A DNA stretch of 47,472 nt, taken from NCBI GenBank assembly GCA_003219415.1, contig QHOS01000021.1, positions 1 through 47,472 on the forward strand. The letters are read 5' to 3'. This DNA comes from Verrucomicrobiota bacterium (GTDB lineage: Bacteria; Verrucomicrobiota; Verrucomicrobiia; Chthoniobacterales; UBA10450). Every line of letters starts with the position of its first letter. Positions within the stretch are counted from its first letter, which is position 1. The position numbers and the translations under genes are program-made. Below are positions 1 through 47,472 of the stretch, piece after piece. Under the pieces are notes generated by a model that did not search any database, was not told the DNA's origin, and was given only the letters and a program-made list of their open reading frames with translations.

Positions 1-1
1 G

Positions 2-817
2 TATGCGCAGCATTTCGAAATGGTCGAGGTGAACTCGACATTTTATTCCGTGCCGGAACCGAGAATGGTGGAACGCTGGTGCGCGGCGACGCCGGATGAT
101 TTCACGTTCGACGTAAAGTTGCACCAGCTGTTCTCATTCCACTCGACGCCGGCAAAACTCTTACCACCGGATTTGCAAAAGTTCGCAGAGACAAACGCGA
201 AAGGAATTGTGAAATCGACGCCGGACTTGCAGGAAGCAGTGCTCAAGTTTTTTCTGAGGTCGATGTCGATTTTTCACGATGCAGGAAAGCTTGGCGTCTT
301 TCTTTTGCAACTTTCCCCCGCGTTTTCTCCACGAAAACATGAGTTAGGCGAGCTTATTCAATTGATCGAAATGTTGAGCGATTACGATCTTGCGATTGAG
401 TTTCGAAACCGCAATTGGGCAGTCGGCGATCAGTTGGAATCGACAATTGATTTTGTGCGAAAGCATCACGCAACCTTTGTGAACGTGGACGCGCCTGCGT
501 CGGATCATTTCATGGTCATGCCATCGGACGTGGATGAGGTGACGAACTCGAAGGTTGCATATCTGCGGCTGCATGGACGCAATGAAAAGGCCTACATCAC
601 TGGCAAAACTGTGGCCGCGCGTTTCGATTACGATTACAGCGAGAGCGAAATCGCGGAGGTCGCACAACGCAGCAGAAAGCTGGCGAAGGAAGCACGTGAG
701 TCGCATGTGATTTTCAACAACAACAATCTCGATTACGCCCCGCATGCGGCGCTTCGTTTGCGCAAGGCGCTTGGTCAAATCGTCAAGACGCCGGCACAGA
801 CAGGGGAGCTGTTTTAG
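2..817 (+). CDS. DUF72 family protein (5' end cut by window edge)
   Basis: The reading frame is open from base 2, and the residues before the first internal ATG at 20 (YAQHFE) already match the family, so the true start lies outside the window. The conserved early motif VEVNSTFY, followed by a Phe/Asp-rich segment and, near the C-terminus, YLRLHGRN and FNNNNLDYAPHAALRL, are typical of the DUF72 (YecE-like) family, which has a TIM-barrel-like fold. About 271 residues are visible, close to full length. The biochemical function of the family is not established, so none is given. The next gene begins 13 bp downstream, suggesting co-transcription. Family assignment is confident. Confidence 0.9.
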   Translation, partial: YAQHFEMVEVNSTFYSVPEPRMVERWCAATPDDFTFDVKLHQLFSFHSTPAKLLPPDLQKFAETNAKGIVKSTPDLQEAVLKFFLRSMSIFHDAGKLGVFLLQLSPAFSPRKHELGELIQLIEMLSDYDLAIEFRNRNWAVGDQLESTIDFVRKHHATFVNVDAPASDHFMVMPSDVDEVTNSKVAYLRLHGRNEKAYITGKTVAARFDYDYSESEIAEVAQRSRKLAKEARESHVIFNNNNLDYAPHAALRLRKALGQIVKTPAQTGELF

Positions 818-830
818 CTTAGATTCCAGA

Positions 831-1373
831 GTGCACGATCTACGTCCCGGGCAGAAATCTCCACGGGATTATGAGTCACGGTTACCAGGATCGCTTGCGC
901 GACTGAAGCGCTGGCTGGTGATGCATCACATGACTCTGATGACAATTGCCGACACCCCGCACTCCATTGCTCTCGGGTCGGCAATCGGAATTTTTTTCGG
1001 GTTCACACCACTCTATCCGCTAAAAACGTTATTGTCGATCGCAGTGGCATGGGTTTGCCGATGCAACAAAATCGCCGCTGCGATCGCAGTGACGTTGCAC
1101 GATGTACTGATTTGGGCGATGCCCGCGATCTACGTTGCCGAATACCATTTGGGGTGTTGGACCTTGAACCGCCCGGCCGCACGCCGCATACATTTGCGGC
1201 AATTCGGATTGCGCGACTACATCGATTGGCATGTGTTTTCACGGGTCGTTTGGCCTGCCTTTTGGCCAGCCTTCGTTGGGTCGCTATTTCTCGCGGTTCC
1301 TTCGGCAATCATCATTTATTTTGTAATGCGGTTACTGGTGAGTCGGGCCCGAATGCCACAGAAGACGGGGTGA
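831..1373 (+). CDS. DUF2062 domain membrane protein
   Basis: About 180 residues. The core TPHSIALGSAIGIFFGFTPLYPLKT and a C-terminal hydrophobic helix match DUF2062, a small family of integral membrane proteins of unknown function, often near glycan or lipid genes. Hydrophobic segments lie at roughly residues 45-65, 75-100 and 150-172. I chose the GTG at 831, just after the preceding stop, because it keeps the amphipathic helix rich in Arg and Leu that usually precedes the domain. An ATG at 921 is the alternative and would remove that helix. Family assignment is good; the start is uncertain. Confidence 0.75.
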   Translation: MHDLRPGQKSPRDYESRLPGSLARLKRWLVMHHMTLMTIADTPHSIALGSAIGIFFGFTPLYPLKTLLSIAVAWVCRCNKIAAAIAVTLHDVLIWAMPAIYVAEYHLGCWTLNRPAARRIHLRQFGLRDYIDWHVFSRVVWPAFWPAFVGSLFLAVPSAIIIYFVMRLLVSRARMPQKTG

Positions 1374-1375
1374 GC

Positions 1376-1518
1376 AAAGGTGGAACGGTCGCCGCGGCGA
1401 GTCTTCAACGCGTTGGCATTAGGTGCGGCTTTGCCGCCTGATCTCTATGCGCCTTCGGCGATCGTTTGGCATCAGTCCGAGCCGGACTGGAATTTTCAGG
1501 AGAAGCCGATTCACCTTT
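1376..1518 (+). repeat. Dispersed inverted-repeat element, family II, copy A
   Basis: The unit begins AAAGGTGGAACG and ends CGATTCACCTTT, giving matched ends AAAGGTG/CACCTTT. Inside it carries AACGCGTTGGCA, a GCGGC-TTT-GCCGC hairpin and a CGCC-TTCG-GCG hairpin, then CAGGAGAAGCCGAT. The same ordered modules recur at 11096-11237 and, reversed, at 18505-18593. It fills the gap between the DUF2062 gene and the carboxypeptidase gene. Non-coding; function unknown. Confidence 0.75.
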
Positions 1519-1595
1519 GACAAGATAGAGCGGGTTGCAACGGGCGTTTGCGAATCAGAACGCGTCGATTAAGGTGCTGCGGTTCGAGGGTTCTT

Positions 1596-2549
1596 ATGCA
1601 TTTGACACGTCGTTTTCTTACCTTTTTTTCCGCTTTTCTCGTCAGCATGGCGCTTCTGCGCTCCGCTGCTGCCGCAGAGGCGTATCTCATCGCCGACGCA
1701 CAAACGGGCTACATTTTGGAAGAACAGGAACCGAGGAAAAAACTCCAAGTAGGCAGCCTGATGAAAATTGCGACTGCAAGTGTGGCGCTCGATTGGGCGG
1801 AACGCAGATCGGGCGACCTCAACCAGGCGGTTACGATCCCGCAGGAGGCGTTTGCCGGCACTCTCGAAAACAACATTGGCTTTCAGCCGGGCGATAGCAT
1901 CACGCTGCGAGATCTTCTCTACGCTGCGCTTGTTCAGTCCGATAATATTGCGGCCTATACGCTCGCGTACCACGTTGGCTCGAAGCTAGAGTCGCTCACG
2001 CCTGGTGAGGCAGGCTCGAAATACACGCCAGTTGATTCGTTCGTCGCCCAGATGAATGCGCTGGCCAAACAATTGAAGATGGATCGCACGCGTTTTGTTA
2101 ATCCGCACGGTGTCGATTACAAGGTCAAGCCACTGCCGTATTCAACGGCCGAAGACATGGCGCGCCTCACTCGCTATGCGATGAACAAGGCGAGTTTCCG
2201 CTTTTATGTGTCGCAAAAGGAACGGCAGATCTCGTTCGATCGAGGCGGGCGTCGATTGAATTACGTGCTTCGCAACACAAACGAACTCCTGGGAAAAATG
2301 GGCATCGACGGAGTCAAAACAGGTCGCACCGCGCGATCCGGTGATTGTTTGATCCTGTATGCCAATCGTCAGGCGGAAGTTGTTCGCCAGGGTCAGATGG
2401 AAACAGTGTATCCGCGTCATTTGATGATCGTGCTCCTAGGCAGCACAAATCGATTCGGTGAAGGCACAGCCCTTTTGCAACGCGGTTGGCAGTTATACGA
2501 CCAATGGGCCGCTGGCGGTCGTGTCGCCGATTCAAAGAAAATGCTTTAG
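1596..2549 (+). CDS. D-alanyl-D-alanine carboxypeptidase (PBP5-type, peptidase S11)
   Basis: A 317-residue exported serine peptidase that trims the terminal D-Ala of peptidoglycan stem peptides in the periplasm. All three penicillin-binding motifs are present: S54-LMK57 (acylated Ser and general base Lys), S115-DN and K241-TG. A signal peptide spans about residues 1-27 (FLTFFSAFLVSMALLRSAAAA). I chose the ATG at 1596, preceded by GAGG, over an earlier in-frame start at 1548, because it places the signal peptide at the N-terminus. There is no clear C-terminal amphipathic anchor of the PBP5 kind, so it may be soluble or released. The phosphofructokinase gene begins 25 bp after the stop. Confidence 0.92.
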   Translation: MHLTRRFLTFFSAFLVSMALLRSAAAAEAYLIADAQTGYILEEQEPRKKLQVGSLMKIATASVALDWAERRSGDLNQAVTIPQEAFAGTLENNIGFQPGDSITLRDLLYAALVQSDNIAAYTLAYHVGSKLESLTPGEAGSKYTPVDSFVAQMNALAKQLKMDRTRFVNPHGVDYKVKPLPYSTAEDMARLTRYAMNKASFRFYVSQKERQISFDRGGRRLNYVLRNTNELLGKMGIDGVKTGRTARSGDCLILYANRQAEVVRQGQMETVYPRHLMIVLLGSTNRFGEGTALLQRGWQLYDQWAAGGRVADSKKML

Positions 2550-2574
2550 CACACTGATCCTTCGATTGCAAAAA

Positions 2575-3651
2575 ATGAAGCCACGGATTGGCGTTCTGAC
2601 CAGCGGTGGCGATTGCCCCGGACTTAACGCGGTTCTGCGAGGCGTGGTACTGGCGGCGGAGAAACTTGGGTGGGAAGTGGTTGGTTTTCGTGACGGATTC
2701 GAAGGACTTCTTCCTCCCGGCAATCATGTTATTCTCGATCGCCAAAGCGTTAACGGGATCATGGCGCTGGGCGGCACGATCATCGGCACGACGAATCGCG
2801 GGCATTTCGTTGCCAAAGTCGGTGCTGGCGATCGGACGATTGTGCCTGAGGACATCATTGCAGGCGCAAAGAAGATACTGGATGAGCTTCAGGTACGGGC
2901 GTTGATCATTGTCGGCGGTGATGGTTCGATGGTCACGGCGCAGCAGTTGCAGGAAGCTGGCATCAATTGCATCGGCGTCCCCAAGACCATCGACAACGAT
3001 CTCGAGGCCACTGCGACAACATTCGGATTCGATTCTGCTGTTGCTGTCGTAATGGACGCGCTCGATCGGGTGCATACAACGGCGACCAGCCACAGGCGAG
3101 TCATGGTGGTCGAAGTAATGGGACGCCATGCCGGCTGGATCGCGTTGCATGGCGGCATCGCTGGGGGGGCGGACATTATTTTGATTCCAGAAATTCCATT
3201 CGATTTCGACAAGATCGCCAGCGTGGTCAAGGCGCGTGAGGCGGCTGGTTATCTGGGAACAGTTGTGGTGGTCGCTGAAGGCGCGCGACCAAAACATGGC
3301 GAACAGATAAAGCGTGACGTGGAAGGCGGCGAATTTCGTCTCGGCGGGGTCGGGGAAATCGTGGCGCGGGAAATTGCAAAACGCACTGGAAAAGAAGCGC
3401 GCTGCTGCGTTCTCGGTCATCTGCAACGGGGAGGCGCACCAACGACCCTGGATCGAATTCTTGGAACGCGTTTTGGCGTGAAAGCTGTCCAATTAGCCAG
3501 CGAAGGACATTTTGGTTCGATGGTAAGTTACCAAAATTATCAGGTGCGTCAGGTGCCGATCGCGGAAGCTGTCAATCGGCTCAAGCTGGTTCCGCCTAAC
3601 GGCGAAATGGTCCAAACCGCGGGTGACGTGGATATTTCATTCGGCGATTAA
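2575..3651 (+). CDS. pfkA: 6-phosphofructokinase
   Basis: A 358-residue cytoplasmic glycolytic enzyme that phosphorylates fructose 6-phosphate at C1. The N-terminal nucleotide loop GVLTSGGDCPGLN, the catalytic stretch PKTIDNDL and the substrate-binding MGRHAGW are all intact. The two positions that separate ATP from pyrophosphate enzymes are mixed: Gly117 (equivalent to E. coli Gly104, in GGDGS) is ATP-type, while Lys137 (equivalent to residue 124, in PKTIDND) is the residue also seen in PPi enzymes. This G/K pairing is known in a group of bacterial ATP-dependent enzymes, so ATP use is the likelier reading. The ATG at 2575 gives a family-like N-terminus; the frame extends further upstream but without homology. 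Confidence 0.93.
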   Translation: MKPRIGVLTSGGDCPGLNAVLRGVVLAAEKLGWEVVGFRDGFEGLLPPGNHVILDRQSVNGIMALGGTIIGTTNRGHFVAKVGAGDRTIVPEDIIAGAKKILDELQVRALIIVGGDGSMVTAQQLQEAGINCIGVPKTIDNDLEATATTFGFDSAVAVVMDALDRVHTTATSHRRVMVVEVMGRHAGWIALHGGIAGGADIILIPEIPFDFDKIASVVKAREAAGYLGTVVVVAEGARPKHGEQIKRDVEGGEFRLGGVGEIVAREIAKRTGKEARCCVLGHLQRGGAPTTLDRILGTRFGVKAVQLASEGHFGSMVSYQNYQVRQVPIAEAVNRLKLVPPNGEMVQTAGDVDISFGD

Positions 3652-3654
3652 GCC

Positions 3655-3749
3655 TGTCATGTTGAGCGAAGCGAGACATCTCTGATCATTGTTTTGATGC
3701 CTGTCGATCCAAAAGCAATCAGAGATCCTTCGCTTCGCTCAGGATGACA
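3655..3749. repeat. REP-like inverted repeat, family I, copy 1
   Basis: It begins TGTCATGTTGAGCGAAGC and ends with a near-exact reverse complement closing in ATGACA. The arms are about 33 bp, including ATCTCTGAT/ATCAGAGAT, around a short loop. It lies between pfkA and argG and could act as a transcript-end hairpin. A second copy is at 9069-9173 and diverged relatives are at 14850-14985 and 21304-21412. Confidence 0.85.
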
Positions 3750-3794
3750 AAAGGAAAAGAGGCGCGCCGTCCCCAGCCTTAAGATCAAACATCC

Positions 3795-5066
3795 GTGAAA
3801 ATCGTACTCGCATATTCCGGCGGCCTCGACACGTCCGTGATCCTCCGTTGGCTCAAGGAAAATTATCAGGCTGAAGTCATCGCCTTTTGCGCCGATATCG
3901 GCCAGGAAGAAGAACTGGACGGTTTGGAGAAAAAAGCCCTAACGAGTGGCGCATCGAAATGCATCGTCGAAGATCTGCGCGAGGAATTCGCGCGTGATTT
4001 CATTTTCCCAATGTTCCAGGCGGGCGCGATTTACGAGGCACAATATCTGCTTGGCACGAGTATCGCGCGCCCGTTGATCGCGAAACGAATGGTCGAGATC
4101 GCGCGCGCCGAAAATGCCAACGCGATCGCTCATGGCGCGACGGGGAAGGGGAATGATCAAGTTCGCCTCGAATTAGCCGCCGCGGCGCTTGCGCCCGATC
4201 TGCGCGTGATTGCGCCATGGCGGGAAGAAGTTTTTCGTAAACACTTCCCTGGCCGTAGCGAGATGATTGCATTCGCGAAAGCGAACGGAATTCCGGTCGA
4301 AGCGACTGCGCAAAAACCGTATTCAATGGATCGCAATCTGCTTCATATCAGTTACGAGAGCGGCGCGCTCGAAGATCCGTGGTTTGACGCCAGTTCAAAA
4401 GAAATGCGCGCCATGTACAAACTCAGCGTTGCTCCGGAAGACGCGCCTAACGAACCAGAACACATCGAGCTGGAATTTGACAGTGGCAATTGCATTGGTG
4501 TGAATGGAGCGGCGAGCTCCCGCGAGCCCGTCGCCTCAGGGGTTGCAGGCGCTCAGCGCTCCAGAATGTCGCCATTTCAGGTGTTGCAAATGCTCAACAA
4601 ACTTGGTGGCAAACATGGAATCGGTCGCGTGGACATCGTCGAGAACCGTTTTGTTGGAATGAAAAGCCGCGGCGTGTATGAGACACCCGGCGGCACAATT
4701 TTGCATTTCGCCCATCGTCAAATGGAAGCACTCACAATGGACCGCGAAATGATGCACTTGCGCGACAGCCTCATCCCAAAATATAGCGAACTGGTTTACA
4801 ACGGTTTCTGGTTCTCTCCCGAACGCGAGGCGCTCCAGGCGCTTATCACAGAGACGCAATCCGACGTGAGCGGACTCGTTAGGCTCAAACTTTACAAAGG
4901 CAATGTCATTGTGGCCGGACGCAAGAGTCCCAGTAGCCTCTACGATCCAAAAATCGCGACCATGGAAGGCGAAAAATCTGCGTATGATCAAAATGACGCG
5001 ACTGGATTCATCCGGTTAAATGCACTACGCCTAAAATTGCGCGCGTTACGCGATCAATCTCCGTAA
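3795..5066 (+). CDS. argG: Argininosuccinate synthase
   Basis: A 423-residue cytoplasmic enzyme of arginine synthesis that joins citrulline and aspartate using ATP. The ATP-binding P-loop AYSGGLDTS (residues 6-14), [19 protein letters not shown] and [11 protein letters not shown] are all canonical. The start is a GTG at 3795 giving the standard [11 protein letters not shown]-terminus. The protein is about 20 residues longer than usual because of an insert at residues 239-256, between the conserved NG and MSP motifs. At DNA level this insert is bounded by GGAGCG/CGCTCC inverted repeats (see the separate entry). Flanking family motifs are intact, so the enzyme is probably functional. Confidence 0.95.
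4506..4562. repeat. Palindromic element inserted in frame within argG
   Basis: 57 bp with matched ends GGAGCG...CGCTCC. Inside, GGCGA-GCTC-CCGC-GAGC and TCGCC form a second stem. It adds about 18 codons at a loop between conserved NG (residues 237-238) and MSP (258-260) of argininosuccinate synthase without breaking the frame. This resembles the in-gene palindromic elements known from Rickettsia. The insert boundaries are inferred from remembered family alignments. Confidence 0.6.
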
Positions 5067-5232
5067 CGGTCGCCACCGCGACCTGGCGAGTGTCTCCTCG
5101 CGATCGCGAATTTCGCGTTGCCGCCGCATAAATCTTGATCGTCTCCGACAGATGGGCAGCGGAAATATAAATGTTTGTCTCGTGTAGATCGGGAGCAATT
5201 CGTTGGTCGACTCGTGCCGACATTTCAGACAT
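5008..5232 (-). CDS. Possible small hypothetical protein convergent with argG
   Basis: A 74-residue frame read opposite to argG and overlapping its last 59 bp. The translation is balanced in composition (early [18 protein letters not shown], then [15 protein letters not shown]) and its codons look ordinary for this genome, which is why I list it. Against it: no clear Shine-Dalgarno (only AAGG about 15 bases upstream), no recognised family, and the overlap with argG. It would otherwise leave 5067-5363 without a gene. Treat as a candidate only. Confidence 0.3.
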
Positions 5233-5268
5233 GTGCTGCGGTTTCTACCTTTAGGCACTTATGCCGAC

Positions 5269-5288
5269 ACATTACAAAAAAATAATGT
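5269..5288. promoter_or_regulatory. ACATTA-N8-TAATGT dyad upstream of secreted protein gene
   Basis: A perfect 6-bp inverted repeat with an A-rich 8-base spacer, 76 bp before the start of the gene at 5364. Its AT richness stands out from the surroundings, and its right arm could serve as a -10 element. It is probably the promoter or operator region of that gene. No matching site was seen elsewhere in the window. Confidence 0.35.
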
Positions 5289-5363
5289 TAGAAGGCTTGA
5301 AAATCGCAGACGGGCCTCCATAGCATCGCCGCGTTAGTCGACCAATGATATGGAGGAAATAAT

Positions 5364-7616
5364 ATGAAAAAAACAACCCCTCGGAACTCTGCGTTCTCTC
5401 TTTCGCGTCTACTCGCTTGTCTGTTGTGCTTGCTCAGCCTTCTTCTGGCGCTGCTCGGGATTAGTGGCCCGTTCGGTACGAAATCTCTGGCCCAAGGGGC
5501 AGGTAACGCCGTCGCCAATTCTGTCCAGGTTGGCGCGTCTTATCACAACGATGTTTCCCCACCGCTGCGCGAAATGCCTGCCTGGAGCGAGTCCGATTTG
5601 AGACGCGGGGCCGAACAGGAGGCGAATGAGAATCCAAAAGTACCTTATCGGCACGTAGACAGTTTTGACCCAGTCGTCCAAAACTCGCATGTCACAGGCT
5701 TCGGCTTTCCGGGGGTGAACATACCTGTTCCCATCCGGACCTTCGACGGCATTCCTTTTCCCGGCGTGGGCTGCAACTGCGCCCCGCCTGACACGAACGG
5801 AGCCGTGGGACCAACGCAGTATGTGCAAATCGTCAACGAAGGTTATCAAGTCTTTGATAAGGCCACCGGCAATTCAGTTTTGGGACCCAATAGCATTTCT
5901 TCTATTTGGAGCGGATTTGGCGGTGTCTGCCAAAGCGGCGGAAAGGGCGATCCGGTCATGCTCTATGATCATCTGGCCAATCGCTGGCTAATTAGTCAAT
6001 TCGCGGGCTCCGGCAGCGCGGTAACTGACGAATGCGTGGCGATCTCCACTACTTCAGATGCCACCGGCAGCTATTACCGCTATGGATTTCATCTCGGCAC
6101 GAACTTCTTTGATTACCCTCACATCAGCGTATGGCCCGACGCCTATTACATGAGCATGAACGTGTTTAACGCGTCAGGCACGACTTACCTTGGCCCTCAG
6201 CCCTTCGCGTTTGATCGGACGAAGATGCTGGCCGGGCAACCCGCTACCTTTGTTAGTCCGGTCGGACCCCTCGGTGGATCGATCGATCCCTTTCTGCCCG
6301 CAGATCTCGACGGGCCGACCTTGCCGCCCACAGGCGCTCCGAACACTTTCGTAGGATTTCCCGGCCAGGCCACTAATCCAAATTACACCACTTATCACTT
6401 CCACGTGGATTTCGTTACCCCCGCAAACTCGACCTTTACTACCTTTGCCAATCCGCCGTCGGCTGGTTTCACTGCGCTTTGTCCTACGAGCCGTGCCTGT
6501 GTGCCGCAAAGTGGAGTGACCAGCTCAAATTATCTCGATGGCATCGGGGATCGTTTGATGTTTCGGCTGGCTTATCGAAACTTTGGCAATCACGAATCCG
6601 TCGTCGGCACCTACAGCGTAAGCTCCGGCGGGGTGGCAGGTCTGCGGTGGTTCGAACTGCGCAATGTGACGTCCGGCCCGGTCACTGTCTATCAGCAGAG
6701 CACGTACCAGCCAGACACAACCTGGCGCTGGATGGGAAGTGCGGCGATGGATGGACAGGGAAATCTCGCCATTGGCTTTAGCGCTTCAAGCTCAAGTATC
6801 CATCCCCAGCTTCGTTATGCCGGGCGATTGGCAACAGACCCGATCAACACTCTGACTCAGGGCGAAGCCCATCTGTATGACGGCGCCGGCAGCCAAACCG
6901 GCAGCGGCAATCGCTGGGGCGATTACAGCTCTTTGACGATCGATCCGGTGGACGACGCGACGTTCTGGTACACTAACGAATACTATTCCTCGACCACTTC
7001 ATATAACTGGCGCACCCGCATTGGCAGTTTCAAGCTGGCAACCGGCGCGCCCACTCCGACGCCCACTGTTTCGCCAACACCTACGCCTACACCTACACCC
7101 ACAGCTACTCCGACTTCTACGCCGACCCCGACGGCGACCGCCACAGCAACTCCGCCGACTCAATTGATCGTCAATGGTGCGCTGGAAGGCAGCATATCGC
7201 CATGGGTCTTATCGGGTGCCGGCGCCTTTTATACCAACAATGGCAACTATCCTCACGGCGGGACGGGCTACATGTATTTCGGCGTGAATAATAATGTGTC
7301 CGGGCAGGTTTACCAAACAGTCGCCATTCCCACGACGGCTACCGGAAACCTGACTTTCTGGTTCAACTGCAGCTCCAGCGAGGGCACGACAAACGCGTAT
7401 GATTTCTTGTACGTGGAAGTCCGCAACACCAGCGGCACGTTACTTCAAACCCTCGCGACCTACAGCAACAGGGATAAAACGACTCCTGGAAACTACTCAC
7501 AAAAATCCTTCAGCCTTGCTGCTTACAGAGGTCAGACCATCCGGCTGCAATTCCGTTGTACGACTGATTTTTCGCTCTCAACGACATTCCGCATAGACGA
7601 TGTCTCATTGAGATAG
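5364..7616 (+). CDS. Large secreted protein with Thr-Pro linker and C-terminal beta-sandwich-like domain
   Basis: A 750-residue protein of unknown function. A signal peptide spans about residues 1-44 (hydrophobic core LLACLLCLLSLLLALLG, cleavage near SLAQG). The body, about 100-560, contains the motifs CNCAPPDTNGAVGPTQYVQ and NRWGDYSSL and looks like a beta-rich or propeller-type extracellular domain. Residues about 563-598 are almost entirely Thr/Pro/Ala/Ser, a flexible linker. The last 150 residues (NGALEGSISPW, then GGTGYMYFG, ending FRIDDVSLR) resemble a carbohydrate-binding-module-like beta sandwich. The start has a strong Shine-Dalgarno (GGAGGAA, 7 bp upstream). No catalytic motif was recognised. 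Confidence 0.85.
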   Translation: MKKTTPRNSAFSLSRLLACLLCLLSLLLALLGISGPFGTKSLAQGAGNAVANSVQVGASYHNDVSPPLREMPAWSESDLRRGAEQEANENPKVPYRHVDSFDPVVQNSHVTGFGFPGVNIPVPIRTFDGIPFPGVGCNCAPPDTNGAVGPTQYVQIVNEGYQVFDKATGNSVLGPNSISSIWSGFGGVCQSGGKGDPVMLYDHLANRWLISQFAGSGSAVTDECVAISTTSDATGSYYRYGFHLGTNFFDYPHISVWPDAYYMSMNVFNASGTTYLGPQPFAFDRTKMLAGQPATFVSPVGPLGGSIDPFLPADLDGPTLPPTGAPNTFVGFPGQATNPNYTTYHFHVDFVTPANSTFTTFANPPSAGFTALCPTSRACVPQSGVTSSNYLDGIGDRLMFRLAYRNFGNHESVVGTYSVSSGGVAGLRWFELRNVTSGPVTVYQQSTYQPDTTWRWMGSAAMDGQGNLAIGFSASSSSIHPQLRYAGRLATDPINTLTQGEAHLYDGAGSQTGSGNRWGDYSSLTIDPVDDATFWYTNEYYSSTTSYNWRTRIGSFKLATGAPTPTPTVSPTPTPTPTPTATPTSTPTPTATATATPPTQLIVNGALEGSISPWVLSGAGAFYTNNGNYPHGGTGYMYFGVNNNVSGQVYQTVAIPTTATGNLTFWFNCSSSEGTTNAYDFLYVEVRNTSGTLLQTLATYSNRDKTTPGNYSQKSFSLAAYRGQTIRLQFRCTTDFSLSTTFRIDDVSLR

Positions 7617-7635
7617 TCATTCATTCAAAAAGCAG

Positions 7636-7668
7636 AAAAGGAATTGGTGATGTGCCGTTCCTTTTTTG
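7636..7668 (+). terminator. Rho-independent terminator after secreted protein gene
   Basis: AAAAGGAA pairs with TTCCTTTT across a 14-base loop, and the right arm runs into six consecutive T, 20 bp after the stop codon at 7616. This is the clearest intrinsic terminator in the window. Confidence 0.75.
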
Positions 7669-7679
7669 TTGTACATGTT

Positions 7680-7863
7680 TCCGTGACGGCAGGGCGCGAT
7701 CATGACGGAAGTCATGCGCGCTAGCGAAACCGCCACGTCGGGTTCGTGAACCTTTCTAAATCTCGCCGGTTGCGAGCTGGCAATCAGAAGAAAAATGCGT
7801 TTCAGAGCGAGGGCGAAATCAAGTCGCCACGGCGATTGCCACCCTTGCGAGGGGTTGCCGTCG
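7680..7863. repeat. Gap before hpd: two palindromic hairpins
   Basis: The stretch between the terminator and the Shine-Dalgarno of the dioxygenase gene has no convincing gene. It holds a strong hairpin near 7693-7721, where GCGCG-CATGAC pairs with GTCATG-CGCGC around GGAA. A second lies near 7830-7863, where CGGCGATTGCCACCC faces GAGGGGTTGCCGTCG. These may be mobile palindromes or a structured leader for the downstream gene. Confidence 0.5.
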
Positions 7864-7911
7864 ATCTTATATTTAGTGGCGCGCTCAGCGCGAAAGAGTT
7901 AGGAGGTCATT

Positions 7912-9066
7912 ATGCCAACGACAATTGCTGCTCCAAAAACGACGACTCAAAAACCGAAAGCTGCGCCAGCAGCGGAAGAGGATTTTCTACCGCTTCACGG
8001 TACGGATTACGTCGAGTTTTATGTCGGGAACGCCAAGCAGGCGGCGCATTTCTACAAAACCGCATTCGGATTTCAAAGCCTGGCGTATTCCGGGCCGGAA
8101 ACCGGGGTCAAAGATCGCGCCAGCTATGCGATTCGGCAGAATAAGTTGACCTTGCTCCTGACTACTCCCATCCGTGCCAATAATCCAATCGCCGATCACA
8201 TCTACAAACATGGCGACGGCGTCAAGGCGCTGGCGTTGAAGGTGGAAGATGCAGCCTCAGCATGGCAAGAGACGACGAAGCGCGGTGGCAAGAGTTACAT
8301 GGAGCCGAAAACGCTCTCAGATAAACATGGCGAGGTAGTGATGAGTGGGATCCACACCTATGGCGATGTCGTCCACCTTTTCATTGAGCGCGAAAAATAT
8401 CGCGGTCCGTTCATGCCAGGTTTTCGTAAATGGGAATCGAACTACAATCCGCCGGAGACTGGCCTCCAATATGTGGATCACTGTGTGGGCAACGTCGCCC
8501 TGGGGCAGATGAATCCGTGGGTGAAGTTTTATGAGGACGTAATGGGGTTCCGAAACATCCTGACCTTCGACGACAAGGACATTTCTACCGAATACTCGGC
8601 GCTAATGAGCAAAGTGATGAGCAACGGCAACGGCTTCGTGAAGTTCCCGATCAACGAGCCGGCCGAAGGCAAAAAGAAATCGCAGGTAGACGAGTATCTC
8701 GAATTTTACGATGGCGAAGGTGTCCAGCATGTGGCCATGGCGACAAACAATATCATCGAGACGGTGACCGATCTGCAAAAGCGGGGCGTTGAATTTCTGA
8801 ACATCCCTTCGAGTTACTACGACACGCTGCTCGATAGGGTGGGTCACATCGACGAAGAACTGAACGCCTTAAAGGGGCTGGGCATTCTCGTCGATCGTGA
8901 TGATGAAGGTTATTTGCTGCAAATATTTACCAAGCCGGTAGAAGATCGGCCCACGCTCTTTTTCGAAATTATTCAGCGCAAAGGCGCGAAGAGCTTTGGC
9001 AAAGGCAATTTCAAAGCGCTCTTCGAAGCCATCGAACGCGAACAGGAAGCGCGAGGTAATCTGTAA
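7912..9066 (+). CDS. hpd: 4-hydroxyphenylpyruvate dioxygenase
   Basis: A 384-residue Fe(II) enzyme of tyrosine breakdown that converts 4-hydroxyphenylpyruvate to homogentisate with O2. It has two VOC-type halves: an N-terminal domain from about residue 24 (GTDYVEFYVGNAKQA) and a catalytic C-terminal domain. The iron ligands are visible as His190 (VDHCVGN), His273 (VQHVAM) and Glu352 (LFFEIIQR), with family spacing. The C-terminal helix KGNFKALFEAIEREQ, which gates the active site, is present. The start has a textbook AGGAGG. The next enzyme of the pathway follows at 9194 across a repeat element. Confidence 0.97.
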   Translation: MPTTIAAPKTTTQKPKAAPAAEEDFLPLHGTDYVEFYVGNAKQAAHFYKTAFGFQSLAYSGPETGVKDRASYAIRQNKLTLLLTTPIRANNPIADHIYKHGDGVKALALKVEDAASAWQETTKRGGKSYMEPKTLSDKHGEVVMSGIHTYGDVVHLFIEREKYRGPFMPGFRKWESNYNPPETGLQYVDHCVGNVALGQMNPWVKFYEDVMGFRNILTFDDKDISTEYSALMSKVMSNGNGFVKFPINEPAEGKKKSQVDEYLEFYDGEGVQHVAMATNNIIETVTDLQKRGVEFLNIPSSYYDTLLDRVGHIDEELNALKGLGILVDRDDEGYLLQIFTKPVEDRPTLFFEIIQRKGAKSFGKGNFKALFEAIEREQEARGNL

Positions 9067-9068
9067 TT

Positions 9069-9173
9069 TGTCATGTTGAGCGAAGCGAAACATCTCAGAT
9101 TGTTTACTTCTGTCGTGGCGTATCTGAAACAGTGCCGACCGATCAGAGATTCTTCACTGCGCTCAGAATGACA
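9069..9173. repeat. REP-like inverted repeat, family I, copy 2
   Basis: It begins TGTCATGTTGAGCGAAGC, as copy 1 does, and ends CGCTCAGAATGACA. The arms pair over about 30 bp, including ATCTCAGAT on the left and ATCAGAGAT on the right. It sits directly between the stop of hpd and the start region of hmgA and could produce unequal expression within that transcript. Confidence 0.85.
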
Positions 9174-9193
9174 GAATAGAAGGAGGAGCGACT

Positions 9194-10378
9194 ATGCCGT
9201 ACTATCAAAGACTGGGCGAAATTCCGAGGAAACATCACATCTGGTTTCACCGCAACGGGTCGGCGCCGACGTATAAGAATGAAGGCATTGCCTATGAGCA
9301 CGTCTTCACAACGCAAGGATTCGATGAGGCGTACTCGATCATGTATCACCTGCGTCCGCCTACGCGCGTGCGCAACGTCGAGTTAATCAAACATTGGGAA
9401 CCAAAGAAGGTAACCGATAGTCCGCTGCGACATCATCACTTAAAGACGGCTAATATCCCGCGTCGCGGCGATCTGTACACCGGGCGCGTTCCGATGCTGT
9501 TTAATCGGGATGTGATTGCCTATCGCGCGCGTCCGGCGAAAGCGTACGATAAATTTGAATATTACAAAAACGGCGGCGCCGATGAGATCATCTTCGTGTT
9601 TCACGGCAGCGGCGTGATGGAATCTGTTTTCGGAAAACTGCCTTACCGCGCCGAGGATTACATTGTTATTCCGCGTGGAATCACCTACCGCCTCGTGCCG
9701 GACAAGATTGAAGAGGAGGATTATCTCATTCTTGAATCAGTCGGCCCGGTTCGAATTCCGCAACGTTACCTGAATCACGAGGGGCAAATCAAAATGGGCG
9801 CGCCGTATTCCGAGCGCGATCTTCACGCGCCGCGCGAGATTATCACGATCGACAAGGAGGAAGACGTTGATGTTCTTGTAAAAGATGGATCGCGCCTTAC
9901 GCGAGTGACGCTTGCACAGCATCCCTTCGATGCGGTCGGCTGGGACGGCTATCTCTACCCATTCACATTTAACGCGCAGGATTTCGAGCCGATCACTGGA
10001 ACATTGCATCAACCGCCGCCAATCCATCAGACCTTTGAAATTCGCGGTTACGTCGTCTGCACATTTGCGCCGCGAATGCTCGACACGCATCCGGAAGCCG
10101 TAAGAATCCCGTGGGTACACGACAACGTCGAGGCGGATGAAGTTCTGTTTTACGTGCGCGGGAATTTTGGTTCACGGCGCGGGATCGAAAGTGGTTCGAT
10201 TACGTTGCATCCTCGCGGGATTCCGCACGGGCCGCATCCGGGCACGATCATGGCAAGCAGGAAGGCGACACGCACGGAAGAATTGGCTGTGATGTTCGAC
10301 ACCCAACACACCCTCGAACTAACTGAGGACTCGCTCGCGCTGGACGATCCGAAATATCCGCAAAGCTGGCTTGAATAA
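9194..10378 (+). CDS. hmgA: Homogentisate 1,2-dioxygenase
   Basis: A 394-residue Fe(II) cupin enzyme that opens the homogentisate ring to maleylacetoacetate, the step after Hpd. The N-terminus (MPYYQRLGEIPRKHHIWFHR), the segment VHDNVEADEVLFY with the candidate iron-binding His and Glu, and the Pro/His-rich LHPRGIPHGPHPG with the third ligand all fit the short bacterial form, which is somewhat shorter than the human-type enzyme. The start follows AAGGAGG at good spacing. Maleylacetoacetate isomerase and fumarylacetoacetase, which would finish the pathway, are not in the window. Confidence 0.95.
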   Translation: MPYYQRLGEIPRKHHIWFHRNGSAPTYKNEGIAYEHVFTTQGFDEAYSIMYHLRPPTRVRNVELIKHWEPKKVTDSPLRHHHLKTANIPRRGDLYTGRVPMLFNRDVIAYRARPAKAYDKFEYYKNGGADEIIFVFHGSGVMESVFGKLPYRAEDYIVIPRGITYRLVPDKIEEEDYLILESVGPVRIPQRYLNHEGQIKMGAPYSERDLHAPREIITIDKEEDVDVLVKDGSRLTRVTLAQHPFDAVGWDGYLYPFTFNAQDFEPITGTLHQPPPIHQTFEIRGYVVCTFAPRMLDTHPEAVRIPWVHDNVEADEVLFYVRGNFGSRRGIESGSITLHPRGIPHGPHPGTIMASRKATRTEELAVMFDTQHTLELTEDSLALDDPKYPQSWLE

Positions 10379-10385
10379 GGTGAGT

Positions 10386-10402
10386 CGCGTTCATCGAACG
10401 CG
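10386..10402. other. Perfect hairpin after hmgA
   Basis: CGCGTTC-ATC-GAACGCG, a perfect 7-bp stem 7 bp after the hmgA stop codon, without a following T-run. It is a possible transcript-end or stability structure before folE. Confidence 0.5.
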
Positions 10403-10459
10403 ATGCCGCGGACTAGAGACCGCTACTCCTTGATGCTACGCTAAATCAAAACATAACAC

Positions 10460-11089
10460 ATGATTCAGCGTCATAATTCCGATCTTGATATTGGGGAAGG
10501 TTTTACACGCGAGAGCAATCGCCTGCCAGAGAGAGATCTCGACAGAGTTGCGAACGCGTACCGCGAACTGCTTCAAAGCATTGGGGAAGACGTTAATCGA
10601 GAAGGTCTCCAACGAACCCCGGGTCGGGCGGCGCGCGCCCTGGAGTTTCTCACACAAGGTTATAGGCAGAATCTCGATGAGATCATCAACGGGGCCGTTT
10701 TCGAGTCCGGGGCGAGTGAGATCATCCTAGTCAAAGACATCGAGCTTTATTCGCTGTGTGAGCACCATTTGCTGCCCTTCATCGGTCGCGCGCATGTGGC
10801 TTACCTTCCAGCCGGGAAGGTGATTGGTCTTTCCAAGGTGGCGCGCATTGTCGATGTATTCGCGCGGCGTTTGCAGATTCAGGAGAATCTTACAACCCAA
10901 ATCGCCGAGTCGCTCATGAATTGCTTACAACCCTCGGGCGTGGCCGTCGTTGTGGAAGCGAAACATCTTTGCATGATGATGCGAGGCGTTGAGAAACAGA
11001 ACTCGGTCATGAAGACCTCCTGTCTTCTGGGCACTTTTAAAGAAGACGCCCGTACACGTTCCGAATTTCTCTCGCTCTTGAAAGATTAG
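10460..11089 (+). CDS. folE: GTP cyclohydrolase I
   Basis: A 209-residue zinc enzyme that converts GTP to 7,8-dihydroneopterin triphosphate, the entry to folate and to tetrahydropterin cofactors. Zinc ligands Cys100 and His103 (LCEHHLLPF) and Cys171 (HLCMMMRG) are present with the same spacing as in the E. coli enzyme; the substrate-loop segments [10 protein letters not shown] and QENLTTQIA are intact. Lying between the tyrosine-catabolic genes and a PTPS-fusion gene, it may serve cofactor supply for the aromatic amino acid hydroxylase at 16627-18435 as well as folate synthesis. The start chosen is the ATG at 10460, which gives a family-like length. Confidence 0.95.
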
Positions 11090-11095
11090 GTGGAG

Positions 11096-11237
11096 CAGGT
11101 GGAACGCGTTGTCCTCAACGCGTTGGCAATAGCAAACGCGGCTTGCCGCCAAATTTTGCGGATGGGATACTCCGTCAATCAGCTTGCGCCGTGGGCGAAT
11201 GATTTTGGCATCGTCTTCTGAGAAGACGATCCACCTG
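11096..11237 (+). repeat. Dispersed inverted-repeat element, family II, copy B
   Basis: The ends CAGGTGG (11096-11102) and CCACCTG (11231-11237) are perfect inverted repeats. The interior repeats copy A in order: CAACGCGTTGGCA, a GCGGC-TT-GCCGC hairpin, GGGCGAATGATTTTGGCATC, then a GTCTTCT-GA-AGAAGAC hairpin before GATCCACC. It fills the gap after folE. Confidence 0.75.
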
Positions 11238-11293
11238 TGTGCGTTCTAATGCCGCGGGAACTTGGGATGAGCTCTTTCGGCTCTGGCAATCAG

Positions 11294-11713
11294 TTACCCG
11301 CGCGAGAATTGCTGGCTCAACCGAGCCAGTGCGAGAGCGGCAAGGAATAGCCCGAAGTCACGCAGCGCCACATCGAAGTAGCCCGGAATCAGTAATAGGT
11401 TAATTATGATCACCGCCAGCCAGGCGGCGACTACGTAAGCAAAAATTCGAGGTTTAAGCGCGACCCCAATTCCAGCCACAATCTCAATCACACCGACAGC
11501 AAGCATCACCGTGTGCGGCGATATGGGTGAAATTCTCGTCACAACTCCGGGGAGATACTGGTCCCAGTTGACCAGCAGATGGAAGAACTTGTCCAAGCCA
11601 GCGAGGATAGGAGCAACTGTGAATCCGAAATGAAGGATACGGTATGCTTGGTAAGCCGGCGAACTCACAGCCGTGCTGGTTGCCGCTTGTGATTGATCAA
11701 TGGTTGTGCTCAT
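11294..11713 (-). CDS. DoxX-like membrane protein
   Basis: A 139-residue integral membrane protein with four predicted helices: about residues 25-45 after FGFTVAPILAGLDKFF, 68-86, 90-108 and 112-130. The sequence AGLDKFFHLL...W and the overall length fit the DoxX/DoxD-like family, whose members are linked to quinone or thiol redox chemistry but whose exact reaction here is unknown. I prefer the ATG at 11713 (MSTTIDQ) over a TTG nine bases upstream. An operator-like palindrome, TAAGTCAA-N8-TTGACTA, lies 30 bp upstream and is shared with the regulator gene at 12544, so the two are probably co-regulated. Confidence 0.8.
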   Translation of the reverse strand: MSTTIDQSQAATSTAVSSPAYQAYRILHFGFTVAPILAGLDKFFHLLVNWDQYLPGVVTRISPISPHTVMLAVGVIEIVAGIGVALKPRIFAYVVAAWLAVIIINLLLIPGYFDVALRDFGLFLAALALARLSQQFSRG

Positions 11714-11742
11714 AACAAGCAATTTTTCGATTTGTCCTAATA

Positions 11743-11762
11743 AGTCAATACATTATTTGACT
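11743..11762. promoter_or_regulatory. Operator upstream of doxX-like gene
   Basis: AGTCAA (11743-11748), 8-base spacer, TTGACT (11757-11762), a perfect inverted repeat that extends to TAAGTCAA-N8-TTGACTA. Its near edge is exactly 30 bp from the ATG at 11713. The same palindrome with the same spacer length and the same 30-bp distance precedes the regulator gene. Confidence 0.75.
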
Positions 11763-11914
11763 ATTTATGCGAAGAAACTACTCTTATCAAGACGAAACTG
11801 GCGCGATTACTGGATGTCTTTTCCCGCAGATCCAGGTGCCGGATCATCCGGCCCAGAAGGTTGGCAGCGAATCATAGCGTGCGCTCGAGCCGGTGCGGAA
11901 AGCAGCGATGTAGG

Positions 11915-12544
11915 TTATTTCACCTCAAAGCGGCAGGAAGGCGCTGGCCCCCGGACGCAACATTCTTTCACGCGTGCGCCAATGACGCTGGTGAGCAGTG
12001 ATTCCGCCAGCAAACACGCCTCAGGATGATTCGCCGTGGCGGCAGCGATTGGACAGCCGTTGCCGTGGATGAAGTGCTTGCCATCTTCTTCACGAAACGC
12101 GGCCGCGCCGCCCAGCTCTTTGAGAATGCGCAGTGCAGCGTCAATTCTTTGCCGGCGGGTTTTGCCCTTCAAGTCAGACAGATGTTCCCGGGCTACGGCT
12201 CGCCCAGCGGCGCGCATTCCGGCGCGTAAATCTTGCGGCTTAATCCGGCGCGAGAATATCGACATCAGCAGCGAGACCAGTCGCCCGTATGCCTTCGGAA
12301 ACAATTGTTCGGCTTCGGGCCCGAGAGCGTACGTAGCGTGCGGTTTGCGAACTCCCGGTTTCATGCCTGACTGGGACACGAGTCTGTCGCGCTCGAGGCT
12401 GGCAAGGTGTGCTCGCACGGCGTTATCAGTCAGGCGCAGCTCTGCCGCGAGTTCGTTCACTGTCCGTTCTCTTGTTCGCAAGAGGTCGAGGATTTTTCCC
12501 CTCGTGCTTTTGAATAACCGCGCTCGCCAGCCTATATGTTTCAT
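11915..12544 (-). CDS. Winged-helix transcriptional regulator with C-terminal cysteine cluster (SufR-like/COG2345 type)
   Basis: A 209-residue DNA-binding regulator. Residues about 10-70 form a winged helix-turn-helix (KILDLLRTRERTVNELAAEL, then DNAVRAHLASLERDRLVS). The C-terminal 50 residues carry GC-P, EAC, ECC and SCRF: the first two cysteines are spaced C-X12-C, as in iron-sulfur SufR-type regulators, although the later spacings differ. An Fe-S or other redox-sensing role is therefore plausible but inferred. Its own promoter region has the palindrome at 12574-12593, which suggests autoregulation; a matching site precedes doxX. The divergent PTPS-fusion gene starts 89 bp away. Confidence 0.8.
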   Translation of the reverse strand: MKHIGWRARLFKSTRGKILDLLRTRERTVNELAAELRLTDNAVRAHLASLERDRLVSQSGMKPGVRKPHATYALGPEAEQLFPKAYGRLVSLLMSIFSRRIKPQDLRAGMRAAGRAVAREHLSDLKGKTRRQRIDAALRILKELGGAAAFREEDGKHFIHGNGCPIAAATANHPEACLLAESLLTSVIGARVKECCVRGPAPSCRFEVK

Positions 12545-12573
12545 TGATTTAAAGATGATGACGATCCCGAGTA

Positions 12574-12593
12574 AGTCAAAAGAATGTTTGACT
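12574..12593. promoter_or_regulatory. Operator between the regulator gene and the divergent PTPS-fusion gene
   Basis: AGTCAA (12574-12579), 8-base spacer, TTGACT (12588-12593), flanked as TAAGTCAA...TTGACTAA. It is 30 bp from the regulator ATG at 12544 and 40 bp from the PTPS-fusion ATG at 12634. A bound dimer could therefore affect both directions. It is the twin of the site at 11743-11762. Confidence 0.75.
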
Positions 12594-12633
12594 AATTGTG
12601 CGGCTGACAGTGTGCCTAGGAGAGGATGACGTT

Positions 12634-13851
12634 ATGCTTCTGACCGTCAGCAAGCGACTCGAATTTTCGGCTTCCCGTCGCTTACATGTTGCTAAATGGA
12701 GCGACAACGAAAATCTGGCCGTCTTTGGTCCCGAAACGAAAGCGCGCCACGGAAGCGGTCGCAATTACGCCGCCTATTTCGTTTTCACCGGTCCCGTCGA
12801 TCCTGCTACCGGAATGCTGATTAATATCAGCGAGATCAAGGAGCGCTCGAGCAGGATTGTGCGACAGCGGTTTGATCACAAGTTTCTGAACGCGGACAAT
12901 CCTTCCTTCCGTGATGTTCTACCGACAGCCGAAAATATTGCGAGGCAACTCTATGTCGATGTTGCGCCATTATTTTCTAACGACAGTGCAAAACTTGTCG
13001 CCTGTCATCTGACTGAGTCGCCCGAGCGAAGCGCGACTTTTTATTCCAATGGGGCCTGTGAGGCGAACTACTGGTTCGAATTTTCAGCTGCTCGCAAAAC
13101 CATGTCGCCTCACTTAAGCGCTGAGGAAAATGCGCGTTTGTTTGGGCCGGCCACTTCGATTCACGGGCATAATTATCGCGTTCGACTGACGTACCGATCC
13201 ACGAATCCGTTCAGCGCCCATGATCTGCCGCTGGTTCGTTACGATGTGATCGATGCTTGTTTGCACGCTTTGCAGGAGGAACTCGATCACCGCTATCTCA
13301 ATGAAGACATTGCGGGTTTGGCAAATCGTCCCGTCACAACCGAGAGTTTGTGCGCTTACATCTTTCGACGGGCGAGCTCGATGACTCCGCTGGATCGTGT
13401 ACGCCTGCACGAGCGTTCGGATTTTTTCGTCGAGGTGTGGAAGAACCGAGCCATCTTTCTTGGGATGCGAATGGCATTTTATGCAGCACACCGTTTGTGC
13501 GCTGCTACTCTTTCCGATGCCGAAAACGCAAAGCTTTACGGCAAGTGCAACAATCCGCTGGGGCATGGCCATGGCTACCTGACGGAAGCTACAATCGGCG
13601 GCGACTACGATGAGCGCAGCGGAACGCTCTACGATTTTGTTGCGTTCAGGAAAGCCATTCAGGAATCGCTGGAACCGTGGCGGGATCGGCATCTCGATTT
13701 GGAAACAGAGGATTTTCGGAATGCGCCTTCAACGGGAGAAAATATTGTGCGCGCCCTCTGGCCGAAAATCGATAATCGCCTTAATCAGCAACTCGTCAGG
13801 CTGCGTTTATGGGAAACGGCGAATAACCGGTTCGCATTACGAAGAACGTAG
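12634..13851 (+). CDS. Triple-domain 6-pyruvoyl-tetrahydropterin synthase/QueD-like fusion protein
   Basis: A 405-residue protein built from three consecutive PTPS-fold domains (about residues 4-138, 146-270 and 277-402); ordinary members are single domains of 120-150 residues. Domain 3 keeps the zinc triad His286, His311 and His313 and the catalytic Cys305, with spacing identical to the animal enzyme (19, 6 and 2), plus Asp351 and Glu394, but the usual catalytic His after the Asp is Arg352. Domain 2 keeps HGHN (177-180), Asp218-His219 and Glu260 but lacks the first zinc His (Arg154) and the Cys. Domain 1 has lost the metal site (SGR in place of HGH, Arg15) but keeps Asp81-His82. The start has AGGAGAGG 8 bp upstream. 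It probably acts in pterin synthesis with FolE; the exact product is unknown. Confidence 0.88.
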   Translation: MLLTVSKRLEFSASRRLHVAKWSDNENLAVFGPETKARHGSGRNYAAYFVFTGPVDPATGMLINISEIKERSSRIVRQRFDHKFLNADNPSFRDVLPTAENIARQLYVDVAPLFSNDSAKLVACHLTESPERSATFYSNGACEANYWFEFSAARKTMSPHLSAEENARLFGPATSIHGHNYRVRLTYRSTNPFSAHDLPLVRYDVIDACLHALQEELDHRYLNEDIAGLANRPVTTESLCAYIFRRASSMTPLDRVRLHERSDFFVEVWKNRAIFLGMRMAFYAAHRLCAATLSDAENAKLYGKCNNPLGHGHGYLTEATIGGDYDERSGTLYDFVAFRKAIQESLEPWRDRHLDLETEDFRNAPSTGENIVRALWPKIDNRLNQQLVRLRLWETANNRFALRRT

Positions 13852-13856
13852 CATAT

Positions 13857-13920
13857 TGGTAGGGATCCCGCTGTTTGCGGGAAGCCGTCCTTTGGTTCCA
13901 CCCCGCGTCGCGCCCTACCA
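13857..13920. repeat. TGGTAGGG/CCCTACCA element, family III, copy 1
   Basis: A 64-bp unit with perfect 8-bp inverted ends, TGGTAGGG and CCCTACCA, and an internal CCCGC-TGTTT-GCGGG hairpin. A relative with the same ends lies at 21221-21273. Confidence 0.7.
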
Positions 13921-13930
13921 GCCTTCAATT

Positions 13931-13968
13931 GGGCGTTGGACGTTGAGCGTTGCGCATTGAACGTTTAG
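13931..13968. repeat. Iterated-word element (GCGTTG type)
   Basis: GGCGTTGGACGTTGAGCG followed by TTGCGCATTGAACGTT: the word CGTTG recurs in variants every 8-9 bases. It is related in style to elements at 23967-24078 and 25943-26036. Non-coding. Confidence 0.45.
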
Positions 13969-13991
13969 GCGGTAGGGAAAAGATTTGTCCT

Positions 13992-14840
13992 ATGACTAAA
14001 GCTCTGCAGAGCGAGCTCAGCGTTAATGTTATCGCGTCGATCCTCGTTTCGCTGCTCTTTCTCGTAACGGGGTTTCTTTGGGGCAAATATAAGGAACAAC
14101 GCCGCAAGTTTGGGAGAAACCTGGAGGAGTATGATTTCTATCCATTCACGGTCACCCGCGAAAATTTCGGCGAGTTCGATTTAAAGGATTTTCGGCTGGG
14201 GATCCATTATTTTCTCAAAAACGAAGACCACATAGCCGCGCGGCAACTGATTTTCATCGGCGAGCAAAATAATGTGCGCGCCCAACTCGAACCCGCTGAG
14301 CAAAAGGCTTACGCGCAGCTATTCGAGAAGTATGACGGCAAGACAATCGCCGACGACACGCACGAATTCCTCGAAAACTACGAGCGGATTGTGCGCTTGA
14401 TCGGAAAATCGTTTCCGAATACTGGGATCGAGATCTTGCTGCACAATTTAGCCGATCCCGCGCACTCGCTCATCACTCTCGAAAACAATGTTACGGGCCG
14501 GCATTTGCGGGACGGCACAACGAATCTGTTGATTGATCTCAAACGCCGGCAACTCCTCAACGAAGAGAAATTGAATTACGAGCTGAACATCGGCGCGCGA
14601 AAATTCAAATGCACAACGATCCCAATCAAACGAAAGGAATTTGGAATCGTTGGCGCGATCTGCATCAACATCGACGCTAATTACATCACCGAGGGGGTAC
14701 TGCGCGACCGACAACGTATTGAAACGTGGTTCCAAAATTTTCTTCGTACTGACATGCAGCTCGACGAAAATATTCTGAGCAAGGACGAATACGCGAAGGC
14801 GTTAAAGGGCAAACGCCACTTCAAGGACGAAACTGTCTGA
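13992..14840 (+). CDS. Membrane-anchored protein with YheO-like PAS domain
   Basis: A 282-residue protein with one N-terminal transmembrane helix (about residues 11-30, ASILVSLLFLVTGFLW) followed by a charged, cytoplasmic-type region. Residues about 135-245 match the YheO-like PAS domain: EILLHNLADPAHSLITL, NVTGRHLRDGTTN and GIVGAICINIDANYI. YheO-type proteins normally end in a helix-turn-helix; here the tail (DENILSKDEYAKALKGKRHF) does not look like one, so DNA binding is not supported. It may be a small-molecule sensor or an adaptor at the membrane. The ATG at 13992 was chosen because it places the helix at the N-terminus; the Shine-Dalgarno is weak. Confidence 0.72.
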   Translation: MTKALQSELSVNVIASILVSLLFLVTGFLWGKYKEQRRKFGRNLEEYDFYPFTVTRENFGEFDLKDFRLGIHYFLKNEDHIAARQLIFIGEQNNVRAQLEPAEQKAYAQLFEKYDGKTIADDTHEFLENYERIVRLIGKSFPNTGIEILLHNLADPAHSLITLENNVTGRHLRDGTTNLLIDLKRRQLLNEEKLNYELNIGARKFKCTTIPIKRKEFGIVGAICINIDANYITEGVLRDRQRIETWFQNFLRTDMQLDENILSKDEYAKALKGKRHFKDETV

Positions 14841-14849
14841 CGCGTAGTC

Positions 14850-14985
14850 TGTCATTCGGAGCGAAGTCGAGAATGAAGCGGCTGGGGAAGCCGCGACATA
14901 GACGGGAAGACCGAAGGTTGAGCGAACGGGAAGTGAGCGAATCAAATCTCTAAGAAATATTCAGAGACGTCTCGAATTCGCTCCA
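14850..14985. repeat. Diverged TGTCAT/GGAGCGAA inverted repeat
   Basis: It begins TGTCATTCGGAGCGAAGTCGAGA and ends TCTCGAATTCGCTCC, so the ends pair over about 15 bp (GGAGCGAA-TCGAGA). The interior is rich in GAGCGAACGGG-type words. It is related to family I and occupies much of the 273-bp gap before the hydrolase gene; the rest of that gap shows nothing clear. Confidence 0.55.
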
Positions 14986-15113
14986 CACAACAAAAAGGAA
15001 GGACGAATAGGCGAAAAGCGCAAAGCGCGCTCAGCATCATCGGTGAACATTTTGAATCCAAATTAGTGACGGATTGCATCACAAACAGAGATGCAACGTC
15101 TCACGATTCATCC

Positions 15114-16493
15114 ATGTCACATCGATTGATCGTCTGCGCTCTCTCAGCAGCTCTTATGAGTGCCGCTATTGCCGACGAATCGGAAGGCGGCACGGCTGGT
15201 GATTGCCAAATTGGAGCCTATCGCTTTTCGGGCGGAGAGATCGTCGATATCGCGCGATCCGAAGGCGACACGTTTCGCTGGCGCAAATTCGATGGAACAA
15301 CCGGGGTCTTGCATAAGAAGGGCGACGGTTCGTGGACAAGCACATTGGGATGGACAGATCATCCAGATGGACACACGACGTCTTTCACTCATTGCGCGAC
15401 GGGTGAAATCGAATTCGACGGTAAGAAAGCTCATCGGATCCCGTTCGATGTGACTGATACGGCATTCGAAGGCCGTGGCGGAGTTAAGCTCGCGGGTAGA
15501 TTAGTAATGCCGAAGAGCAATGATCCGGTCCCGCTCGTGGTTCTCATTCACGGGGCGGAACGGGATTCTGCGCGCGATTCGTATGCGCTTCAACGACTGT
15601 TACCGGCCGAGAACGTTGGCGCATTCGTTTATGACAAACGCGGAACCGGCGGATCGGACGGCAAATATACGCAGGATTTCGATACACTCGCGGATGACGC
15701 CGTCGCTGCCATGAGAGAAGCGAAGCGAATTGCTGGCACCCGCTGTGCCCGGATCGGATATCAAGGTGGTAGTCAGGGCGGCTGGGTCGCGCCGCTCGCC
15801 GCAACGCACGCGCCCGTCGATTTCGTTATTGTCAGTTTTGGATTGGCTGTTTCTGTCATTGACGAAGACCAGGAGGAGGTTGCCCTTGAGATGGGCTTCA
15901 AAGGTCATAGTCAGGAGGAGATTTCGAAAGCACTTGAAGTAGCAGCCGCTGCGGAGGCGGTATTCGAAAGCGGTTTCACCAAAGGTTTCGAGCGTTTCGA
16001 TGCGATAAGAGCCAAGTACCGCAATGAGCCTTGGTACAAGGACATCCATGGCAATTATACGCATTTCATTTTGCCGTACACAGCGTCCGAGATACGCGAG
16101 AAGGGCAAGGATTTCATCTTCGGGACGCCATTCCGCTATGACCCGATGCCTACGCTTCGCGCAGTCGAGGCGCCACAGTTGTGGGTTCTCGGAGAAGACG
16201 ACTTCGAAGCCCCCAGCGCTGAGACGAGTCGCCGCATCAAGATACTGATCGCCGAAGGGAAACCGATTACGCTGGCCCTATTTCCTCATGCGGAGCACGG
16301 GATGACCGAGTACGAACTCGCTTCAAATGGCGAACGCGTCTCGACCCGATACGCGCCAGGCTACTTTGCCATGATGCGTGACTTCGCACGAAACGGCCAC
16401 GTGTCGGGTTCCTATGGCTCGAGTCTGGTCGTCAAACAGACGGCGGATTCGTTGCCGTCTGATCGGACAAAGACAAATACACAAACGCGTTAG
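15114..16493 (+). CDS. Secreted alpha/beta hydrolase
   Basis: A 459-residue exported hydrolase. A signal peptide covers about residues 1-21 (LIVCALSAALMSAAIAD). An N-terminal beta-rich region (to about 130) precedes the alpha/beta-hydrolase fold: oxyanion segment VVLIHGAERDS, YDKRGTGGSDG, nucleophile elbow GYQGGSQGG (Ser in G-S-Q-G), likely acid in LGEDDFEAP and catalytic His in FPHAEHGMTEYE. The substrate is unknown; an esterase or acyl-peptide hydrolase activity is plausible. I chose the ATG at 15114 over 15066 because it gives a clean signal peptide. The gene converges with the hydroxylase gene at 16627. Confidence 0.85.
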   Translation: MSHRLIVCALSAALMSAAIADESEGGTAGDCQIGAYRFSGGEIVDIARSEGDTFRWRKFDGTTGVLHKKGDGSWTSTLGWTDHPDGHTTSFTHCATGEIEFDGKKAHRIPFDVTDTAFEGRGGVKLAGRLVMPKSNDPVPLVVLIHGAERDSARDSYALQRLLPAENVGAFVYDKRGTGGSDGKYTQDFDTLADDAVAAMREAKRIAGTRCARIGYQGGSQGGWVAPLAATHAPVDFVIVSFGLAVSVIDEDQEEVALEMGFKGHSQEEISKALEVAAAAEAVFESGFTKGFERFDAIRAKYRNEPWYKDIHGNYTHFILPYTASEIREKGKDFIFGTPFRYDPMPTLRAVEAPQLWVLGEDDFEAPSAETSRRIKILIAEGKPITLALFPHAEHGMTEYELASNGERVSTRYAPGYFAMMRDFARNGHVSGSYGSSLVVKQTADSLPSDRTKTNTQTR

Positions 16494-16626
16494 GAACAAA
16501 CTAGGCGCCAATGACAAAGCGTTGAGAACAACCTGGCGATCACCGGCATCTGTTATTCCGAGCGAAGCGTAGCGGAGTCGCAAGCACGACCGTAGGCATG
16601 CGAAGGCGAAGCGCCGGTATAGACGC
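16494..16626. repeat. Convergent spacer with partial family I-like sequence
   Basis: TGTTATTCCGAGCGAAGCGTAGCGGAG begins like a family I unit but no matching closing arm was found before the end of the hydroxylase gene. It is probably a diverged or truncated element between two convergent genes. Confidence 0.35.
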
Positions 16627-18435
16627 TTATTTCGGCGAAGTGTGCAGCGCCGCCTGGAATTCTGGTTTCTTGTGATATCCAACCAGGCGGAATCCCCAAC
16701 TGATTAACGTCGCAAGATCTTTCGTTTTCGCCGTCTTCTCATTAAGGAACTTCTCGATCCTGGCTTTCAACTCTGGTTGTTGGTCGGTTGTATCGAGAAT
16801 TTCGAAAATTTCCATCGACAACAGCCAATCCTCCGGATGTTCGGCCTGCTGTGTCTCCCAAATTTCGCCGAGCCGCTCGTAACCGGTTTTGCTCTCGCGA
16901 ATCCTGCGCACCTGCGCGTAAAGATTCTCTAGGCGTTCGCGCTTCGGCGTGGACGGAACCTTGATGGTGCGTTCTTTTGGAATCAACGCCACCTGATTGT
17001 AAGCGTCCTTATCTGCAGCACCGTTAAAGACCGAACCGATTCGTTCGCCGACGGCCATGTCGTAGACACCCCACTCGGGCTCGAACAGGGCTCGGTCGTG
17101 GTATTTCGCGTTGCAGTTTGAGAATGTGATCAACAACAGTTTCCCGTCGCGGTGCAGAATTTTCTCAACTTTCCCTGAGACAACGACGCCGCCGACAAAC
17201 TCGATCTTCGCTTTCTTACCCTCAACAATTCCAAGCGCGTGCAATTGATCGTTGGTCAGCAACTCGGGCGCCGTTGGTGTTTGTTTCCATTTGCCGATCG
17301 GCGAACCAAAACCGTCTTTATGATAATCGATTCCGTGGCCTTCGAGTTCTTTGCCTTGGAATGCGAGCGCGGTCTTGCCGGATGTTCGCAGGTAAATCGC
17401 GGAATCGTCTTCGTCTGTGATGAGCTCAGTGAAAATCCCGCTGACTTGAAGACCGGACGAATAGTCACAAGTCGCAGTATTATTACATTCGATGGCTTTA
17501 TTGATGCCCTCGAGTCCGCCGACCCTAAACGCCATCTTACTGGCAAATTCTTCAAGCACGTCTCTCAGGTGCTGAAAATCGCGACAGACAAAGAGTTGCG
17601 GTTGCTTCGTCGTGATGTCGAACGGGCAGTTCTGAGCATCGATGGAGTAAGGGATCTTCTTTACCTCAGGTTCAAGGCATGACACCGATTCACCGATCGA
17701 TGAAAGCAAACCTGCGCCGTAAATTTTCGGATTTTCGAGTGTGCCAATGAGTCCGTATTCGACCGTCCACCAATGCAAACGTGAGAGCAGCGCCATTTCG
17801 GAGGGCGCGCCGAGATTTTTCTGGCGATGTTCGACTAGTTTGGTTGCTTCCTCGACTTCTTTCGGATCAGCATTCGGCCGCTCCTTCAAAATCGATAAAT
17901 GCCGAATCGCTTGATATAACTCGAAGTCTTTTCGGGAAGACATTGCTTTTGCACCGACCTCACCGAAACGCTGCAAATAATTTGAGTATTCGCGATCGAC
18001 AATGATCGGTGCATGACCAGCGGCCTCGTGCACGATGTCAGGCGCCGGCGTGTATTCAATGTGCTGGATTTGCCGCATGTCGCAGGCGATCACCAGCACC
18101 TTATAGGCTTGAAATTCCATGAACGCCGCTGGCGGAATGAAACCGTCCACTGCCACCGCGCCCCATTCGATCTTGGCCAGAATGTCATTCATCTCTTCGA
18201 TACGCGGGATGCGTTCAAACGAGATGCCGGTGTCAAGCAGACCCTGGAAATAGACTTTGTGCGCGTATTCTTTTAGAAAAAAGATGTTCTGGCGCATGAT
18301 GAATCGCCAGACCGCGTGATCGACCGATGTGTAATCGTCGTACCGCTGATCGACCGCGAATTGAAGTAAATGTTTCGGACAAGCGGCGACCGCCGTGTTG
18401 CTATAGCTGATACCGCCTTGAGCTTTCATCACCAA
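16627..18435 (-). CDS. Aromatic amino acid hydroxylase, long form (phenylalanine 4-monooxygenase-like)
   Basis: A 602-residue non-heme iron, tetrahydropterin-dependent monooxygenase, most likely converting phenylalanine to tyrosine. The iron ligands are His136 and His141 in DIVHEAAGHAP and Glu226 in WTVEYGLIGT, in the family arrangement. The pterin-binding region and VYFQGLL...FERIPRIEEMN precede them. The catalytic part ends near residue 280. About 320 more residues follow, with no recognised regulatory domain, as in the long forms I recall from Bacteroidetes. The short N-terminus lacks an ACT domain. With Hpd, HmgA, FolE and the PTPS fusion nearby, it fits a Phe/Tyr degradation pathway with its own cofactor supply. 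Confidence 0.9.
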   Translation of the reverse strand: MVMKAQGGISYSNTAVAACPKHLLQFAVDQRYDDYTSVDHAVWRFIMRQNIFFLKEYAHKVYFQGLLDTGISFERIPRIEEMNDILAKIEWGAVAVDGFIPPAAFMEFQAYKVLVIACDMRQIQHIEYTPAPDIVHEAAGHAPIIVDREYSNYLQRFGEVGAKAMSSRKDFELYQAIRHLSILKERPNADPKEVEEATKLVEHRQKNLGAPSEMALLSRLHWWTVEYGLIGTLENPKIYGAGLLSSIGESVSCLEPEVKKIPYSIDAQNCPFDITTKQPQLFVCRDFQHLRDVLEEFASKMAFRVGGLEGINKAIECNNTATCDYSSGLQVSGIFTELITDEDDSAIYLRTSGKTALAFQGKELEGHGIDYHKDGFGSPIGKWKQTPTAPELLTNDQLHALGIVEGKKAKIEFVGGVVVSGKVEKILHRDGKLLLITFSNCNAKYHDRALFEPEWGVYDMAVGERIGSVFNGAADKDAYNQVALIPKERTIKVPSTPKRERLENLYAQVRRIRESKTGYERLGEIWETQQAEHPEDWLLSMEIFEILDTTDQQPELKARIEKFLNEKTAKTKDLATLISWGFRLVGYHKKPEFQAALHTSPK

Positions 18436-18504
18436 TCTCCGATATCAGCAACCTATGACTCGTTGCGCCTGCGGGCAAGAATGATTCCGGTTCTGTGGGA
18501 GCAC

Positions 18505-18593
18505 GGTGGATCGGCTTCTCCTGAACACGATGGCAGACGAATCGCCGAAGGCGCGAACATTAGGCGGCAAAGCCGCATGATTGCCAACGCCTA
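18505..18593 (-). repeat. Dispersed inverted-repeat element, family II, copy C (reverse orientation)
   Basis: Read on the minus strand it gives TAGGCGTTGGCAATCATG, a GCGGC-TTT-GCCGC hairpin, a CGCC-TTCG-GCG hairpin, CAGGAGAAGCCGATCCACC, the same modules in the same order as copies A and B. Its left end coincides with the TAG stop codon of the anti-sigma gene. The 5' part of the unit seen in copies A and B is missing. Confidence 0.7.
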
Positions 18594-20618
18594 TCGTTTC
18601 GCGCGAATTATACGTCGCCCGACCCAAATGACACCAACAATTGCAATCGCCCAGGGCGCGAGAAAAGCGATCGCCACACCAATCATGCGCAAGCTCCACA
18701 TGATTGCGCCCGCGCTTTGCGCCAGTGTGCGCCGCAGTGTGGCAAGCAAGCCGCTCTCCTCGGTAACGATATTGCCCTGGCTGTAAACCTGAATCGAAAC
18801 GTCCGCCGGTGCGTTTGCTTCATCGATTTGCGCATCCGTACGGTCCTGACGTTGCACGCTCACGTTCTCAACTTTGCCTAACGAGTCGAGCGATTGCATG
18901 ATCGCCAGGTAATTTTTCATCGGTACGCGTAGCGAAACATTTGCCACGGCTCGGCCATCCGGATCGCGGCTGAAAGTAGAACTGCGAACGCGTCCCCCTT
19001 GCTTCTCTGTAAGAGCGCGAAGCTCCTTTGCCTTTTCGTCCACTGACGACGTGCGAATGCGCAGGCTCGTTTGCTGAAAAGCCTGCTCCTGTTCCTCGCG
19101 TGAGATGGCGATGTTGAGTTCCACCTTGTCACGTTTGGTTCTGGCATTTTCCGATCCCGCGGCCGCGGGATTGCCGCCCTGCGCGGTGCGTTGGGTTTGC
19201 GTTTGGAAATTTTCCACGCGCCCAAAAACTTTGACACGGCCGATTGCACCATCGCTTTCTTCCGGCGCGATCAACATGCTCATCTGCGCTGAAACACGTC
19301 CGGAGTAATCGCGGTTTAGTTGTGCGTTTGTGATCTGCACCTTTGGCGAGGCGAGGCTCTTGATCTCGTTGTAAGTCTTCTCCACATCGGGCGCGTAGAG
19401 TGCCAGCTGAGCGCGCTCCCTGATCAGGAAGGCCGCTGGCTCTTCCATGTCCTTTTCCGCTAGCGAAATAGTCACCGTGGCGAATTGCACCTGCGAATCC
19501 CAATATTTTAACTCGCCCTGCATCTTCTCGATCTCTTCGCGGACACGGCCCAGTTCTTTCTCCACCTGAAGCAAATCGGAAACTTTGCCGGTCTTGGTTT
19601 TCAACATGTCGATCAGGCGTTGCTCCATCACGTGGGCATTCTTCAGGCGCGCATCGGTATCGAAATACGCCTTGGTCACGTCTTCAGTGCCCAGTGTCTG
19701 TTTTTTTAATTCGCCAAGGCTCCGAATCTTTTGCAGAAAGAGATCGAGGTTTTCCGGCAGGACCTTGACGACGACTTGACCGCGTAGCTTCCCATTTGCC
19801 TGTTTCTCAGAATCTGTTGTAGCGATGTAACCGTGTTCTTCGTTTGCAACTGCAGTGATTTTTTGGACAGCATTATCGAAGCTGAGGATCTCCAGTTCGA
19901 CGATTGCGTTGCGAATTAGTTTGCGATTGGCGAGTGCCGGAGCAGGCGATTCACCTCGAGTTTTTCCGGCTTCTTCGGCGTTGGTGGGACTCTCCGGGGT
20001 TGCGGCGAACGCTTCACTCTCAGTAGTCTCCCCCTGCTCGGCTTTATCCGGGGCAACCGTTGCAGCCGCCGCTTTGCTCTCTTCGCGGAATTTTGATCTG
20101 GTTGCGGGCGGCGGCGCCGGCGCCTCGATCGCCAAATCTTGTGGTCGCCCAGCGGCGATTCCGCCTGATCTACCCAGAGCGCCGGCTTGACTTGGGCGTG
20201 ATTCGGGCGGCTGCGGTGCGGCTACTTCTGCCTCCGCGTAACGTTTGCGAAGCGAGGTCGCATTTTCGCCAGTGATCATCCGTCCGATCTGCACAAGCCC
20301 GAGCAACGCGGCAGCAACTGCAGTAATTTGAACGGCGCGAAGACGCATCAGATCGACGAGCAGTTTTACGAGTCCGGCTCGTTGCGGGGCGCGTTTGCGA
20401 AAGCCTGCAAGCATCCGCTGTTCAAACGCTGGATCGGGTTTTTCCTGAGCAAGGGTTTCTTCCAGAATTTTGTTCATAGTTTTGATTTCCTGATGAGTTT
20501 TTCGGCACCCGGCGCAATCGAGCAGATGCGCGTGAAGCGCGTTCCGTTCGTTGTTCGAAAGCTCGCCGTGCAGATCGGCGGCCAGCCAGCTGTCAATTTC
20601 GTCGTGGATCGTTGCCAT
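18591..20618 (-). CDS. Anti-sigma-like membrane protein with zinc-finger N-terminus and DUF4349 domain
   Basis: A 675-residue protein. The N-terminus carries the zinc-binding anti-sigma motif His31-X3-Cys35-X2-Cys38 (LHAHLLDCAGC), followed by a transmembrane segment near residues 92-112. A Pro/Ala/Glu-rich stretch (about 125-225) leads to a DUF4349-type domain (about 228-400, with VRKLIRNA-like start and a coiled-coil centre) and a second similar region to about 610. A C-terminal helix lies near 645-667. It probably holds the adjacent ECF sigma factor at the membrane and responds to an envelope signal. It starts 4 bp after the sigma gene stop, so the two are one operon. Confidence 0.85.
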   Translation of the reverse strand: MATIHDEIDSWLAADLHGELSNNERNALHAHLLDCAGCRKTHQEIKTMNKILEETLAQEKPDPAFEQRMLAGFRKRAPQRAGLVKLLVDLMRLRAVQITAVAAALLGLVQIGRMITGENATSLRKRYAEAEVAAPQPPESRPSQAGALGRSGGIAAGRPQDLAIEAPAPPPATRSKFREESKAAAATVAPDKAEQGETTESEAFAATPESPTNAEEAGKTRGESPAPALANRKLIRNAIVELEILSFDNAVQKITAVANEEHGYIATTDSEKQANGKLRGQVVVKVLPENLDLFLQKIRSLGELKKQTLGTEDVTKAYFDTDARLKNAHVMEQRLIDMLKTKTGKVSDLLQVEKELGRVREEIEKMQGELKYWDSQVQFATVTISLAEKDMEEPAAFLIRERAQLALYAPDVEKTYNEIKSLASPKVQITNAQLNRDYSGRVSAQMSMLIAPEESDGAIGRVKVFGRVENFQTQTQRTAQGGNPAAAGSENARTKRDKVELNIAISREEQEQAFQQTSLRIRTSSVDEKAKELRALTEKQGGRVRSSTFSRDPDGRAVANVSLRVPMKNYLAIMQSLDSLGKVENVSVQRQDRTDAQIDEANAPADVSIQVYSQGNIVTEESGLLATLRRTLAQSAGAIMWSLRMIGVAIAFLAPWAIAIVGVIWVGRRIIRAKR

Positions 20619-20622
20619 ACGT

Positions 20623-21156
20623 TTAGTCCATTGGAGTGAGAGCTGGACGAAGTTGTTTGCGCATTGAAGTCAGAGCACGGCCGAGTATGCCGCGCAGCGC
20701 GCCATTGGTTAGACCCAGGCTGTTTTCGATAGTGCGATAATCCATCTCTTCGAAATAGCGCAACGTGAGCGCAGCCCGATGGAGTTCCGGCAACGCTGCG
20801 AGTGCGGAATGCAATTTTTGATCTAGAGCACTCGTGTTCGCTGGCTCTGGCTCGATCGGTTCCGTCGCTTGCTCCGACAAAGGAACGGTGCGGCGTTTGC
20901 GAAAAACGTCGTGCGCCTTGTGTCGCGCAATCGTTGCGAGCCAGGCCGGAAATTTTTCCGGATCGCGCACGCGCCAGCGTGTTTTCCATGCTTTGACCAG
21001 CGAATCTTGTGCGACATCCTCTGCCTCCTCGCGGCTTTGCAAAACGCCGTAAGCAATGGCGAAAAGCGTCCGGCTATGGGTGCGAATAATCATTTCGAAT
21101 GCCTCGCGATCGCCATGAATGGCTGCCTGATATTTTTCGCGTTCACTAGGATCCAT
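20623..21156 (-). CDS. ECF-type RNA polymerase sigma factor
   Basis: A 177-residue sigma-70 family factor with region 2 (residues about 20-90, EDVAQDSLVKAWKTRWRV with the -10 recognising helix) and region 4 (about 115-170, ALPELHRAALTLRYFEEMDY followed by the helix-turn-helix TNGALRGILGRAL). No extra C-terminal domain. It directs transcription of an unknown regulon and is presumably inhibited by the anti-sigma protein encoded immediately downstream. Confidence 0.93.
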   Translation of the reverse strand: MDPSEREKYQAAIHGDREAFEMIIRTHSRTLFAIAYGVLQSREEAEDVAQDSLVKAWKTRWRVRDPEKFPAWLATIARHKAHDVFRKRRTVPLSEQATEPIEPEPANTSALDQKLHSALAALPELHRAALTLRYFEEMDYRTIENSLGLTNGALRGILGRALTSMRKQLRPALTPMD

Positions 21157-21220
21157 TGGGTCGATCTAAAGCCTAGACGTTCGACAGCGCGATTCCGCGC
21201 GAACTTTTTTCGAGAAATTT

Positions 21221-21273
21221 GGTAGGGCGCGCTCGCCGAGCGCGCCGGAACGGCCCGGCGATCCGTCCCTACC
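21221..21273. repeat. GGTAGGG/CCCTACC element, family III, copy 2
   Basis: It begins GGTAGGG and ends CCCTACC, with internal GGCGCGCTC-GCC-GAGCGCGCC forming a strong hairpin. It shares its ends with 13857-13920. Confidence 0.7.
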
Positions 21274-21303
21274 TAGAAAATGAGGAGCGTATTGCCTACG
21301 CCG

Positions 21304-21412
21304 TGTCATCCCGAGCGCGAGCGAGGGACCTCACATTTGGAGCTGGCGCATTCTTCGTAACTTGTGTGATCGATCATCTTTTGCGAGGTCCCTCACTTCG
21401 TTCGGGATGACA
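21304..21412. repeat. REP-like inverted repeat, family I variant, copy 3
   Basis: It begins TGTCATCCCGAGCGCGAGCG and ends CTTCGTTCGGGATGACA; GAGGGACCTCAC pairs with GAGGTCCCTCA. It is a GC-richer cousin of copies 1 and 2. With the element at 21221 it fills the 265-bp gap between the sigma factor and L,D-transpeptidase genes. Confidence 0.8.
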
Positions 21413-21421
21413 AAGGGAGGA

Positions 21422-22396
21422 TCAGAAAATGAGAACAGTATTCCCTACACTTACGAGGTCTTTCACGCGCGCAGCATCCCAGTTCGCCAGGCGAACGCAA
21501 CCATGACTGGCGGCGCGGCCGATTGTCTCGGGATTGTTGGTGCCGTGAATGCCGATGCCGGGCTTGTTCAAACCCATCCAAAGAACACCAACGAGATTGT
21601 TTGGACCTGGTGGAAGATTGTAATAGTTTTCTGTGCGCACGCCGTGGTTGAGCATGCCTTCATCGTAGCGGAACCACGGCCAGACATTCGTACCGAGAAT
21701 CTTCCAGGTGCCCACCGGCGCCGGCAATGTTTTCGATCCCGGTGTAATTGGAAAGACACAGACGAGTTGGTCCTGGTCGAACACCTCCAGAAGATGTTCG
21801 TAGGTGTCGACAAAAATCTTACGAGAAGCGAACGCCGGATTTTCAGGGACTTTTCCCTCGGTGAATTTCTCAACCTCAAAGGGCAATACATTTGGCACCT
21901 TTAAAGTTTCGCCCGGCTGAAGGTGCTCCCAGTTTTTTCCGGGATTGAGTTTCTGAATGTAAGACTCGGCCGAATGATAACGCTCAGCGACGAACTCAAG
22001 CAGGGACGTATAAGGCAGCCATTTTAATTTGGCCTGCTCTGCGCGGCTGCCCGGCACATTGCCCACGAACTTCAGATCTTCATCCCTGATCGTATAAGTG
22101 GTGTAAGTCACCGGCACTTGATCGAGCATCCATTGATCGACCGCGCCAGTCTTTGGCATGGCGTGCGCATGCTTATAGGAGATTAGCGCTTTGCGAAAGA
22201 ATTCGCCCATTCTTCCGTCAATTTTCCCAGGCCCGAAATCGCTGTTGTCCAAAAAAATCTGCAACCGCGTGGCCGTTTCCTCATCGTAATTCGGCAATGC
22301 GACGGGATACACCCGGGGTGGTGGCGTGGTTTCTTCTTCTGCGAGAACGAACATCGAGATTGCGCTGATTGTGAAAACGAAAAAAACAAACCTCAT
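21422..22396 (-). CDS. L,D-transpeptidase (YkuD family)
   Basis: A 324-residue exported enzyme that crosslinks peptidoglycan or attaches proteins to it through an active-site cysteine. A signal peptide spans about 1-20 (FVFFVFTISAISMFVLAEE). A peptidoglycan-binding-like region (about 38-100) and a LysM-like stretch (about 140-168, LNPGKNWEHLQPGETLKVP) precede the catalytic domain (about 190-324). The active-site motif is complete: IHGTNNPETIG then SHGCVRL. It lies upstream of, and on the same strand as, the sigma/anti-sigma pair, but two palindromic elements intervene. Confidence 0.93.
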   Translation of the reverse strand: MRFVFFVFTISAISMFVLAEEETTPPPRVYPVALPNYDEETATRLQIFLDNSDFGPGKIDGRMGEFFRKALISYKHAHAMPKTGAVDQWMLDQVPVTYTTYTIRDEDLKFVGNVPGSRAEQAKLKWLPYTSLLEFVAERYHSAESYIQKLNPGKNWEHLQPGETLKVPNVLPFEVEKFTEGKVPENPAFASRKIFVDTYEHLLEVFDQDQLVCVFPITPGSKTLPAPVGTWKILGTNVWPWFRYDEGMLNHGVRTENYYNLPPGPNNLVGVLWMGLNKPGIGIHGTNNPETIGRAASHGCVRLANWDAARVKDLVSVGNTVLIF

Positions 22397-22453
22397 CGGC
22401 GGAAGTTATCAGCTCTGAGCCCAAGTCATGCAAACGCGATCTGACTTTCGTCT

Positions 22454-23362
22454 TCATGGCGCGGCGGCTGCCTGGTCAAACACTGTTTCGGCCTCCTCCC
22501 GATAACCCATTCGTCCTCGCGTAGCCGCAATAAGCACCAGCGTTAACGCGGATCCGGCTATCGCGAGATTCGCGTAGCTTCCGAGTACGATTGGAGAGTG
22601 AAACAATCGAATCAGGGCGGCGGAATAAAAAGTATTCCAGGAAGCATGTACCAATATTGCCATAAAGACGCTGTTCCTCGTGTTATTGACGACCCAAACG
22701 ATGATCAGGCGCAGACCGATCAGGGCAAGGGCGAACACGACGAATTCGAGGATCGTGCCCCTCGGAGGTATATCCGTCACGTCCTGGGAGGGGATTAAAA
22801 ATCCAGGCAAATGCCACAGAGCCCACAGACTGCCGAGAATCAGGCCTCCGGTCAAAGGACCACGTAATCGCTGCAAACGAGGCTGCGCGAAGCCGGTCCA
22901 GCCTGGTTCCTCGAAAAGCGGTCCTCCTAAGAGAACCATCGAGATGAAGGCACGCAGGTAGTCCAAAAAGAATGGCCGCGCGGAGATATCGAAGGACTCC
23001 GCGGCACCGGGCCGGATGAAAGTGGCAAGCACCATCGTTGCAGGGAGTCCAACGAGAGCGAACACGTACCATCGAATCCCAACGCGCCAGCACACGATCC
23101 GGCGGAGCAGGCGCGCGATACCGGGCCGCCCTTCGGTAACCGCAGTCATGATGAATCCCGATAAGATTGGTCCGAGCAGGCCGGCAATGGCCAACAAGCG
23201 GATCACGTCGTCCCTCAGATTTATAATGCCGTAGTACACGAGCGGACCCGGCAGAAACATGAGCCAGGAGAAACCGAAGGCGATGAGGAAATAAGAGACC
23301 AAAGGATGACGAGCAGGCCAGCTGCTAAGAACGGAGGGCAACTGTGCGGGTGCGGTACTCAA
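22454..23362 (-). CDS. CPBP family intramembrane protein (CAAX protease-like)
   Basis: A 302-residue polytopic membrane protein with about seven to eight hydrophobic segments. The family motifs are EEPGWTGF (motif 1), LWALWHLPGF (motif 2) and HASWNT (motif 3, H-X3-N). In most active members motif 1 reads E-E-X3-R; here the Arg position is Thr, so protease activity is less certain. Members act in protein maturation or bacteriocin immunity; no partner gene is visible. Confidence 0.85.
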   Translation of the reverse strand: MSTAPAQLPSVLSSWPARHPLVSYFLIAFGFSWLMFLPGPLVYYGIINLRDDVIRLLAIAGLLGPILSGFIMTAVTEGRPGIARLLRRIVCWRVGIRWYVFALVGLPATMVLATFIRPGAAESFDISARPFFLDYLRAFISMVLLGGPLFEEPGWTGFAQPRLQRLRGPLTGGLILGSLWALWHLPGFLIPSQDVTDIPPRGTILEFVVFALALIGLRLIIVWVVNNTRNSVFMAILVHASWNTFYSAALIRLFHSPIVLGSYANLAIAGSALTLVLIAATRGRMGYREEAETVFDQAAAAP

Positions 23363-23413
23363 CGTCGTAATCTCTTCTTGAAGGAATCAGTCCGTTCATA
23401 GGAAGGCGTGCAA

Positions 23414-23536
23414 ATGTTCGACTTTGATGATGCGCGGTCGTTTGTCATGCGAGGACAGATTTCCTACGAAACGGGAAGATCTTATCAACAATCGCAATAC
23501 CAAAGCGATCCAACATTGATTCACTTCGGGGTGTAG
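23414..23536 (+). CDS. Candidate small protein (40 residues)
   Basis: An ATG at 23414 is preceded by AGGAAGG seven bases upstream, among the better Shine-Dalgarno matches in the window. The frame encodes a polar 40-residue product beginning MFDFDDARSFVMRGQ and ending THE-free, with Gln/Tyr-rich SYQQSQYQSDP. It has no hydrophobic segment and no recognised family. It sits in the otherwise empty 251-bp gap between the divergent CPBP and PII genes. The only support is the ribosome binding site and the absence of another gene. Confidence 0.35.
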   Translation: MFDFDDARSFVMRGQISYETGRSYQQSQYQSDPTLIHFGV

Positions 23537-23568
23537 TCGAGCGAACACGCCCAGGTCGTATCATTTGA

Positions 23569-23964
<396 letters not shown>

Positions 23965-23966
23965 GC

Positions 23967-24078
23967 TGTTAAAAGGTTAGAGAGTTAAAAAGTTGAGAAG
24001 TTACAAACCTACAGAGTTCCCGGGAAGGGAGCATCCCTTTAACGTCTTAACCCATTAACTATTCAAACGATTCAACTC
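23967..24078. repeat. Iterated-word element (GTTAAA/GTTGAG type) before uppP
   Basis: The left arm repeats GTTA/GTTG words (TGTTAAAAGGTTAGAGAG, then TTAAAAAGTTGAGAAGTTAC). The right arm holds the complementary words TTAAC, CTTAACC, ATTAAC and TTCAACTC. A CCCGGGAAGGGAGCATCCC hairpin lies between. The two arms could pair loosely. Confidence 0.45.
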
Positions 24079-24939
24079 ATGCACGAATATCTGCTGTCAG
24101 TCTTTCTCGGAATCGTCGAAGGGCTGACTGAATTTCTCCCAGTAAGCTCAACTGCGCATTTGCGTATCTGCGAAGCGTTGCTGCATATCGATCTTCACGA
24201 TGGCTTTTGGAAAATGTACACGATCGTTATCCAGCTCGGCGCGATTCTGGCGTTGCCGGTTTATTTTTGGCACCGCATCCTGGAGTTTGTTCGCACGTTC
24301 CCTAGAGGCGAGCGCGGCGATCGCACCATTTTGACAAATCCTCTAAGTCTTACCTTAATAGCGTTTGTTGTAACCGCAGTTCCAGCATGGGCACTTACGA
24401 AACAAATAGGCAAAAACCTGGAAAATCTCTGGGTGATGGCCTTCGCCCTGCTCATCGGCGGAATCGTGATGTGGATCGTTGATGCCGTCTTCACACGGCC
24501 ACGCACGATGCACATGGAAGAAATGACCCTGCCGCAGGCGATATGGATCGGTGCAGCGCAAATTCTTTCTGCTGTTTTCCCCGGTACTTCGCGTTCGATG
24601 TCCACCATCGCTGCCGGGCAAGTCGCCGGCCTGTCTCGTCCAGCGGCGCTGGAGTTTTCGTTTTTCTTATCGATGCCGACGATGGTCGTGGCTACGGGAT
24701 TTGACTTTTTGAAGACAGTGATGCCGCATCATCATGAAACGGATATTGCCCCGCTAGCGATGAATCTTCATGAATGGATCGTGCTCGGAATCGGATTTAT
24801 CATTTCGTTTTTCGTAGCACTGGCCGTGGTCGCATGGTTTATGAATTGGGTGCGGGCGCGCGGGTTTGTGCCGTTTGCCGTTTATCGGATTGTGCTCGGT
24901 ATCGGATTATTGACGCTGCTAATTCGCGGGATCATGTAA
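24079..24939 (+). CDS. uppP: Undecaprenyl-diphosphatase
   Basis: A 286-residue inner-membrane enzyme that dephosphorylates undecaprenyl diphosphate to recycle the cell-wall lipid carrier, giving bacitracin tolerance. The hallmark N-terminal motif GIVEGLTEFLPVSSTAHL and the second motif FPGTSRSMSTI are complete, with eight or so hydrophobic helices. UppS, which makes the same lipid carrier, is encoded 2.5 kb downstream. Confidence 0.95.
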   Translation: MHEYLLSVFLGIVEGLTEFLPVSSTAHLRICEALLHIDLHDGFWKMYTIVIQLGAILALPVYFWHRILEFVRTFPRGERGDRTILTNPLSLTLIAFVVTAVPAWALTKQIGKNLENLWVMAFALLIGGIVMWIVDAVFTRPRTMHMEEMTLPQAIWIGAAQILSAVFPGTSRSMSTIAAGQVAGLSRPAALEFSFFLSMPTMVVATGFDFLKTVMPHHHETDIAPLAMNLHEWIVLGIGFIISFFVALAVVAWFMNWVRARGFVPFAVYRIVLGIGLLTLLIRGIM

Positions 24940-24950
24940 ATCAATTACCG

Positions 24951-25358
24951 ATGGGGACCGACGTTATTTTTCCGGACCTGCAAAGCGCTGTTCTTTGCGA
25001 GGACGTACGCTGCGAGATCAACGGAATGCAAACTCTCGTTGGCGTGCTGAGTGTAATTCCTGCTCCCGCTCTGCCAATCAATTACATCCGGCTCTGCATC
25101 TGGACGCGGTGGTGCAGCGGCTCGGGCAAGTTTCGGCAAAAATCTCGCATTGTTGGCGTAGATGAGCAGCAGGTCATCGCGCAAGCGGAGGTTGAGTTCA
25201 ACCTAAAAGAGATGGAAGGGCACGCGACCAACGTCCATTATTTTGGCGGAGTGCAGTTTCAACAATACGGATTACATCACGTTGAGATTTTTCTGGAAAA
25301 CGAGTTAAAGATGCGTTTTCCGTTGCCTGTAATCCAGGTCACGCGGCCATCTGGTTAA
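24951..25358 (+). CDS. DUF6941-like hypothetical protein
   Basis: A 135-residue soluble protein without signal peptide. The segment SAVLCEDVRCEINGMQTLVGV is reminiscent of the DUF6941 family, whose role is unknown; the rest alternates beta-type stretches and ends with LHHVEIFLENELKMRFPL. I chose the ATG at 24951, 11 bp after uppP, because the longer frame (from 24774) would only add an out-of-frame copy of uppP. Likely co-transcribed with uppP. Confidence 0.7.
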   Translation: MGTDVIFPDLQSAVLCEDVRCEINGMQTLVGVLSVIPAPALPINYIRLCIWTRWCSGSGKFRQKSRIVGVDEQQVIAQAEVEFNLKEMEGHATNVHYFGGVQFQQYGLHHVEIFLENELKMRFPLPVIQVTRPSG

Positions 25359-25372
25359 GGTCGGAACGTCTT

Positions 25373-27408
<2,036 letters not shown>

Positions 27409-27410
27409 TC

Positions 27411-28127
27411 ATGCCATCGAACGTGAAGAGCGTTCCTCGTCACATTGCAATCATCATGGATGGTAACGGCCGATGGGCGAAGGGCCGCGGTTTTCCACGC
27501 ATCAAAGGACATGAAGCAGGTGCCCAGGCTGTTCGCGAGTGCGTAGAAGGCTGTGGCGAATTAAAGGTGGAGTATCTCACCCTTTACGCTTTCTCCGCTG
27601 AGAATTGGCAACGTCCCAAAAGTGAAGTGCTCGCGCTGATGCGTTTGCTCGACAAATTCCTAAAAGAGAAAACGCCGGAATTGATCGAGAAGAACGTGCG
27701 TCTTCAGGCGATTGGACGGTTGACTGATTTACCCGGGAGTTCGCAGGAACAACTTCATAAAACCATCGAGCAAACTGCCGGCAACACCGGTTTGACTCTT
27801 ATCCTCGCCCTTAGTTACGGCGGGCGTCTCGAAATCATTGATGGCATCAAAAGTTTGCTTCGTGCCGTCGAGCTGGGCCACATCGACAAGGCGATGATCG
27901 ACGTGGAGATGTTCAGTAAGCATCTCTACACGCGATACTATCCCGATCCGGATCTTCTTATTCGCACTTCGGGCGAAATGCGTTTGTCCAATTTCCTTCT
28001 TTGGCAAACGTCTTATACCGAGATGTACATCACGCCTAAACTGTGGCCCGACTTTACAAAGAAAGATCTCGTTGCTGCCGTGGAAGAATTTGGGCGCCGC
28101 CAACGCCGTTACGGAGTGGTCGTGTAG
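27411..28127 (+). CDS. uppS: Isoprenyl transferase (undecaprenyl diphosphate synthase)
   Basis: A 238-residue cis-prenyltransferase that elongates farnesyl diphosphate to the C55 cell-wall lipid carrier. The catalytic IIMDGNGRWAKGRG (Asp17), GHEAGAQAVRECV, TLYAFSAENWQRP and the C-terminal DLLIRTSGEMRLSNFLLWQ with TEMYITPKLWPDF are present. It is directly coupled to purA and followed 37 bp later by fabG. Confidence 0.96.
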   Translation: MPSNVKSVPRHIAIIMDGNGRWAKGRGFPRIKGHEAGAQAVRECVEGCGELKVEYLTLYAFSAENWQRPKSEVLALMRLLDKFLKEKTPELIEKNVRLQAIGRLTDLPGSSQEQLHKTIEQTAGNTGLTLILALSYGGRLEIIDGIKSLLRAVELGHIDKAMIDVEMFSKHLYTRYYPDPDLLIRTSGEMRLSNFLLWQTSYTEMYITPKLWPDFTKKDLVAAVEEFGRRQRRYGVVV

Positions 28128-28164
28128 CAATGTCGAAAGCTACCGTCTAAGATCGAAAGCCTGT

Positions 28165-28908
28165 ATGAGATTTGAGAATCAAGTTGCGATTGTAACCGGG
28201 GCAGGGCGGGGGATCGGACAAGCTATCGCCTTGCAACTGGCTAACGAGGGAGCGCGTATAGCCTGCGTGAGCCGCACAGACGCAAACGCAAAGAACGTCG
28301 CAAACCAGATCAATGCAATCCGCGCCAATGCAGCGAAAGGCTACGCGGTCGATGTCGCAGACCATAAAGCCGTTCAAAAAGTCGGCGCCGAGATTCTCAA
28401 CGATTTTGGCAGGGTCGACATTCTGGTTAACAATGCAGGCGTGACTCGTGACGGGCTGGCCATGCGAATGTCGCTCGAGGATTGGGATTCGGTCGTTAAC
28501 ACGAATTTGCGCGGCGCGTTCAGTTTTGTGCAGGCGATCATTCGCGCGATGATCAAACACCGCGGCGGTCGCATCATCAACATCAGTTCAGTTATCGGCT
28601 TGATGGGCAACGCCGGGCAGACAAACTACGCGGCCAGTAAAGCGGGCTTGATCGGTCTTACCAAGTCACTCGCCCGCGAGCTGGCGAGCCGCAATATCAC
28701 TGTCAATGCGGTAGCGCCCGGGTTCATCACGACAGACATGACTGCGGGTCTTTCCGATGAGATCAAGAATTCCATCCAATCAAAAATTCCGCTTGGCAAA
28801 ACGGGTACAGCCGAAGACATCGCCAACGCGGTGGCATTTCTTGCGTCGAGTGAAGCCAGCTACATCACCGGCCAAGTGTTGTGCGTCGACGGCGGGATCG
28901 TGATGTGA
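28165..28908 (+). CDS. fabG: 3-oxoacyl-[acyl-carrier-protein] reductase
   Basis: A 247-residue short-chain dehydrogenase/reductase of fatty-acid elongation. The NADPH motif TGAGRGIG (residues 11-18), NNAG (89-92), catalytic Ser142, Tyr155 and Lys159, and the C-terminal ITGQVLCVDGGIVM match FabG closely. The start at 28165 gives the standard MRFENQVAIVTG. It reads toward a minus-strand group of fatty-acid-like genes; whether it serves that pathway or general fatty-acid synthesis cannot be told from sequence. Confidence 0.93.
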   Translation: MRFENQVAIVTGAGRGIGQAIALQLANEGARIACVSRTDANAKNVANQINAIRANAAKGYAVDVADHKAVQKVGAEILNDFGRVDILVNNAGVTRDGLAMRMSLEDWDSVVNTNLRGAFSFVQAIIRAMIKHRGGRIINISSVIGLMGNAGQTNYAASKAGLIGLTKSLARELASRNITVNAVAPGFITTDMTAGLSDEIKNSIQSKIPLGKTGTAEDIANAVAFLASSEASYITGQVLCVDGGIVM

Positions 28909-28943
28909 GACGCGGTTGTAGCCACGGCTCCCTTAGGCGTCTC
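28907..28943. other. Inverted repeat at the 3' end of fabG
   Basis: GAGACGC (28907-28913) and GCGTCTC (28937-28943) flank GGTTGTAGCCACGGCTCCC-type sequence. It overlaps the fabG stop codon and lies between convergent genes, so a bidirectional transcript-end structure is possible. Confidence 0.45.
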
Positions 28944-28977
28944 GGACACAGTTCTCACCAGTATGCGGCTCCAGCAC

Positions 28978-29424
28978 TCACGTACGTTGCATGATAGTAA
29001 TGCGCCCATTTGCTAATAAACGGTTGCCGGCCGAAACACGGCACTCGTAAACGGTATTACTGCCTTCTCCAAACAAACGGTTGGCGGAAATCTGCAGCGG
29101 CGATCGGATGTCATCCAGGTGCGCCACATGCAAGCGCGCGTCGCGGAGTGCCGCCAGGTAGCCGGGTAGCGCGGTTGTGCCAACAGAGCGAGCGTGCAAT
29201 CCGCCGTGGACTGCCGCCGCTTGCGCGCCGTATTCGAAAGCGTGAAGCGCAGATAAATGTCCGTTGCGACGCAATGGATTAGCGGGATCACGGTGCGTGT
29301 TAGTGACGCATGTAATCGATCGATCATCCCATTGAGTTACCTGATCCAACAAACACATCAGACCAGAGTGCGGAATCAATGTGCGAATTTCTGCTTTGTT
29401 AATCGGCAGATCGTTAGGCATCAA
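28978..29424 (-). CDS. Hotdog-fold 3-hydroxyacyl-ACP dehydratase (ApeP-like)
   Basis: A 148-residue protein. LIPHSGLMCLLDQVTQWDD near the N-terminus (with the catalytic-type His) and the later HAFEYGAQAAAVHGG fit the ApeP/FabZ-like hotdog dehydratases of aryl polyene clusters. It would dehydrate a carrier-bound 3-hydroxyacyl chain. It is the last gene of a five-gene minus-strand group. The start at 29424 is followed by an ATG two codons later; either is possible. Confidence 0.75.
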   Translation of the reverse strand: MMPNDLPINKAEIRTLIPHSGLMCLLDQVTQWDDRSITCVTNTHRDPANPLRRNGHLSALHAFEYGAQAAAVHGGLHARSVGTTALPGYLAALRDARLHVAHLDDIRSPLQISANRLFGEGSNTVYECRVSAGNRLLANGRITIMQRT

Positions 29425-29507
29425 ACAGACCTAAGTGATTTATAGAGATGCGACCGGGTTACATCGGAGCATGCACATAGGTGTAATCCTCGAAACCCAG
29501 TAACGTT

Positions 29508-30443
29508 TTAACGCCGTGGAGGCTGGTTCCAAAAAGGATAGAAGTTAAACCAATTGTAAGGCGCAATGCGCGCGTAATGCTCCAGGCGCCCGGCGTAGCG
29601 CTGCATCCACAGCTGGATCTCCTCAGCCCGACGGTCGCGATCCAATGTGATCGCGTCGGCAAAATGTTCGAAGTAAATTTCGTAGCGATTCCCGCCGCGG
29701 TAGAGACCGAAAAACAAAATAACGGGACAATGCGTCATGGCGGCAAGCACGATTGGGCCGACCGGAAACGCTGCTGGACGGCCAAGGAATTGGCATTGGG
29801 TTGTTTTACCATCGCTCGACACCCGGTCGCCTAGAGTGCCGACGAAGAATCCTGCATCTAAATTTTCCTTAACCGTCAGCAAAGTATCCACCCGATCCGG
29901 CGCGATTACGGTGCTGGCGATCACCGGATTCAGCGCATCCAAAAACCCGGTGATATTTTGATTGTGCGTTGGGTCCATTAAAACCTTGAGCGGAAAGTTT
30001 CCCTGCATCACGCCCAGAGCGCGCAACACCTCGAAGCTTCCCAAATGTGAACCCAAAAGGATGCAGCCCTTTCCGCTTTCCATCCGACCGTGAAGGACTT
30101 CTTTGCCGTGAAGCTCCAGGTCAAAACGCTGGAACTCCCCGCGCAACAGGTAAAGGCGATCCAGGATTGTCGCGGCGAAGCAATGAAAATGACGAAACAC
30201 ATTCCACCAGTGCGCTGGGTAGCCTCGGATTTGCTTAAGATATTGGTACGAGGTTCGACGCGCCGCGTGTGCAGTAATTACAAAATAAGATGTGATCGGG
30301 TATAACAGCAGCCTTCCTGCCCAACGCCCGATGCGCGTTGCGATCCACGCGAGCAATCGCAGCGAAGGGAGTGTGCCGCGTTCCGGCAACGCCGACCAAC
30401 GCGCCGCCTCCGGGGTTTTCGTCTCGAGAACGTCCGAAGTCAT
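29508..30443 (-). CDS. LpxL/HtrB-family acyltransferase
   Basis: A 311-residue membrane-associated acyltransferase. The family motif H-X4-E is present in GSHLGSFEVLR; GDRVSSDGKTTQCQFLGRPAAFPVGP is the second conserved block. A hydrophobic anchor lies near residues 35-58. The family adds acyl chains to lipid A; homologues in aryl polyene clusters act on a different lipid acceptor, which may apply here. Its start overlaps the end of the methyltransferase gene by 4 bp (ATGA type), so the two are translationally coupled. Confidence 0.85.
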   Translation of the reverse strand: MTSDVLETKTPEAARWSALPERGTLPSLRLLAWIATRIGRWAGRLLLYPITSYFVITAHAARRTSYQYLKQIRGYPAHWWNVFRHFHCFAATILDRLYLLRGEFQRFDLELHGKEVLHGRMESGKGCILLGSHLGSFEVLRALGVMQGNFPLKVLMDPTHNQNITGFLDALNPVIASTVIAPDRVDTLLTVKENLDAGFFVGTLGDRVSSDGKTTQCQFLGRPAAFPVGPIVLAAMTHCPVILFFGLYRGGNRYEIYFEHFADAITLDRDRRAEEIQLWMQRYAGRLEHYARIAPYNWFNFYPFWNQPPRR

Positions 30444-31678
30444 TTGTCAGACGCGACGTTTTGTCCGCAAATTGCACCAGTAAAAAAGTGGGGATAAATC
30501 TCGCGAATGCGATCGATATCGGGCGCAACTTCGACGCGCTGAAGGCCCGCGCGAGTAAACGCGCACCGCCACTGCTCGGCAGTCAAAAAGCCTGGATTCG
30601 GCCGAACCTCTGGATCTGTCTGGACATTTGTAAAACTCTCAAGAATTTGAAACATCAGCTCGGGATAGATTGGTTGATTGAAATAGGGGCGCAGGCATTC
30701 GCCGATGACGAGCCATCCGTCGCTGGCAAGAGCCGAGCGCGCTTCGTTCAAACTAAACAGGAGATCCCTGGAGATATGCATTACGTTAACGGCGTATACC
30801 AGATCGAATTCACCTGGGTTAATGCCCTGAGTGCTCCAAGGCGCATCGAGATTGAGCGCGGCCCATTCAAGCGACAGGTCAGGATACTGCCTTGCGAGTT
30901 TGCGTTGGCCACATCGCAGAAAGAACGCGTTTGGCTCTGTGACAAGATAACGTTCCACTCGTGGCAAAAGCCCTCGTTCATCAAATATGCGTAGCAAAAT
31001 TTCGCTGGCGCTGCCGGGGCCCGCACCGATCTCTAAAATTCGAAGCGTATGCTGAGTGGAAACACGCTCAGCGGCAAGTGCCGCGCCCACCCAGTTGTTT
31101 ACGGCATAGGTTAAATTGTCGTTGTGAAAATAATTCAGCCACAGCGGCACGCCTTGCGGACCGAGCAAATTGCGATCACCACTTTGTTCGCCATTGGCCA
31201 CAACTGGATACAGGCTCGCGGCGTGATCGAGTAAATCCAAAGTCGCCGCGTTCGCAGGATCAATTTGCAGACCTGCCGCACGCAGGCCTTCGAGATCGGG
31301 TTTCCGCAACGTGTACCGCAGATGGTACAAACGAGTGTTCCCGTCGGTCCGTGCCTCAACGCATTCGATTTCGACCAGACGTTCCAGGATCCAATGTAAT
31401 GCGAACTTGAAAGAGGGCTGAAACGAAAGGCGACTACACAAGTCATCGACCGATCGCCACTGGCCGAGGTGGTCGACCAGATTCAACCGGCGCGCCAGAT
31501 CGATAGCCATTTCGACGCTGTAACGCTCCATCAGTTCAATGCTTTGATAGAGTCGCTCACTGAATACTTGAGGTGGGTATCCCTTCAGGTATTCAGCCAG
31601 ACGCGGATCGCTTGGTTGTACCTTAAATGTTTGTCCGTCGGAGAGTGGCTCGTTCACGAAGTCCCCTTTGTCCTGCAA
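30440..31678 (-). CDS. SAM-dependent methyltransferase
   Basis: A 412-residue class I methyltransferase. The SAM-binding motif I is LEILEIGAGPGSAS-like (RILEIGAGPGSASE, about residue 215), followed by VERYLVTEPN and FDLVYAVNVMHISRD. The N-terminal ~190 residues hold a helical region with a winged-helix look, as in methyltransferases and methyltransferase domains of polyketide systems. The substrate is unknown; a carrier-bound acyl or aryl group is a reasonable guess given its neighbours. It overlaps the dehydratase gene upstream by 25 bp. Confidence 0.82.
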   Translation of the reverse strand: MQDKGDFVNEPLSDGQTFKVQPSDPRLAEYLKGYPPQVFSERLYQSIELMERYSVEMAIDLARRLNLVDHLGQWRSVDDLCSRLSFQPSFKFALHWILERLVEIECVEARTDGNTRLYHLRYTLRKPDLEGLRAAGLQIDPANAATLDLLDHAASLYPVVANGEQSGDRNLLGPQGVPLWLNYFHNDNLTYAVNNWVGAALAAERVSTQHTLRILEIGAGPGSASEILLRIFDERGLLPRVERYLVTEPNAFFLRCGQRKLARQYPDLSLEWAALNLDAPWSTQGINPGEFDLVYAVNVMHISRDLLFSLNEARSALASDGWLVIGECLRPYFNQPIYPELMFQILESFTNVQTDPEVRPNPGFLTAEQWRCAFTRAGLQRVEVAPDIDRIREIYPHFFTGAICGQNVASDK

Positions 31679-31974
31679 TAAACTTCAAGTTGGCCCTCAG
31701 CTATTACGCGCCCTTCGATGCGGCAGCAAAAATTGACTTCACTCGTGTCATCATTGTTCGCGGAAAAGCAAATCGTAAACTGCTGTTCGGGCTTTAGTGG
31801 CTGCAGAAACTTAACCGTCCGGATCGCAGCAAGCTCATAGTCTTTCTGCCAATCAAGCAACGCTGCGCGCACTTCATCGAGGATCAATACGCCCGGCACG
31901 AGAGGCGCGTCTGGAAAATGCCCAGGCAAGCTGGGATGATCGGCGGTAATCGCGCAGCGCACTTCAAAGGTCAT
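31654..31974 (-). CDS. Hotdog-fold dehydratase (ApeI/FabA-Z-like)
   Basis: A 106-residue single hotdog domain. The motif DHPSLPGHFPDAPLVPGVLILDEV is the hallmark of FabZ/ApeI-type dehydratases, with the catalytic His in GHFP. I chose the ATG at 31974 (MTFEV); a TTG at 32016 would add 14 residues. The C-terminus overlaps the methyltransferase start. Confidence 0.78.
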   Translation of the reverse strand: MTFEVRCAITADHPSLPGHFPDAPLVPGVLILDEVRAALLDWQKDYELAAIRTVKFLQPLKPEQQFTICFSANNDDTSEVNFCCRIEGRVIAEGQLEVYCRTKGTS

Positions 31975-32091
31975 GTCAGCGAAGTTTTCCTCATGCCAGC
32001 AGTTCCAGCAACTCAAGCAGCCATTCTTCCAAGAGTGCGGCCTAATCGTAACCCAGCGTGGCGGGAAAGTCGGGCGCCCGAGTTCTTTGCC

Positions 32092-33417
32092 CTACCTCTT
32101 AACCAGTTTTTCCGCTCGAGCGCTCGATGTACGTTTCCTGCCCACGGCCAGGCCAAACCGATCGCAATAGGCCGCAAATCGAGCGGCGCTCTCTGCTTCT
32201 TGCACCCCAAACTGTGAGAGATCGTACCGATGAAGCTTATATCGGTCCTCCGGCTGGCTCGCCAGCGCTCGACGCATCCGTTGCTCCACTTTCTGGGACA
32301 ACGACCAACCGAAGTGCGCATAAATGCGTCGCACCGCTACGAGTGGGTCGTGGCGGATCTCAACATAATTTATGTCGCAAATGCGATGCTCTGCTAATCG
32401 ACCGCGCTCTTGCAAGAATCTATCCAGTGTTTTCGACCAGTAGTCGATAGCCTCGCGGCAAACTATTTGTGGATCGACCGCATCGCTAAATACGCGCCGA
32501 AGAATCGTTATGAGGCTGGATACCGAAGCCATGGCATCGAGCGGCGCTCGGTGGGTCTGGACGAAAAGCGCATCAGGGTAAACATCCAGCAGAATTGGCA
32601 GGGCAAACATGTGCGTGGGGGCCTTGAGCACCCAACGCCGCGCACTGCGCCGGACCTGCAGATGTTGAAGAAAACGGCGATGATATTCGTACGCCGGTCG
32701 CAAATCCTGGTGAAAGAACCACGCCCGATACGAAGGCACGTAATACATCGCGTCGAACTGATCACTCATAAACGTGGGCGCCATGAGACTGACACATTCT
32801 TGCGGAAGCTCTGCACCAACCGGGTGGACTTGGCGAAATGTGGGCGCCAACCAGTTGAAGCAATTACAACTGCTAATTGCCCGTTGAATTCGTCGCTTCT
32901 CATTATCGCCGGTAGGTGGGGACGGCGTCATGACTTCCCAGGTGAGGGGAATTCGGTGCTCGGGATCCAAAGCGAGCAGGGTGTGCAAGAGGGTCGTACC
33001 GCTGCGTGGCAAACCAACGATGAACAGCGGGTCGCGAATTTCTTGTCGCACGATGCTTGGATACGCCTTCCGATCCCATTGCATGAACAAGCGTGAACAC
33101 AACGTCCGTATGAGATCGGCCCGAAGGACAATTCTTCCGATCAGGTTGAGTTGGGACTCGCGCTGGCAAGAATCGATCAATCGTGCGAGGCCCTCGAAAA
33201 AATCGCCGCCGCCAAAATCATCAAGACCGCAACGGCGCTTTGCCGTCTTGATCAAATCAACTGCTCGAATGGGAGCGCGTGGAATTCGGCTTTTGTCCAG
33301 CAAGGTGCCACAGCCGTTGAGAAGACGCACTGGTAAGATCGGGCGAGTTTGATCAAGAGTCGTGGTGGAGGAATTCATTCCTGACAAGGATTGTTGTTGT
33401 TCTGCCAGATTCGGCAA
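32092..33417 (-). CDS. Sulfotransferase family protein
   Basis: A 441-residue PAPS-dependent sulfotransferase. The 5'-phosphosulfate loop FIVGLPRSGTTLLHTLL (about residues 132-148) and the 3'-phosphate region with WVLKAPTHMF and FVQTHRAPLDAMASVSSL are clear. It would move a sulfo group from PAPS to a hydroxyl or amine on an unknown acceptor. It is the first gene of the minus-strand lipid-type group, so a lipid or polyene acceptor is plausible. The start may be the one at 33417 or the ATG at 33378. Confidence 0.87.
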   Translation of the reverse strand: MPNLAEQQQSLSGMNSSTTTLDQTRPILPVRLLNGCGTLLDKSRIPRAPIRAVDLIKTAKRRCGLDDFGGGDFFEGLARLIDSCQRESQLNLIGRIVLRADLIRTLCSRLFMQWDRKAYPSIVRQEIRDPLFIVGLPRSGTTLLHTLLALDPEHRIPLTWEVMTPSPPTGDNEKRRIQRAISSCNCFNWLAPTFRQVHPVGAELPQECVSLMAPTFMSDQFDAMYYVPSYRAWFFHQDLRPAYEYHRRFLQHLQVRRSARRWVLKAPTHMFALPILLDVYPDALFVQTHRAPLDAMASVSSLITILRRVFSDAVDPQIVCREAIDYWSKTLDRFLQERGRLAEHRICDINYVEIRHDPLVAVRRIYAHFGWSLSQKVEQRMRRALASQPEDRYKLHRYDLSQFGVQEAESAARFAAYCDRFGLAVGRKRTSSARAEKLVKR

Positions 33418-33480
33418 CCGTTGGCTACTAAGACTTTAGGGCAATATTAGCGCAAAAAAGAACAGAGGAGACATCTCGAG

Positions 33481-33514
33481 CGGTTGCACCATTCTGACGG
33501 TTGCACCGTTCTGA
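33481..33514 (+). promoter_or_regulatory. Tandem 17-bp repeats upstream of msrA
   Basis: CGGTTGCACCATTCTGA (33481-33497) is followed at once by CGGTTGCACCGTTCTGA (33498-33514), differing at one base. The pair ends 22 bp before the msrA ATG and lies 63 bp from the divergent sulfotransferase gene, a good position for a regulator binding site. Confidence 0.55.
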
Positions 33515-33536
33515 TAATCGTTCCACTTTGCTTCTG

Positions 33537-34013
33537 ATGAGAACGGAAAAGGCAATGTTCGGGGCAGGCTGTTTTTGGGGAGTAGAAGAAACTTTCCGCA
33601 ATTTGAAGGGCATCTTGTCTACAGCAGTCGGTTACGCTGGCGGAACGAAAGAGAATCCGACCTACGAAGATGTTTGCACTGACAGGACCGGCCACGCCGA
33701 AGTCGTGGAAGTGGAGTTCGATCCATCACAAATCGCGTACGATGAACTTTTGGACGTTTTCTGGTCGAACCACAATCCCACGACATTGAACCGGCAGGGT
33801 CCCGATGTTGGAACGCAGTATCGCTCAGTAATTTTTTATCATTCGCCCGAGCAAAAATCGGCGGCGGAAACATCCAGGGAAAAGATTAATATGAGCGGAC
33901 GTTTTCGCCGGCCAGTGGTAACGCAAATTGAACCTGCGCCGGCGTTCTGGCGCGCAGAAGAATATCATCAGCGTTATCTGGAAAAGCGCGGACAGTCACA
34001 TTGCGCGATCTGA
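33537..34013 (+). CDS. msrA: Peptide-methionine (S)-S-oxide reductase
   Basis: A 158-residue cytoplasmic repair enzyme that reduces methionine-S-sulfoxide. The active site is GAGCFWG (Cys12), with [18 protein letters not shown] and [13 protein letters not shown] conserved; a C-terminal Cys in SHCAI may resolve the disulfide. The ATG at 33537 is preferred, giving the short N-terminus usual in bacteria; an earlier frame start exists at 33501. It is followed 12 bp later by the phosphogluconolactonase gene; their NADPH link may explain the pairing. Confidence 0.94.
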
Positions 34014-34025
34014 TTTTAATCGCGA

Positions 34026-34715
34026 ATGGATCGGCAGGTAATTCGAACGAAGAACTTCGCTGTCGACGCTGCCCAGTTCATTCTTGACCAGGCGCATAAC
34101 GCCCTTGGTGAACGCAACGAATTCCGGCTTGCGCTCTCCGGTGGGAACACTCCCGCTCCGGTTTATACCCGGCTTGCCGCAATCGGGCACGATCTGCCGT
34201 GGGATTTGACCCGAATTACATTCGGAGACGAGCGGTGCGTCCCCCCGGATGATCGACAGAGCAATTTCAGAATGGCCTGGGAAACTCTTCTCGCGCCCGC
34301 CGCGGTTCCTGAGAAATCAATCCTGCGCATGCGCGGTGAAATCGATCCACAAACGGCGGCGCAGGAATATCAGGATCAACTCGATTTTTTGGCCGCGCAG
34401 CGAGGCGAACCCATTTATCGCCATGATCTGATTCTTCTCGGCCTCGGGGATGATGGCCACACGGCGTCGCTTTTTCCTGGCACTGCTGCGTTAGATGAAA
34501 CGATAAGGCGAGTGGTCGCGAACTTTGTTCCAAAGTTAGATGCCTGGCGATTGACATTCACGTTACCGCTCATCAATCACGCACGGCACATCTGTTTCCT
34601 GGTCGGCGCGGCGAAAAACGCTGATTTAATCGGGCGCGTCCTCGAAGGGGACCCGCAATTTCCAGCGTCGAGAGTCAATCCGTCAGCTGGCGAGGTGACG
34701 TGGATTATCGGCTAA
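34026..34715 (+). CDS. pgl: 6-phosphogluconolactonase
   Basis: A 229-residue enzyme of the oxidative pentose phosphate pathway (DevB/SOL type) that hydrolyses 6-phosphogluconolactone. LALSGGNTPAPVY, ITFGDERCVPPDDRQSNFRM and LLGLGDDGHTASLFPG are the family motifs. It probably shares a transcript with msrA; glucose-6-phosphate dehydrogenase is not in the window. Confidence 0.94.
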   Translation: MDRQVIRTKNFAVDAAQFILDQAHNALGERNEFRLALSGGNTPAPVYTRLAAIGHDLPWDLTRITFGDERCVPPDDRQSNFRMAWETLLAPAAVPEKSILRMRGEIDPQTAAQEYQDQLDFLAAQRGEPIYRHDLILLGLGDDGHTASLFPGTAALDETIRRVVANFVPKLDAWRLTFTLPLINHARHICFLVGAAKNADLIGRVLEGDPQFPASRVNPSAGEVTWIIG

Positions 34716-34726
34716 TGATTTTCAGG

Positions 34727-34790
34727 CGCCCGTAATTCGAAAATTGAGATTCGTGACTCGATTCACGATTTAACAATTCAACGATGTGAC
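34727..34790. repeat. AT-rich hairpin/iterated-word spacer between convergent genes
   Basis: TCGTGA (34751-34756) and TCACGA (34763-34768) form a hairpin; around it run GAATT, AATTGA and CAATTCAA words, complementary in style on the two sides. It may terminate both convergent genes. Confidence 0.4.
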
Positions 34791-34796
34791 GCATTA

Positions 34797-35216
34797 TCAG
34801 TACTCTTCGCCCTCGTCTTCTCGTGTTGGCACGCGATCGTCCACTGCGTACGCATGAAGCATTACTGCGATGAGGTAAAAGAAAAAGAGACCAAGGCCCC
34901 AGCCGGCAGATGCGAAAGCTGCCAATAACACAAAAATCCCCACCGGGATCGCCCCGAACATCCATAAAAACCCCGCAAGCTTGTGTCCTTTATAAATATG
35001 TCCCAGGCCCGGAATGATACTAAAGATAACTGCGATGGCGTCGCTTGCTTTGCCTTCCGCAGTTTCAGTTGCGCCGCGTGTCCAATCACATCGGTCGCAG
35101 CGTTCGGCATCTTTCGGCAGGAGATGCCCGCAGTATGGACAGGGCATTTTATCGCCCGCGCTTGGTTCTAGCCGGGCAGCAGGTGCATCCGTGTACTCCA
35201 CACTCATTTCAATCAT
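34797..35216 (-). CDS. Zinc-ribbon membrane protein (TM2-like)
   Basis: A 139-residue protein. A zinc ribbon with CPYC at about residue 25 and CDRC at 40 (PCPYCGHLLPKDAERCDRC) is followed by two or three hydrophobic segments: IAVIFSIIPGLGHIYKGH, FLWMFGAIPVGIFVLLAAF and LGLFFFYLIAVMLHAY. The glycine-rich PGLGHIYKGH is typical of TM2-type small membrane proteins. The function is unknown. I chose the ATG at 35216; a longer frame begins at 35339 but overlaps the divergent gene. Confidence 0.7.
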   Translation of the reverse strand: MIEMSVEYTDAPAARLEPSAGDKMPCPYCGHLLPKDAERCDRCDWTRGATETAEGKASDAIAVIFSIIPGLGHIYKGHKLAGFLWMFGAIPVGIFVLLAAFASAGWGLGLFFFYLIAVMLHAYAVDDRVPTREDEGEEY

Positions 35217-35249
35217 TGAAGGCAGGCACGCGGAATTCGTCAAGCAAAC

Positions 35250-36215
35250 TTGCAGTTGGCCGCGAGACAACGCTTCGGTAGAATCGGCTGCAAAGGATTG
35301 AAAGGCGCGCTTCTTCTTTTCCTCGGATTCTCTGCGCAAGTTTTAGGCGCGGGGCTGAATTCTTATGTTGATCTGATCGCCAGGGATTCTGGGACCACCC
35401 CGCGCTATGGAGTGCGCGTGACTTATCTTGGCACCAATGGTTACCAATTTGAGTTCGACGGGCACGCTCTACTGGTCGATCCCTATTTTTCGCGTGTTGA
35501 TCTTTTGAGTATCGCACTTGGTTCGCGCCTTCAGCCGGACATGCCACGCGTTGCAGAGGGAATGCGACATCTCGCGCCCAAGACCGAAGTGATTCTGGTC
35601 ACTCATGGGCATTTCGATCACCTGCTCGACGTTCCGACTGTCATGTCGAGAACTCACGCTCGTCTCATTGCTTCAGCCTCAGCTGTCGATCTTGCGAAAC
35701 GAGCAGGCGCTTCATCCGGCGATTCGGTGACAGCCGGAGATGTGCGGCGGATTGGGCCGTGGAAGATCCGCGTGTTAGCTGCCACGCATGATCGCCTTTT
35801 TGGCAAGGTGCCTTTCGATAAACCTGAAACGCACGCTGCTGGCCCGCCGCAGCGTCCGGCTGACTGGATGTGTGGCGAACCCCTGGCGTTTCTCATCGAA
35901 GTTGGCGGCCAGCGCATTTATATCGATTCTGGTGGGACGCCAGCGCAGCTACCACCCCGTGAGCACGTCGATCTCGCAATTCTGGGCATGGCACTACCAG
36001 ATTCACGGGTGCGATTGCCCGGTGCGCTCGAACATTTGGAGCCACGCTATATTTTGCCCAGTCACCAGGACAATTTTTTTCGGCCGCTGGACGCTGGATT
36101 TCAATTCGGACCGCTTACGGATTTCCCCCGGGTACGTCACGATTGCGAACAAGCAAATCGCGGCCGCTTAATTCTGCTCGATTATTTTCGACCATGGACA
36201 CTGCCGAAAAAATGA
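35250..36215 (+). CDS. MBL-fold metallo-hydrolase, probably exported
   Basis: A 321-residue metallo-beta-lactamase-fold protein of the UlaG-like type. The metal motif THGHFDHL and the preceding VTYLGTNGYQFEFDGHALLVDPYFS are clear; later His (ILPSHQDNF) and Asp (YIDSGGTP) ligands are visible. An N-terminal hydrophobic stretch (ALLLFLGFSAQVLGAG) suggests export or a lipid-free anchor. The start is uncertain: TTG at 35250 or another TTG at 35298. The stop overlaps the ATG of the cyclase gene. Confidence 0.83.
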   Translation: MQLAARQRFGRIGCKGLKGALLLFLGFSAQVLGAGLNSYVDLIARDSGTTPRYGVRVTYLGTNGYQFEFDGHALLVDPYFSRVDLLSIALGSRLQPDMPRVAEGMRHLAPKTEVILVTHGHFDHLLDVPTVMSRTHARLIASASAVDLAKRAGASSGDSVTAGDVRRIGPWKIRVLAATHDRLFGKVPFDKPETHAAGPPQRPADWMCGEPLAFLIEVGGQRIYIDSGGTPAQLPPREHVDLAILGMALPDSRVRLPGALEHLEPRYILPSHQDNFFRPLDAGFQFGPLTDFPRVRHDCEQANRGRLILLDYFRPWTLPKK

Positions 36216-37759
36216 CCCGAACGCGCGAACGCTACGGTCTTCTCATTACCGCGCTCGCGCCGGTGGTTCCGCAAATTCTCGGGAGCGCGTTCAACATCTG
36301 GTACAACACGACTGTAATTCAGCCCTTACTTGTTTCTCCCGCCTTGAAGCAGCGTTTTTTTGAAACCGTCGTCGTTTACAACTTCGCGGTTTACCCGATC
36401 GGCGTTTTTTTGTGGCTCAGCCGAATTTTCTCGTTTCGTGATCTGTTCCACCGTCTTTGCGCGGGATCCTCGGTCGATCCTGCGTTACTTGCGACCGCGC
36501 GCCGTCGACTGATTCATCTGCCATGGTTTGCTGCCGCAATTTGTGGTGTTGCCTGGTTTTTGTGCATTCCCGTTTTTATTGGCGCGCTCCTGCACGTTCA
36601 AAATCCACTTGATCCGCAATTGCTCATGCATTTGCCGATTTCGTTCTGCGTTTCCGGATTCATCGCAGTGACGCATTCATTTTTTCTGGTCGAACTGGCG
36701 AGCTACTGGGGATTGTTTCCCGTCTTCTTTAGAGGCGAACGCGCCGATCTCACGCCGAATGTCTTTACACTTTCATTACGTGGCCGGGGAATGTTGTGGG
36801 CCGTGTCCGCATCGATCTGCCCGATCGCTTCACTTTTATTGCTTATGATTGCACCGCGGTCACCGATGATAAATGCGGAGTGGTTTGCGGTTTTTGTAGG
36901 TGTCGTCGGTATTGCGTTCGGAATTTTCACCGCATTGATGATGAGCTGGCTGGTCGCGAAACCGATCGATCAATTGCGTGCCGCAGCGGATGCAGTTTCC
37001 CATGGCAGGTTCGATGTTGATCTCGGGGTAGCGCGGGCGGATGAATTTGGGCGGTTGCTGGGAGAATTCGGCAACATGGTTCGCGAACTCAGAGACAAAG
37101 AGAAATTACGTCAGACGTTCGGGTTGCACGTCGGCAAGCGCGCAGCCGAACAAATTCTGGCGCACGACCCCGGATTGAGCGGAGTTGAGGAAGAGATCAC
37201 CGTGATGTTTGTGGACATGCGTTCCTGGACCGCACGAACGAGCGTATCTGCACCGAGCGACGTGGTTGAGGTAATGAACGATTTTTTTCGGGTAACCGTC
37301 CGCGTCGTCGAAGAAAAACATCGCGGCATGGTAAACAAATATTTAGGCGACGGCTTCATGGCGATTTTCGGCGCGGGCGATTCCGGCTCTAATCACGCCG
37401 GCGATGCAGTTGGCGCCGGCCGAGAAATTCTGTCCGCGGTAGGACAGCTGAATGGCGATCTAGCGGCAAAAGGTCGCGCACCAATCCAAATCGGAATTGG
37501 AATTCATTCGGGGCCGGCGATTGTGGGCAGCATCGGCTCGCCCCAAAGACTCGAGTTCACCGCCATTGGGAACACTGTGAATATCGCTTCGCGTATGCAG
37601 GGGCTGACGAAGACGACCGGAAGACCGCTGCTGGTGACGGCGGCGGTGCGAGATCGTTCCGGTGATTCGTTCAGCTTCGAGGAACTGCCGCCACAGGAAG
37701 TCCGCGGGATCGATGGGCGATTGTCGATCTTCGCCGTGCAATACGAAACGCAATCATGA
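36212..37759 (+). CDS. Membrane-bound class III adenylate cyclase
   Basis: A 515-residue protein with about six transmembrane helices in residues 10-250, a HAMP-like linker (about 250-305, WLVAKPIDQLRAAADAVSHG) and a C-terminal cyclase domain. Metal-binding Asp335 (FVDMRSWT) and Asp380 (YLGDGFMAIFG) are present. The base-selecting pair is Lys376 (NKYLGD) with Thr450 (EFTAIGN), the Lys/Thr combination of class IIIb adenylate cyclases, so cAMP is the likely product. The ATG at 36212 overlaps the preceding stop as ATGA; an ATG at 36194 is also possible. It is coupled to the Nif3-like gene by another ATGA overlap. Confidence 0.9.
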   Translation: MTRTRERYGLLITALAPVVPQILGSAFNIWYNTTVIQPLLVSPALKQRFFETVVVYNFAVYPIGVFLWLSRIFSFRDLFHRLCAGSSVDPALLATARRRLIHLPWFAAAICGVAWFLCIPVFIGALLHVQNPLDPQLLMHLPISFCVSGFIAVTHSFFLVELASYWGLFPVFFRGERADLTPNVFTLSLRGRGMLWAVSASICPIASLLLLMIAPRSPMINAEWFAVFVGVVGIAFGIFTALMMSWLVAKPIDQLRAAADAVSHGRFDVDLGVARADEFGRLLGEFGNMVRELRDKEKLRQTFGLHVGKRAAEQILAHDPGLSGVEEEITVMFVDMRSWTARTSVSAPSDVVEVMNDFFRVTVRVVEEKHRGMVNKYLGDGFMAIFGAGDSGSNHAGDAVGAGREILSAVGQLNGDLAAKGRAPIQIGIGIHSGPAIVGSIGSPQRLEFTAIGNTVNIASRMQGLTKTTGRPLLVTAAVRDRSGDSFSFEELPPQEVRGIDGRLSIFAVQYETQS

Positions 37760-38511
37760 CGTCGCTCTCTGAAATTGTTAACTATACAAATGATTTTCTG
37801 CGCGTTCGTGAAATAGGCGACTGGGACAACGCGCTTAATGGTCTGCAGATCGAAAACTCCGGAGGCGTTAGTAAAATCGGAGCGAGCGTTGACGCCTCGA
37901 CACGGGTCTTGGCAGCCGCGGCAAAACAGAATGTCGATCTTCTGGTCGTGCATCACGGTCTGTTTTGGCCAGGTCTGCGACCGGTGACGGGAACGTTGTG
38001 TCGACAACTGAAAATCGCCTTTGAAAACAACATTGCGCTTTACAGTGCACATCTGCCGCTCGACCTGCATCCACGACTCGGCAATAATGCGCAGCTCGCT
38101 GCAGCACTCGGACTTAAATCGAATCAGCCGTTCTTCGAGGAAAAAGGTCAATTGATTGGCGTGAAGGCGCGCGTTTCGTCGCCGTGCGATGAACTGGATC
38201 GCAAATTACAAAAAGCACTGCGTGGTTCCGTAAAAGCCTTCATGTTCGGTCCAAAGAAAACTGGAACAATCGGGATCATTACCGGCGGCGCCGGCTCGGA
38301 AATCTACAAGGTTGCGCAGGAGGGGATCGACACCTTTATCACCGGCGAAGCGCCACATTGGGCGGCGGTAGCGGCCGACGAACTTGGGATGAATCTCCTG
38401 CTCGGTGGACATTACGCCACCGAAGTTTTCGGCGTAAAAGCGCTCGCGGCGCATTTGTCCAAACGGTTCAAAGTTCCATGGACCTTCCTCGATTGCCCAA
38501 CGGGAATGTGA
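37756..38511 (+). CDS. Nif3-like dinuclear metal centre protein
   Basis: A 251-residue member of the Nif3/YbgI family, which forms toroidal hexamers with a two-metal site. LVVHHGLFWPG, YSAHLPLDLHPRLGNN and GGHYATEVFGVKALAAHL carry the conserved His and Glu ligands. It is often called GTP cyclohydrolase 1 type 2 in databases, but that activity is doubtful. The start overlaps the cyclase stop (ATGA). Confidence 0.92.
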   Translation: MTSLSEIVNYTNDFLRVREIGDWDNALNGLQIENSGGVSKIGASVDASTRVLAAAAKQNVDLLVVHHGLFWPGLRPVTGTLCRQLKIAFENNIALYSAHLPLDLHPRLGNNAQLAAALGLKSNQPFFEEKGQLIGVKARVSSPCDELDRKLQKALRGSVKAFMFGPKKTGTIGIITGGAGSEIYKVAQEGIDTFITGEAPHWAAVAADELGMNLLLGGHYATEVFGVKALAAHLSKRFKVPWTFLDCPTGM

Positions 38512-38534
38512 CGGATGATCCGAATGACGAAACA

Positions 38535-39473
38535 ATGTCGAAGCGCGTTCGGCATTTTCGAATCGTCTTAGCTGTTCTCGTAATCATTTCGTCTTCGACC
38601 GCGGCCTCGGTGAAAGGCAGTCGGCCGACGCAGCTAAATGGATACAAGGCTGCTCGAGTCCACTACAGCCCTCTAAACAAAATGATAATGTCCGTCCGCA
38701 TCAACGGGCAGCGCGCAAATTTGCTTGTCGATACCGGCTCCAACCAGGTCATCTTGGATGCGGCCTCGGCGGAATCATTTGGCGTGCGACCGTCGCAGCG
38801 CGATCTGCGCTATCTCCAGTATACGCGAATTAATGGCCAGTTGCTTCCCGTTGGGTTCGCGCAAAGTCTCATAGCTGGCAGCATGAATTTTGGCAGCACG
38901 CTGGTGACGCTGCGTGATTCCAGCCATTCCTATATTGGAGACACTCGCGTTGATGGCGTTTTCGGTCTGGATCTTCTCGCCCGGTATAAGGCCGTGATCA
39001 ATTGCCGGACGAAACTTATTTTCTTTAAAGTCGATCAAACACGACAAATGGATCTCAGTTCCGTTGCTTCGGCGGAGAAATTCACCAAAATCCCCCTGCA
39101 GCGAGAGGCGAACGGCGCCTTAACTGTGCCGTGTTCGATTCACGGGCAACCCGCTCGTTTGCTCGTCGATACGGGCGCATTTATTACGATTTTCCACGAG
39201 GCTTTCCTTAAATCGGTCGGCGTTCCGGTGGAAGCAACACGAGTGTCTGCGCATTTTGCTCGTGGCACGTCTCGCAAAGTTAGTGCAGGACAAATCAACG
39301 ACCTTAAGATTGGCGGCTTCAAAACGCCGCCAGCGAAATTTGGCGTTACGGCATTGCCTAATTTCACGTTGCTGCAAAGCAGTGCCAGAATCAGCGGGAT
39401 CCTGGGGATGGATACACTGTACAACCGTCATGCTATCATCGACTTCGACAGCATGAATCTCTTTTTGAAATAG
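38535..39473 (+). CDS. Secreted retropepsin-like aspartic protease with two DTG motifs
   Basis: A 312-residue protein with an N-terminal hydrophobic signal (FRIVLAVLVIISSSTAAS). Two related halves each contain the clan AA active-site sequence: LLVDTGSNQVILD (about residue 70) and LLVDTGAFITIF (about 212). One chain thus carries both catalytic Asp residues, as in pepsins, while most bacterial retropepsin-like proteins have one per subunit. The substrate is unknown. I chose the ATG at 38535 over 38358, whose extra residues merely overlap the Nif3 gene. Confidence 0.8.
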   Translation: MSKRVRHFRIVLAVLVIISSSTAASVKGSRPTQLNGYKAARVHYSPLNKMIMSVRINGQRANLLVDTGSNQVILDAASAESFGVRPSQRDLRYLQYTRINGQLLPVGFAQSLIAGSMNFGSTLVTLRDSSHSYIGDTRVDGVFGLDLLARYKAVINCRTKLIFFKVDQTRQMDLSSVASAEKFTKIPLQREANGALTVPCSIHGQPARLLVDTGAFITIFHEAFLKSVGVPVEATRVSAHFARGTSRKVSAGQINDLKIGGFKTPPAKFGVTALPNFTLLQSSARISGILGMDTLYNRHAIIDFDSMNLFLK

Positions 39474-39650
39474 CCAGGTGGAAGGCATCCGCCGAGCCGG
39501 GAAATTGGGATCAAGCCAGCCTCGGCGTAGTGATGCCCCGTATTTGATTCGTGGCCGTGTTAGCTCGCTTAGCAATTTATCCCGTCACATGATTTCGCTT
39601 GACATGAGCATCGGCTGAATGGCAAAAGCGCAATCGCGAATCACATCCGC
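39474..39650. other. Gap with imperfect inverted repeat
   Basis: CAGGTGGAAGGCATCCGCCGAG faces CTCGGCGTAGTGATGCC about 40 bp further on, giving paired GCCGAG/CTCGGC and GGCATC/GATGCC segments near 39477-39535. It starts right after the protease stop and probably marks a transcript end. No gene seen in the rest. Confidence 0.4.
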
Positions 39651-40397
39651 ATGTCCGCCCCAGAGAACACGGAGAGAACACGAATTCTAGTCTTGGAAGA
39701 GCATCCGCTGCTTCGCCACGGGATCACCGATTACCTCGATTCTCAACCGGATATGATTGTGTGCGGCGAAGCCGACAACATTCGGGATGCACGTAACAAG
39801 CTCGCGGAATGCAAGCCTCAGTTACTGGTGACGGCACTCCGCCTGGGTACCGGTGACAGCTTGGAATTTGTAAGGGCGCTCAAAGCTGAACACCCGAGTC
39901 TGCTAATCCTCGTTCATTCCGCCTTTGAGGAAACTATTTTCGCCGAGCGCGCCATGCGTGCTGGCGCAAATGGTTACATAATGAAAAAAGCGCCCAAGGA
40001 AGAGCTGCTGGCCGCCATCCGGGATATCCTGAGCGGCGGAATTTATGTCAGCCGCGATGTGGCCATACGCGCATTCAAGAAATCGATCGAGACGCAGCCT
40101 GCGAATCAGTCATCGCGGTCGGAGACTGCTCTAGCGAACTTATCCGACCGCGAGTTACACATCTTCCATTTGCTTGGCTCGGGACTGGGCACAAGGCAAA
40201 TCGCGCATTCGCTGAATCTAAGTGTGAAAACGATTGAGAGCCATCGCGAGAATATCAAACACAAACTCGGCCTAAGTTCCGGGCGGGATCTGGTCGAGTG
40301 CGCCACGAAATACGTAGAGGAACATTTTCTGCCGCCGAAGAAGGACGCTTTGCCCGCGGTCGGCAAAAAGAAACTCGTGCGTTTCCCTGCCGCCTGA
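39651..40397 (+). CDS. LuxR/NarL-type regulator with degenerate receiver domain
   Basis: A 248-residue regulator: receiver-like domain (about residues 10-130) and LuxR-type helix-turn-helix (about 160-225, LSDRELHIFHLLGSGLGTRQIA then SVKTIESHRENIKHKLGL). The receiver is atypical: the acidic pair reads EEH instead of DDH, and the phosphoacceptor position lies in LLVTALRLGTG, where Asp is replaced by Ala or Thr. The Lys of the switch region (MKKAP) remains. It may work without phosphorylation. No histidine kinase is adjacent. The giant secreted protein gene follows after a 553-bp gap. Confidence 0.85.
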   Translation: MSAPENTERTRILVLEEHPLLRHGITDYLDSQPDMIVCGEADNIRDARNKLAECKPQLLVTALRLGTGDSLEFVRALKAEHPSLLILVHSAFEETIFAERAMRAGANGYIMKKAPKEELLAAIRDILSGGIYVSRDVAIRAFKKSIETQPANQSSRSETALANLSDRELHIFHLLGSGLGTRQIAHSLNLSVKTIESHRENIKHKLGLSSGRDLVECATKYVEEHFLPPKKDALPAVGKKKLVRFPAA

Positions 40398-40690
40398 CGA
40401 TCTGAATCACGACTGGAGTCCAATAGACGCGAATTCCGCAGGGCGTCGGGACCACGGCCAATCAATTAATTGTATGGCGTCTGTGTCAGACGCTAACCGA
40501 ACTAATTAGGCGGGCAGCCGACGGACGCCGAGCGAGCGGGAGCGACCGAGTCAAACGCGCTACGATATTCGTGTTTTACTACGTGGTAGGACTTTCCTAA
40601 CCGAAAGTAGCAAATTATTCACGTGTGTTAACATCGTCCCCTAGGGAGATTTTAACACGAAAATCAGGGAGGTCCCCCTACAGCGAATCT
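40398..40690. other. Regulatory-looking gap: several short dyads
   Basis: This part of the 553-bp gap before the giant gene contains GCGTCTG-TGT-CAGACGC (40478-40494), CTAC-GTG-GTAG (about 40577-40587), CTTTC-CTAACC-GAAAG just after it, and GTGTTAA/TTAACAC (40625-40631, 40652-40658) enclosing CCCTAGGG. No protein-coding frame looks real. These could be operators, attenuator stems or repeat remnants. Confidence 0.4.
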
Positions 40691-40807
40691 TCACTTTTCC
40701 GAGAACTTGGCTCCGCCATTGCCGTAATAAGAGGTGAGAATGGATATGGCAATGCCCCCCAGAGCGGTGCCCGGCAGCGCTTTTTCGCACCGGGCGCCAG
40801 AACTCAT
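40691..40807 (-). CDS. Candidate 38-residue peptide
   Basis: The ATG at 40807 (minus strand) is preceded by AGAAGGAGAAGG, a strong purine-rich ribosome binding sequence. The product begins MSSGARCEKALPG, continues with a hydrophobic glycine-rich stretch TALGGIAISILTSYYG and ends AKFSEK. It looks like a short membrane-active or exported peptide, but no family was recognised. It faces away from the giant gene and lies 294 bp downstream of the LuxR-type gene on the opposite strand. Expression is unproven. Confidence 0.4.
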   Translation of the reverse strand: MSSGARCEKALPGTALGGIAISILTSYYGNGGAKFSEK

Positions 40808-40950
40808 GTTGTGTCGCCTTCTCCTTCTTCTACGGGGATCAACTTGCAAGTCGCGCGCAGCTGTAACGAAGAAGCGGACCCGCAATCGCGGCCGCTTGGG
40901 TAATCGTACCTAACCAACCCCAGCTCCCCCTAGCAAAGCAGAATCTAAAA

Positions 40951-43900
40951 ATGAAAATATCCCCTAACGCAAGCAATGCAGGCATGCGATTTTTTGCCTT
41001 TTTAACCGCCAGCGCCACACTGGCAATAGCAACGTTGGTGAGCGCCTCAAGTTCTCATCAGGTGGAGCAACTCGATTCTCTTGTTATTCCGCGCACGAGC
41101 CATGTCGCGACGGCGCTATCCGATGGCCGCATTCTGATCACCGGTGGACATGACAGCGCCGGGAACCTCGTCGCAGTTTCCGAAATCTTTGATCCGGAAA
41201 CGCAAACCTCCACCGCTAGCGCGATGCTCTCCACCGCGCGCGTAGATCATACGGCAACGCGTCTGGCCGATGGCCGCGTGCTTGTCACTGGAGGTACAGG
41301 CGACAGTGGTCCATTGTCGTCTGCAGAGATTTTTGATCCTGCAAACGCTGACGCTGGCTTCCAGGTGCTCCCTTCCACGATGACCGCGGCGCGCGCGGGG
41401 CACACCGCTACGCTCCTGAGTAACGGCACAGTGCTTATCGCCGGCGGTGAAGGCACTGGTACTGCAGAAATATTTGATCCTACCACGGAATTATTTTCCC
41501 CCACGCTTTGGAACCTGAATGTGCCGCGCAGTGGGCACACCGCTACGTTGTTTACCGACGACAGTGTGTTGCTCGCTGGCGGCAACACAAATTCCGTGGA
41601 GCTCTTCACTCCTTCCGATCAAAAGTTCACGCTCGAAGCGGCAGCGATGTCGGGAGCGCGTACCGGCCATTGGGCGCTCGAGCTCAGCAACACGCGACTG
41701 CTCTTTTTCGAAGGAGACGCAGGAAACACGATTGACGAATACAATCCCGCGACTGGTACGATCACGCCCAAAGGCAGCCTGGATGTAGGTGCAACCAGCA
41801 CCACGCTCCTGGTGAACGGAAAAGTTCTCGTGCTCGGTTCTGACGTGGCTGGTCTTTACGATGCGAATACTGTTCCTCCCACTCCGCCGTTCGTCGCGTT
41901 CGATGAAACATCTGTACCGGGCAGCAGCATATTGCCGCGCAATGGTCAGAGCGCCACGGAACTTCCCGGCGACAAGAAGATCCTTATCTCCGGTGGGGCG
42001 GACACGAACAACCTGTTCATGGGCATGGCCCTCTTTAACCCGGCGCGGATCTGGACTGACAGGGATGATTATTACCCGGATGAGCCAGTTATACTGAGCG
42101 GGTCCGGCTGGATAGCAAACGAAGCCGTTTATCTTTACGCCGTTGACAATGAGACCCAGCGATGGGAATACGGGACCACTGTCACCGCCGACGCAAGCGG
42201 CGCGTTCGTCGTTGATCCGTACTTCATCGTAGAGCTGCGGCACCTCGGAGTGCAATTCCATGTGACCGCTGTCGGCGCACAATCCGCGATGCAGGCGGAT
42301 GTTTACTTTACCGATAACGTTACCGGGACGTTGTATGAGAATTCTGGGCGGACGATCAAACGCGACGCCTTCGTCTGGGGCGCGACAGTCTATCTTGGCG
42401 CAACCTTCAACGGACAAAGCGGAAACCGATGCTACAAGGTCGAGTGGGTGAACCCATCCAACACCGTTGTCCAGACCGCCCAATTTGAACCAAACACACT
42501 GGCGGATTCTTTCCTTGTTCCGTCTTCAGGTCCCAGCGGCATTTGGCAGGTGAAGCTTTATGAGGCTAACGCCAACGGTCCCTGCAACGGCGCGACCTTC
42601 CCGTCGACCCCAACCCAGACCCTGACTTTTGATGTCGCCCGTGCCGTGGTCATCGGCGCTCTGGCAGATAATTATGTCGATCTAAAGAATCCAAACACGG
42701 TCCAGAACGCCGCGGGAACCACGCTTATTGTGGCCAAGAAAAGCGGCACTGACGAGCAGCGGACGTTTCTCCGTTTCGACCTTTCCGGGATTTCGGGAAC
42801 CATCAATTCCGCCAAGCTCCGAATGGGCATTTCCGCGGAGGGTGGCAGCGCATTGAACCGAACCCACGATGTGTATCGCGTGACTGCCACTTGGACCGAC
42901 ACCAGCATCAACTGGAACAATCAACCAGCTGTCGCCGGGAGCGCCACCAACTCTCAGACAGTGACGGCCGCCCCCAGTTTAATGCGTTGGACGGTTACCA
43001 GCGATGTTGCAGGGTTCGTAGCCGGCACGTTCACCAATTTCGGTTGGCGCGTGAGTGATCCTGGACTTGCCCAAAGCAATAGCGACGCCACGTACGGCTC
43101 AACGCAGGCGAATACTTCAACTGATAAGACACAAGGGCCCGTTCTTCTCGTGGATTACACGAGCCCCACGCCCACGCCCACGCCGACTCCTACAGCCACA
43201 CCTACGCCTACGCCAACAGCTACGCCTACGGTTACACCTACGCCTACCCCGACACCTACGCCTACCATCGCACCAACGACCGTCACTGTGGCCGCCGCTT
43301 CCGGAACTTACGGCGGAACCACCAGCTTCTCCGCCACCCTGACATCGGGCGCGTCGGGCGTCAGCGGCAAGACCATCAGTTTCACGCGGAATGGCACACC
43401 TGTCGGAAGCGCGACTACCAATGGCAGCGGTGTGGCAACCCTAACGGGTGTTAGCCTTTGTGGGGTTAACGCCGGAACGTATGTCTCGGGCGTTGGGGCA
43501 AGCTTTGCAGGTGACGGCTCCTACGCCGCCGGCAGCGGAACTGCCTCGTTAACTGTCGGCAAGGCTAATGCGACGGTTGTGGTGTCCGCATACAACGTGT
43601 CGTATGATGGCCAGCCGCATACGGCGACCGTCGCGTCGATCACCGGTGTATGCGGTGAGACGGGAGCGACCGTCGGCACTGTTGACGTCAGCAACACGAT
43701 GCACACCAACGCCGGGACCTATAGCAGCGACACCTGGACCTTCACTGGCACGGACAACTATAACAACATCGCCGCTACGACGATCACCGATATCATCAGC
43801 AAGATCAATGCTACCTGGACGACCAATTCGGCGAGCAAGACCTATGGAGATGCGGATCCGAATCCGCTGAGCACTGGCAGCGGAACCGGCTTTGTAGCTA

Positions 43901-46900
43901 CAGACAATGTGACGGCGACTTACACTCGTGTGGCGGGCGAGACGGTGCTGGGGGGCCCGTATCACATCACCGCCACTCTTTCTCCGGCTGGCGTGCTCGC
44001 GAATTATAACATCACCAACACGGGTGCCAGCTTTACGGTCTACCCGAAGTCTGCCACTTGGACTACGAATCCAATTAGCAAGACTTACGGCGATGCGGAT
44101 CTTAATCCGCTGACTACGGGCAGTGGCAGCGGCTTCCTAGCTGCTGACAATGTGACGGCAACTTATAGCCGCGCTGCAGGCGAGACAGTGGCTGGCGGCC
44201 CCTATCACATTACCGCCACGCTGAGTTCGACGGCCGCGCTAAGCAACTACGAGATCACTAATGCAGGCGCCAACTTCACCATTAATGCAAAGAGTGCGAC
44301 CTGGACGACGAACCCCAACAGCAAGTCCTACGGGGATAATGATCCTAATCCGCTGACCACGGGTAATGGAAGTGGCTTCCTGGCTGGGGACAACGTGACG
44401 GCGACTTATAGCCGCGCGGCAGGGGAAACGGTGACGGGGGGCCCTTATCACATCACCGCCACGCTGAGCCCCTCGGGCGTCCTCTCGAACTACAACGTCA
44501 CTAACGCAGGCGCAGACTTCACGATCAATGCAAAGAATGCGACTTGGACGACGCAACCCAACAGCAAGACCTACGGCGATGATGATCCTGTTCCGCTAAC
44601 TAGCGGCTCTGGAACTGGCTTCGTGGCCGCGGACAACGTGACAGCTACTTACAGTCGCGACCCGGGTCAGACCGTAGCAGGTAGTCCTTATCATATAACT
44701 GCCACGCTTTCTCCAGCTGGCGTGCTGAACAACTACAATATTACCAACACAGGTGCGAACTTTACGATTGATAAGAAGACTGCATCGGTGACACCGAATG
44801 CAGCGAGCAAGACGTATGGCGATGTTGATCCGGCGCTGACTGGAACGCTGACCGGGTTCCTGGCTGCGGACGGTGTGACGGCGACTTACAGCCGCGCAGC
44901 GGGTGAGACGGTAGGGGGTAGTCCGTATACGATCAGCGCCACGCTGAGTCCGGGTGGTGTGCTGGGCAATTACCAGATCACTTACAACACGGCAGAGTTC
45001 ACGATCGACAAGAAAACCGCTTCAGTGACGCCGAATGCCAAGAGCAAGACGTATGGTGATACCGATCCGACCTTGACGGGAACGCTCTCCGGGTTCCTCG
45101 CGGCAGATGGAGTGACTGCCGCCTACAGCCGCGCGCCGGGCGAGACGGTTGCCGGCAGTCCGTACACGATCAGTGCCACGCTGAGTCCGGTGGGTGTGCT
45201 AGGCAATTACCAGATCACGTACAACACGGCCAGCTTCACTATCGATAAGAAGGCTGCATCGGTGACGCCGAATGCGGCGAGCAAGACGTATGGTGATACC
45301 GATCCGACTTTGACGGGAACGCTCTCCGGGTTCCTGGCGGCAGATGGAGTGACTGCGACCTACAGCCGCGCGCTAGGTGAGACGGTAGCGGGTAGTCCGT
45401 ATACGATCAGTGCCACGCTGAGTCCGGCTGGTGTGCTGGGCAATTACGAGATCGCTTACAACACGGCAGAGTTCACGATCGACAAGAAAACCGCTTCAGT
45501 GACACCGAATGCGAAGAGCAAGACGTATGGCGATGTTGATCCGGCGCTGACTGGAACGCTGGCCGGGTGCCTGGCTGCGGACGGTGTGACGGCGACTTAC
45601 AGCCGCGCAGCGGGTGAGACGGTTGCGGGAAATCCGTATACGATCAGTGCCACGCTGAGTCCGGCTGGTGTGCTGGGCAATTATCAGATCACTTACAACA
45701 CGGCAGAGTTCACCATCGACAAGAAAACCGCTTCAGTGACGCCGAATGCGAAGAGCAAGACCTACGGCGATGCAGATCCGACTTTGACGGGAACGCTCTC
45801 CGGGTTCCTGGCTGGAGATGGAGTGACTGCGACCTACAGCCGCGCAGCGGGTGAGACGGTTGCGGGCAGTCCGTACACGATCAGTGCCACGCTCAGTCCG
45901 CCGGGCGTGCTTGGCAATTACCAGATCACTTACAACACGGCAGAGTTCACCATCGACAGGAAGGCGCTGGACATCACGGCCAACAACCAGAGCAAGAACT
46001 ACGGCGATACGTTCAACTTCACGGGTAGCGAGTTCACCACGGGCGCTGGCCAGTTGGTCAACGGCGACAGCGTGACAAGCGTCACATTGACCAGCACGGG
46101 TTCAGCGGTATCAGCGACGGTCGGTGGCTCGCCCTACGCCATCGTGCCGAGCGCGGCGTTAGGCAGCGGGCTGGGCAACTACATTATCAGCTACCACGAC
46201 GGCAGCCTGACGGTGAATGCGATTGCGCTGGACATCACGGCCAATAATCAGAGCAAGAACTACGGCGACACGTTCAGCTTCACGGGGAGCGAGTTTACGG
46301 TTGGGGCTGGACAGTTAAAGAATAGTGACAGCGTGACCAGCGTGAGTTTGACCAGCACAGGTGCGCCAGGGACGGAAACGGTCGGCGGGTATCCGATTGT
46401 GCCGAGCGCGGCGGTAGGCAGTGGACTGGGCAACTACAACATGGTTTATCACGACGGGACTCTGACGGTGAATGCGATTGCGCTGGACATCACGGCCAAC
46501 AACCAGAGCAAGAACTACGGCGACACGTTTAGCCTTATGGGGAGCGAGTTTACGGTTGGGGTTGGGCAGTTAAAGAACAGTGACGGCGTGACCAGTGTAA
46601 CGTTAAGCAGCGCAGGTGCGGCGGCTACGGCGACAGTGGCGGGCTCACCCTATGTGATCACGTCCAGTGCGGCAGTGGGAAGTGGGCTGGGCAATTACAC
46701 GATCAATTATCACGATGGCAGTCTGACGGTGAATGCAATTGCGCTGGACATAATAGCCAACGCCCAAAGCAAGACCTACGGTGCCACGTTCACCTTCACG
46801 GGGAGCGAGTTTACGGTTGGGACTGGGCAGTTAAAGAACAGTGACAGCGTGACCAGTGTGACCTTGACCAGTGCTGGTGCGGCGGCGACAGCGACGGTGA

Positions 46901-47472
46901 GTGGGTCGCCGTATGACATCACGCCGAGCGCGGCGATAGGCACCGGCCTGGGCAATTACAGCATCACGTATCATGTTGGGCATTTCACCGTCAACGCGAA
47001 GGCGCTGGATATCACAGCCAACGATCAAAGCAAGACTTACGGTGCCACGTTCACCTTCACAGGAAGCGAGTTCACCACCGGTTCCGGGCAGTTAGTTAAT
47101 GGTGCCACCGTAATAACCGTAATGTTAGCCAGCGCGGGCGCAGCGCCGACAGCGACCGTGAGTGGGTCGCCGTATGACATCACGCCGAGCGCGGCGGTGG
47201 GCAGTGGGCTGAGTAATTACGCGATTACGTATCACGTGGGGCATTTCGCGGTGAACGCGAAGGCGCTGGATATCACGGCCAATGACCAAAGCAAGACCTA
47301 TGGCGCCACGTTCACCTTCACAGGCGCGGAGTTCACACCCGGCGCAGGCCAATTAATCAACGGCGACACCGTAACGAGTGTAACCTTGACCAGTGCGGGT
47401 GCAGCAGGGACAGCAACTGTAACTATCCCTGGCCCGACTTATGACATTACGCCGAGCGCGGCGGTAGGCGCG
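40951..47472 (+). CDS. Giant secreted Kelch/DNRLRE/MBG-repeat protein (3' end beyond window)
   Basis: The frame is open for 2174 codons from the ATG at 40951 to the last base. A signal peptide covers about residues 1-34 (FFAFLTASATLAIATLVSASS). Residues about 45-365 repeat Kelch/galactose-oxidase-like units (HTATRLADGRVLVTGG, HTATLLSNGTVLIAGG). Residues about 563-733 resemble a DNRLRE domain (FLRFDLSGISG, then ATWTDTSINWNNQP). A Thr-Pro linker spans about 739-774. After two Ig-like units come MBG-type repeats with the core SKTYGD: four of 81 residues, five of 79, then at least six of about 87. It is probably a long cell-surface or adhesive stalk. The Shine-Dalgarno is weak and the C-terminal anchor is not visible. 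Confidence 0.88.
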   Translation, partial: MKISPNASNAGMRFFAFLTASATLAIATLVSASSSHQVEQLDSLVIPRTSHVATALSDGRILITGGHDSAGNLVAVSEIFDPETQTSTASAMLSTARVDHTATRLADGRVLVTGGTGDSGPLSSAEIFDPANADAGFQVLPSTMTAARAGHTATLLSNGTVLIAGGEGTGTAEIFDPTTELFSPTLWNLNVPRSGHTATLFTDDSVLLAGGNTNSVELFTPSDQKFTLEAAAMSGARTGHWALELSNTRLLFFEGDAGNTIDEYNPATGTITPKGSLDVGATSTTLLVNGKVLVLGSDVAGLYDANTVPPTPPFVAFDETSVPGSSILPRNGQSATELPGDKKILISGGADTNNLFMGMALFNPARIWTDRDDYYPDEPVILSGSGWIANEAVYLYAVDNETQRWEYGTTVTADASGAFVVDPYFIVELRHLGVQFHVTAVGAQSAMQADVYFTDNVTGTLYENSGRTIKRDAFVWGATVYLGATFNGQSGNRCYKVEWVNPSNTVVQTAQFEPNTLADSFLVPSSGPSGIWQVKLYEANANGPCNGATFPSTPTQTLTFDVARAVVIGALADNYVDLKNPNTVQNAAGTTLIVAKKSGTDEQRTFLRFDLSGISGTINSAKLRMGISAEGGSALNRTHDVYRVTATWTDTSINWNNQPAVAGSATNSQTVTAAPSLMRWTVTSDVAGFVAGTFTNFGWRVSDPGLAQSNSDATYGSTQANTSTDKTQGPVLLVDYTSPTPTPTPTPTATPTPTPTATPTVTPTPTPTPTPTIAPTTVTVAAASGTYGGTTSFSATLTSGASGVSGKTISFTRNGTPVGSATTNGSGVATLTGVSLCGVNAGTYVSGVGASFAGDGSYAAGSGTASLTVGKANATVVVSAYNVSYDGQPHTATVASITGVCGETGATVGTVDVSNTMHTNAGTYSSDTWTFTGTDNYNNIAATTITDIISKINATWTTNSASKTYGDADPNPLSTGSGTGFVATDNVTATYTRVAGETVLGGPYHITATLSPAGVLANYNITNTGASFTVYPKSATWTTNPISKTYGDADLNPLTTGSGSGFLAADNVTATYSRAAGETVAGGPYHITATLSSTAALSNYEITNAGANFTINAKSATWTTNPNSKSYGDNDPNPLTTGNGSGFLAGDNVTATYSRAAGETVTGGPYHITATLSPSGVLSNYNVTNAGADFTINAKNATWTTQPNSKTYGDDDPVPLTSGSGTGFVAADNVTATYSRDPGQTVAGSPYHITATLSPAGVLNNYNITNTGANFTIDKKTASVTPNAASKTYGDVDPALTGTLTGFLAADGVTATYSRAAGETVGGSPYTISATLSPGGVLGNYQITYNTAEFTIDKKTASVTPNAKSKTYGDTDPTLTGTLSGFLAADGVTAAYSRAPGETVAGSPYTISATLSPVGVLGNYQITYNTASFTIDKKAASVTPNAASKTYGDTDPTLTGTLSGFLAADGVTATYSRALGETVAGSPYTISATLSPAGVLGNYEIAYNTAEFTIDKKTASVTPNAKSKTYGDVDPALTGTLAGCLAADGVTATYSRAAGETVAGNPYTISATLSPAGVLGNYQITYNTAEFTIDKKTASVTPNAKSKTYGDADPTLTGTLSGFLAGDGVTATYSRAAGETVAGSPYTISATLSPPGVLGNYQITYNTAEFTIDRKALDITANNQSKNYGDTFNFTGSEFTTGAGQLVNGDSVTSVTLTSTGSAVSATVGGSPYAIVPSAALGSGLGNYIISYHDGSLTVNAIALDITANNQSKNYGDTFSFTGSEFTVGAGQLKNSDSVTSVSLTSTGAPGTETVGGYPIVPSAAVGSGLGNYNMVYHDGTLTVNAIALDITANNQSKNYGDTFSLMGSEFTVGVGQLKNSDGVTSVTLSSAGAAATATVAGSPYVITSSAAVGSGLGNYTINYHDGSLTVNAIALDIIANAQSKTYGATFTFTGSEFTVGTGQLKNSDSVTSVTLTSAGAAATATVSGSPYDITPSAAIGTGLGNYSITYHVGHFTVNAKALDITANDQSKTYGATFTFTGSEFTTGSGQLVNGATVITVMLASAGAAPTATVSGSPYDITPSAAVGSGLSNYAITYHVGHFAVNAKALDITANDQSKTYGATFTFTGAEFTPGAGQLINGDTVTSVTLTSAGAAGTATVTIPGPTYDITPSAAVGA
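43165..43270 (+). repeat. Thr-Pro linker coding repeat in giant gene
   Basis: Near-perfect hexamer repetition of CCNACN codons (ACGCCCACGCCGACTCCTAC and onward) encodes alternating Thr and Pro with some Ala and Val. The secreted protein gene at 5364 has a similar block at about 7050-7158. Confidence 0.85.
43807..44778 (+). repeat. Four 243-bp tandem repeats (MBG type A) in giant gene
   Basis: Units start at 43807, 44050, 44293 and 44536, each 81 codons, with core ATWTTN...SKTYGD, DNVTATYSRAAGETV and GGPYHITATLS. They are diverged at DNA level, unlike the block that follows. Confidence 0.9.
44773..45957 (+). repeat. Five 237-bp tandem repeats (MBG type B) in giant gene
   Basis: Units start at 44773, 45010, 45247, 45484 and 45721 with an exact period of 79 codons. 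The core is KKTASVTPNAKSKTYGD, GVTATYSRAAGETVAG and SPYTISATLSP. DNA identity between units is high, suggesting recent duplication or gene conversion. Confidence 0.92.
45958..47472 (+). repeat. Six or more ~261-bp tandem repeats (MBG type C) in giant gene
   Basis: The word GCGCTGGA recurs at 45964, 46225, 46480, 46741, 47002 and 47263, giving periods of 261, 255, 261, 261 and 261 bp. The core is ALDITANNQSKNYGDTF, FTGSEFT and a glycine/serine-rich SAALGSGLGNY. The sixth unit is cut by the window end, so the array continues. Confidence 0.92.

Follow-up and report, generated by a model that had tools for sequence, protein, structure and literature searches.

The gene that begins at position 40951 of the window, the whole 47,472-nucleotide stretch of Verrucomicrobiota DNA analysed here, probably encodes a secreted, fibrillar-adhesin-like protein in which a propeller head is carried on a stalk of variable length, the variation lying in one of its three blocks of repeats (class B). 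In the encoded protein, a signal peptide is followed by the Kelch head, a CBM96/DNRLRE domain and a Thr-Pro linker; the stalk comprises 16 MBG_2 domains, arranged in three blocks, and three related domains, and the protein closes with a PxKF-like end. The features, all on the plus strand of the window, are as follows.

39651 to 40397, plus strand: LuxR-type response regulator upstream of the stalk gene, a synteny marker that also precedes the AV125 and AV16 orthologs
40951 to 47472, plus strand: open frame of the giant, putatively secreted protein, truncated by the contig end; about 2,563 amino acids once contig C3 is added
40951 to 41055, plus strand: N-terminal Sec-type signal peptide with the hydrophobic core FFAFLTASATLAIATLVSA
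41059 to 42050, plus strand: Kelch/galactose-oxidase-type beta-propeller head (Pfam Kelch_4 at 1.8e-21, Kelch_6 and Kelch_1; AlphaFold model)
42050 to 42640, plus strand: beta-rich domain following the propeller (weak MG2 match; low model confidence)
42658 to 43113, plus strand: DNRLRE/CBM96 domain (CBM96 at 6.1e-24; NF033679 at 2.1e-22)
43168 to 43278, plus strand: Thr-Pro-rich linker, an imperfect 18-bp (6-bp) tandem repeat, in frame
43282 to 43557, plus strand: Big_3_5-like Ig domain, scoring under the Pfam cut-off
43558 to 43812, plus strand: MBG-like domain of the YDGxPHTA type; two related copies end the stalk on contig C3
43834 to 44805, plus strand: class A, four MBG_2 units of 243 bp (81 amino acids)
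44806 to 45990, plus strand: class B, five MBG_2 units of 237 bp (79 amino acids)
45991 to 47472, plus strand: class C, MBG_2 units of 261 bp (one of 255), five and part of another in the window and seven including contig C3
47261 to 47472, plus strand: overlap with the end of contig C3 (208/212 bases match, 98%)

A single frame is open from 40951 to the window end, which gives 2,174 amino acids in the window. The window is the entire contig C44, one of 253 contigs in the metagenome-assembled genome (MAG). The initial annotation, made from the window sequence, described the repeats as still running at the window end; the array does continue, on contig C3 of the same genome, and the stop at 47472 is that of the contig. 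The 3' end of the gene lies on the minus strand of this contig (C3:10517-9136), in the order remainder of unit 15, unit 16, two YDGxPHTA-type domains, the PxKF-like C-terminal domain, the stop codon and the MurJ gene. Despite four mismatches in the 212 bases of overlap, the join is supported because the close relative AV125 (G029) carries the matching sequence uninterrupted on one contig, between the same response regulator and MurJ. We infer the join from these sequences, and an extra near-identical unit may lie between the two contigs.

Both the Kelch-like and the DNRLRE-like parts named in the initial annotation were borne out by Pfam and NCBIfam profile matches. The core of the signal peptide is the sole strongly hydrophobic stretch in the protein. 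The AlphaFold model of the head has a mean pLDDT of 65 overall, with 77-93 across most of the first 200 residues, and matches solved Kelch propellers at an E value of about 1e-15 with a TMt of 0.7. In the beta-rich domain that follows, the alignment of orthologs showed a conserved first half and a divergent second half. The CBM96 family was established with an alginate-binding module of a multidomain alginate lyase, a module akin to DNRLRE domains (PMC9971899). By profile comparison, the match to this family reached 85 bits, where the cut-off is 26, and the domain also weakly matched the solved alginate-lyase chain 7vbo_A. The AV125 copy is without 160 bp of this domain (window 42759-42918, against L053 near 4518), and the resulting frameshift divides the AV125 gene into two open frames; the gap could be either real damage or an assembly fault.

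For the stalk, Tandem Repeats Finder returned tandem arrays with periods of 243, 237 and 261. The anchor motif SK[TNS]YG (n=15) recurs at a spacing of 81 residues four times, 79 five times, then 87, 85, 87, 87 and 87. Fifteen Pfam matches to MBG_2 (PF18676) were found in the window protein (E 4e-144, 469.8 bits against a gathering score of 25), and contig C3 adds two, one of which is unit 15, already counted in the window. The arithmetic first given for the array (four units of 243, five of 237 and six or more of about 261) was right, except that one unit of the 261 type has 255 bp. The same reading had called one block nearly identical. The 237-bp block is indeed the most uniform, with a mean pairwise DNA identity of 84.5% compared with 71.5% for the 243-bp and 74.5% for the 261-bp units, but in the identity matrix its pairs reach only 80.6-95.4% (67.9-79.8% for the 243-bp pairs). 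At the protein level class B units share 81-94% identity (mean 86.6%) and those of classes A and C mostly less than 80%. The last 237-bp unit bears a linker of the 261 type and the fourth 243-bp unit one of the 237 type; as the linkers switch before the unit changes, the block borders fall inside units. All unit lengths are divisible by three, which makes on/off phase variation, raised as a possibility at the outset, unlikely.

The proposal of a length-variable stalk was upheld by the AV125 ortholog, which lies between the same neighbours. Class B has two units of 237 bp in AV125 and five in the window, whereas the flanking blocks are unchanged: four class A units in each (97.5-99.6% identity, one to one) and seven class C units in each (96-99%, one to one, contig C3 included). 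The span from the first class A to the first class C unit is shorter in AV125 by exactly 711 bp, which is 3 x 237. This comparison of unit numbers concerns one close pair of MAGs from different species, and it is a clean one, in that one block changes copy number while both of its flanks match one to one. Hybrid units were detected in both genomes, namely g5 (u5 joined to u6) and g6 (u6 joined to u9) in AV125 and u7 (u6 joined to u8) in the window (permutation p of 0.0002 each). Such units are the trace that unequal recombination or gene conversion within the array would leave. Judging from these sequences, the length of the stalk appears to vary through in-frame recombination that is confined to class B, and unequal intragenic recombination could gain or lose class B units and so change the reach of the protein.

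Divergence between the window and AV125 is patchy over the aligned segments (38994-45042 and 45964-47472, against L053), with identity falling to 73% near 43219 and 83% near 41701; the class A units in the same alignment are 98-100% identical. Lineages may have recombined here, or constraint may be uneven.

The uniformity of the 237-bp block had been taken to imply a recent expansion. For most of the block this does not agree with the synonymous divergence, since the median dS among the class B units of the window is 0.54 (range 0.10-0.88), far above the 0.02-0.04 that separates the two species in the adjoining units. The dS values between the window and AV125 are low in class C (0.02-0.04), class A (0.03) and the C-terminus (0.05), and higher in the head (0.17) and in matching class B units (0.16-0.21). 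Units 5 and 8 (dS 0.10) are the only young-looking class B pair, and for them alone a recent origin stands; recent birth of the whole block was rejected. Most class B copies would predate the species split, even when measured against the 0.16-0.21 of the head and the matching units, as a rough dating because exchange among units resets dS. A loss of class B units in AV125 is no less likely than a gain in the window. The uniformity of the block is probably the result of exchange between units and not of recent birth, which is a caution that the most uniform repeat block need not be the youngest.

Relatives at a greater distance retain the head, with 62-93% identity to the window protein among those aligned, but differ in the stalk. 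The AV79 ortholog carries six MBG_2 domains, including one class-A-like and one class-B-like unit; that of AV16 combines six YDG and six MBG_2 domains with an Ig domain and is without CBM96; and the G038 stalk is mainly MBG_3. The class order A-B-C is seen again in AV79, and B-C in G003, with other unit counts. The replacement of whole stalks in relatives, together with the hybrid units in both the window genome and AV125, is what would be expected if the repeats simply recombine and lengths drift, no stalk length being selected. Such neutral turnover is possible, if short of probable, and it is compatible with the adhesin reading. Against it, the frame and the domain boundaries are preserved and units differ from one another at a low dN/dS (median 0.13-0.18), which indicates that the domains themselves are constrained and says nothing of selection on length.

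A length-variable stalk of this kind is already known from CdrA and from the Periscope Proteins; what is new here is a member from soil Verrucomicrobia. CdrA of Pseudomonas aeruginosa is an MBG_2 biofilm adhesin of 2,154 amino acids, with 14 repeats of 81 amino acids in the reference (PMC7484184, PMC8201768); across isolates, the length of the repeat region ranges from 3.54 to 5.19 kb (PMC7484184). Secretion and retention of CdrA both depend on its two-partner-secretion partner CdrB, and LapG frees it at a TAAG site (PMC7484184, PMC7616799). The protein described here resembles CdrA in its MBG_2 stalk and total size, and its class A units likewise have 81 amino acids. Unlike CdrA, it has a Kelch and CBM96 head and three repeat classes. 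No Pfam match to a two-partner-secretion (haemagglutination activity) domain was found in the protein and TAAG is absent from both of its parts, and membership of the CdrA type was rejected on these two grounds. No match to ShlB was found in the genome, the control genomes being equally silent, nor among the four neighbours scanned.

Periscope Proteins (SasG, Rib, Sgo_0707 and others) have an N-terminal functional part atop a stalk of tandem domains of variable copy number, and the study that described them also defined MBG_2 and YDG and counted CdrA among the MBG_2 proteins whose repeat number varies (PMC8201768). As an N-terminal part, a Kelch propeller and a CBM96 domain are predicted here from the sequence and the model. 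Stalk domains in that study have more than 50 residues and at least 80% identity (PMC8201768), and class B alone, with its units of 79 amino acids, reaches 80% identity throughout. In contrast to the Periscope Proteins, the variation observed here is between species (five and two class B units), not strains, and there is no known anchor. The long protein with an adhesion-like region and repeated stalk domains is also like the fibrillar adhesins; the two survey papers searched (PMC9210967, PMC8286594) mention neither Kelch nor DNRLRE. A sequence search found no solved MBG_2 structures. For the rod shape we rely on known MBG_2 proteins, because our model of three stalk units (12-sequence alignment) failed, with a mean pLDDT of 35.

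Extension of the sequence to the C-terminus reached the PxKF-like end, and no anchor was identified. The C-terminal domain resembles NF038114 (PxKF) at 30.8 bits, under the NCBIfam cut-off of 35. No anchor, LPXTG, or second or C-terminal hydrophobic segment was found in either part of the protein (window and C3). A released matrix or scavenging protein would fit a C-terminus of this kind, with the head and CBM96, a family defined from an alginate lyase, binding soil polysaccharide, the repeats serving as a spacer and no anchoring at all. We regard this as unlikely, as about half of a training set of known fibrillar adhesins also has no recognised anchor (PMC9210967), and the PxKF-like end (C3:9139-9507, in L018; L089 4159-4527) has a protein identity of 100% in AV125 and of 94% in G028 despite the other stalk of the latter, which suggests a constrained C-terminal role. 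The G028 gene adjoins an MFS transporter in place of MurJ.

If the protein is a surface adhesin, as we favour, its head and CBM96 domain could bind polysaccharide (matrix, plant or fungal), as their domain names suggest. The stalk would hold them tens of nanometres off the C-terminal end, and the C-terminal domain might retain the protein at the cell surface. A wider version, in which one conserved Kelch head sits on interchangeable stalks throughout a soil genus, the middle block is a length adjuster between fixed blocks and the PxKF-like end is a new outer-membrane attachment, is decidedly doubtful.

It is very unlikely that the copy numbers are collapses or chimeras of short-read assembly: both genomes are fragmented MAGs, the window ends within the array, the C3 overlap has its mismatches and the AV125 gene its gap and frameshift, but the longest exact repeat is 54 bp over the whole window array and 40 bp in AV125, the flanking units match one to one, and the class orders recur in AV79 and G003 with other counts. 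The soil project that fits the AV-series MAG records, and from which the window is inferred to come as well, worked from paired reads of 250 bp, assembled with k values of up to 200 (PMC6784897). Simple collapse in the window is unlikely because the exact repeats are well below both the read length and the maximum k; in AV125, units that were even more alike may have been collapsed.

Length-variable MBG_2 stalks have been known mainly from cultured and clinical bacteria, and the adhesin-like protein extends them to uncultured soil Verrucomicrobia. It could serve to ask whether a variable reach is of consequence in soil, where evasion of host immunity is no obvious driver.

Two genes upstream of the stalk protein, at 38538-39473 of the window, there is a gene for a retropepsin-like aspartyl protease, whose second half has diverged more in AV125 (84% identity near 39144). 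In five genomes of the same family (G035, G039, G043, G051 and G058), 33-46 matches per genome to the Kelch head were found, indicating a strong expansion of this type of propeller in some relatives.
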